From: Candidatus Daviesbacteria bacterium
GTDB taxonomy: Bacteria; Patescibacteriota; Microgenomatia; Daviesbacterales; UBA10151
Assembly: GCA_016176405.1 (NCBI GenBank)
Contig: JACOXG010000014.1
Coordinates: 1 to 47,704, forward strand
DNA length: 47,704 nt
Direction: 5' to 3'
This document shows positions 1 to 47,704 of this stretch, piece by piece. Positions within the stretch are counted from its first letter, which is position 1; each line of letters begins with the position of its first letter. Both the position numbers and the translations under genes were made by a program. The notes under the pieces were generated by a model, which searched no databases, was not told the DNA's origin, and was given only the letters and a program-made list of their open reading frames with translations.

Positions 1-119
1 ACCATTTTTTTCTGCTTGACTACCTTAAGTCCTACTTTCTTATATCTTTTGATAATCTCCTCTGCCAAATTCCTCTCCATGGCATCTGGTTTGATGAGGA
101 TCAATGTTCTTTGTACCAT
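1..119 (-). CDS. ndk: Nucleoside diphosphate kinase, N-terminal part (runs off window)
   Basis: Reverse complement from ATG at 119 reads MVQRTLILIKPDAMERNLAEEIIKRYKKVGLKVVKQKKMV, the typical Ndk N-terminus (TLxxIKPDAxxR). Confidence 0.9.
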   Translation of the reverse strand, partial: MVQRTLILIKPDAMERNLAEEIIKRYKKVGLKVVKQKKM

Positions 120-143
120 ATTCGAATGATTATATCTAAAAAT

Positions 144-215
144 AGTGACTAGAGTCTAGAGTCAAGTGTCTAGATTTTTTTTCCTAGACTCTAGATTCTA
201 GCGACTAGACTCTAG
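144..215. repeat. CTAG-dense inverted repeat array
   Basis: Eight CTAG tetramers in about 70 bp; CTAGAGTCTAG and its inverse CTAGACTCTAG flank TTTTTTTT. Confidence 0.8.
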
Positions 216-1255
216 TTTATCTCTACATCTTCAATAGTGGTAGAACCATCCTCATAAGCAGACACTATGGCAAAGCGAGGCAGTTGAGGATTTCTTAAGG
301 AAGTAATAGCTCCAATGGTTACCATTTCCAATTTAGTTTCTGGTTCCTGATATTCACTAAAATAGTGAGTATCTCCAGCAAAAATCTTTTTCACCCGATA
401 TTGGGACAGTTTTGAGATGAGATTTTTGGCCTGATCCTTCAAGGATACCTCCACTCTACCCATGACATGATCTGATGAGGGATGAAGAAGCGGCTCATGC
501 AGAAAAACTAAAATATGCTCACTATTAGCTGAGGCACTGTTTAACTCAGATTCCAGCCAACTCAACTGACTATCATCCAAACCTCGGTAATTATCACTAT
601 TATAGATAAGGATCAAACGAAAAGTTGATTCAGTAAAAGATTGATAAGATGGTCCAAAGATTTGCCTGAAATTCTCATTTGGTGAAAGGGACCTATTTCG
701 AGAATCCCAAAGGTCATGATCACCAGGCACCAAAAAATATATTAAACCAGTTTTATCCAACTCCAACTTGGCTTGTTTTAATTCATCCAAAGTACCTACT
801 TCCGTATAATCTCCCAAGCCAATCACAAATTTAAGATTTTTTTCCTCCTTAGCTTGTTTAAGAGCTTTGGCTAAATTGGCATTATCCGAGTGAGAATCGG
901 CAATCAGCATAAAGCTGAATAAATACTTAGGGGTTTTAGGAGTGTTAGGTGTGGGTTGGCTTTGTGGCACAACATGAGGCTGGGTTTGTAATTGGCCTAA
1001 AATATCTTTCTGGGAATCCTTGGCTATCAAAGTTGTTAAAAAGGCAGGCAGGAATTTCTCAAAATTATTTGAACTAACCAGTTGAGAAATTAGGCTCTGC
1101 GGATTCATTTTGACAGGATCAAGACCGGAAAAATGCTTATAAGCAGAATAGATCCCTGCCAAAAGCACCACAAAAATAACTAGGCTTAAGGTCAACCTAA
1201 ATATAACAAACAGTATATTAGTATGTCTTCTACCTTTATTATGTCTTCCGAACAT
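212..1255 (-). CDS. Membrane-anchored metallophosphoesterase (calcineurin-like)
   Basis: From internal Met MFGRHNKGRRHTN: N-terminal TM helix, then metallophosphatase motifs (IADSHSD, GLGDY, VPGDHDLWD, FLHEP, FAGDTHYF). The ORF-track start at 1435 runs into argS and a repeat, so 1255 is the more likely start. Confidence 0.8.
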   Translation of the reverse strand: MFGRHNKGRRHTNILFVIFRLTLSLVIFVVLLAGIYSAYKHFSGLDPVKMNPQSLISQLVSSNNFEKFLPAFLTTLIAKDSQKDILGQLQTQPHVVPQSQPTPNTPKTPKYLFSFMLIADSHSDNANLAKALKQAKEEKNLKFVIGLGDYTEVGTLDELKQAKLELDKTGLIYFLVPGDHDLWDSRNRSLSPNENFRQIFGPSYQSFTESTFRLILIYNSDNYRGLDDSQLSWLESELNSASANSEHILVFLHEPLLHPSSDHVMGRVEVSLKDQAKNLISKLSQYRVKKIFAGDTHYFSEYQEPETKLEMVTIGAITSLRNPQLPRFAIVSAYEDGSTTIEDVEIN

Positions 1256-1283
1256 CTTATCCTTCGACTCGCTCCGCTCGCTC

Positions 1284-1317
1284 AGGATGTGATCCGCCAG
1301 CTGGCGGATCACATCCT
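1284..1317. repeat. 34-bp perfect palindrome overlapping the argS stop codon
   Basis: AGGATGTGATCCGCCAG|CTGGCGGATCACATCCT; the arms are exact reverse complements. Confidence 0.95.
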
Positions 1318-2901
1318 TTCTGGAGCAGAAACTCCTAAAAGATTCAAAGTATTGGCCAAGGTGATCTTTGCAGCTTGAACCAGACTGATACGACCCCTCT
1401 GTAACGGTTCTGTTTCCGCGGCTAAAACAGGGCAATATTCATAGAATCTGTGGAATAAATCAGCCAAAGTGATGGCATATTCAGTCAACTGATGAACTTG
1501 TAAATTGTTGGCCAGCTCTGCCACTAAATCTGGAAAAGTTAGCAAATGTTTAATTAAGCCTATCTCTGTTGGATCTGCTAACAAACTATAATCCACCTCA
1601 TCTGGCTCTTTTTTAGTCTTAACCAGGATATTATTCATCCTGGCATGAGCATATTGGACATAATATACGGGATTATGAGATGATTGCTCCTTTAGAAGCT
1701 CTAAATCAAAATCCATGTGAGTTTGCGGGGCAAACCTTAATAGGTAAAACCTAAAAGCATCAACCCCCACCTCGTCTAAAACCTCCCTGGCTGTAATGTA
1801 ATTGCCAGCCCTCTTACTCATCTTTATGACTTCTGTCCCTCTCTTTATTCTGACATATTGATAAAGCACAAATTTCAGTTTATCAGGATCAAAACCTAGG
1901 GCAGATACAGCTGCCTGAAGCCTGGGAACATGCCCATGATGATTGGCTCCAAACACATCTACAATCACTTCAGCTCCGGATTCAAATTTTTGTTTATGGT
2001 AGACAATATCAGCAGTAAAATAAGTAAAACCTCCATCAGATTTACGGATCACAGTTTCCCTATCTTTTAAAAATTCATCATTTGGAGCCAGCCATAAAGC
2101 TCCCCCTTTTTCCTTAACTACACCCGCCTCTTGAAGCTGCTCTATGGCCTGGGGAGCATCTTTCCTGAGTTCAGATTCCTTAACAATCAGGTCAAACTTA
2201 ATGCCCATGGCACCAACATCAGTCATAATTTCCTCATATAATAGATCAACTGCCATCTTACCTACTTCTTCATCAGATTCTCCTTCCGCTCTAATTTTAT
2301 TTGCTAATTCATTAACATATTCCCCTTGATATTGAAAATCTTTCCCAACTTTATCCCCAATTTTGGCTTTAATAGTTGCTCCTAAAGCTTTGACTTGTTC
2401 CCCAACATCATTGTGAATATATTCCCTTAAAACTTCATAACCCAAAGATTCTAAAACATTGGCAATTACATCTCCTAAAGGTCCACCCCTAGCATTTCCC
2501 ATATGCAAAGGTCCGGTTGGATTGGCAGAAACATACTCTACTCTAATCTTTTTTCCTTTGCCAAAATTTGACTTACCAAAGTCCTCGCCTTTTTCTAAAA
2601 CTTCCTGTAGGTCTTTTACTAAGCTTTCTATTTTTATAAAAAAATTAATAAAGCCTTCGCCGGCTACTTCTGCCTTATCCAAGTAGTCAGGGGTACCAAA
2701 TTTACTCAAAATTTTGTTAGCAAAATCTTTTGGGGATTGCTTACCAGATGGAAGCTTCAGTTTAGCAAGCTGTAAGGCCAAATTTGTACTGTAGTCCCCA
2801 AATTGGGGGTTTTTTGAACTATTACAAACTATATCAGTTTTTGGATACCTTAGACTTTCGATTGCTTTCTTTAGATCCGCTAAAATTAAATTCTTTACCA
2901 T
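1309..2901 (-). CDS. argS: Arginyl-tRNA synthetase
   Basis: HIGH-like 'SANPTGPLHMGNARG', 'KMSKRAGNYIT'-type region, C-terminal 'LLGVSAPERM'. Confidence 0.97.
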   Translation of the reverse strand: MVKNLILADLKKAIESLRYPKTDIVCNSSKNPQFGDYSTNLALQLAKLKLPSGKQSPKDFANKILSKFGTPDYLDKAEVAGEGFINFFIKIESLVKDLQEVLEKGEDFGKSNFGKGKKIRVEYVSANPTGPLHMGNARGGPLGDVIANVLESLGYEVLREYIHNDVGEQVKALGATIKAKIGDKVGKDFQYQGEYVNELANKIRAEGESDEEVGKMAVDLLYEEIMTDVGAMGIKFDLIVKESELRKDAPQAIEQLQEAGVVKEKGGALWLAPNDEFLKDRETVIRKSDGGFTYFTADIVYHKQKFESGAEVIVDVFGANHHGHVPRLQAAVSALGFDPDKLKFVLYQYVRIKRGTEVIKMSKRAGNYITAREVLDEVGVDAFRFYLLRFAPQTHMDFDLELLKEQSSHNPVYYVQYAHARMNNILVKTKKEPDEVDYSLLADPTEIGLIKHLLTFPDLVAELANNLQVHQLTEYAITLADLFHRFYEYCPVLAAETEPLQRGRISLVQAAKITLANTLNLLGVSAPERM

Positions 2902-3022
2902 AGTTTAATAATAACATAATTTCAGATGTGAGAGGTTAGAAGTGAGAAGATGGATTATTGAAATGAGAAGTGAGATTAATCCCACATAACACTTCATTAT
3001 CTATATTCCCATATCCCACCTC

Positions 3023-3991
3023 TCACTTCTTTCTATTAATTGCAATTAAAAATCCTCCTAATACCAAATAATATCCCACCCAGACTACCCAAATTTTCTC
3101 CCCCACATACTCCCAGGCAAAAGGTAAAGAAGCAAAAAATTGGACAATGTAAATAAAGTAAGTTAAAAAGATATTGGCAAAAAATCCCATTACTTGTCCC
3201 AACCCGGTACCAATTAAACCGGCCATTATAGTAATTAGTCCCAAAACCATGATGATTGGGACAGTCCAGCCAACCGCCAGATTAGCAAAAATTCCCACAA
3301 TTGACAGTTGATGAAAATTTTGGGCAATAATGGGTATGACCATCAGTTGTGCTCCCAAGGTTATTGCCAAATCTTGACCAATCAGTGGCAGTGATCTCAA
3401 AAACTTCAACAGGATGGGAGAAATAACCACCAGTCCCAAGGTAGCCATAAAAGATAGCTGAAAAGACAAATCAAGCAACCATCTAGGGTTAATCAAAAGC
3501 ATCAAGGCGGCAGTGATAGTTAAAACCCTTAAACCATCATGCTCCCTACCCATGATTTGAGCTAAAAAGGCCAGGGACACCATAATGGCAGCTCTCACCA
3601 CCGGCACATCTGCTCCTGTTAGCAAAGTGTAGAAAATGATTGCCAAAAAAGACAAACTGATGGCTAGCCTTCTCTTGATTAAACCAGATAGCGCTAGGAA
3701 AAAACCAGCCACCATGCTCAAATTCTGGCCAGATACCACCACTATATGCAGAGTTGAAGTATCTCTTAAAGCCAATCTCAAACCTGTTGGCAAATCTTTT
3801 TTCTCACCCAAGACAATGCCGGACAGAAGCTGAGCCTGGGGCGAAGGCAGCAAATTAGTGATAATTGCATCCATTGCTTCTCGCTGATCTTTAAATAGAT
3901 CAACTGTTAATTCCCAGCCGCCTTGTTGCCAACGAACCAAATATATCAAGATATAAAGAAGTATAGAAACTATGATCGGTAATTTAGACAT
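3023..3991 (-). CDS. comEC: ComEC/Rec2 competence channel core domain (minimal form)
   Basis: 'LLSGIVLGEKKDLP', 'HIVVVSGQNLSMVAG', 'PVVRAAIM', 'LDLSFQLSFMATLGLV' are ComEC competence-domain signatures; multiple TM segments. Confidence 0.9.
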   Translation of the reverse strand: MSKLPIIVSILLYILIYLVRWQQGGWELTVDLFKDQREAMDAIITNLLPSPQAQLLSGIVLGEKKDLPTGLRLALRDTSTLHIVVVSGQNLSMVAGFFLALSGLIKRRLAISLSFLAIIFYTLLTGADVPVVRAAIMVSLAFLAQIMGREHDGLRVLTITAALMLLINPRWLLDLSFQLSFMATLGLVVISPILLKFLRSLPLIGQDLAITLGAQLMVIPIIAQNFHQLSIVGIFANLAVGWTVPIIMVLGLITIMAGLIGTGLGQVMGFFANIFLTYFIYIVQFFASLPFAWEYVGEKIWVVWVGYYLVLGGFLIAINRKK

Positions 3992-4546
3992 TTAAAACAC
4001 GGAGATGGAGTTTTTAATCTTTTCAAACACAGTTTTACTGACTAATTTTCTGATCAACAGATCGTCTATTTTTTGATAAGGCCTATCTGAAATTATTTTG
4101 GCAGCTGTGACAGGGCCTATTCCTGGTAAAGCTTCTAGTTCAGCCTGAGAGGCAGTATTAATATTGACCTGGGCAGACTGATCAACAGTGACCCCAAAAA
4201 TGGCCCCAGTCTCTCCTTCCATAGGAATATAAATTTTCATCCCATCAGATAATTTTTGGGCCATATTGACACGCTTGGATAGATATGGCTGGCTGGCTAA
4301 CTCGGAAATTCCGCCAGCTGCTTTAATAGCATCTTCCACCCTATCTCCCTCTTTTAACTGATAAACTCCAGGGTTATTGACTGCCCCTGATACATCAACA
4401 GAGATGGTTTTTTGAACCCCCACCACACTCTCTTTGGGAAAATTCTCAGATTGTTTGTTGAAGGTTGAGGAAAATATCCAACCTCCAATAATTAAAATTA
4501 AGCCTACTCCAGCTAACGCGAGGGGGATTTTAAATTTATCTAACAT
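3992..4546 (-). CDS. comEA: ComEA-like DNA-binding protein (TM + SLBB + helix-hairpin-helix)
   Basis: 'VDVSGAVNNPGVYQLKEGDRVEDAIKAAGG' (SLBB) and 'VNINTASQAELEALPGIGPVTAAKII' (HhH). Start chosen at MLDKFKIPL, 16 codons inside the track ORF. Confidence 0.92.
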   Translation of the reverse strand: MLDKFKIPLALAGVGLILIIGGWIFSSTFNKQSENFPKESVVGVQKTISVDVSGAVNNPGVYQLKEGDRVEDAIKAAGGISELASQPYLSKRVNMAQKLSDGMKIYIPMEGETGAIFGVTVDQSAQVNINTASQAELEALPGIGPVTAAKIISDRPYQKIDDLLIRKLVSKTVFEKIKNSISVF

Positions 4547-4958
4547 ATCTACTAAGCTTAGCACGGTAATTCTTAACCCATGCTCTATAAGCATCGTATA
4601 GCTTAACCATGCCTCGCTCTTTCATTTCTTGATTAACTATCCCTCCGGCATGAGGATACTTATGCAGTCTTTCTCTTTTGGAGGAAAAACCGTGGGTGTA
4701 GTGAACCAGTTCATGAGCAATGGTATTATCTACTACAGCGGTGGGAATCTGGGGATTTTTAAACATGCCTGTAATGGTAATATAAGTCTTGCCACTTTTG
4801 CGATTAAGCCTAATTGAACCTAAACGGAAGCGGGAGTAACGGCCAAATCTGATAAAAGTGGGGTTGGTTTGCGGAACGTCTGAAAAATAAGTTGACCAGA
4901 TAAAATCTAACCTGGAGAGTAACCAGTTGTCATTGCGGGTGGAAGTGGACTGTGGCAT
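4536..4958 (-). CDS. SprT/WLM-like zinc metallopeptidase
   Basis: HExxH motif 'IAHELVHYTHG'. Confidence 0.65.
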   Translation of the reverse strand: MPQSTSTRNDNWLLSRLDFIWSTYFSDVPQTNPTFIRFGRYSRFRLGSIRLNRKSGKTYITITGMFKNPQIPTAVVDNTIAHELVHYTHGFSSKRERLHKYPHAGGIVNQEMKERGMVKLYDAYRAWVKNYRAKLSRYVR

Positions 4959-5002
4959 AGCCCCATTATATGTCTCTTACCCTTTTATTACAAGACCCTA
5001 AC

Positions 5003-7669
5003 TTATCTCTTATCCTCAGTTTCATTAATCATCAGCCAATCAAAATCTATATCATTCTCAGCCTCCTTGGGAGAAGAAACTCGAAATCTCTTGCCTTTTT
5101 CCTTCTCGGTGACAGCCAAAACTAAATTAGTATTAGAGGTGGGGGTAATTAAAATCCTGGAAGTGGGCTCAACTAGCGGATTTTCTACATCTAAAAATGT
5201 CTGCCCAGCTAAAATCTTGCCTGAACCAGAGATTTTATTAGCCACCACTCTAAACTGCGCCACAGTCACCATTTCCGCTCTTAGATGACCATTCTTATCC
5301 ACTGTCACCAGACCATTAAACAAATCTAGCTGTTCTGCTAAGGGAGAATTTTGTAAATAAAGAGTGCCCATAGCATTAATAGAGTTTGTTGTCAAAGATA
5401 AAGATCCATCTACAACCAGCTCACCAGCCACCAGAGTATCTGCCAGGGTACTTTTCCCCAGTACCTTAAAATTATCAGCAATTTCAGCCTCGTAGGCGGT
5501 TAAAGCCCCTAAAATATTGGCATCAGAGGTAATATCAATATTAGCTAACTTAGCTGAATCTGTGGCCAGCAGGATATCAGGAGGGGTAAGATCAAGTTGT
5601 GATACGTCAGTCAATTCAGCAGACTGTGTAGATGTGAGAGGTGAGATATGGGAAGTGAGATCTTGAGGTGAGATATTTTGACTCTCACTTCCCACCTCAT
5701 TATCCAGCTTCTCATTTCCCACATCTAATTTCTCTTCTAACTCACTCATTCTTTCCTCCAGCGAGGCAATTTTACTCGATAGGTCAATCTCATCATTCAT
5801 CACCAGCTGATCAACCTTAATCTTTGGCATAAGCAGATTGCCTTGATCATCTAATGACAATGAGGCTAGAAAATTATTTGGATCAGCATAACCTACCCTC
5901 ACAAATACCAGGATTTTGCCACACTTCACCTCCGAGGTGAGCTGAGTTGATTCTTGGCACACCTCGGAGGTGGCGCCCTCAAAAGATTCCAGGGCTTTTC
6001 CCAATACTTCACCAGCTTGGGTGGCTTTCATAGCCACGCCTGGAATAGAAGATGAGGTTAAATAATCTCCTATCTCAATTGGCCCATTCTCCGCAGATAC
6101 CTTAATCAACACTCTTCCAGCCAAAGCCACTGGCTTTTGCCTGACAATTAAATCCATCCTGCTCAGATCATAACCTAAAACTGCTCCAGGTTTAGTAGAG
6201 ACCACTCCTAGCATTCTGTTGCCAGAATCCCTGGAGGCTTTTTGGACCATATAACTAATATTTTCTATATCAGAAGATATCAACTCAACCAGGTCCGCCT
6301 CCTCGACCCCCTCCTGAACAAAATACATCTCAGCCAGATCTGCTTGTCCGGAATAAATACCAGCATCAGAATAAACTGATCCGTCGGCTGTAATTTTAAA
6401 TTTGACTGTATCTGCCCCTGAGCCATTAGCAGTATCTGATTCAATGGTAAAAATATCTGCACTTGATATAGTTTGTTGTGAATCAATGTGCACTACAGGT
6501 AAAGATGACAAACCATCATCTACAATCACCAGCTTCCCTTCCACAGGTGTGGTTGTACCAATCCCCACATTACCCGTCGGGAATACAGCTGCAAAGTTAT
6601 ATTCAGCTCCAGAGGCCTGAGCTTGTAAACCAATGGCATAAGTGAGATTGGATCCGCCAGCTTGACCTTGGGCATTAAACAATCCTGCAAAAGCTTTCTG
6701 GAATCCTGAGGAAAGATCGACCGAAGATGTCATCCCATATAAACTGCCACCTTCGCTAAAACCATTATTGATCGTTAATCCACTATTAAAATACTGATTA
6801 GCAGACCAGTTATTAGAGTGACCCATCTCTAAAGAGATAGTTAATGCCTTCTGATCAGTTTTTATTCCTAAGGCTCCATCCTCATTCTTAATATCAGCAA
6901 TATAAGTTGAACTAATGGTTAAACAATCTTTACAACCAAGCTCTCCATTATTGATAATGAGGGGTGATTGGGCTGATTTTATAGATAAGCCTGATGGCTG
7001 AGGCTGGTAAATATAGGTGGTTTGAGGAGGTGGGCTAGTGGGAGTAGGAATAAGCTCAGTTTGGATTCCATAAACCCCACCCTGCAAAGATTCAACAGTA
7101 GCTGCTAATTTGTTGATTAGGCCTAATGCCTGTTGGACTTTTTGCTCTTGAGCATCCAAGTTCATTTTCATTAGTAAAGCTATTATCACTATTAAAGTGA
7201 TTATGGTGCCACTGGAAAAAATCTTCAGCCAGGGAGGAGAAAACTTATGAATCTGAGGCTGAATGTTGGTAGCTAGCTCAATGCCCAACTCGCTTTGCAC
7301 TCTTTTGATCTCTGATCTGGTGAAACGCCTGGCACCACCCTTGGTTCTTTGGCTGTCGATCAACCCCTTTTTAGTCCAGTTTCTTAAGGTATCCTTGGAT
7401 ATTCTCAACTCATGCGCTGCTTGAGACACGCTTAGTAATCCTCTTTGTACAGGCTTAGATAAATCTAATTCTTTCTTTAAAGCCAAAAGTTCCCAGCTGT
7501 TGTATCTTCTGGCCCCACCCGGTGTACGAGATGGAATTAACTTTCCTTGTTTTTCCCAATTCCTGAGAGTATCTGGAGAAACTTGTAAAATTTTGGCTGC
7601 CTTAGAAATAGAGATAAATCTCTTGCTTGCAAGGCCTGCATAGATTTTGGGCAAAGTGTTTTTAGGCAT
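5003..7669 (-). CDS. Two MerR-type HTH domains, TM helix, and fibre-like ectodomain with Peptidase_G2-like domain
   Basis: Start taken at MPKNTLPKIYAG. HTH1 'ISISKAAKILQVSPDTLRNWEKQGKLIPSRTPGGARRY'; HTH2 'LSVSQAAHELRISKDTLRNWTKKGLIDSQRTKGGARRF'; TM 'GTIITLIVIIALLMKM'; 'GNVGIGTTTP'; 'ADLAEMY...VALAGRVLIKVSAENGPIEIGDYLTSSSIPGVAMKAT'. Confidence 0.85.
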   Translation of the reverse strand: MPKNTLPKIYAGLASKRFISISKAAKILQVSPDTLRNWEKQGKLIPSRTPGGARRYNSWELLALKKELDLSKPVQRGLLSVSQAAHELRISKDTLRNWTKKGLIDSQRTKGGARRFTRSEIKRVQSELGIELATNIQPQIHKFSPPWLKIFSSGTIITLIVIIALLMKMNLDAQEQKVQQALGLINKLAATVESLQGGVYGIQTELIPTPTSPPPQTTYIYQPQPSGLSIKSAQSPLIINNGELGCKDCLTISSTYIADIKNEDGALGIKTDQKALTISLEMGHSNNWSANQYFNSGLTINNGFSEGGSLYGMTSSVDLSSGFQKAFAGLFNAQGQAGGSNLTYAIGLQAQASGAEYNFAAVFPTGNVGIGTTTPVEGKLVIVDDGLSSLPVVHIDSQQTISSADIFTIESDTANGSGADTVKFKITADGSVYSDAGIYSGQADLAEMYFVQEGVEEADLVELISSDIENISYMVQKASRDSGNRMLGVVSTKPGAVLGYDLSRMDLIVRQKPVALAGRVLIKVSAENGPIEIGDYLTSSSIPGVAMKATQAGEVLGKALESFEGATSEVCQESTQLTSEVKCGKILVFVRVGYADPNNFLASLSLDDQGNLLMPKIKVDQLVMNDEIDLSSKIASLEERMSELEEKLDVGNEKLDNEVGSESQNISPQDLTSHISPLTSTQSAELTDVSQLDLTPPDILLATDSAKLANIDITSDANILGALTAYEAEIADNFKVLGKSTLADTLVAGELVVDGSLSLTTNSINAMGTLYLQNSPLAEQLDLFNGLVTVDKNGHLRAEMVTVAQFRVVANKISGSGKILAGQTFLDVENPLVEPTSRILITPTSNTNLVLAVTEKEKGKRFRVSSPKEAENDIDFDWLMINETEDKR

Positions 7670-7738
7670 AAATCTTATGAAAAAGTTAGGAAAAATTAAT
7701 AGTCTATTTACAAAACCATAACTGGATTTTTTTGTCAA

Positions 7739-7777
7739 TAGATCATAAGTAGATCATTTTAAAAAGTGACTAGATCA
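7739..7777. promoter_or_regulatory. Three direct TAGATCA repeats upstream of the HTH-TM gene
   Basis: TAGATCA at 7739-7745, 7750-7756 and 7771-7777; start-to-start spacing 11 and 21 bp. Confidence 0.5.
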
Positions 7778-7884
7778 ATTCTTTAAATGACAAATTTAAA
7801 ACATTCCTAAGGCAATTCTGTTAGAAAAATCAATTTCAGGATCAAAACTACGATGGTAAAAAAGATAAGAAATTAAACTAAGGA

Positions 7885-8160
7885 ATGAGCTTTAATAAAG
7901 ATGAGAAAATTTATCAGTTTACTTCCCCCAACTTTTTTCAACAAACTTGCGGAATAATTTATCAGTTAATTATCATAATGTTATTACAGGATTATCTCAT
8001 CAAAAAAACTCAAATATTAAAAAATGGGAAAAGGCTGTTAAAAAAATCTAAAAGCCCTATTTTAAAATTTAGCAAATTTACATTGTATCTGCTAAGTCTA
8101 GTTATGGAGCATTACTTCCTAGAAATTAGCTTGGACCCAAAAATTTTGCCAGATTATTAA
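7885..8160 (+). CDS. Hypothetical 91-aa ORF, possibly spurious
   Basis: Open frame in an otherwise empty AT-rich gap; no recognisable domain. Confidence 0.25.
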   Translation: MSFNKDEKIYQFTSPNFFQQTCGIIYQLIIIMLLQDYLIKKTQILKNGKRLLKKSKSPILKFSKFTLYLLSLVMEHYFLEISLDPKILPDY

Positions 8161-8206
8161 AAATTAACTTGGTAATCAGTTTTTTATCAGCTCAAATTCT
8201 GATTTG

Positions 8207-10642
8207 CTAAATGACAAGGTTGATAATCTTTCCAGGGACATAGATGGTTTTTTTCACAGTTTTCCCTGTCAGAAATTTTTGAATTTTTTCTGACTTTTTT
8301 GCCATTTTTTCTACAACTTCTTTATTACTTAATATATCATTTTGTATCAACAGGGTGTCTCTGACTTTACCATTTACCTGGATTACTACCAATACCTGGT
8401 CTTGTTGAAGATGCTTATTATCAAATTTTGGCCAAGACTGCTGATGTATGGAATATTTGGCTTCCAAAATTTGCCATAATTCTTCTGTTATATGCGGTGC
8501 AAATGGGGCTAAAAGAAGCAAAAAACTCCTAAATTCTTCTTTACTAACTTTTTCTTTACGACATAAGTGATTTAACCACTCCATCAAAGCTGCCACCGCT
8601 GTATTAAACTTAATATTCTCCAAATCTTCTGTGACTTTTTTGATGGTTTTATGCATGATATTCAGATCTTTAAATCCTAACTTTTCAGCCTGAGAACCTA
8701 ACTTTTCCTGCAATAGCCAGACTCTTTGTAAGAAATGGTAGACTCCACCCAAACCGCCCGGATTCCAGGGAGCCACAATATCATATGGTCCAATAAAACA
8801 AAGGTACAGCCTGACAGCGTCTGCGCCATACTCCTTAATTTGTTCATCCGGATTAACCACATTGCCCCGGGATTTGCTCATCCTAGAGCCATCAGGGCCT
8901 AAAATTACCCCATGGTGAACTCTCTTTTTGGCATATTCCTCTCCTAAGTTACCTAAGACACCTAAATCACTTAAGAACTTATAGAAGAATCTGGAATATA
9001 AAGTATGGCCCAAGGTATGTTCTGCTCCTCCAAAGTAAATATCAACTGGCATCAAAGCTTTTAAACGTATCGAACTCGCTATTTCTGTATCATTTTTATT
9101 ATCCAAATACCTTAAAAAATACCAAGAGGAATCTACAAAAGTATCCATAGTTTCAGCTTCTCTTTTAGCCTCACCCCCACAATTTGGGCACTTAACATTA
9201 ATCCAATCCTCAGCTGTAGCCAGAGGTGGTTTACCTTTTGGTGTGTAATCCACCTTATACGGCAGCTCCACCGGCAGATCTTCCTCAGGCACAGGCACAG
9301 TCCCACAGTTATCACAATAAATAATAGGTATGGGCGCTCCCCAATATCTCTGCCTGGAAATAGACCAATCATGAAGATGATATTGAATTTTTCTCTTTCC
9401 ATATCTTTTCTTTTCAATATAATCAATGATGTCGTGACGTACTTCTTCCCATCTTCTGCCTTTAAACTCCTCAGGCTCCTGGAGAATGCCATCCGGTGCG
9501 TGATGATAACAATACTCAAGGTTCTTCACTTTCTCAGCTTCCTTAGGATCTTTTGGAAACATCACAGGATGGAGTGGAATATCATATTTTTTGGCAAAGG
9601 CAAAGTCCCTCTCGTCGTGGGCACTTGAATTAACTACACCTGTTCCATACTCATAAATAACAAAAGAAGCCACCCATATAGGAATGGATTTTCCAGTTGG
9701 GGTATATTCTAAATACCTTCCAGTAAATACCCCCTCAATATCTCTATCTATCTCAAACTTATTCATCATCTTTTTCTTTTTTATTTTCTCTACAAACCCC
9801 ATTACCTCTTTCTCATGTTCTGTACCTTTTACAAGTTCATAAACCATGGGGTGTTCAGGAGCAATCACTGTGAAAGTTTGAGCCATAAAGGTTTGAGGCA
9901 CAGAATCAAACATCTCAAAATGAATATCCATATCTTTGACTTTGAATCTAAGATTAACTCCCTCAGATCTTCCAATCCAGTTATTTTGTCCTTCTCTAAT
10001 AGGTTTAGGCCAATCCACGGTTGGATTATCACTCCAGAGCAATCTGTCAGCATATTCTGTGATTCTTAAAAACCATTGTTCTACCTCTTTTTGGACCACT
10101 TCTGTCCCACACCTCCAACATTCTCCAGCCTCCACATTCTCATTGGCCAGCACAGTTTGGCAGTTAGGACACCAGTTTGCTAGCGCTCTCCCTTTATAAG
10201 CGATGCCCTTTTCCAGCATCTTGAGAAAGATCCACTGGTTCCATTTATAATATCCAGGTAGGCAGGTAATTACGCTATTTTCCCAATCATGGATAGCACC
10301 CATTAAGCCAAACTGCTGCTTCATATTCTCAATATTTGACAGAGTCCAATCTCTGGGGTGAACTCCACGAGCGATGGCAGCATTCTCTGCAGGTAGGCCA
10401 AAAGCATCAAAACCATTGGGAAAAAAGACCTGATAGTCTTGCATACGCTTCATTCTGCCTAAAACATCAGGCACGGCAAAGGCAAACCAGTGGCCAATAT
10501 GCAAATCTCCGGAAGGGTAAGTGAATTCAACCAGCAGGTAATATTTCTTAGCTGCTTGATCCAAATCAATAGCATAGAGTTTATCTTCCTGCCATTTTTT
10601 CTGCCACTTAGGCTCAATATCGCTAGGTATGTATTTACGCAT
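8207..10642 (-). CDS. leuS: Leucyl-tRNA synthetase
   Basis: 'TYPSGDLHIGHWFAFAVPDVLGR', 'DTFVDSSWYFLRYLD', 'KMSKS'-type 'SRMSKSRGNVVNPDE'. Confidence 0.98.
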   Translation of the reverse strand: MRKYIPSDIEPKWQKKWQEDKLYAIDLDQAAKKYYLLVEFTYPSGDLHIGHWFAFAVPDVLGRMKRMQDYQVFFPNGFDAFGLPAENAAIARGVHPRDWTLSNIENMKQQFGLMGAIHDWENSVITCLPGYYKWNQWIFLKMLEKGIAYKGRALANWCPNCQTVLANENVEAGECWRCGTEVVQKEVEQWFLRITEYADRLLWSDNPTVDWPKPIREGQNNWIGRSEGVNLRFKVKDMDIHFEMFDSVPQTFMAQTFTVIAPEHPMVYELVKGTEHEKEVMGFVEKIKKKKMMNKFEIDRDIEGVFTGRYLEYTPTGKSIPIWVASFVIYEYGTGVVNSSAHDERDFAFAKKYDIPLHPVMFPKDPKEAEKVKNLEYCYHHAPDGILQEPEEFKGRRWEEVRHDIIDYIEKKRYGKRKIQYHLHDWSISRQRYWGAPIPIIYCDNCGTVPVPEEDLPVELPYKVDYTPKGKPPLATAEDWINVKCPNCGGEAKREAETMDTFVDSSWYFLRYLDNKNDTEIASSIRLKALMPVDIYFGGAEHTLGHTLYSRFFYKFLSDLGVLGNLGEEYAKKRVHHGVILGPDGSRMSKSRGNVVNPDEQIKEYGADAVRLYLCFIGPYDIVAPWNPGGLGGVYHFLQRVWLLQEKLGSQAEKLGFKDLNIMHKTIKKVTEDLENIKFNTAVAALMEWLNHLCRKEKVSKEEFRSFLLLLAPFAPHITEELWQILEAKYSIHQQSWPKFDNKHLQQDQVLVVIQVNGKVRDTLLIQNDILSNKEVVEKMAKKSEKIQKFLTGKTVKKTIYVPGKIINLVI

Positions 10643-10693
10643 AGTCTGATATTAGCATATTTGACAAACTGCGTACAATTTCCAAACGGAGTT

Positions 10694-10799
10694 TGTCATC
10701 CTGTTCTGCCGAAGGCAGGTTATTTGGAACGAAGTGACGAAGGATCTTGGTAGGAATCTAGAACAAGTCTAGAAATTCTTCGCTTCGCTCAGAATGACA
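10694..10799. repeat. REP/MITE-like intergenic element
   Basis: Ends TGTCATcCTG...CAGaATGACA are inverted. Internal TCTGCCgaagGCAGG and TCTAGAacaagTCTAGA hairpins; contains 'AAATTCTTCGCTTCGCTCAGAATGACA'. Confidence 0.6.
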
Positions 10800-10973
10800 C
10801 TCTGTGTCACTTTTCATACCTCTTTTCACAAGTTCAAGTTATTCCTTATCTTAGTTTAAGTGATATATTTTAGATGTATTCTGATCTATACTGCAACTTA
10901 GAACCTACAACCTATAACCTACTTTCCGCTCATGCGGGAATTAACCTAATATCTTTTGATATATATTGACATA

Positions 10974-11003
10974 TTGACAAAGTTTCCTTTAATAATGTAA
11001 TGT
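10974..11003 (+). promoter_or_regulatory. Putative sigma70-type promoter of the ATPase operon
   Basis: TTGACA (10974-10979), 18-nt spacer, TAATGT (10998-11003). Confidence 0.45.
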
Positions 11004-11014
11004 TTAACTAGTTT

Positions 11015-11055
11015 AAACCAGATAGTGGTACTTAAGACGGATACCCTATCTGGTT
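11015..11055 (+). promoter_or_regulatory. Leader hairpin followed by a T-rich tract (attenuator/terminator candidate)
   Basis: AAACCAGATAG (11015-11025) pairs perfectly with CTATCTGGTTT (11045-11055), followed by TTAATTTT. Confidence 0.6.
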
Positions 11056-11097
11056 TTAATTTTACCTCTATCTGTTTACAATCTCTCTGATTTTTAA

Positions 11098-11925
<828 letters not shown>

Positions 11926-11968
11926 CAAGTTACTTGTCACCATTTCCTTTCTATCGTATTATCAATTT

Positions 11969-12628
11969 ATGACCGAACTGTCCAACCCACTAGTATTAAT
12001 TTTATCCTTGGTGGCACTTTTAGGCTTTATTTTATATCTTTGGGAAAATAACTTAAGAAGAAGACAATCCCAACAAGGTCAAAAAATGCTGGAAACTCTT
12101 CATAATTCAATCCAAAAGTCTCAAGATATTGTCGGCCAGGCTGAGCTTGAGGGCGTTAAAATGCTCTCTGATACCAGATTCCAAACTGCCAAACTGGAAC
12201 AACAATACGCTGCCAAATTAACAGAAGTTGTTGAACAATCTAAACAAGCCATAGCCGCCTCCCAAGCCCAACTGGTGCAATTTTTACAAACACTGCAAAG
12301 CCAATCTCAGCAAACTCAGCTAAATAGTCAAAAAGCTGCTGAGGAGAGGATTAATCAGATGTTTGGCACTTTAGAGCAAAGACTGTCTGATTTCTTATTG
12401 CAAACTTCCCAAAAAACCACCTCTTCTATTGAGCTGGAGGTTAAATCTGCCAGGGCTCTGATTGAAAGTTATAAACAACAGCAAATGAAGCTAATTGATG
12501 AAAATATCGTGGCTATGATGGAGGAAACTTTAAATGTGGTGTTGGGCAAAAAGCTGTCTTTGAAAGACCAGCTTGATTTGGTTTATGAAGCATTAGAAAA
12601 AGCCAAAGTGGATAAATTCATAATATGA
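11969..12628 (+). CDS. atpF: ATP synthase b subunit-like
   Basis: Single N-terminal TM and long amphipathic coiled coil; position between c-like and delta genes. Confidence 0.75.
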   Translation: MTELSNPLVLILSLVALLGFILYLWENNLRRRQSQQGQKMLETLHNSIQKSQDIVGQAELEGVKMLSDTRFQTAKLEQQYAAKLTEVVEQSKQAIAASQAQLVQFLQTLQSQSQQTQLNSQKAAEERINQMFGTLEQRLSDFLLQTSQKTTSSIELEVKSARALIESYKQQQMKLIDENIVAMMEETLNVVLGKKLSLKDQLDLVYEALEKAKVDKFII

Positions 12629-12740
12629 GAATTAACCTAATTGACCTAAATTCTAATTGACCTAAATAGAGCCTAATTGGGAATTTGGTCATTTGTCATT
12701 GTTTAGAAATTAGTAATTAGAAATTAGAAATTCTTAAAAT
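12629..12740. repeat. AT-rich inverted repeat copy A (between atpF and atpH)
   Basis: Its reverse complement aligns almost end to end with 17242-17353, sharing 'TTTCTAATTTCTAATTAyTAATTTCTAAACAATGAC' and 'TATTTAGGTCAATTAGAA'. Confidence 0.85.
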
Positions 12741-13223
12741 ATGGATCAACAAATCTTAACTACCATCCTAAATGACACTTTTACTGTGACTCAGCTGAAA
12801 CACAGGCTGGTCATGCTTAAATCATACCTGACCAAAAAACTGTTTGGCACAAGTGATGAGACAAATTTAGAGCAAACAGATTTAAACTGGCTGTCCTCTC
12901 TAGGTGAGGCTTTTTATCAAAAATTTACCAAAGACAATGTTTATCAAATTCTTAATGATCTTCAAACTCAAACTAATCAGATCGTCCCATTAACCATCTA
13001 TTTACCTTTTGAAGTAGAACAATCATCCTCTGCCCAAATAGGTTCATTTGCCAGGACTAGCTTTAACCACCCCACTCTTTTGCTGGAAGTCAGATATGAT
13101 CCCACCCTGATTGCTGGCTGCGCTCTCTCTTGGAAAGGAATTTATCGGGATTATTCTCTCAAAGCTAAAATTGAAGATAAAAAAGAGGAAATTTTAACAA
13201 CTTTTAAATCATTTTTGCGCTAA
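12741..13223 (+). CDS. atpH: ATP synthase delta subunit-like
   Basis: C-terminal 'VRYDPTLIAGCALSWKGIYRDYSLKAKIEDKKEEIL' resembles the AtpH 'DPxLIGGxxxxxGxxxxDxSxxxxLexL' signature; operon position. Confidence 0.75.
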   Translation: MDQQILTTILNDTFTVTQLKHRLVMLKSYLTKKLFGTSDETNLEQTDLNWLSSLGEAFYQKFTKDNVYQILNDLQTQTNQIVPLTIYLPFEVEQSSSAQIGSFARTSFNHPTLLLEVRYDPTLIAGCALSWKGIYRDYSLKAKIEDKKEEILTTFKSFLR

Positions 13224-13225
13224 TT

Positions 13226-14674
13226 ATGAATCAACAAGAAATAGGCTATGTGGCATCCAGCCGGGATTTCCTGGTTAATCTGGATGGTCTACCCACCATC
13301 CATATCAATGATATGGTAGAATCTGACCAGGGACTGCGAGGCTGGGTTAATTCTTTATCTGCTGACACCATTGAAGTCTTAATGGTAGATGAGGGCAATA
13401 TTTTCCCCAAGCAATTATTTAAACGATTACCAACCCGTTTGGGCATTGGGGTGGGAGATTTTCTGATGGGGCGAGCCATCAATTCTTTAGGTATCCCCAT
13501 TGATGGCAAAGGTCCCCTCTCGAAAATGAAGAGTGCTCCTCTGATGGAGTTGGAACAAGCCGCCCCTGGTATTGACAGCCGACAATTTATTGATAGGCAA
13601 TTTTTAACAGGAATTACCTTAATTGATACTCTGATCCCCTTGGGCCGAGGTCAAAGAGAACTGGTGATGGGAGATGCCCATTCTGGAAAAACCGAATTTC
13701 TAATTGATGTGATTGTCAATCAAAAAGGTACTGGAGTAATTTGTATTTATGCCTCAATTGGTAAACCAGCTGTATCTGTCCGTAATTTAATTGATACACT
13801 GGGTGCCAATGGAGCTTTAGAATATACCATCATCATCGCCACTTCCTCCTCTGAGCTGGCACCTTTAATATTCTTAACTCCTAAAACAGCCATGACCATA
13901 GCTCAATATTTTCAAAGCAAAGGTAAAGATGTCTTGTTAGTTTTGGATGATATGGGTACTCATGCCAAAATATATCGAGAAATTGCCCTGCTAGGTAATA
14001 AACCTCCGGGCAAAGAATCCTACCCTGGAGATACCTTTTATCAACAGGCCCATCTTTTGGAACGGGCTGGCAATTTTTTGCCTCAAGCCGGAGGTGGCTC
14101 CATCACCGCCCTACCAGTTTTAGAGTTAAATTTATCAGATTTTACCACCCTGATCCCCACTAATTTAATGTCAACTACTGACGGACATCTGCTTTTTAAG
14201 TCTAATCTATATTCTCAAGGACAAAGACCGGCCATTGATATTGCCCTATCAGTCTCCAGGGTGGGTAGACAAACTCAAGATCGTCTGACTAATATGTTAT
14301 CTCTCAGAATTAGGAGTCTACTCTCATCAGCCCAAGATTTGGAGACTATTTCTAGATTCTCATCTGAGTTATCTGCTGACTCACAATTGATCTTAAGAAG
14401 AAGAGATTTGTTATTGGAAATGCTCAAACAAGACCCACTCACAGCCATTCCTTTATCCATCCAAGTTATTTTATTATCTTTAGTCTTCACTTCCTTTTTA
14501 GGGAATAAAGATAGAAGTTTTGTGGAAAAATATAAAAAGGTCTTGATTGAAGCATTTTTAAAACAACCTAAACTTTTACCAATTACCAAATTCTTAGATA
14601 AGTTCAAAAGTGATGAACAGTTAATTAGAACATTGGAAGGAGTGGAACCAGTATTGGCCAAAATATGCCAGTAA
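13226..14674 (+). CDS. atpA: ATP synthase alpha subunit-like
   Basis: Walker A GDAHSGKT; 'KPPGKESYPGDTFYQQAHLLERAG'; 'GSITALPVLELN'; arginine-finger motif 'SVSRVG'. Confidence 0.93.
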   Translation: MNQQEIGYVASSRDFLVNLDGLPTIHINDMVESDQGLRGWVNSLSADTIEVLMVDEGNIFPKQLFKRLPTRLGIGVGDFLMGRAINSLGIPIDGKGPLSKMKSAPLMELEQAAPGIDSRQFIDRQFLTGITLIDTLIPLGRGQRELVMGDAHSGKTEFLIDVIVNQKGTGVICIYASIGKPAVSVRNLIDTLGANGALEYTIIIATSSSELAPLIFLTPKTAMTIAQYFQSKGKDVLLVLDDMGTHAKIYREIALLGNKPPGKESYPGDTFYQQAHLLERAGNFLPQAGGGSITALPVLELNLSDFTTLIPTNLMSTTDGHLLFKSNLYSQGQRPAIDIALSVSRVGRQTQDRLTNMLSLRIRSLLSSAQDLETISRFSSELSADSQLILRRRDLLLEMLKQDPLTAIPLSIQVILLSLVFTSFLGNKDRSFVEKYKKVLIEAFLKQPKLLPITKFLDKFKSDEQLIRTLEGVEPVLAKICQ

Positions 14675-14693
14675 CAGCTTCACCCTAACAATT

Positions 14694-17241
<2,548 letters not shown>

Positions 17242-17353
17242 TTTTTAAATTTCTAATTTCTAATTATTAATTTCTAAACAATGACGAAATGACCAAATTT
17301 TCAAATTGGGATTTATTTAGGTCAATTAGAAATTAGGTTAATTAGGTCAATTC
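17242..17353. repeat. AT-rich inverted repeat copy B (downstream of atpC)
   Basis: Near reverse-complement copy of 12629-12740. Confidence 0.85.
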
Positions 17354-17375
17354 TTTTATCATTAATAATAACCCC

Positions 17376-17445
17376 TTGACAAATCTATGCAAAACCCTTT
17401 ATGCTGAGTACATAATCTATGCAAAATACCTAGATTGCATAGATT
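17376..17445 (+). promoter_or_regulatory. Promoter with repeated operator-like sites upstream of the giant fibre gene
   Basis: TTGACA (17376-17381), 18-nt spacer, TATGCT (17400-17405). AATCTATGC at 17382 and 17414, inverted copy GCATAGATT at 17437. Confidence 0.6.
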
Positions 17446-17448
17446 TGA

Positions 17449-20400
17449 GCAGATTTAGCAGACGGACATCTAGAAAAAAGAGGCAAAATTACCCCTGTTC
17501 GCAGCGAGGGTGGGACCAGGCTTTACTCACTGGATCAACTCAGACAAATCAGCCCTGCCTCAGTTGAGGAGATTACCCCTACCCCTCCAACCACAGAGGA
17601 GCTACTAGAGAAAGCTTCTCAAGATTCTACCCCATCAGTTTTCCTAACAGATTCTTCCTTTGAGGAGCCTATCAAAGCTCAGGTTGACACCAAACAGCCT
17701 AGTAGCCAACCTCAGGTTGTAACCAAAAAATCCTTTTTCAACAGATCTCTGCTGACTACAGTTATCTCAGTTATTGCTCTATCCTTAACTCTGCTATTTA
17801 CTGGCTCTCGTTTGATTAATTTAGGTCAACAAGATCAATTTTCTCAAAGCAATATAGATATTGCCAAAAATTTTAGATTGTTAATGGAAAAACCAAAGCC
17901 TACTCCCCAACCTGAGGTCCTGGCCGTAACCACTGCTGCTGAATTTTTAGAAATTAACGCCGATACTCAAATAAATGGTGATCTATCTGTCAGAGATTGT
18001 ATCAATGGCATTGCCTTAGAGACAGCAACCACTACCGTTCCAGAGGGATGTATTCCATTAACAGTATCAGAAGCATCCACAATAGATCAAGACCTATCAC
18101 TGTCTTCTTCTCCCACCTTTGCCAGCATCAATTTATCAAATTCATCTGATCAAATAGTCTTTCAATCCGGTGGTCCAACTGGCACTTTAACTTGGACCCC
18201 TACTGATACCAGAACTATTACCCTACCTGATGCCACTACCACTTTGGTGGGAACTGATACTACTCAAACTTTAACCAACAAAACGCTTTCTGGCTCAAAT
18301 AACACTTTTTCTAATATTCCTAATTCTGCTTTATCTAATAATAAAATAACTGTTTCCGCAGGCACTAATTTAACTGGTGGTGGAGATGTATCTTTAGGTG
18401 GATCTACTACTTTAAGCTTAAAGGATTCCATCTCTTTATCCGGTACTCTGACAGTTTCTGGTGCCACAACTTTGTCTTCCACCCTAACAGTTTCAGGCAC
18501 CACCACTTTAAATGCAGTCACCTACACTTGGCCCTCCGCCCAAGGTTCCTCTGATACCTTTTTAGCTAACAATGGCTCAGGCACCTTGAGTTGGTCTGCT
18601 CTAACTTCTGCCGGAGGCTGGACAGATGATGGCACCACTGTTAGGCTGACCACCATCACTGATAATGTGGGCATTGGCACCACCTCCCCCTCTTATAAAT
18701 TGCATGTAGTTGGCAATGTGGGGGTAGGTGGATCATTAACTGTCACATCTGCTACCACCTTATCTGCCTACAGCCAATGTGCAGATCTGGCTAATGGAGG
18801 AAAATTAACTGTTGATTCATCTGGTAATTTGCTCTGTCAGGTAGATTCCACTGCCTCGTTATCCGGAGGAGCCACTGGCGGAGTAACATATTGGGATTCT
18901 CCCACCACAGTTTCCCAATCTGTGGCCAATTTTTATTGGGATTCCACCAACTTCAGATTGGGCATTGGCACTTCCTCTCCTGGTGATTCATTAATAGTAG
19001 CCTCAGGTAATGTGGGGATAGGGTTTACTACACCCACAGCAGCCTTACATGTAGTCCAAGTAAATGCTGCTAATGCTTTTAGGGTAGATGATGTGGCCAA
19101 TGATACCACCCCATTTATTATTGATCAAACTGGCAATGTGGGAATTGGCTTTACTACTGTTGGAGCAAAGCTTGATATTAAAGGGGGAATGCTATTTTTA
19201 GATAATGGAGATTTTAATGAAACTAGAGGTTTAAGATTTAGAAATGCCGCAAATGGTGTATCAGCTACCGGAGGAGGAATATATCAAGCAAATAATGATC
19301 AACTATACATTCAGGCTGGAAGTGGGAATTATATTAATTTTAGGAACTTTGCTAGTGGTCTTGGAGAAGATGTAGTAGGTATAAGTACTATTGGTCCAAG
19401 ATTTGCCATAGGAGCAGTTGGTGTTAGCCAGACCTCAACAATGATGGCAGTCTCTGGTAATGCAGGTATTGGCCTATCTTTTGCTGGGGCAGTTATTCCC
19501 GCTAATGGACTGGCTGTTCAGGGTAATGTGGGGATTGGGATTACTACTGCCAACTCCGTTCTTACTGTTAATGGTGGGGCTACTATTGGATCCTCATACA
19601 ATACCCTAGCTCCCACCAATGGATTATTAGTCCAAGGAAATGTGGGCATTGGCTGGACCTCACCTACTTCTCTACTCCATCTTCTTCAAACAAGCACTTT
19701 TCCTGCCTTCAGAATTGATGATGTGGCAGAAGATACCACTCCCTTTATCATCATGGATACAGGCAATGTAGGAATTGGTAATACTGCTCCAGCTTATGCT
19801 TTAGATGTAACTGGTAATGTGGGTGTTTCTCAATCCCTAACAGTCTCAACTGCTGCTATTCTAGACTCGCTTTCCGTTACCAAATCCATCTCCGCCGCCA
19901 CTTTAGGAACAACGGGTAATGTGGGAGTTGGCGGATCTTTATCTGTCAGCTCTGGAGTCAACTTATTATCTTCCCTAAATGTGACTGGCAATACTCAGCT
20001 TTCATCTGTGGCTGCCTCATCTAACGTCTATTTTACTGGTTTATCAGCCAGCTCAGGAAGCGCTCTCTGTCTTAATTCTGCAAATCAAGTGGTCACTTGT
20101 ACTGTAGGTACTGGTGGAGTCTCCGGATCAGGTTTTGCCGGAGGAGTAGCCTTTTTTGATGGTGCTTCTAATATTACTGCCAACCACAAGTTGTTTTGGA
20201 GTAACTCTGATGCCAGATTGGGAATTGGGACCTCCTCGCCCGGAGATTCATTAGTGGTGGCCTCAGGTAATGTGGGGATAGGGTTTACTACTCCTAAAGC
20301 CTCTTTACATATTGTCAACGCTAATGCTCAGGATTCATTTAGAGTAGAAGATCAGGCAGAAGATACTAGTACTCCTTTCGTGATTGATCAGGCTGGAAAT

Positions 20401-23400
20401 GTTGGTATTGGTACCTCAGTCCCCGGCAATTATAAATTAAATGTGAACGGGGCCAGCTGGTTAAATGGCAGTCTCAAGCTGGATTTAGGCTCAGATGCTA
20501 CCGGAGATGTCTACTATAGAGATTCAAATGGTAACTTTGTCAGACTGCCCATTGGTACTTCAGGACAAGCCTTAGGCATATCCGGGGGAATTCCGGCCTG
20601 GACAGCGGTGGAATCTTTTACTTCAGCTGCTGGTTGGGTTGATGCAGGAGCATATATTAGGCTTTTAACTATGGGAGATAATGTGGGGATTGGGACAACG
20701 GTGGCTCAAGATGCCATAGGAAAACTGCACTTAAGAGGTAATGATGATTCAACAGGTCTAACTTTTGTTACCACTAATAATGCTAACTCCGAATTTGGTT
20801 TAACTGTTTTAAATAATGGCAATGTAGGCATTGGCACTACAAATCCTCAAGGAGGATTAATTGTGGTGGCAGGTGCTGGTAATGTGGGAATTGGCACCTC
20901 AGAACCCGGAAACTATAGACTGACTGTTTTAGGAGATACCAGAATCTCCACAGATGGTATTTTTACTCTTAATTTAGGCTCAGATGCCACCGGTGATATC
21001 TATTATAGAAACTCTTCTGGCAATATTACCAGGTTACCAATAGGTAATTCAGGAGAGGCTCTAGGTGTTTCTAATGGCTTGCCAGTTTGGACTACTAATC
21101 TCTCCTTTACTTCAGCTGCTGGTTGGGTTGATGCAGGAGCATATATTAGGCTTTTAACTATGGGAGATAATGTGGGGATTGGGACCACGGTGGCACAAGA
21201 TCCCTATGCTAAATTACATATCAGAGCAAATGGGACTGGGACTGGTTTAGCCTTTCTGGTAGCTGATAATGACAATGTCCAAAGATTTGCCATCTTAGAT
21301 AATGGCAATGTTGGGATAGGGACAACCGGTCCTGGTGGAATATTAGTAGTGGCCTCTGGTAATGTGGGAGTAGGCTTTACCACCCCAGACAGAGTACTAC
21401 AACTAGCCTCAGATATTAATCTGGTCGGTTCTAATGCTTCCCTTTTGGCTGCCGGGGGAAGCCAATTTGGCATCACTGGTTCATCAGCCACCGGTACTCA
21501 GAAAAAATTAGTCTTAGGTATAGATACTACGGATAACTACGGAGTTATTCAGGCCGGAACCTTGGGTACTAATTATACTTTAGCCTTAAATCCGGCCGGA
21601 GGAAATGTCGGGATTGGCACTACCTCTCCCGCATATCCATTACATTCTTCAGGTAATCTAGGTATTGGTGAAAATATTGGTATTGGCATTACCTCCTCCA
21701 GCACTAGAGGCATCTATTTAGGATTAGCACCTCTTAATGTGGAATTAACCAGGGTTATTCCTAATGTGGTGAATGATTATGTAGACGTTGGACAAGTCAA
21801 TATGGCTAATGGAGCTCATAACTTCCGTATTAGTGTGACCAACTCTGATAATAGTTATTCTGTTTCCAAACAATATCTTGTGACCATAAACTATGATCAA
21901 ACCTCCAATACCTGGCAATGGGTGACTCCTATTTCTGATACAGGTGCTTTTTCTTCCAATAATCATGCCTTAATAGTTAATGTCAATGCTGCTATTGCCA
22001 CCTTTAGGTTGATTAGAACAGCTGGCACAACTGCTGGTACTGCCTATATTAGAATTGAATCAGTCGGACTAACAGCTGATACATTTACTGCTTTATCAAC
22101 TGTTGGTTCTATGACTGCCCCGACTGCTTATTTGGATAGTTCTGTTATCACTCAAACTGATGGTAGTTTAATAGTGGAAGGGAATATAGGGATAGGTTGG
22201 ACAGCAGCCACCCCTCCTGCCTTTCCCAGATTAGGATTATCTGTGTTTGGTAATATAGGAATTGGCATCACCACCGCTAATTCTGCTTTAACTATTAATG
22301 GTGGAGCCAGTATTGGATCTTCATTTAATGTGACTGCTCCTACTAATGGACTAATAGTTCAAGGTAATGTTGGAATAGGTGTCACCTCCCCCACTGCTTT
22401 TAATTTGCAAGTTGCCGGCACTATTGGACCAAATGCGGATGATACTTATGATTTGGGTTCTTCCTCTCTTAGATGGCGAGATCTTTATTTAGGTCCTTCT
22501 TCTTTAAATATAGTCTGTAATGCGGCGGAATGTTCTTCAGCCAGGACCTGGAATATTGGAGTCCAAGAAGCAGTTGGAGGCCAAGGTGGATTAAGAATAG
22601 GTTTATCTACTGCCAGGGATTTTCTTAATATTGATACTAATGGTAATGTAGGAATAGGAGCTTCTATTCCTCAGGGTAAACTGATTATTCAAGGTAATGT
22701 GGGAATAGGATATACCGGACTAAATCAGCTCATTCCAGCCAATGGTTTGGCTGTTTCAGGCAATGTAGGCATTGGGATTACTACAGCCAATTCTAATTTA
22801 GTCGTTGCTGGTAATGCTCACATCGGCACCATTTATCAGGGAATTTCTGCTCCCACCAATGGATTATTTGTAGATGGTAATGTGGGTATTGGGGCCACCA
22901 CTTCTTCTAATGCCTTAGATGTTTGGGGAGGAGCCAGAATTACCGGAACACTTACTATAGATGGATCTTGTACCGGCTGTGGAGGATTATCTGGTGGACA
23001 AAGTGGGGCTGTCACCTATTGGACTGGAGCCAATACGGTTTCTCAATCTGTGGCTAATTTTTACTGGGATTCTTCTAATAACCGGTTAGGCATTGGTACC
23101 TCTTCTCCAGGAGACTCACTAATAGTTGCTTCTGGTAATGTGGGAATTGGCGTTACCACACCTACTTCTCTGTTACAAATTAGTTTAGCTGCCACTGGCA
23201 CTTCTGTTAATTTATCATCAGCCGCCTCCTTAACTTCTGGGACAGCCTTTAATATCAGTGGCAACACTAGCGGCACCCTGTCCGCCTTCACTGGTGATTA
23301 TATTTTAATTAATCCCACCAGAACCTTAACATCAGGTTCAATTACTGACACAGGGAATTTCTTGGAGCTTAATAGATCCAACACCATTGATGGTGCGGCT

Positions 23401-26400
23401 GGTTTTACCCTCTCCGGCGATCTGGCCAGATTTACTTCCAATTGTATTGAAGCCTCAGGAACCTGTAATGATTCCTCCAGAATTTTGCTGCTGGCTCAAA
23501 ATTTCCCAGATGCCACCGGTCAGGCACTAGCTATAGATAATGCTGGATCAGGAGCATCTTTGGCCGTGATGAGAGGCAATGTCGGTATTGGTACCTCATC
23601 AACTTCAGGCGGATCATTAATTGTAGCATCAGGTAATGTGGGTATTGGCTTTACCAGTCCGCAAAGACCATTAATGGTGGCCTCAGATATTAATATTGTT
23701 GGATCTAATTCTTCTTTACTGGGAAACAATGGCAGCCAATTTGCCATCACCGGTTCATCTGGCACCGGCGGGACTGAGAAAAAATTGGTATTGGGAATTG
23801 ATACCACCGATAATTATGGGGTGATTCAGGCTGGAAATACTTCTGGGACTAATTATACTCTTTCTCTAAATCCTGCCGGAGGCAATGTTGGTATTGGTAC
23901 AACCATTCCTCTATATACCCTAGATGTGACAGGTAATGTTGGGATCTCACAATCATTAACTGTCTCTAATGTAATTGTAGCTAATGCCGGAATAAATGTA
24001 ACGGGTCTGGCTAATTTAACAGGAAATGTGGGGATTGGCGGATCATTAACACTTTCTACCTTTAAATCCTGCAATCAAGTTAAAACAGATTCTAGTGGAG
24101 TAGTTACTTGTGGGGTTGATGGAGGCTTAGAATCTGTTCAGGTATTTACCAGGGATAATCAAGGAGCTAATGCCTATAACGCTCCCTCAATTATTACCCA
24201 TATAGTGGTAGAACTGGTTGGTGGAGGTGGAGGTGGAGGTGGTACTGACGGAGGTGTTACCAAAGGTGGAGCTGGAGGAGGAGCAGGTGGATATTCTTCA
24301 GAGCTTTTGGAAAGTTTTTCTGCCAATGAGGATGTCACTGTTGGTGTGGGAGGTTCAGGAGGAATGCCAGTTGAGAGTACAGGTAGTGAACCTGGTGGAA
24401 CTGATGGAGGTACAACTTCTTTTGGTGACAGCGTCTATTTACAAGCCACAGGAGGTACTGGTGGAGCTCCAGGTCATGCTGTTGGGACGGCACAAGATGG
24501 TAATGGCGGTAGCGGAGGAATTGGCTCAGGTGGAGATATTAATCTAGGTGGGGGTGGAGGTGGTTTCGGAACGGGCACAGTAGTAACTGCATCTTTTTCA
24601 GGGTCAGGTGGTGCTTCCTATTTTGGCGGAGGGGGGGGAGGTGTTACTGAGGCAAATGTGGGTGGTCAACAACAAAATGGGGTTAATGGACTTGCTCCAG
24701 GCTCTGGAGGAGGTGGTGGTGCTGTTTTTAATGGTGTTGGTGCCACTGGTGGAAATGGGGCACAAGGTATAGTGATTGTCTGGGAATATTCTGGCAATGC
24801 TGGATCAGATTATGCTGAGTATTATGACACCGCCTCTGATGTGGAGGCAGCAGATCTGGTTTCAGTGTCTGATTACTCAATTACCATTGATCCAAAATCT
24901 TTAACTGATGGATTATCTAACCTGGCTGTTCTACAAAAAGCTAAGATTGGAGATTCTTTAATAGGAGTTGTTTCCACTTCTCCTGGACAAACCATAGGTC
25001 AGGAAATTGTGCCCTTTTCTAAACATCCTAAACCTATTGCCTTATCGGGTCGTGTTCCGGTTAAAGTTTCAACTGAAAGTGGTGCTATTAAAAAAGGTGA
25101 TAAGTTAACTGCCTCATCAATCCCAGGCGTGGCCATGAAATCCTTTAAGGCTGGCCAAATCATCGGTACTGCTTTGGAGGATTTTGATGGATCTTCCTGT
25201 GATCCACCGGATCCTCCACCCGAGGGATCAACAGATCCACCACCTATTTGTCAGGGTAAAATTAATGTTTTTATTAATACCTCCTATTCTGCAGGACTAC
25301 GGACCGCGGAGCTTTTGGCTAAACAGGGGCTTGATATAGATAATCTTGCCGAAGGATTAGATGTGGGTAAAATACTCCTTGCTCAACTGCTTATTGAGAA
25401 AAAAGATATTGTTGATCAAACTAAAGTTGCAGAAGTAGCCACAGACAGGCTGATTGCCGGTTTAGAGGTAATCACTCCCAGGGTAGTGGCAAATGAGGTG
25501 GTAGTGGATAAAATCTCACCAGTTTCAGATTCGGGGATGATTTATCTGGACGGCAATTTAGGTATTGGCGGATCAGGCTTTTTGGGAATCCAGGATAACA
25601 ATATTGTTCTAGGTTCGGAAACAGAAACTAATTTAGCCTTTAAAACCAATAATAATATAGTAGTGACCATTGATACTTTAGGTAATCTAGAGGCAGAGGG
25701 CAGTGTGATTGCTCCATCAATTGTCACATCTGAAATAGAAATTGCCTCTGACTCTGCCAAACTGGCTGTTAAAAATGATCTGGGAGAGGAAATTTTTAGC
25801 TTAGATAAGGAAGGCAATTTGAAAACTAAACTGGTTAAGGCAGATAAACTCTTAATACCTGCTGGTACTAATTTAGCACTTGACCCATCTACCTCTATCC
25901 TATCTTATGAATCTACTCTGCTGGCCAATGGTGACACTTCATATGAGGTAGACGTCTATCAATCACTCAAGAATTTGGAGGAAAAGGTGGTTGCTTTAGA
26001 AGATCAAGTACATGACATAGCTGGATCAGAAGCTACATCTTCAGCCGAGCTGGCTGATGATACATACTACGACTTGGATCAGGAGTTGGCTTCGCTTGAT
26101 TTGACACCTCCAGAAATCCTCCTGGCTTCTGGTTCAGCTCAACTGGATGAACTGTATGTTGGATCTGATGCAGCTATTGAGGGGACATTAATCGCTTACA
26201 ATACAGAAATTCAAAACCAGTTCCAGGTCTTTGGCACTACCACCCTCTCAGATACTTTGATTGCCGGAAACTTTACAGTTGATGGTACATTATCGATTGA
26301 AAATGGTTCTGAGATTAATGTTTTGGGGACTCTATTTTTACAAAAATCCATCCTGGCAGATAGCTTAGACATCTTTGATGGAAAAGTGATTATTGATAAA

Positions 26401-26724
26401 GATGGCGCAATTAGAGCCACCTCCATCACAGCTGACCAGTTTAAGATTAATGACGGGCAATCAGCAGGAATTGGCAAAATCTTGGCAGGACAAACAGAAG
26501 TAATCATAGAAAATCCTTATGTATCAGATACCTCTGTTATTGTGACCACCCCCAATGTACCACTGACTCAAACCATTGCTGTGACAGATAAAGTCAAGGG
26601 TCAGTTCTTTACTGTCAAGATCGCCGAGCCTGAATCTTTGGATATTCCATTTGATTACCTAATAATTGGCATAAGTCAAGAGACCCCGGCTCCCATTAGT
26701 CAGAGTCCAGGCGGTGGAACTTGA
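17449..26724 (+). CDS. Giant surface fibre protein: MerR-like remnant, TM, NVGIG repeats, Gly-rich region, Peptidase_G2-like domain
   Basis: The track ORF starts at TTG 17812, but the same frame is open from 17449 and encodes 'LEKRGKITPVRSEGGTRLYSLDQLRQ...' then TM 'LLTTVISVIALSLTLLFTG'. Roughly 30 'NVGIGxTxP' units; 'GSDYAEYYD...IALSGRVPVKVSTESGAIKKGDKLTASSIPGVAMKS'. N-terminus has no canonical start codon. Confidence 0.85.
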   Translation, partial: ADLADGHLEKRGKITPVRSEGGTRLYSLDQLRQISPASVEEITPTPPTTEELLEKASQDSTPSVFLTDSSFEEPIKAQVDTKQPSSQPQVVTKKSFFNRSLLTTVISVIALSLTLLFTGSRLINLGQQDQFSQSNIDIAKNFRLLMEKPKPTPQPEVLAVTTAAEFLEINADTQINGDLSVRDCINGIALETATTTVPEGCIPLTVSEASTIDQDLSLSSSPTFASINLSNSSDQIVFQSGGPTGTLTWTPTDTRTITLPDATTTLVGTDTTQTLTNKTLSGSNNTFSNIPNSALSNNKITVSAGTNLTGGGDVSLGGSTTLSLKDSISLSGTLTVSGATTLSSTLTVSGTTTLNAVTYTWPSAQGSSDTFLANNGSGTLSWSALTSAGGWTDDGTTVRLTTITDNVGIGTTSPSYKLHVVGNVGVGGSLTVTSATTLSAYSQCADLANGGKLTVDSSGNLLCQVDSTASLSGGATGGVTYWDSPTTVSQSVANFYWDSTNFRLGIGTSSPGDSLIVASGNVGIGFTTPTAALHVVQVNAANAFRVDDVANDTTPFIIDQTGNVGIGFTTVGAKLDIKGGMLFLDNGDFNETRGLRFRNAANGVSATGGGIYQANNDQLYIQAGSGNYINFRNFASGLGEDVVGISTIGPRFAIGAVGVSQTSTMMAVSGNAGIGLSFAGAVIPANGLAVQGNVGIGITTANSVLTVNGGATIGSSYNTLAPTNGLLVQGNVGIGWTSPTSLLHLLQTSTFPAFRIDDVAEDTTPFIIMDTGNVGIGNTAPAYALDVTGNVGVSQSLTVSTAAILDSLSVTKSISAATLGTTGNVGVGGSLSVSSGVNLLSSLNVTGNTQLSSVAASSNVYFTGLSASSGSALCLNSANQVVTCTVGTGGVSGSGFAGGVAFFDGASNITANHKLFWSNSDARLGIGTSSPGDSLVVASGNVGIGFTTPKASLHIVNANAQDSFRVEDQAEDTSTPFVIDQAGNVGIGTSVPGNYKLNVNGASWLNGSLKLDLGSDATGDVYYRDSNGNFVRLPIGTSGQALGISGGIPAWTAVESFTSAAGWVDAGAYIRLLTMGDNVGIGTTVAQDAIGKLHLRGNDDSTGLTFVTTNNANSEFGLTVLNNGNVGIGTTNPQGGLIVVAGAGNVGIGTSEPGNYRLTVLGDTRISTDGIFTLNLGSDATGDIYYRNSSGNITRLPIGNSGEALGVSNGLPVWTTNLSFTSAAGWVDAGAYIRLLTMGDNVGIGTTVAQDPYAKLHIRANGTGTGLAFLVADNDNVQRFAILDNGNVGIGTTGPGGILVVASGNVGVGFTTPDRVLQLASDINLVGSNASLLAAGGSQFGITGSSATGTQKKLVLGIDTTDNYGVIQAGTLGTNYTLALNPAGGNVGIGTTSPAYPLHSSGNLGIGENIGIGITSSSTRGIYLGLAPLNVELTRVIPNVVNDYVDVGQVNMANGAHNFRISVTNSDNSYSVSKQYLVTINYDQTSNTWQWVTPISDTGAFSSNNHALIVNVNAAIATFRLIRTAGTTAGTAYIRIESVGLTADTFTALSTVGSMTAPTAYLDSSVITQTDGSLIVEGNIGIGWTAATPPAFPRLGLSVFGNIGIGITTANSALTINGGASIGSSFNVTAPTNGLIVQGNVGIGVTSPTAFNLQVAGTIGPNADDTYDLGSSSLRWRDLYLGPSSLNIVCNAAECSSARTWNIGVQEAVGGQGGLRIGLSTARDFLNIDTNGNVGIGASIPQGKLIIQGNVGIGYTGLNQLIPANGLAVSGNVGIGITTANSNLVVAGNAHIGTIYQGISAPTNGLFVDGNVGIGATTSSNALDVWGGARITGTLTIDGSCTGCGGLSGGQSGAVTYWTGANTVSQSVANFYWDSSNNRLGIGTSSPGDSLIVASGNVGIGVTTPTSLLQISLAATGTSVNLSSAASLTSGTAFNISGNTSGTLSAFTGDYILINPTRTLTSGSITDTGNFLELNRSNTIDGAAGFTLSGDLARFTSNCIEASGTCNDSSRILLLAQNFPDATGQALAIDNAGSGASLAVMRGNVGIGTSSTSGGSLIVASGNVGIGFTSPQRPLMVASDINIVGSNSSLLGNNGSQFAITGSSGTGGTEKKLVLGIDTTDNYGVIQAGNTSGTNYTLSLNPAGGNVGIGTTIPLYTLDVTGNVGISQSLTVSNVIVANAGINVTGLANLTGNVGIGGSLTLSTFKSCNQVKTDSSGVVTCGVDGGLESVQVFTRDNQGANAYNAPSIITHIVVELVGGGGGGGGTDGGVTKGGAGGGAGGYSSELLESFSANEDVTVGVGGSGGMPVESTGSEPGGTDGGTTSFGDSVYLQATGGTGGAPGHAVGTAQDGNGGSGGIGSGGDINLGGGGGGFGTGTVVTASFSGSGGASYFGGGGGGVTEANVGGQQQNGVNGLAPGSGGGGGAVFNGVGATGGNGAQGIVIVWEYSGNAGSDYAEYYDTASDVEAADLVSVSDYSITIDPKSLTDGLSNLAVLQKAKIGDSLIGVVSTSPGQTIGQEIVPFSKHPKPIALSGRVPVKVSTESGAIKKGDKLTASSIPGVAMKSFKAGQIIGTALEDFDGSSCDPPDPPPEGSTDPPPICQGKINVFINTSYSAGLRTAELLAKQGLDIDNLAEGLDVGKILLAQLLIEKKDIVDQTKVAEVATDRLIAGLEVITPRVVANEVVVDKISPVSDSGMIYLDGNLGIGGSGFLGIQDNNIVLGSETETNLAFKTNNNIVVTIDTLGNLEAEGSVIAPSIVTSEIEIASDSAKLAVKNDLGEEIFSLDKEGNLKTKLVKADKLLIPAGTNLALDPSTSILSYESTLLANGDTSYEVDVYQSLKNLEEKVVALEDQVHDIAGSEATSSAELADDTYYDLDQELASLDLTPPEILLASGSAQLDELYVGSDAAIEGTLIAYNTEIQNQFQVFGTTTLSDTLIAGNFTVDGTLSIENGSEINVLGTLFLQKSILADSLDIFDGKVIIDKDGAIRATSITADQFKINDGQSAGIGKILAGQTEVIIENPYVSDTSVIVTTPNVPLTQTIAVTDKVKGQFFTVKIAEPESLDIPFDYLIIGISQETPAPISQSPGGGT
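24208..24786 (+). other. Glycine-rich tail-fibre/adhesin-like segment inside the giant ORF
   Basis: '[34 protein letters not shown]...GGGGGGFGTG...GGGGGAVFNGVGATGGNGAQGIVIVWEY'. Confidence 0.7.
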
Positions 26725-26841
26725 TAACCTACATTATTAAATTAAGAAAATGATTATAAAGTTGATAGATTGATATAGTTAATCATAGTTGCTATTTACA
26801 CAGTGATTACTCTAATGTAGAAGCATACATAAATTAAAATT

Positions 26842-29145
26842 ATGAAAGAATTAATAGAAAATTACTTTAGTTTAATAGCCAAAATCGTCATCTCCATTTT
26901 GGTTATCAGTACTCTTTTCCTGTTTACCCGTTTCTCCACTGAATTTTATGAAACTGCCAAATTTATAGTACTGGGTTTGGTAGTCAGTTTAATGCTAATA
27001 CTGGTGGCCTTAAAATACACCGTCAATAATAAAGTCACTTTAATTAGAACCCCTTTGGATCTGCCCTTTTTAATCTTAATTACGGTGGGAGTAGTTTCCA
27101 CTCTGATCTCTCCCTCTCCCTATATTTCCTTATTGGGAAATCAGCTGAAAATTTCCAGCTCTCTGGTGGGGTTGATAGTCTATGTCCTATTTTATTTCGT
27201 CTTGACCAATAATCTAAAATCTGAGAAAGACATCACTTTCCTTATTTATCTAATTTTGGGAGGCGGAGCCATCCTGTCAGTCATCTCTCTTTTGGTTTTT
27301 GCCGGAGTCCAACTTTTACCAACTCCCTGGCCTCAGGGAGTCAATTTTACCCCCACCGGTTCAACAGTGGCAACCACCGCCGTATTGGCCATGATGATAC
27401 CAATTGTGGCTAGTCTGGTCCTAAAAAGTCCCAATATGTCAGTAGTACTCGTGGCTACCTGTTTACTGGCTCTTTTTGGATCAACCATTGCCTTGGTAGG
27501 ACAAATGTCCACTTGGGTGGCAGGGACTTTGGCTCTTTTATTATCCATCTTGGCCATCAATCCTAAACTGGATCTCAAAGGATTTAAGATGGTTAATCTG
27601 AGCCTGGTAGTTGGAGCTGTCATCATCATCGCCTTAGTTGCTTTCCTAAGCTTTATCCCACCCTTTGGTGGCACCCAAAATCCCCTCAACGAGCGGGCTA
27701 AAAGCTTCCCCAGAGAGCTTCAGCTGCCCTTTATCCATTCTTGGAAAATCTCTGTCTCCAGCTTTAGAGACTCTCCTTTCTGGGGTTCTGGTCCTGCCAC
27801 TTATCTTTTTGACTTTACCTTATATAAACCAATTGAATACAACAATACCAATCTTTGGAATGTTAGATTTGACAGTGCTTTCAATGAATATTTACAAACT
27901 TTAGCCACCTTGGGAGGCATTGGACTGCTGGGTTTGTTATCATTAACAGCCCTCTTTATCTCCACGGCCTGGGCTGTACTTAGTAAGAACAATCATCAAC
28001 CATTAGAGTTAGGGTTGGGTATAGCTGGAATCACCTTTTTCATCTTGTTGGCCTTAATTGATGCTTCTTTAGTCATTTGGGTGGTTGGTTTGATTATTCT
28101 AGCCTCATTTATGGTTTTTAGATTGGAGGGAGCTAAGGCTTCTCCGAATTATGCCAGGTCCGGCTTTAAAAAAACTCTTTTAAGAATCACTTCCCTATCT
28201 TCCAGAGAATCTTCAGAAACTATTAGAGTGGAAGCTCTACCTTCTATTCTTTTGGTGATCATCTTGGCCCTACTAGGAGTAGCCTCATTCTTCGGTGGCA
28301 AATTAGTACTGGCTGATTACCATCATCGATTAGCCCTGGATGCTGTGGCAAAAAATGATGGCATCACAGCTTATAATGAACTGATCAGAGCAGAACAGCT
28401 CAATCCTCTAAATGATCTTTATCGCACAGATATTGCTCAAATTAACTTTGCCATAGCCAATGCCATTGCTTTAGCCAATGCTCCCACTGAGGCCTCACCA
28501 GCCGGCACTCTGACTGATCAACACAGACAAAACATTCAGGTTTTGCTTCAGCAATCAATCACCGAAGCCAGGCAGGCTGTCACCTTAAGTCCCAAATCAG
28601 CCATCAATTGGGAAATTTTGGCCCTTTTATATAGACAAATCTCCGGAGTGGCGGAAAATGCCCTGATCTTTTCCTTGGATGCCTACGGCCGAGCCATCTT
28701 CCAAGATCCTCTCAATCCTCTGTTAAGACTAAATGTGGGAGGCACCTATTATGCCATCAAAAATTATGATCTGGCCATCAGATTCTTTACTGATTCCATT
28801 AACATCAAGCCTGATTTTGCCAATGGTTTTTATAATCTGGCAGTGGCCTTAAGGGATAAGGGAGATTTAAATGGGGCCCTAGCTGCTGCTCAAAAAGCTT
28901 TGGAGCTGGTTGATCCACAATCTTCGGATTATAAAGTAGCCACAGATTTGGTCAATGATCTGAAAACTAAAACCGGAGTAGCTCCTGAGGACTCTTCTCT
29001 TACAGCACCCACAGCCACAGATAAGGAAGCTTTACAGAAAGAAGAATTGCCAGATGTGGTTGATGTAGGTGAACCGCCAGAAAAAATCGCCACTCCTGAG
29101 GCAGTCAAAAGAAGGCCCAGCCCCTCACCCAGCCCTAAGCCATAA
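26842..29145 (+). CDS. O-antigen ligase/Wzy-like multi-TM protein with C-terminal TPR repeats
   Basis: About 10 or more TM helices, 'FRDSPFWGSGPATYLFDFTLYKP' ligase-type loop, TPR-like C-terminus ('NFANGFYNLAVALRDKGDLNGALAAAQKAL'-type). Confidence 0.75.
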   Translation: MKELIENYFSLIAKIVISILVISTLFLFTRFSTEFYETAKFIVLGLVVSLMLILVALKYTVNNKVTLIRTPLDLPFLILITVGVVSTLISPSPYISLLGNQLKISSSLVGLIVYVLFYFVLTNNLKSEKDITFLIYLILGGGAILSVISLLVFAGVQLLPTPWPQGVNFTPTGSTVATTAVLAMMIPIVASLVLKSPNMSVVLVATCLLALFGSTIALVGQMSTWVAGTLALLLSILAINPKLDLKGFKMVNLSLVVGAVIIIALVAFLSFIPPFGGTQNPLNERAKSFPRELQLPFIHSWKISVSSFRDSPFWGSGPATYLFDFTLYKPIEYNNTNLWNVRFDSAFNEYLQTLATLGGIGLLGLLSLTALFISTAWAVLSKNNHQPLELGLGIAGITFFILLALIDASLVIWVVGLIILASFMVFRLEGAKASPNYARSGFKKTLLRITSLSSRESSETIRVEALPSILLVIILALLGVASFFGGKLVLADYHHRLALDAVAKNDGITAYNELIRAEQLNPLNDLYRTDIAQINFAIANAIALANAPTEASPAGTLTDQHRQNIQVLLQQSITEARQAVTLSPKSAINWEILALLYRQISGVAENALIFSLDAYGRAIFQDPLNPLLRLNVGGTYYAIKNYDLAIRFFTDSINIKPDFANGFYNLAVALRDKGDLNGALAAAQKALELVDPQSSDYKVATDLVNDLKTKTGVAPEDSSLTAPTATDKEALQKEELPDVVDVGEPPEKIATPEAVKRRPSPSPSPKP

Positions 29146-29170
29146 AGTTTATAGTATAATCTACTCCTGC

Positions 29171-29242
29171 GGGCCCGTGGTCTACCGGTACGACGTCTCC
29201 ATGGCATGGAGAAGATAAGGGGTTCAATTCCCCTCGGGTCCA
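29171..29242 (+). tRNA. tRNA-Ala (anticodon GGC)
   Basis: Acceptor GGGCCCG/CGGGTCC with a G3:U70 pair; anticodon arm TCTCC-ATGGCAT-GGAGA; T-loop GTTCAATTC; TATAAT at 29155. Confidence 0.88.
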
Positions 29243-29250
29243 CTTTTCGT

Positions 29251-29322
29251 GGGCTGGTAGCTCAGCGGTAGAGCACTGCATTCGCATTGCAGGGGTCAGG
29301 AGTTCAACTCTCCTCCAGTCCA
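29251..29322 (+). tRNA. tRNA-Ala (anticodon CGC)
   Basis: Acceptor GGGCTGG/CCAGTCC with a G3:U70 pair; anticodon arm CTGCA-TTCGCAT-TGCAG; T-loop GTTCAACTC. Confidence 0.92.
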
Positions 29323-29851
29323 CTATTTCCTTTTTCTTATTTCTTCCATCCTTCTTTTAAACAGATTTTCCCTAAAACCGCCTTCCCTAATAAATTTTTC
29401 TTTTAAGGCTTCAATTTGTCTATTTAGCAGATAAGTCTCCATCTGGCAGAAAGTTAAAAGCATATTAGCTGCTTCCTCGGGGTCATTAGGGAGGTTAGGG
29501 GTATTCGGGATGTTAGGACTATAACCCAAACAGCCCTAAAATCCCTAAAAACCCTAACCCTTGGGTCGGCTTTGTCCCAAATCTGAAGGCCGCGTTGCCT
29601 TAAGAAATCTTCATAGTCGGACCCTAACTCCTTAAAAGAACCATCAGAGACTCCTAGTAGCTTAATATATCCTTCTAAGCTTTGCATGGTATAACCTTTT
29701 CAGCTATACATTGTTTACCAGAACGGGCTCCCTGTTCCATCTGATCACGTATTCTTGAGCCAGATCTGACCCAGCGTTTTACAAACTCCATAGTCAAATC
29801 AAAGATCACTGTGGCTAATATGTAGCTTGCTAATTTTTTATAACCTTCCAT
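29323..29851 (-). pseudogene. Four-helix-bundle (bS23-like, 'suffix domain') protein gene split by two frameshifts
   Basis: Three successive frames join to one protein: GYKKLASYILATVIFDLTMEFVKRW...SGKQCIAE / GYTMQSLEGYIKLLGVSDGSFKELGSDYEDFLRQRGLQIWDK / PNLPNDPEEAANMLLTFCQMETYLLNRQIEALKEKFIREGGFRENLFKRR. Confidence 0.75.
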
Positions 29852-29888
29852 CTTTCTTTCCCTAACCACCCCAACAACCCTAACAGCC

Positions 29889-31010
29889 CTACTTTAAAAT
29901 ACTCAGCGGATTTATAGGTACTCCCTTAAAGTGAATTTCCAAATGCAGATGCATACCAGTTGACCTACCTGTGGAACCCATCTGGCCGATCAGCTGACCT
30001 CTACTAACTGTTTCCCCCACCGATACATAAATATTAGACAGATGTCCATATAAAGATCTGTAGCCATTACCATGATCAATCACCACCCGATTTCCATATC
30101 CATAACCATCCGGCCAACCTGCTACCACCACTGTTCCGCCATCTGAAGCAGCAATTCCCGGAGCACCTCTATTGGCAATATCAATCCCTCTGTGATACCA
30201 GGCGAAATACTGGCTTATAGAGCCTCCTGCCGGCCAAATAAAGGAGGCACCAAACGGAGCAGAGAAAGCCGGAGACTGGGGACCTTGGGCCAAATATTGA
30301 GGCTGAGGTCTACGTTTTACAGGAACTTTAACCTCTGGCGGTGACCCATCAGGAATGATTAACAGCTGCCCGACCCTCAGTTTAAAATCATCCGGAATGC
30401 CGTTAAAGGGAAAATCAACTATGGCCTGAGACTCTGCAGAATATTTTTTGGCCACCGACTCTAAGCTATCCCCTGATTTGACCACATGTGATACTCCAGA
30501 CACTGGTAAAATCTTTAAAGTCTGACCCGGCTTAATTTGATCAGAGGTTAAATTATTTTCCCACTTAATGGTATAGGTAGAAATATTAAATTTTTCCGCA
30601 ATGGTAGATAAAGTATCTCCACTTTCTACTTCATACTCTAAAATTTCTGATCTGGGCTTTTCAGAATATTCAGTATGAGGATCCTGAAAGCCTTCTAAAA
30701 TTGGACCTGCCGGAAAGGGTTCAAAAGCATCCGTAAAACGGGGATCTGGTCCCCCAATGCCAGGATAAGTGGAGGAGATTAGGCTTTGGCCTCCAAAAAT
30801 GCCCGAAGTTAAAATTCCCACGGATGCCAGTCCAATCATAGAGCCGTGCCAAAATCTTTTTTGGTGTACTCCCCTCCCATACATTAAAATATTAACCCAA
30901 AAGTTTTTAACTCCTTCAAACTGGTGGGCAAAGATAGAGATCTTCCGTTTGGAATACCAAATTAAGGCCCGAAAAAGGGCCTTTAAATCATCATTTAGGG
31001 AATTCACCAA
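29889..31010 (-). CDS. LysM x2 plus peptidase M23 cell-wall hydrolase
   Basis: 'YEVESGDTLSTIAEKFNISTYTIKWENNL', 'HVVKSGDSLESVAKKY' (LysM); 'HRGIDIANRGAPGIAASDGGTV...GNRVVIDHGNGYRSLYGHL...GSTGRSTGMHLHLEI' (M23). Confidence 0.95.
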   Translation of the reverse strand: MVNSLNDDLKALFRALIWYSKRKISIFAHQFEGVKNFWVNILMYGRGVHQKRFWHGSMIGLASVGILTSGIFGGQSLISSTYPGIGGPDPRFTDAFEPFPAGPILEGFQDPHTEYSEKPRSEILEYEVESGDTLSTIAEKFNISTYTIKWENNLTSDQIKPGQTLKILPVSGVSHVVKSGDSLESVAKKYSAESQAIVDFPFNGIPDDFKLRVGQLLIIPDGSPPEVKVPVKRRPQPQYLAQGPQSPAFSAPFGASFIWPAGGSISQYFAWYHRGIDIANRGAPGIAASDGGTVVVAGWPDGYGYGNRVVIDHGNGYRSLYGHLSNIYVSVGETVSRGQLIGQMGSTGRSTGMHLHLEIHFKGVPINPLSILK

Positions 31011-31046
31011 GATATTTTAAACTAAGTAGTCAAGTTGGTCCAAATT

Positions 31047-31649
31047 TTAATCCTGAGAGGTCACCAGAAAAAGCTTGCCAGTATCAGGTCCTCCGGGAAT
31101 CACCGAAGTTATATTTTGACCATTACAAAAATTGTATGTTTTATTGCCAGACGTCTCAGGATCTTGGCTGTTTTCTAACTTGGCAGCCAAGATATAGTAT
31201 TGAGCTACACCTGAGGGGCAACCGCTGCCTGTGACAGTGCCAGACCAGTAACTATAAGTATAATTTGAGCTGGCTGCCCAAGGTAATCCAGAAGTATTTT
31301 GGGGGTCTTTAGGTAGTAAATTGATATAGCTGGTATTAAAGGCAGTGGTGGTCAATTGAGAGCTACAAGAAGATCCCTTATCATCGATCCATGAATCTGA
31401 TGTACTGGTTTGCCAACCATTGGAACTACCTACTCCACTATTGGTATTGTCTGAACAAGGATAACGGTCATTTTTCTGATAATAAATAGATAGGGCTGCC
31501 TGAATTGATCTTAGATCTTGCTTTCTTCTAGTATCTTTGGCCCCTTTTTGTCCTTGTTGGTACATGACCATACCAATTGAGGAAATAATGGCAATAATGG
31601 TAATAACTACTAGTAGTTCAATAAGGGTAAAACCACGGACAGAGTTCAT
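31047..31649 (-). CDS. Type IV pilin-like/PulG-type prepilin
   Basis: 'GFTLIELLVVITIIAIISSIGMVMY' class III signal/N-methylation motif, then 'DTRRKQDLRSIQAALSIYYQKNDRYP'. Confidence 0.93.
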   Translation of the reverse strand: MNSVRGFTLIELLVVITIIAIISSIGMVMYQQGQKGAKDTRRKQDLRSIQAALSIYYQKNDRYPCSDNTNSGVGSSNGWQTSTSDSWIDDKGSSCSSQLTTTAFNTSYINLLPKDPQNTSGLPWAASSNYTYSYWSGTVTGSGCPSGVAQYYILAAKLENSQDPETSGNKTYNFCNGQNITSVIPGGPDTGKLFLVTSQD

Positions 31650-31686
31650 ACAATCATTATAACTATTATAATAATTATAACAATTA

Positions 31687-33096
31687 TCACTTCACATCTT
31701 TTAAGGTTTTGAGAAAATCTCCATTAGAATCTGTTTTTGATAATCTGTCCAAAAATACCTCAGTTCTTTCTGCAGGATTCAAAATAGACAACATTCTTCT
31801 CATAATCACCATCTGTTTATAATAATCCTCGGAAAATAACAACTGCTCTTGTCTGGTGCCAGAGGCCTCAATATCAATGGCTGGAAAAGTCCTTCTTTCA
31901 GCCAGTCCCCGATCCAAATGCATCTCCATATTACCAGTACCTTTAAACTCCTCATAGATCAAATCATCCATTCTAGATCCTGTATCAATTAAAGCTGTAC
32001 CAATGATGGTTAATGACCCACCTTCTTCACAAGATCTGGCCGCTCCAAAAAAATGCTTGGGAGGATAAAGAGCCACTGGGTCAAATCCACCACTTAAAGT
32101 TCTACCAGAAGGAGGTACAGATAGGTTGTAGGCCCTTCCAAGCCGAGTTATGGAGTCAAGTAAAATTACCACCTCTTTCCCTTGTTCCACCAGCCTTTTA
32201 GCTCTTTCCAAGGCAATTTCTGCTGCTGCTGTTTGAGCCTCTGCTGGCTCATCAAAATTAGAAGCAATCACATCTCCTTTAATGGATCTGGAAATATCTG
32301 TCACCTCTTCTGGTCGCTCCCCCACCAAAACTGCCATTAAAATCACATCAGGATGATTTTTGGCAATTCCCTCTGCAATATCTTTTAAAATAGTTGTTTT
32401 ACCGGCCTTAGGAGGAGAGACAATCAAACCTCTTTGGCCAAAACCAATGGGAACAACCAGATCGATCACTCTTTGAGATAGGGGAGTTTTACCAGTTTCT
32501 AATTTTAAGTGTTTATTAGGATAAACTGCTGTTAAATCTTCAAATTTGGGCCTTTTTTTGGCTCTGCCAGTATCTGAGACCATTTTATCTGCATCCTCAC
32601 CATTGACTTTTTTGACTTGCAGCAAACCAAAGTATCTTTCAGTTTCTTTGGGTGGGCGGGCTGCACCATCTACCAAATCACCACTTCTTAATTGAAATCT
32701 TCTGATTTGAGAAGCGGAAATATAAACATCGGAATCTGAGGGGATATATTTAGGTCTTAAAAATCCATGCCCTTCGGGCATGATATCCAGTATTCCAGAG
32801 ACTTCCTCAGTTGGTACATCACGGCCCGCTTCGCCGGAGCGATAGCGAGGCGAGTCAGGATAATCACGGCTGCCATTTTGGTAGCCATTACTACTGTAGC
32901 CATAGCTACGGGATGTGGGAGGTGAGACGTGGGATGTGGGATTTTCTTTTTCCACTTTCTCACTTCCCATTTCCCACTTCTTTTCCTCACCGCTTCCCAC
33001 CAGCTCATCTGCTGAGGGTTCTTCAGTCTTACTAGACTCTTGACTCTCGACTCTAGATTCTTCTTTAGGTTTAAATGATTTAGTTACACGAGGCAT
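31687..33096 (-). CDS. rho: Transcription termination factor Rho with extended N-terminus
   Basis: 'GFGQRGLIVSPPKAGKTTILKDIA', 'LVGERPEEVTDI', 'ILLDSITRLGRAYN'. Confidence 0.97.
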   Translation of the reverse strand: MPRVTKSFKPKEESRVESQESSKTEEPSADELVGSGEEKKWEMGSEKVEKENPTSHVSPPTSRSYGYSSNGYQNGSRDYPDSPRYRSGEAGRDVPTEEVSGILDIMPEGHGFLRPKYIPSDSDVYISASQIRRFQLRSGDLVDGAARPPKETERYFGLLQVKKVNGEDADKMVSDTGRAKKRPKFEDLTAVYPNKHLKLETGKTPLSQRVIDLVVPIGFGQRGLIVSPPKAGKTTILKDIAEGIAKNHPDVILMAVLVGERPEEVTDISRSIKGDVIASNFDEPAEAQTAAAEIALERAKRLVEQGKEVVILLDSITRLGRAYNLSVPPSGRTLSGGFDPVALYPPKHFFGAARSCEEGGSLTIIGTALIDTGSRMDDLIYEEFKGTGNMEMHLDRGLAERRTFPAIDIEASGTRQEQLLFSEDYYKQMVIMRRMLSILNPAERTEVFLDRLSKTDSNGDFLKTLKDVK

Positions 33097-33110
33097 ATGG
33101 TTGGGAAAAA

Positions 33111-33231
33111 TTACAAAATATCAAATAACAAATTCCAAATAATTTAGAAACTCCAAATTTGAATATTTAAACATTTGATCATTTGAATTTATTTGTTATT
33201 TGATGCTTGGTACTTGGAATTTTCTCAGGGA
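33111..33231. repeat. AT-rich palindromic intergenic element
   Basis: 'ATCAAATAACAAATTCCAAAT' near-mirrors 'GAATTTATTTGTTATTTGAT', ending in 'GCTTGGTACTTGGAATTTTC'. Confidence 0.6.
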
Positions 33232-33275
33232 ACTGTAAGTGGAGAACTTACGATCTTAGTAAACCATATATTAGC

Positions 33276-34577
33276 TCAATTGTCAAGATTGTGCTTGAAC
33301 TGTCTTTTCTCCCAAAGGTAATTGGGATTAGAGGAATCATCCTCTGAAACCTTGGAAAACTTCCTCATCCTTAAACCTGCTGGCAGGAAGGCTAGAACTG
33401 TCCAGGCCAATAATGGTAATCCAGTTTTAGGCAGTTCTTTAACTCCCAGTACTTGACCAGTCACGACTACAGGAGCAGTACCTCCCACGCCTACATTGAC
33501 ACTTCCCCCAGTGGCAGAAGAGGTAGATGAGCTAGTGCTGCTAGAAGAGCTGGTGGAAGAGGAGGTATTAGTTATGTTGATAGGATTGTTATTAACATTA
33601 TTGTTTGTATTAATAATTTGGACACAAACAATCGTATTACCGCTAAATGCTACTTGAAAGCCCTCTGGACATTGTAGTGTTGGTCCAGGTGTAGCAGTTG
33701 GAGTCGGGGTCGGAGTTGGTGTTGGTGTTGGTGTAGGTGTAGGTGTTGGGGTAGGAGTAGCGCTAGGTGTTGGTATTGGTGTTGGAGTAGGAGTAGGCGT
33801 AGGGGTCGGGGTAGGAGTAGCGCTAGGTGTGGGTGTTGGAGTTGGAGTTGGTGTTGGTGTTGGAGTGGGTGCAGATGTAGGTGTTGGGGTAGGAGTGGGT
33901 GTGGGGGTTGGTGTTGGAGTAGGAGTAGGTTGCATAAGAGCAAAGTTTGCCACACAGTCAACATCAGCAGCTGATTGTCTACCATCTGAGGTGAAGAAAT
34001 AACCATTAACCTGAATATGAACAGGCACTTGCCCACCCCAGTTATTATCAGGACGTGCTACTTCTGCATAACTGAATGTTCTACTATCTGTAGTTCTGGC
34101 TGTTGAATATTCATTAGTTGGTAGATAGTGATTTGAACCCTCATAATAAATAGGCCTTGGTCCAGTTGCTGAATCAGTATTATCATTATTATAGAAAGCA
34201 TACATAAACTTGGTCACAGGAGTGTTGGCAATGGTGGTGACAGTGACTGATTCACCTGGGTTAACCACAGCTCTATCTTCATAGGTAGTCACACAAAGAT
34301 CAGGTCTGGCTGGAGGCGGTGGTGGAGGTGGTGGTTCATCTGGCGGCTCATCTGGTGGCCATGGTGTAGGTTCTGGTGTAGGAGGTGGTGGTGGAGGTGG
34401 TGGTTCCACGGGTGGACAGGGTTGATCAGCACATTCCTCAGCTAATACAGCTCCCCCTCCTTGTCCAAAACTAGGAGAAAGAAAACCAGCTTGAGCTCCC
34501 ATAAAAAGAACTAGGGCTGATAACCCTATTAATGAGTATTTTGCAAATTTGGTTAAGAAAACAGTATTTGCATTCAT
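33276..34577 (-). CDS. Secreted (Pro-Thr)n stalk protein with LPKTG sorting-type C-terminus
   Basis: Signal peptide, Pro-rich segments, long PTPTPT tract, then '[30 protein letters not shown]'. Confidence 0.8.
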
Positions 34578-34589
34578 TTTTTAATTTGC

Positions 34590-34623
34590 TGCTTATGCTA
34601 CTATAGGTTCGCTACTTTGTCAA
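34590..34623 (-). promoter_or_regulatory. Putative promoter for the LPKTG protein gene
   Basis: Minus strand reads TTGACA-N17-TAGCAT. Confidence 0.35.
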
Positions 34624-34764
34624 GTATTGGTTATTTTGCTGCATAAGCCATATGTTCATAACCTAAGTTATGAGTCTTTCAACAAAAACTATATGCTATA
34701 TTAATCCTTTTTCTATTGACTATCATCAAAAAAACGTAATAATCTTGAAAGAAACTAGATGAAT

Positions 34765-34810
34765 ACTATCGGGAGTTTGTCCCTGCCCTAGACAAACCCC
34801 CGATAATAGT
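34765..34810. other. Long imperfect hairpin
   Basis: ACTATCGGG-a-GTTTGTC ... GACAAAC-cc-CCCGATaATAGT. Confidence 0.7.
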
Positions 34811-34971
34811 CACCAAGTCTCTAAAGTCCTGACTTTGAGGTTAATATTTGTCCAATTTTTTGAGTTCGAAGCTAATTTGGGGTCTTGACAACCCCCTAAA
34901 ATTTAATCTATTCTAAATTTTAGAGGATAACTTCTATCTGCTCTTGAGGTTATCTTCGAAATCAATAAAAA

Positions 34972-35017
34972 GGGCATTGCTATTCGAGTCCGTCTGCGGT
35001 AGTAATGCTCTTTTTTT
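34972..35017 (+). terminator. Hairpin plus T7 terminator-like element
   Basis: GGGCATTGCTA...TAGTAATGCTC (G-U tolerant stem) followed by TTTTTTT. Confidence 0.55.
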
Positions 35018-35042
35018 ATCCCCGGAGGGATAAAAAAAGAGC
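35007..35042. terminator. Bidirectional palindromic terminator-like element
   Basis: GCTCTTTTTTTATCCC-cgga-GGGATAAAAAAAGAGC; 16-bp perfect arms, 4-nt loop. Confidence 0.65.
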
Positions 35043-35109
35043 CTTGCGAGAACTACGCTACTATTGAAATTGTTGTTTCAATAGTGCTCCGTTCTCTAAA
35101 TGCTCTTTA
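35036..35109 (-). ncRNA. Nested multi-helix RNA structure ending in a U-tract on the minus strand
   Basis: Nested helices AAAGAGC/GCTCTTT, GAGAAC/GTTCTC, ACTATTGAAA/TTTCAATAGT (loop TTGTTG). Confidence 0.45.
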
Positions 35110-35208
35110 CCCGCTGTACTGTTATTAAATTTGTACAACCGCTTCGCTTTCCCACCTTATAAATCTTATTTACTTTATAAATGTTATAACTTTTAATGTG
35201 CTACCTTA

Positions 35209-35252
35209 AAAAAGACAGTAGGAAGTCCGTCTGCCTCTTCCTACTGTCTTTA
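35209..35252 (-). terminator. Strong intrinsic-terminator hairpin downstream of the 44-aa ORF
   Basis: Minus strand AAAGACAGTAGGAAG-(loop with GCAGACGGACT)-CTTCCTACTGTCTTTTTT. Confidence 0.75.
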
Positions 35253-35384
35253 GTTTCTGACCATCAAGATTAACTTCTGATCAGCATCTGTTAACACTTT
35301 TTTAACTTGCTCTGAAATAGCATCAATCCTTTTTGTTCTCTCTCTTTTACTCTTTTTTCCCAACGTCAATCTGACTAAATTCAT
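35250..35384 (-). CDS. Candidate small basic protein, 44 aa
   Basis: ATG at 35384: MNLVRLTLGKKSKRERTKRIDAISEQVKKVLTDADQKLILMVRN*. Upstream TTGACA near 35416-35421 and an immediate downstream terminator. Confidence 0.5.
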   Translation of the reverse strand: MNLVRLTLGKKSKRERTKRIDAISEQVKKVLTDADQKLILMVRN

Positions 35385-35574
35385 GACAATTTGACTCTAC
35401 CATAAAAAAATACTATTTGTCAAGTATTTTAAGTCCCATAGGTTTTTTTATATCAAATTATGTTAGTCCCGTAGTTACTAAAAGAGGTTACCTATCTTAT
35501 TATACGTTGTTATAACAATCTAAACTAGGGTTATACTTTTAGTAATTAACAAAAAGGTAAAATTGTGGAAAACT

Positions 35575-36621
35575 TTAGGCAGCTAGAATACTAATGCCTT
35601 CCCCTCTGGGGTGACGGGCAACTAGTTGTCTAAAATTCTTCTCAGGAGCGATAACGTCCGCTTGCTTTTCTATTTTGTATTGTCTTTTCATTACCAGAAT
35701 TGATTCCCTATCTTCCATTGCTCTGGTCAGAGCAAGAGGACTACCATAGACCAAAGCAAAAACTAAATCTCGCCTGACAGGAATCCTAATTCTTCTAGAA
35801 TTACTATTCTCTTGCCAATAAGTTACTTCACCTCTCAATGCATCCGGAATTTGTCCCTCAATTGGGTAATAAGGATCGTAAGTCATTTTTATTAGCCTAC
35901 GAGAAAACCAATTTGGGGCTAAATTAAAATCATCGCTTTTAAAGAAAGTTTGATCCGGAGTGACTCCATCACATTTTGCAAACCATTCCCCTCCTTGTCC
36001 GGGCTTCGGTCTATTTGCCTCAAAAGGATAAGGAGCAGTACCATCAGCGTACAAGCCTAATCTCCCCCTATCTTCATTACTGCCATAAGTATACTCAGTG
36101 AAACCCAATGGAACTGCCTGAGTAGCCAAAGCCGTTAACAATCCTATCTTGGTGGGATAATCAATAGGATATCCTTTGTACCAGTTAGTCAGAAACGAGG
36201 GTTCTGGAAAAAGACATCTTGACATAGCTGCTCGAGCACAATATCCCGCAGATGGATCTCTTAATAATCTGAGTGCATTAGACCAATCCGCGCAAGCTTT
36301 AAAAGCATCGCTTTGCTCTCTAAATTCTTCCCAATGAATTTGCTCATATAAATCCAAAGCTCCCCCTGGAGCATCTAACATTTCTATGCCCCATTGCTGG
36401 GCAACGCTTTCTAAAACTGGAAACCATCGTCTGGAGGCCTCTGTAGACCAAAATGCTTCAGCATTTGCCTTACCAACATTTTTAAGAAGCCAAACGAGAA
36501 CAGCAGGACCTGCAAACGCTGCAGAGGCTCCACCAACAAGAGCAGCGCGGCGAGTTATTTTCCAGTTTAAAAAACCACTTTCTGGATTAGGCGCTCCTAG
36601 TGACTGTTCATTGTCTATCAT
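35575..36621 (-). CDS. Exported protein with Tat-like signal, unknown function
   Basis: 'KITRRAALVGGASAAFAGPAVLVWLL' twin-arginine-like leader; remainder not recognised. Confidence 0.7.
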   Translation of the reverse strand: MIDNEQSLGAPNPESGFLNWKITRRAALVGGASAAFAGPAVLVWLLKNVGKANAEAFWSTEASRRWFPVLESVAQQWGIEMLDAPGGALDLYEQIHWEEFREQSDAFKACADWSNALRLLRDPSAGYCARAAMSRCLFPEPSFLTNWYKGYPIDYPTKIGLLTALATQAVPLGFTEYTYGSNEDRGRLGLYADGTAPYPFEANRPKPGQGGEWFAKCDGVTPDQTFFKSDDFNLAPNWFSRRLIKMTYDPYYPIEGQIPDALRGEVTYWQENSNSRRIRIPVRRDLVFALVYGSPLALTRAMEDRESILVMKRQYKIEKQADVIAPEKNFRQLVARHPRGEGISILAA

Positions 36622-36687
36622 AGTCCTAAATTATACTCCTATGGGTCCAAAAATCAAGTAATAGGTCAGTAAGGCTTTGGCAAGAGA

Positions 36688-37590
36688 TTAGGCTTGGGTG
36701 GCAAAGATCATTTTCCCTTGAGGAATCTGAATAATCTTGGAAACTTCTACCTGCAATGTTTTACCAATTCTCTCTGCCGCCTCTGTCACCACCACCATAG
36801 TCCCATCTTCCAAATACCCTACCCCCTGGGAAGGATCTTTACCAATATGAACAATCTTTAAATCTAATTTTTCTCCTGGCAACACAGCTGTTTTAACTGC
36901 ATTAGCCAAATCATTAACATTTAATACTGACAAATTGGACACTGAGGCCACCTGATTGAGGTTAAAATCACAGGTTAAGATTCGGCCATGCAAGTTTTTA
37001 GCCAGAGAAATTAGTCTCTCATCCACTGTTTTACCCAAGTGTTGTTTATCCCAAACCTCCACCTTAAGTCCCTTAACCTTTTTCAAATCCTCAATTATCT
37101 CAAATCCTCTTCTCCCCCTTTGTCTTTTTAAATCATCTTTGGAATCAGCCACTTGCTGTAGTTCAGTTAGCACAAATGAAGGAACCAGAATTAGACCACT
37201 GATAAAACCAACCTTAGCAATATCTAAAATTCTGCCATCAATGGCAGCTGAAGTATCTAAAATTAAGGGTCTGACCAAAGAAACTGAACCAACTGCGGGA
37301 GAAGGATTGCCAAATGGCAGCGAGGGACGAGGTAGTCTCAAAAGCTGGGTGGATACTTCAGCTGAAAGTCTGCGAACAAAAAAATTAAAAAGGGTCAAAG
37401 TGATCACCCTAATATAGCGGGCTACATCCGGAAAAACTATAAAACCAATCCAAGCAGCCAAAACAGTTAAAGTAGCTCTTATTAAAAAAGGATTGGTTGA
37501 ATCAATTGGGGGTATTAACTCAGAAAAAATAATAGCCAGTGTGGCAAAAATTAATGCCAAAATCGCTCGTAAGACTAATCTTACACGCAT
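36688..37590 (-). CDS. Membrane PIN-TRAM domain protein (YacL-like)
   Basis: N-terminal TM helices, 'LILDTSAAIDGRILDIAKVGFISGLILVPSFVLTELQQVADS', C-terminal TRAM ('GVGYLEDGTMVVVTEAAERIGKTLQVEVSKIIQ'). Confidence 0.92.
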   Translation of the reverse strand: MRVRLVLRAILALIFATLAIIFSELIPPIDSTNPFLIRATLTVLAAWIGFIVFPDVARYIRVITLTLFNFFVRRLSAEVSTQLLRLPRPSLPFGNPSPAVGSVSLVRPLILDTSAAIDGRILDIAKVGFISGLILVPSFVLTELQQVADSKDDLKRQRGRRGFEIIEDLKKVKGLKVEVWDKQHLGKTVDERLISLAKNLHGRILTCDFNLNQVASVSNLSVLNVNDLANAVKTAVLPGEKLDLKIVHIGKDPSQGVGYLEDGTMVVVTEAAERIGKTLQVEVSKIIQIPQGKMIFATQA

Positions 37591-37690
37591 AAAGATAAAT
37601 CCTTTTTGTCAGGGAAAAAATAACTTCAATAAATAATCCCTAACAATTACATTTTGCCATATCTTATTAGTAGTTGGCAAGTAGTTAAAT

Positions 37691-39475
37691 TCAAAATTCT
37701 TGGAGTATTTTTAGTTTTTCTTCTTCACTCAAAGAGCTATCCCAATCAAAATATTTTTTAGCCTCCTCAATATTGCCCAATTTGTAATAGTTTATGGCCA
37801 AAAGTAACTTGACTCTAGGATTAGTAGGAGGCATGAGCTTTCTGTTAATCACTTCTAGGCTGGTTTGATATTTCCCCAGCTTTGCTAGAACAAGTGCATA
37901 GTCCATATAATCCCCTATTCTCGGTTTAGTCCAATGAGTCACCAAATATTCCAACACTTTTTCAGCTTTTTCATATTGACCTGTTTTATAATAGAGATTG
38001 GCTGCGTTCTGATAGGCTGTGGTAACTTCCGGTGCAATCTTGATGGCTTTTAAAAACATCTCTTCTGCTAATTTAAAATCTCCTTCTTCTAAGGCAATAT
38101 TTCCCATTGTATTAAGTAAAGGTGGGTGATCTTGATAGATATTAAAAGCTACTTCAGTCTCTTTTTTGGCCTCATTTAATAGGTTTCTTTCCAAATACCA
38201 TTGGGCTAAGAGTTGATGACCATGAACAGATAGAGGTGCATCCTTAACCATACTTTTAAATAAACTTTCCTCAGATAGCCAGACTAAATTTCTATTTATT
38301 AATACTCCTGAATAAATCAAAAGAATGGTCACTAAAGCTGCAATACCTAACCATTTGATTTTTATAAATTTTATAAAGAAAAAATAAAGTAGAAAGCCGC
38401 CAATAAAGCTTAGTCCAATTGAGGGAAAATACATCCATCTCTCAGCCAAAATATCCCCTTCTTTAAAAATAATTTTGGAAATTACTAAATATGAAACTAG
38501 AAAAGTTAACGCTCCAACACCAATTGGCGAATTTCTTAATCTTTTCATTACCGCCAAACCAAAAAGTACTATTAAAAAAATCAATCCTCCCATGGCTTGC
38601 CACGACTCAAAGATATTATTAATGGGCGTTAGCTCCTTATAATGATACGCAGCTGATAAATTCCAGGGTATGAATGTCTTGCTAATATAAATAAAGGCAA
38701 TTTTAAAAGAGGTCCAAATTCTGGTTACAAAATCTGTCAAGCTAAGTGGATTAATGACAAAAAAGTTTTTATCTCTACCGAATGCATATTCACCTAAAAT
38801 AAGAAAGCGCCAGATCATATAAAGAGAAGTAATAAAAATAAAAATGGCTATAATTTTGCCTAAATTTAACCAATTGAATTTTTTTCTAAATATTAAAATC
38901 AACACAAAGAGAACTGGCAGCGCAATAATTAGCTCTTTGGATAGAACCGCCAAAATAAAAAGTAGGGAGCTTAAACAAACCTTTAGATAATTGATCCTTT
39001 TACCTTCTGTTGCTGAAATAAGTACCAACCAAGACAGTATTCCAAAGCAAGCTGCCAGAATTTCCTCTCGGGATTTAATGTTAGCAACAGCCTCACTGTG
39101 AATGGGTAAAAAGGCATAAAACAAAGCAATAAATAAGCTTAGGACCCAATGACTAAATAACTTTTGAGAAAGCAGAAAAACCAAAAATGTGACGATTCCA
39201 TTCAAAATAATATTGATGATATGAAAACTGATCGGGGATGAACCAAATAGGGCAAAATTTAAGGCAAAAGAAAAAGAGGTCAAGGGACGAAAAAGACCGG
39301 CAGTTAAATCATCGGCCAGAAAAGGTTGTCTCCAAACCTGCCAAATCTGATTAAATTCTCTCAGATGATCAAGGTATTGATCATCATAGACAAAATCTCC
39401 ACTTATGGTATTTCCATAGAGAAGAAAACTCAAAAATAGACTGAGAAAGAATATCAGAATATTGTTTTTAAAACC
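37691..39475 (-). CDS. TMTC-like GT-C membrane protein with C-terminal TPRs
   Basis: From MGFKNNILIFFL: 'GDFVYDDQYLDH', 'FRPLTSFSFALNFALFG', 'PIHSEAVANIKSREEILAACFG', TPR repeats at the C-terminus. Confidence 0.78.
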   Translation of the reverse strand, partial: GFKNNILIFFLSLFLSFLLYGNTISGDFVYDDQYLDHLREFNQIWQVWRQPFLADDLTAGLFRPLTSFSFALNFALFGSSPISFHIINIILNGIVTFLVFLLSQKLFSHWVLSLFIALFYAFLPIHSEAVANIKSREEILAACFGILSWLVLISATEGKRINYLKVCLSSLLFILAVLSKELIIALPVLFVLILIFRKKFNWLNLGKIIAIFIFITSLYMIWRFLILGEYAFGRDKNFFVINPLSLTDFVTRIWTSFKIAFIYISKTFIPWNLSAAYHYKELTPINNIFESWQAMGGLIFLIVLFGLAVMKRLRNSPIGVGALTFLVSYLVISKIIFKEGDILAERWMYFPSIGLSFIGGFLLYFFFIKFIKIKWLGIAALVTILLIYSGVLINRNLVWLSEESLFKSMVKDAPLSVHGHQLLAQWYLERNLLNEAKKETEVAFNIYQDHPPLLNTMGNIALEEGDFKLAEEMFLKAIKIAPEVTTAYQNAANLYYKTGQYEKAEKVLEYLVTHWTKPRIGDYMDYALVLAKLGKYQTSLEVINRKLMPPTNPRVKLLLAINYYKLGNIEEAKKYFDWDSSLSEEEKLKILQEF

Positions 39476-39482
39476 CATTTCC

Positions 39483-39908
39483 TTATGGTTCAGGAGAAGA
39501 TGTAGGTGTCGGGCTCGGTGAAGTAGTTTCAGCAGAAGGTGAACCAATGTTGATTGGGGCTATATCAATCACCTTATTTTGAGAAGGCCGATACAAAATA
39601 GCTTTCTTGGCATTTGTATAAATTAATACCTTATCACCATTTTCCGCCCTTTGAAAAAAGGGCTGCTCTCTTAATCTTTCTACATCCGTGACTGTGGCCA
39701 CGGTGGGATCCTCTCCTGCTGGCAATTCCACCAGCTTTCCTATCTGATCAACCAATTTTCTGGCCTCCTCTTGACTTTGGGAGCCAGCTACTTGACCTTT
39801 TTGAGTAGATTGGTAATATAAATATCCACCGATAATGATGGCAATCAGCACCAAAGCTGCCACACCAGAGGCGATAATTTTTTGATTTAAAGTCAAATTA
39901 ATTTTCAT
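39483..39908 (-). CDS. Single-TM hypothetical protein with Ser/Pro-rich tail
   Basis: N-terminal TM 'IIASGVAALVLIAIIIGGYLYY'; start overlaps the upstream receiver gene stop (ATGA). Confidence 0.7.
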   Translation of the reverse strand: MKINLTLNQKIIASGVAALVLIAIIIGGYLYYQSTQKGQVAGSQSQEEARKLVDQIGKLVELPAGEDPTVATVTDVERLREQPFFQRAENGDKVLIYTNAKKAILYRPSQNKVIDIAPINIGSPSAETTSPSPTPTSSPEP

Positions 39909-40297
39909 GAGGGCACCTCATTTCGGCTGTAACCTGCCAAAATTTCTTTGACCATATTGGTAATCCTTTTGGGATCATGTTCGCTTTTAACAATATATTT
40001 GACAGCACCCTTGGTGAGAGCCTCTTCCGCATCCTGCTGACCAGCCAAATTTGTCAGCATCACCACCGGGATAGATTTGGTATCAGGATCCGCTTTTAAT
40101 TTTTCCAAAAGTTGCATACCATTCATCTTTGGCATCATCACATCCAAAAGTATCAGGGTGGGCTTGACCTTTTTGGCTTTTTCCCAACCTTCCTCCCCAT
40201 CCCAGGCCATTTCCACCTCGTAACCTTCAAAAGTAAAGATTTTCTGATACATTCTAATCATTAACGGATCATCTTCAATTATCAGGACCTTGCTCAT
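39905..40297 (-). CDS. Stand-alone CheY-like response regulator
   Basis: 'VLIIEDDPLMIRMYQKIF...LILLDVMMPKMNG...PVVMLTNLAG...GAVKYIVKS'. Confidence 0.93.
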   Translation of the reverse strand: MSKVLIIEDDPLMIRMYQKIFTFEGYEVEMAWDGEEGWEKAKKVKPTLILLDVMMPKMNGMQLLEKLKADPDTKSIPVVMLTNLAGQQDAEEALTKGAVKYIVKSEHDPKRITNMVKEILAGYSRNEVPS

Positions 40298-40299
40298 GA

Positions 40300-41145
40300 C
40301 TATTCTCCCTCAACAATTTGATCAACAATATCTTCGCCAATGATAATCCTGGCTGAGGCTGTTGAATCTTTCAACTCCCCTGAAATTGAGGCAATATTTA
40401 TTTCTTTTTCTAAATCCTCCAATAACAAATCCCCTCTTTCTTTGTAATCTTTTGATATAAAAAGTTGTGTTTCGGTATAGTCTGATGCATCTGCATTGGC
40501 TGTTTTAATCACTTGATATCCCAGCTCAATCAGTTGATCTGCCAATTTTTTAGCTGCTCCCTTAACAGTAGTACCATTTAAAACCTCAAATGACCACTCA
40601 GAGCGATCCAATTCCTCCTTTTTTTCCTCCACTACTTTTGTTTCTACCTTTGGTTTTTCTTCTACTTCTGGTGCTACCTTAGGTCTTAAGAAAATTAGGC
40701 CGATGATGACTACCACAATCAAAAGACCAAAAAGTATACCAATCACCAACAATTTTTTACTACCTCCTTGCTGCTCAGGATCCTCGTGGGTTTTAGATGC
40801 CTGTTCATCGAAATTAAGCGGGGCATTAAGATTGCTGTCTGGAACATCAGTTGGTTTAGTTAACTTCTCCACTTCCAGAGTGGCATCAACATTACTTACT
40901 GGTATGTCTTTCTGGGCTTCCCCCTTTTCTTCTACTTTTAGAGGAGCATCTGGATCAACTGCAGGAATGTTTGCCTGCGACTTCATTTTTTCTTCCACCT
41001 TTAAAGGGGCATCAGTATTGGTCGGTGGAATTGCTTTCTCTGCTTCTCGCTTTTGATCCGCCTTTAAAGGAGTATCTGGATCAACTGCAGGAATATCATC
41101 ATTAGTTTTTTTAGTTTGATTAGAATCCATAGTATTAAATTCCAA
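40300..41145 (-). CDS. Membrane protein: cytoplasmic tandem repeats, TM, LytR_C-like domain
   Basis: About five 'IPAVDPDAPLKVEEK'-type repeats, TM 'LLVIGILFGLLIVVVIIGLIFL', 'SFEVLNGTTVKGAAKKLADQLIELGYQVIKTANA' (LytR_C-like). Confidence 0.78.
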   Translation of the reverse strand: MEFNTMDSNQTKKTNDDIPAVDPDTPLKADQKREAEKAIPPTNTDAPLKVEEKMKSQANIPAVDPDAPLKVEEKGEAQKDIPVSNVDATLEVEKLTKPTDVPDSNLNAPLNFDEQASKTHEDPEQQGGSKKLLVIGILFGLLIVVVIIGLIFLRPKVAPEVEEKPKVETKVVEEKKEELDRSEWSFEVLNGTTVKGAAKKLADQLIELGYQVIKTANADASDYTETQLFISKDYKERGDLLLEDLEKEINIASISGELKDSTASARIIIGEDIVDQIVEGE

Positions 41146-41232
41146 ATTCTAAAAATCAAATTCCAAACAAATTCTAAATATTAAATTATAAATTCACAAG
41201 TTTGGAATTTGGTGCTTGTGATTTGATCATTA
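41143..41232. repeat. AT-rich palindromic intergenic element
   Basis: 'CAAATTCCAAAC...GTTTGGAATTTG' arms plus 'GGTGCTTGTGATTTGATC'. Confidence 0.6.
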
Positions 41233-41234
41233 CT

Positions 41235-41642
41235 TCAAGTTGTACTTGAAGTCTCTGGTTTTTCCTCCCTAGTATAACCTGCTAAAATCCCCTTGACCAT
41301 ATTAGCTACCTGTTTTGGTTCATACTCACTCTTAATAATATATTTGACCGCTCCTTTACTCATGGCATTTTCCGCATCCTGCTGACCGGCTAAATTAGTC
41401 AATATGACCACCGGAATAGATTTGGTCTCCGGATCCGCCTTTATTTTCTCCAACATCTGAATCCCGTTCATCACCGGCATCATAATATCCAAAAGTACCA
41501 GATTGGGTTTATTCTTTTTAATTTTTAAAAGTCCCTCCTCACCGTTAGTGGCTAAATCTACCTCATAACCTTCAAAGGCAAAGATTTTCTGATACATCTT
41601 GCTCATAAGTGGATCATCTTCAACAATGAGAATTTTAGACAT
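41235..41642 (-). CDS. Stand-alone CheY-like response regulator, close paralogue of 39905-40297
   Basis: 'ILIVEDDPLMSKMYQKIFAFEGYEVDL...LVLLDIMMPVMNG...ILTNLAGQQDAENAMSKGAVKYIIKSEYEPKQ'. Confidence 0.93.
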   Translation of the reverse strand: MSKILIVEDDPLMSKMYQKIFAFEGYEVDLATNGEEGLLKIKKNKPNLVLLDIMMPVMNGIQMLEKIKADPETKSIPVVILTNLAGQQDAENAMSKGAVKYIIKSEYEPKQVANMVKGILAGYTREEKPETSSTT

Positions 41643-41699
41643 AAAATTCTCCTTTTATTCTAAAAGGAAGGATATTGCTCATAGTATTTTTGACTAATG

Positions 41700-42074
41700 T
41701 TAACTTTCCTCCTTTATATAAGCTTCTATTTTCTTTTTAACTGCTTCAGGTTCAAAATTGGCTTTGACCATAAAAGAATCTGCTCCCAAACTGATGGCTT
41801 TTTTAATCGATTCATCGTCCCCTAAATTAGTCAATACCACCACCGGTATATCTTTCAAATCGAAATCTTTTTTCAGCACCCCCAGAACTTGAAAACCATC
41901 CATTCCCGGCATGATAATATCCAAAAGAATCAAGGTGGGTTTTAACTTTTTAGCTTTGTCCAATCCTTCTTGACCAGATGAGGCTATCTCTAAAGTATAA
42001 TCTTGGCCTGTAAACAGCCGTTGATAAACCCGCTGCACATAAGGATCATCCTCAATAATCAGTAAAATTTTACC
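41700..42074 (-). CDS. Stand-alone CheY-like response regulator
   Basis: Start MGKILLIIEDDPYVQRVYQRLF; 'LILLDIIMPGMDGFQVLG', 'VLTNLGDD'. Confidence 0.9.
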   Translation of the reverse strand, partial: GKILLIIEDDPYVQRVYQRLFTGQDYTLEIASSGQEGLDKAKKLKPTLILLDIIMPGMDGFQVLGVLKKDFDLKDIPVVVLTNLGDDESIKKAISLGADSFMVKANFEPEAVKKKIEAYIKEES

Positions 42075-42102
42075 CATATTTATTCCAATAGTAATACTAG
42101 AC

Positions 42103-43704
42103 TTAAGTTTTGGCAACAGGTAATTCAAAGGTGAAAGTGGAACCTTTGCCTACTTCAGAGGCTGCCAAATAGATCTCGCCACCCATACTCTCCATCAGCA
42201 TTCTAGCAATATACAAACCTAAACCTGTACCCTTGGTGGTATCACGAGTCAGTAAACTCTCCCCGGCCTGTTGAAATTTTCTAAATAGTAGATTTTGTTG
42301 CTCTCTGGCAATCCCCCTACCAGTATCAGTCACCGATACCTTGAGAAAACCATCTTTGGTTGTTAAAGATAACTCAATACCACCTTTCTCAGTATATTTG
42401 ATGGCATTACTGATTAAATTAGCCACCACTTCCTTAGTTCTCTCTTGATCAGCCTCAACTTTGGAGTTGAACCTTTTGGCAGTTGCAAGTCTTAGATAAA
42501 GTCCTTTTTGCAAAGCCAAATTCTCCACCTCCCTGATGGCCTCATTAATAATTGGCACAATATCAAATTGCTCTTTTTTAAAAATAATCTTACCCTGTTC
42601 TAATCTGGACACATTCAAGAAATCATTAACTATCTCAATCAGTCTAATACTACTCTCCCTGATATCTTGAATCATCTCTCTAAAAGTATTGTCCTCTATT
42701 TTATCTGCATAATAGTCGTGGAGCATGGCAGCATTACCCCTGATCGAGGTTAAGGGTGTTCTCAGTTCATGAGAGGCAATGGAGAAAAATTCATCCTTGC
42801 TTCTCTCTATAACCTTTTCCAGAGTGATATCTTCAACTAACACCACTGAGCCAATGATCACCAACTCATCCCCTTCTAGAACCACAATTGGGGCAATAAA
42901 GATATGCAAAATTAAATTATTAAATTGTAGTTCCTTGACCTCGATGGGATTTTTCTTGTCAATTGAAGAGAGGATTTTGGTTCTTAAATCATACGTTGAC
43001 TTAAAAGTTTTTTCTATATCTTCCATGGTACATTTAACATTAAAAATTAAACTGGAGTGAAAAGCTCCTGGTTCTAAATCTGTGCTGGATTTACATAAAA
43101 TATGTTTGGCTGTGGGGTTAATAGTGACAATATTAGCTTTATTATCAGTTAAGATAAATCCCACATTAATAGTATTGATGGAGGCATCCAGCCTAGCTTG
43201 TTCTTCAATCAAGGCTTTAGTTCGCTCATGAACTTGTTTTTCAATTGATTCTTTAGATTGCTTTTCTAAACTGATATCCCTAAAAACCACCACTGCTCCT
43301 TTAGTACCCCCTACTTTTAAGGGAGTGATCGTGGCTGAAACCGGGAATTTAGGACCTGATTTAGGTTGGATAGAGAGATTATCTGCCAAGCCTGCCATAA
43401 AAACCTTACCAGTTTTCAACACCTGAGATGCAGGCCTTTCTTCATTAGGAAGTGGCCTATCATCTTTAAATACTGTAATGAGCTTTCTTAAATCTTGACC
43501 AATCACTTTATCTGCTTGAAGTCCTGTCATTTTAACAGCCATGTCATTCATTAACACCACTTTATAATCCTCATCCACTACATATAGACCCTCTCCCATG
43601 GCTGATAAAATTGCTTTATCCATATCTCCTTCTTCAAATATCTTTGGTTGGTTTTTAAATCTGGCAATAAATGCAGAAGCGATGGTCGTTAGTTCCTTAA
43701 TCAT
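42103..43704 (-). CDS. PAS-domain sensor histidine kinase
   Basis: PAS regions, H-box 'FFSIASHELRTPLTSIRGNAAML', N/G boxes 'NLISNAIKYTEKGG', 'VTDTGRGI', 'GTGLGLYIARML'. Confidence 0.96.
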   Translation of the reverse strand: MIKELTTIASAFIARFKNQPKIFEEGDMDKAILSAMGEGLYVVDEDYKVVLMNDMAVKMTGLQADKVIGQDLRKLITVFKDDRPLPNEERPASQVLKTGKVFMAGLADNLSIQPKSGPKFPVSATITPLKVGGTKGAVVVFRDISLEKQSKESIEKQVHERTKALIEEQARLDASINTINVGFILTDNKANIVTINPTAKHILCKSSTDLEPGAFHSSLIFNVKCTMEDIEKTFKSTYDLRTKILSSIDKKNPIEVKELQFNNLILHIFIAPIVVLEGDELVIIGSVVLVEDITLEKVIERSKDEFFSIASHELRTPLTSIRGNAAMLHDYYADKIEDNTFREMIQDIRESSIRLIEIVNDFLNVSRLEQGKIIFKKEQFDIVPIINEAIREVENLALQKGLYLRLATAKRFNSKVEADQERTKEVVANLISNAIKYTEKGGIELSLTTKDGFLKVSVTDTGRGIAREQQNLLFRKFQQAGESLLTRDTTKGTGLGLYIARMLMESMGGEIYLAASEVGKGSTFTFELPVAKT

Positions 43705-45278
43705 TTGATTTGACTGGAGATGAATCTGGCAATTAGATAGGCTGGAATAATAGACAAAATCAAAAGTCCTACAGCCACCAGGAAGGTAAATTCAATTGAT
43801 CTGCCAGCAGCTTGTAAAACTCCAATTTGCCTCTTGCCCACAAAAAGCATGCCCACTGGATTAGTATCTACATCTTTGAGAGGTAAATAGGCAGCAAAAT
43901 AAGGGGTGTTGAGCAGATTGACTGAAGTGGTAAAACTCTCACCATTCACCAGTACTTTCTCTTTAATATTGGAATTCTCCTCTTTAACTCCGATATATCG
44001 GGATTTCCCATCAGCAGCCAGCAGGGTGGTGGCTGCCAAAATATTATCTCCATAAATGGCTGCCTCAAGCCCGGTGGCAGCTTTAATTCCATCCACAAAG
44101 GCATTATCAATATTGGTGCCAGACATGACCGCCCCCACCACCTTCTCTCCACTCTTAATAGGGGCAGCTGCCCGAACACTAACCTCCGGTCCTAACACCC
44201 CATCTTTGGTACCCACCGAAGTATTAGCCTCCCCCACCAAGGCTCTGGTAATTTGGGGATCATCAGAGAGCGAATCTCCAATCCTTTCCTTATCCTCCCC
44301 TCTGGCTAACACTTGACCAGTCTCAGAAACAATTACTAACAAATTTTGCTTTTTAGTCAGCAGGAAGTCTTCGGCCTTTTTTGACAAGCTAGCCTTATCT
44401 TTGGCTTCCACTGCTGCAACTATTTGAGGATCTGAAGATAGGACTTGGGCATCGGATAGGGCCTCAGCCTTTTTACTGTCCACTGCATAATTTAGCACTT
44501 TAACGTCTGTTTCCAGTCTTTTGAGGGTTTCATCCTCCAGATTTTTAAGAAGTAAACCGGTAAAGGCAGTGGTGGTGATTAAGAAGATGATTAAAACCGA
44601 AAAAGTGGAGATCATAAACAATTGGCTCTGAATTCTTTTGAGCAGATAAAAATAAACCCATCTACCCAAAATCACCATGGCCAGAAGTAATACTCCATGA
44701 CTAATTAGCCATACTAATCCATGAGGAGCCACCATCTCATATAAATCAATAAAGGGTGTATTTTGTAAAAGACCGGCTAAAGATAGAGTCTCAGCTAAAG
44801 CCAGCACATAAAATGTCAGACTCAAGGGCTTCAGATGCGATTCCAAACCAACGGTGGCCCGGCGAAGATATAAAAAAGCCACCACCAAGGAAAGGATTGG
44901 AAAAGTCACCGGCAGTAAAGATAAACTTAAGGGGGGAAGCGTAAAAAGGGCTAGCTTAAGTTTAAAATGAGCTTGGATAGGTTCAAATATTAGACCCAGG
45001 ATCAAAAAAAGGTAACCGGTGATTCTGGTGGCTGCCACCAAATTGGAGTTAAGATTACCTCCTAACAGGGAACTTTCCAAAATAGTTGATTCAATAAAGG
45101 TAGCATGAATCAGAAAAGAGATGCTCAGCAGAATAAAACCTAAAATTTTGAAACTATCACTTAAGGTTTTTCTCCCTAGCCAGGCATCAAAGTAAAGCCA
45201 GCCTGTTAAAAAGAACACTAAGCTAGCAAATAAATTTAAGGCAAAATGTGCATTTTCTAAAAAAAATTGATTCCACAT
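43701..45278 (-). CDS. Multi-TM sensor with extracellular Cache-like domain and no output domain
   Basis: About 7 N-terminal TMs, then TM, 'dCache-like' ectodomain ('GQVLARGEDKERIGDSLSDDPQITRALVGE...GVLGPEVSVRAAAPIKSGEKVVGAVMSGTNID'), TM, ends 'ARFISSQIK'. Stop overlaps the kinase start (ATGA). Confidence 0.78.
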   Translation of the reverse strand: MWNQFFLENAHFALNLFASLVFFLTGWLYFDAWLGRKTLSDSFKILGFILLSISFLIHATFIESTILESSLLGGNLNSNLVAATRITGYLFLILGLIFEPIQAHFKLKLALFTLPPLSLSLLPVTFPILSLVVAFLYLRRATVGLESHLKPLSLTFYVLALAETLSLAGLLQNTPFIDLYEMVAPHGLVWLISHGVLLLAMVILGRWVYFYLLKRIQSQLFMISTFSVLIIFLITTTAFTGLLLKNLEDETLKRLETDVKVLNYAVDSKKAEALSDAQVLSSDPQIVAAVEAKDKASLSKKAEDFLLTKKQNLLVIVSETGQVLARGEDKERIGDSLSDDPQITRALVGEANTSVGTKDGVLGPEVSVRAAAPIKSGEKVVGAVMSGTNIDNAFVDGIKAATGLEAAIYGDNILAATTLLAADGKSRYIGVKEENSNIKEKVLVNGESFTTSVNLLNTPYFAAYLPLKDVDTNPVGMLFVGKRQIGVLQAAGRSIEFTFLVAVGLLILSIIPAYLIARFISSQIK

Positions 45279-45286
45279 AGGGCAGG

Positions 45287-47533
45287 TTAGTTAACTAAAT
45301 TATCCAACAATTCTTGCCTTTTTAAAACCCCCACTCTTACTTTTTTAATAATCCCCTTTCTGTCCAAAAACAGATGGGTAGGTAAATTTAAAACCCCCAA
45401 TTCCGTAGTTAAAACACCATCAGGATCAGCCAAAACGGGAATCTGATAATTTCCTCTTTTGTTAAAGATATCAACTTTGGAAGCAGTTTCTTGCACCATT
45501 ACTGAGACCACATTAATTTCTTTACTGACTAAACTGTCTAAAATGGTTAAGACTTCAGCAGTTTGAGGTGACCAAATAGAAGATAAAGTCAAAATAGTAG
45601 CCTTGCCTTTAAATTGATTGGTGTTAAGCTCAGAATTAGGAAATTCTAAAAAGGGCAGCTCTTGGCCTGCGAAATTATCCAAAAGAGGTGGTAAACTTGG
45701 ATGAGATAATTTCAGATTAACTGAAGTTGATTGTAGACTGGGCCAATATAGAAAGAAGGGACCAATCTGAAACCCTTGGGCTTTTTCCAAAGTAAAGTCT
45801 TGATTGACAGGTTGAGTCTGAGATATGGTAAAAATTTCTGTTTTGAGCCCCTTATAGCCTGGAGCAGCTATTTTTAGATAATATTTACCAGCAGGAAGGA
45901 GCAGTTTATAACTGCCATCTTCTCCCAAAGATTGAGGATTTTGCTGCTCAAAGGGAGCCCCATCCCAAAGGATAAACCTTTGGCTGGTTGGTTCAAAATA
46001 ATATAAGCTTACCTTGACATTTTTAATCTGTTGCCCTCCTTTATCTTTGACTTGCCCGTTTTCCAAAACTAATACAGTGTTGATCTTTTTAGAAGTTTTA
46101 TTATCTGCCCCATCAACTGAATTAACTGTCAGCTCATGTATTCCCGGCTCAGTAAAATTTAATTCCCCTGACCAAAGCCCATTGTCTAAGTTTTTGGTAA
46201 GTGACGTGAGTTCCTGACTTTCCCCTTTCCCCTTTCCCCTTTCCACCTTTACCTCGATTGGTCCTCCAACCTCAGATAAAGTGATTTTTTGGGAAAGCCC
46301 GACCAAGGCGATGATGTACCCCTCAGGAGTGGGAGAAATAATCTGGGGGCCAATGGAAAAAAGTACTCCTCCCACAGTTGGTGGCAGCCTATCTACAATC
46401 AAGGTCTTGGAAGTTGTAACAGTGGTGTTGCCTGTTAAATCTTTGGCTCTGACCTTTATTTGATAATTACCATCTTCAAAAATAGGCGGGATAAAATCAA
46501 AAGTGGTACTTTTAGAGCCAATACCTGTGACATTATCAACTGGTAACCAACTCTTGCCATCATCTATAGAGAACTCTATACTGTTAATCCCGCCTTTGTC
46601 TCCTCCGGCATCTGAGTCGGTGGCCTTACCAGAAATTTTAGGCGGTTCAGTATAAGCTTTTTCAAAATCTAAATCCAAAGTAACTCGAGGCACTGAAGTG
46701 TCTGGTTTAGGGGTGGCAGTAACTGATTTGGTCACAGTGGTGGTGGTTGTGGTAGTGGTGCCAGCCTTGGCTGTGGCAAAGGTCTGATCACCGGACTCAG
46801 ACTTATTTCCCGAGGCATCTGCACTTTTAACATTAAAATGATAGGTAGTATTGGCAGACAAGGCATCAATGGTAAAGGCATGAGAAGTCACCCTTGAAGA
46901 GTCTGTTTTGGTGCCACCATAGTCAGTGGTTTTACCATACAACAAAGTAGAGTTAGCAGATTCATCAGTTGTCCAACTTATTTTGGCTACTGTATCTGAC
47001 ACCTCTGAGATAACAATATTAGAAATGGTAGGAGCAGTAGTATCTGCCCCTGCTCCTGAAATAGCTGTTCCTAAAGTACCAGTACAGGTAGTGGGTGAAG
47101 CTCCTCCACTATCATCTGAGGCTTGCACTGTCCAATTGGCAGATGAGGCCTCAGAAGAACCACTAGTAGCACTGATGGTAAAAACTATATTACCTCCATT
47201 GCTTAAACTACCACCTGTAAAGGTACGCGCTTCATCTGAAGAGGATACATTCCAACCTCCTATACTAAACCCCCCCAAGGTAAAGTTTGAAGAAGGTCTG
47301 GTCACTTTCATCCAAACAATAGTTTGCGAAGAAGTATTGTTAAGAGTGAAAGTGAAGCTTGAATCAGTATTGGTATTGACACTGGTGGGGGTAACTGAGG
47401 CTGTACAAGAAGAAACTGCTCCTACCGCTAAAGGTGGAGCTAGTAATCTTAAGAAAAAGACCACTAAAAAAAATATCAGGGGCAGCATTGATTTGTATAC
47501 TACTATCATCTTATATCTCAAGCTGTTTCGCAA
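45287..47533 (-). CDS. Secreted FN3/Ig-like multidomain protein with C-terminal redoxin-like domain
   Basis: FN3-like 'APTISNIVISEVSDTVAKISWTTDESANSTLLYG...ANTTYHFNVKSADASGNKSE'; C-terminal 'LPFLEFPNSELNTNQFKGKATILTLSSIWSPQTAEVL...LPTHLFLDRKGIIKKVRVG'. Confidence 0.8.
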   Translation of the reverse strand: MRNSLRYKMIVVYKSMLPLIFFLVVFFLRLLAPPLAVGAVSSCTASVTPTSVNTNTDSSFTFTLNNTSSQTIVWMKVTRPSSNFTLGGFSIGGWNVSSSDEARTFTGGSLSNGGNIVFTISATSGSSEASSANWTVQASDDSGGASPTTCTGTLGTAISGAGADTTAPTISNIVISEVSDTVAKISWTTDESANSTLLYGKTTDYGGTKTDSSRVTSHAFTIDALSANTTYHFNVKSADASGNKSESGDQTFATAKAGTTTTTTTTVTKSVTATPKPDTSVPRVTLDLDFEKAYTEPPKISGKATDSDAGGDKGGINSIEFSIDDGKSWLPVDNVTGIGSKSTTFDFIPPIFEDGNYQIKVRAKDLTGNTTVTTSKTLIVDRLPPTVGGVLFSIGPQIISPTPEGYIIALVGLSQKITLSEVGGPIEVKVERGKGKGESQELTSLTKNLDNGLWSGELNFTEPGIHELTVNSVDGADNKTSKKINTVLVLENGQVKDKGGQQIKNVKVSLYYFEPTSQRFILWDGAPFEQQNPQSLGEDGSYKLLLPAGKYYLKIAAPGYKGLKTEIFTISQTQPVNQDFTLEKAQGFQIGPFFLYWPSLQSTSVNLKLSHPSLPPLLDNFAGQELPFLEFPNSELNTNQFKGKATILTLSSIWSPQTAEVLTILDSLVSKEINVVSVMVQETASKVDIFNKRGNYQIPVLADPDGVLTTELGVLNLPTHLFLDRKGIIKKVRVGVLKRQELLDNLVN

Positions 47534-47569
47534 CTTACCTCATATATATATGTTAGTATCTTAACTTAA

Positions 47570-47704
47570 ATGAAGACTATTGATTTTTCCTGGATTATTC
47601 CAATTTATAATGAGGCTCAAGCTTTACCTGAACTTTTTGAGGAAATAAAACAAGTTAACTTAAAAAAATATGAAATTGTGGCTATAAATGACGGGTCAAC
47701 TGAT
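47570..47704 (+). CDS. Family 2 glycosyltransferase, N-terminal part (runs off window)
   Basis: ATG at 47570: MKTIDFSWIIPIYNEAQALPELFEEIKQVNLKKYEIVAINDGSTD. Confidence 0.9.
   Translation, partial: MKTIDFSWIIPIYNEAQALPELFEEIKQVNLKKYEIVAINDGSTD

Follow-up and report, generated by a model that had tools for sequence, protein, structure and literature searches.

The reading frame at 5003-7669 and its domains

The window, a stretch of 47,704 nucleotides, belongs to the 0.95-Mb draft genome (33 contigs, 94% complete) of a tiny, uncultured bacterium, whose closest named relatives are Daviesbacteria (Microgenomates group, Patescibacteria). It contains a long reading frame with the following parts:

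5003-7669, minus strand: HTH-HTH-TM-fibre ORF, 888 aa from an ATG, stop-free frame; an alternative upstream TTG start lies at 7738
7472-7621, minus strand: HTH1, residues 17-66, winged HTH of the BldC/MerR type (Pfam MerR, NCBIfam BldC-type, PDB 6amk/6ama (BldC))
7295-7441, minus strand: HTH2, residues 77-125, second winged HTH of the BldC/MerR type (Pfam, NCBIfam)
7172-7228, minus strand: predicted single TM helix, residues 148-166 (Kyte-Doolittle hydropathy 2.3 over 19 aa)
5870-6349, minus strand: predicted domain akin to the C-terminal (Peptidase_G2-type) domain of phi29 gp12, about residues 441-600 (PDB profile match; Foldseek on a low-confidence model)
5012-5245, minus strand: C-terminal beta-sandwich tip, tailspike/lectin-like, about residues 809-886 (AlphaFold2 and Foldseek, weak E-values)

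Residues are numbered from the ATG, which corresponds to subtraction of 28 from the positions in the stop-to-stop frame of 916 codons.

Pfam MerR matched the protein twice (E = 1.2e-23), with the best stretch at 20-56 and a second copy at about 78-124. The NCBIfam BldC-type model also matched in two stretches (E = 8.6e-19); its score of 67.1 bits is below the model cut-off of 77, and for this reason the protein is not filed as a BldC member. The closest solved structures to the HTHs are nevertheless those of BldC (PDB 6amk/6ama, E 2.4e-4), and the MerR-like winged HTH carries contact residues of the BldC type: in HTH1, N is found at the position of BldC Arg30, W at that of Trp31, and R at that of Arg47/Arg48. 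The classical MerR layout is absent, since no dimerisation helix directly follows HTH1 (HTH2 and then the TM helix do) and Pfam reported no effector domain. The initial annotation had described tandem HTHs, one TM helix and a fibre-type ectodomain within a single ORF, and this description is borne out by Pfam and NCBIfam, by hydropathy and by the profile matches.

The region following the TM helix includes the motif NVGIGTTTP. Profile comparison of the gp12-like region with the PDB retrieved the C-terminal domain of phi29 gp12 (6qz9, E = 0.0014; 3gqh, 0.0025; 3suc, 0.0066). D444 and E447 align with the first residues past the gp12 cleavage point, and D444 is invariant in an alignment of six sequences. 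Pfam and NCBIfam searches of the 888-aa protein found no ectodomain family and no Peptidase_G2 match; the earlier label "Peptidase_G2-like" is supported remotely, by the profile match in the PDB (E about 1e-3). The AlphaFold2 model of this region is poor (pLDDT 52.7, 6 sequences). Input to folding was confined to sequences of the window and of its related loci. Foldseek placed phi29 gp8.5 first (E 8.6e-4) and gave 3suc with an E of 0.11, a ranking that, because of the poor model, we take just as backing for the independent profile match.

For the tip, AlphaFold2 reached a pLDDT of about 72-89 over most of its length. Foldseek matched it locally, with weak E-values and probabilities of 0.93-1.0, to the receptor-binding domain of the Pam1 tailspike (E 0.024), the R2 pyocin fibre and H-type lectins; searching the PDB with a profile of the C-terminal region gave no match. 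PHROGs matches fall on the HTHs, except marginal ones at 624-691. In a homologue of 4397 aa (L084 6427-19617), a Laminin_G_3 domain of the concanavalin A-like lectin type was identified (E = 7e-28), supporting a putative adhesive role for the ectodomains.

Distribution and predicted topology

We collected 84 HTH-TM-fibre proteins from 67 genomes. Two HTH copies are present in 34 of them, one in 49 and three in a single protein. The frame is complete in 42 of the 84 (median 1718 codons), and the longest frame comprises 5314 codons. Within the family, matches to some portion of the 888-aa protein are present in 40 of 45 genomes. The loci with an HTH match include 44 intact HTH ORFs, and in every one of these a hydrophobic segment follows the HTHs. 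At the class level, 281 genomes were sampled and 83 of them gave an HTH match at E ≤ 1e-7; most of these matches lie at an end of frames that are 400-5314 codons long. The 40 loci from outside the family, which were picked among long frames only, have the same domain order, one of them being just below the hydropathy threshold. Among 380 genomes sampled across the phylum, 35 match; some of these belong to other classes and have frames of 700-2863 codons.

A syntenic orthologue of 929 aa (L016 6001-8790, 43% identity) has the same neighbours, leuS, SprT-like, ComEA, ComEC and ArgS, in conserved order. Two slots recur within the family, one beside leuS, where the 5003-7669 gene is located, and one directly downstream of the ATP synthase operon. 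Both are occupied in the window, the second by a giant frame (17449-26721). In many relatives the gene continues past the end of the contig, as is common for repetitive genes, which could hint at a chance fusion, a misassembly or an over-long frame. The same architecture in 67 independent genomes, the syntenic orthologues and the stop-free frames make such an artefact extremely improbable. A search of the open-licence literature found no description of the HTH-TM-fibre family, which is in itself not proof of novelty.

The initial annotation had made its reading dependent on a TM segment, and hydropathy identifies one hydrophobic segment in the 888-aa protein (residues 148-166). Among the 84 homologues, 83 have a TM segment after the HTH, i.e., a 19-aa window with a hydropathy of at least 1.6; this count alone is not a strong test, as 40% of composition-shuffled regions also pass the threshold, the TM residues being part of the shuffled pool. 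The positive-inside bias is weak (K+R 2.5 versus 1.85; 1 versus 2 in the 888-aa protein itself). From hydropathy together with domain logic we infer a single-pass topology of the 888-aa protein with the N-terminus inside.

The HTH type covaries with the upstream DNA of its own gene

According to the wing and to the residue equivalent to BldC Arg30, we classed the HTHs into the types N30, GTRLY, GNQRR and GKNR, the 888-aa protein being of the N30 type, and counted motifs in the upstream 160 bp of each gene. TTCCTA is present upstream of 12 of 16 genes for N30 HTHs, ATCTATG upstream of 18 of 25 with the GTRLY wing, TGGACA upstream of 13 of 22 with the GNQRR wing, and a CCTATG palindrome upstream of 5 of 12 with the GKNR wing. 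Each motif is rare (at most a few cases) or absent in the remaining HTH types, and about a third of the genes have no recognised class motif. Fisher tests restricted to a single gene per genus and type gave p values of 1.4e-6 (N30), 1.1e-6 (GTRLY), 3.9e-6 (GNQRR) and 1.8e-5 (GKNR).

Three comparisons served as controls for shared ancestry. When upstream regions were swapped among paralogues within a genome, the association dropped in all but 1 of 5000 trials. In the leuS slot, AATCTA[TG]G is present in 0 of 7 N30 genes versus 3 of 3 GTRLY genes. Outside the family, the motifs derived from inside it recurred with the expected type (TTCCTA 4/5 versus 1/35; palindrome 3/5 versus 0/35).

The HTH columns that best predict the operator class correspond to BldC positions 26, 45, 30 and 46. 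Since motifs A and B were first noticed after grouping by HTH residue 30, the test on this column is partly circular; the within-genome swap, the out-of-family test and a motif-free test are less so. In the motif-free test the upstream DNA is predicted best by the columns of BldC 46, 48, 13, 26 and 15; all column scores are inflated by sequence relatedness. In the structure of BldC on DNA (PMC5859096), positions 15, 26, 30, 46 and 48 contact the DNA. Columns 27, 29, 31 and 47 are near-invariant, with equivalents of T27 in 83, of W31 in 80 and of R47 in 78 of the 84 proteins, so the lack of DNA-contact residues that the initial annotation had named as an argument against its reading is not observed. 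Sequence evidence from 67 genomes, computational and indirect, indicates that the HTH recognises the promoter of its own fibre gene.

The order of HTH, TM helix and beta-rich ectodomain is shared with RodZ, the HTH of which binds MreB and not DNA, and the HTHs could by analogy be protein-interaction or cytoskeletal anchors instead of DNA binders. Considering the conserved DNA-contact residues and the covariation of the HTH with its own operator, we regard this as very unlikely, and a RodZ-like role was rejected on the basis of the covariation.

Candidate operator and promoter of the 5003-7669 gene

The DNA upstream of the ATG contains the following elements:

7670-7699, minus strand: conserved candidate operator of 11-bp direct repeats (TTTTTCCTAACTTTTTCATAAGATTT), immediately preceding the ATG (upstream comparison of homologues)
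7733-7738, minus strand: -35-like TTGACA, recognised by sequence (TTGAC[ATG] is found upstream of 15 of 16 N30-class genes)
7739-7777, plus strand: three TAGATCA repeats abutting the upstream side of the -35, clustered locally and not conserved as an operator

In the N30 and GTRLY classes the candidate operators consist of direct repeats of 10-11 bp; in the GKNR class palindromes take their place. The GTRLY operator consists of AATCTATG direct repeats at +7/+17/+39/+63 relative to the -35, and N30 operators are mostly located at +36 to +66.

The initial annotation had proposed to assay binding of the HTHs on the repeats at 7739-7777, which are copies of TAGATCA. This cluster is real and represents the sole triple in the 952-kb genome, but the conserved operator lies elsewhere, at 7670-7699. 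No overrepresentation of the seven-mer TGATCTA/TAGATCA was found upstream of homologues, and TAGATCA was rejected as the conserved operator on this ground; the cluster could serve as an additional local site.

The N30 operator pattern has a single exact match genome-wide (7676-7690), just before the ATG of its own gene. In four relatives 2/2, 2/3, 1/2 and 1/2 of the exact matches lie at the orthologue. The GTRLY operator showed one match per genome in four genomes, always in the promoter of its own fibre gene, while the reversed control gave none. A search of the window genome with the GTRLY pattern gave no match, because the second copy before the giant paralogue is differently placed. As far as the sequence tells, the protein would be a dedicated autoregulator and not a global one.

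This bears on the proposal of the initial annotation that the fibre could tether the chromosome. Tethering as such is possible, and RacA, which is MerR-like, anchors the chromosome; the NCBIfam RacA match to the 888-aa protein is very weak. An operator that is near-unique per genome favours a dedicated regulator of the own gene, and sites found essentially only at the own promoter are too few for a general chromosome-to-membrane tether, to which we give very little credence.

The giant paralogue and other features of the window

The second slot of the window comprises two features:

17449-26721, plus strand: giant paralogous fibre frame of 3091 codons with an HTH remnant, a TM segment and a homologous C-terminal half
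17382-17445, plus strand: AATCTATG-type operator copies before the giant paralogue (17382-17389, 17414-17421 and, inverted, 17438-17445), with a -35 TTGACA at 17376-17381

The GTRLY-type operator and the leader are present, but at 17440-17490 neither a start codon nor the initial half of the HTH is found. Among the listed in-frame starts the earliest, a TTG at 17812, lies past the TM segment. The missing part reflects either a deletion or an assembly fault. A further HTH-HTH-TM-fibre paralogue of the GKNR type is encoded on contig C22 of the same genome (L074 1-2394) and has its own palindromic operator, ACCTATGCATTGGTTAACCAATACGTAGG.

The leaders of 15 of 25 GTRLY-type fibre genes contain GCAGACGG (shuffled mean 0.04), and within the window this leader element is located at 17458-17466, 34989-34997 and 35226-35234. 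GCAGACGGA occurs 5-12 times per genome versus 0-3 times for the reversed control; in the window it is also found upstream of a proline-rich, surface-type ORF (33276-34577).

The first gene (11110-11925, plus strand) of the F-type ATPase operon, which extends to 17241, encodes a signal-peptide-like protein that shares the gp12-like domain with the fibre. Its product has a subunit-c-like hairpin (GRNP loop), in which the helix-2 carboxylate is apparently missing. Neither subunit a (PF00119) nor a canonical subunit c was found in the 94%-complete draft genome. This c-like fusion is kept in most genomes of the family and shows a weak match to NCBIfam MPN157. Possibly, the F1 motor is not coupled to ion flow.

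The fibre as a probable regulator of its own gene

We consider it likely that the 888-aa protein combines a surface fibre with a membrane-tethered regulator of the fibre's own gene, and that this regulator is most probably an autorepressor. The sequences themselves show how the protein is built, that this architecture is conserved and that the HTH type covaries with the own operator. With the N-terminus inside, a cytoplasmic tandem BldC/MerR-type module would be followed by the TM helix and a long fibre-type ectodomain, which includes the phi29 gp12-like domain and ends in a receptor-binding-type tip. The HTHs would bind the direct-repeat operator in the own promoter or leader and, when bound, most likely repress the own gene, so that fibre already present in the membrane would limit further synthesis. 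Such a circuit may serve to keep the number of fibres constant or to replace lost fibres.

Autorepression is the best reading because the candidate operators occupy the spacer or closely follow the promoter, as sites of repression usually do. This position suggests repression and does not prove it, since MerR-type proteins can activate from the spacer. The tethered HTHs could also act positively by capturing the gene at the membrane, and activate transcription or couple it to insertion of the giant fibre during translation (self-transertion). A precedent is VtrA/VtrB, a membrane-bound HTH regulator that catches its target locus at the membrane (PMC9977878). In addition, the products are very long exported proteins, and the GTRLY operators lie within the -35/-10 spacer, as with MerR activators. 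However, MerR activators require a long promoter spacer, and that of the GTRLY promoters is about 18 bp; moreover, three of the four operator classes are mainly located past the -10, in a position from which a bound protein usually prevents initiation. We consider self-transertion unlikely.

Autorepression could be extended to a membrane transcription factor that responds to signals: contact with a host surface, loss of the ectodomain, or release of the HTHs by a separate intramembrane protease would alter DNA binding and fibre expression. The domain order is like that of known transmembrane transcription regulators (PMC10269533), and the tailspike/lectin-type parts of the ectodomain, together with the Laminin_G_3 domain of the 4397-aa homologue, are in agreement with this idea. 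A signal from the fibre that alters HTH-DNA binding is possible, but the sequence demonstrates none and no switch is evident in it; furthermore, the gp12-like domain would cut outside and the HTHs would stay tethered. We put this extension forward tentatively and rate it as less likely than not.

For the autorepressor, a broader generalisation appears slightly favoured: giant fibres across a class of Patescibacteria, and sporadically across the phylum, would each be a membrane-bound repressor of their own gene. The two to three paralogues per cell would have mutually insulated HTH-operator pairs, and the state or number of fibres would be read out at one promoter without a separate regulator.

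According to a passage in PMC12206443, all cultivated Patescibacteria live attached to other microbes. These bacteria have very few regulators with which to set the expression of their surface proteins, and here a structural surface protein appears to bear its own DNA-binding domain, in a self-regulating design that would be conserved over a whole class. Since the operator is predictable from the HTH type, the hypothesis can be tested in vitro without culturing the organism. The roughly 80 natural HTH-operator pairs also provide a resource on the specificity of the BldC/MerR fold.

Comparison with known systems

The HTH fold, the contact residues and the candidate operators, direct repeats of about one helical turn, are like those of BldC (PMC5859096), and the tandem HTHs resemble the head-to-tail BldC pair joined covalently. 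BldC, however, is soluble and has 68 residues, whereas one to three HTH copies are here attached to a predicted membrane fibre; the operator sequences also differ from those of BldC, and one class is palindromic.

The likeness to the phi29 gp12 pre-neck appendage is a remote match that extends from the cleavage junction into the next beta domain, with D..E conserved. In gp12 the domain is C-terminal and cleaved off, while the domain predicted here is located mid-protein and followed by more fibre.

In eukaryotic MYRF a DNA-binding domain, a tailspike-type domain and a TM are likewise found in one protein (PMC8326128). The autocleaving tailspike-type domain of MYRF (ICA domain with a Ser-Lys dyad) lies between the DNA-binding domain and the TM, and its cleavage frees the DNA-binding part (PMC8326128). 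The analogy to MYRF drawn in the initial annotation fails topologically, as the gp12-like domain is located beyond the TM (order HTH-TM-G2-like). Because this domain would be outside, cleavage at A443/D444 would shed only the distal half or fibre tip and not free the HTHs; the MYRF mechanism was rejected on account of this domain order.

A transmembrane transcription regulator is defined by a DNA-binding domain and at least one TM region in the same protein (PMC10269533), an architecture that the 888-aa protein has according to the Pfam HTHs and hydropathy. The text of this survey mentions neither Patescibacteria nor the MerR family. Like ToxR, CadC, TcpP and VtrA (PMC10269533), the protein would be single-pass, with a cytoplasmic HTH, a TM helix and an extracytoplasmic domain, and would bind DNA from the membrane. 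It differs in its ectodomain, a predicted fibre of hundreds to thousands of residues, and in its apparent target, which is its own gene. Regulators of the ToxR type typically sense with their ectodomain and act on other genes. The proteins described here would extend membrane-bound transcription factors to giant adhesin-like proteins.
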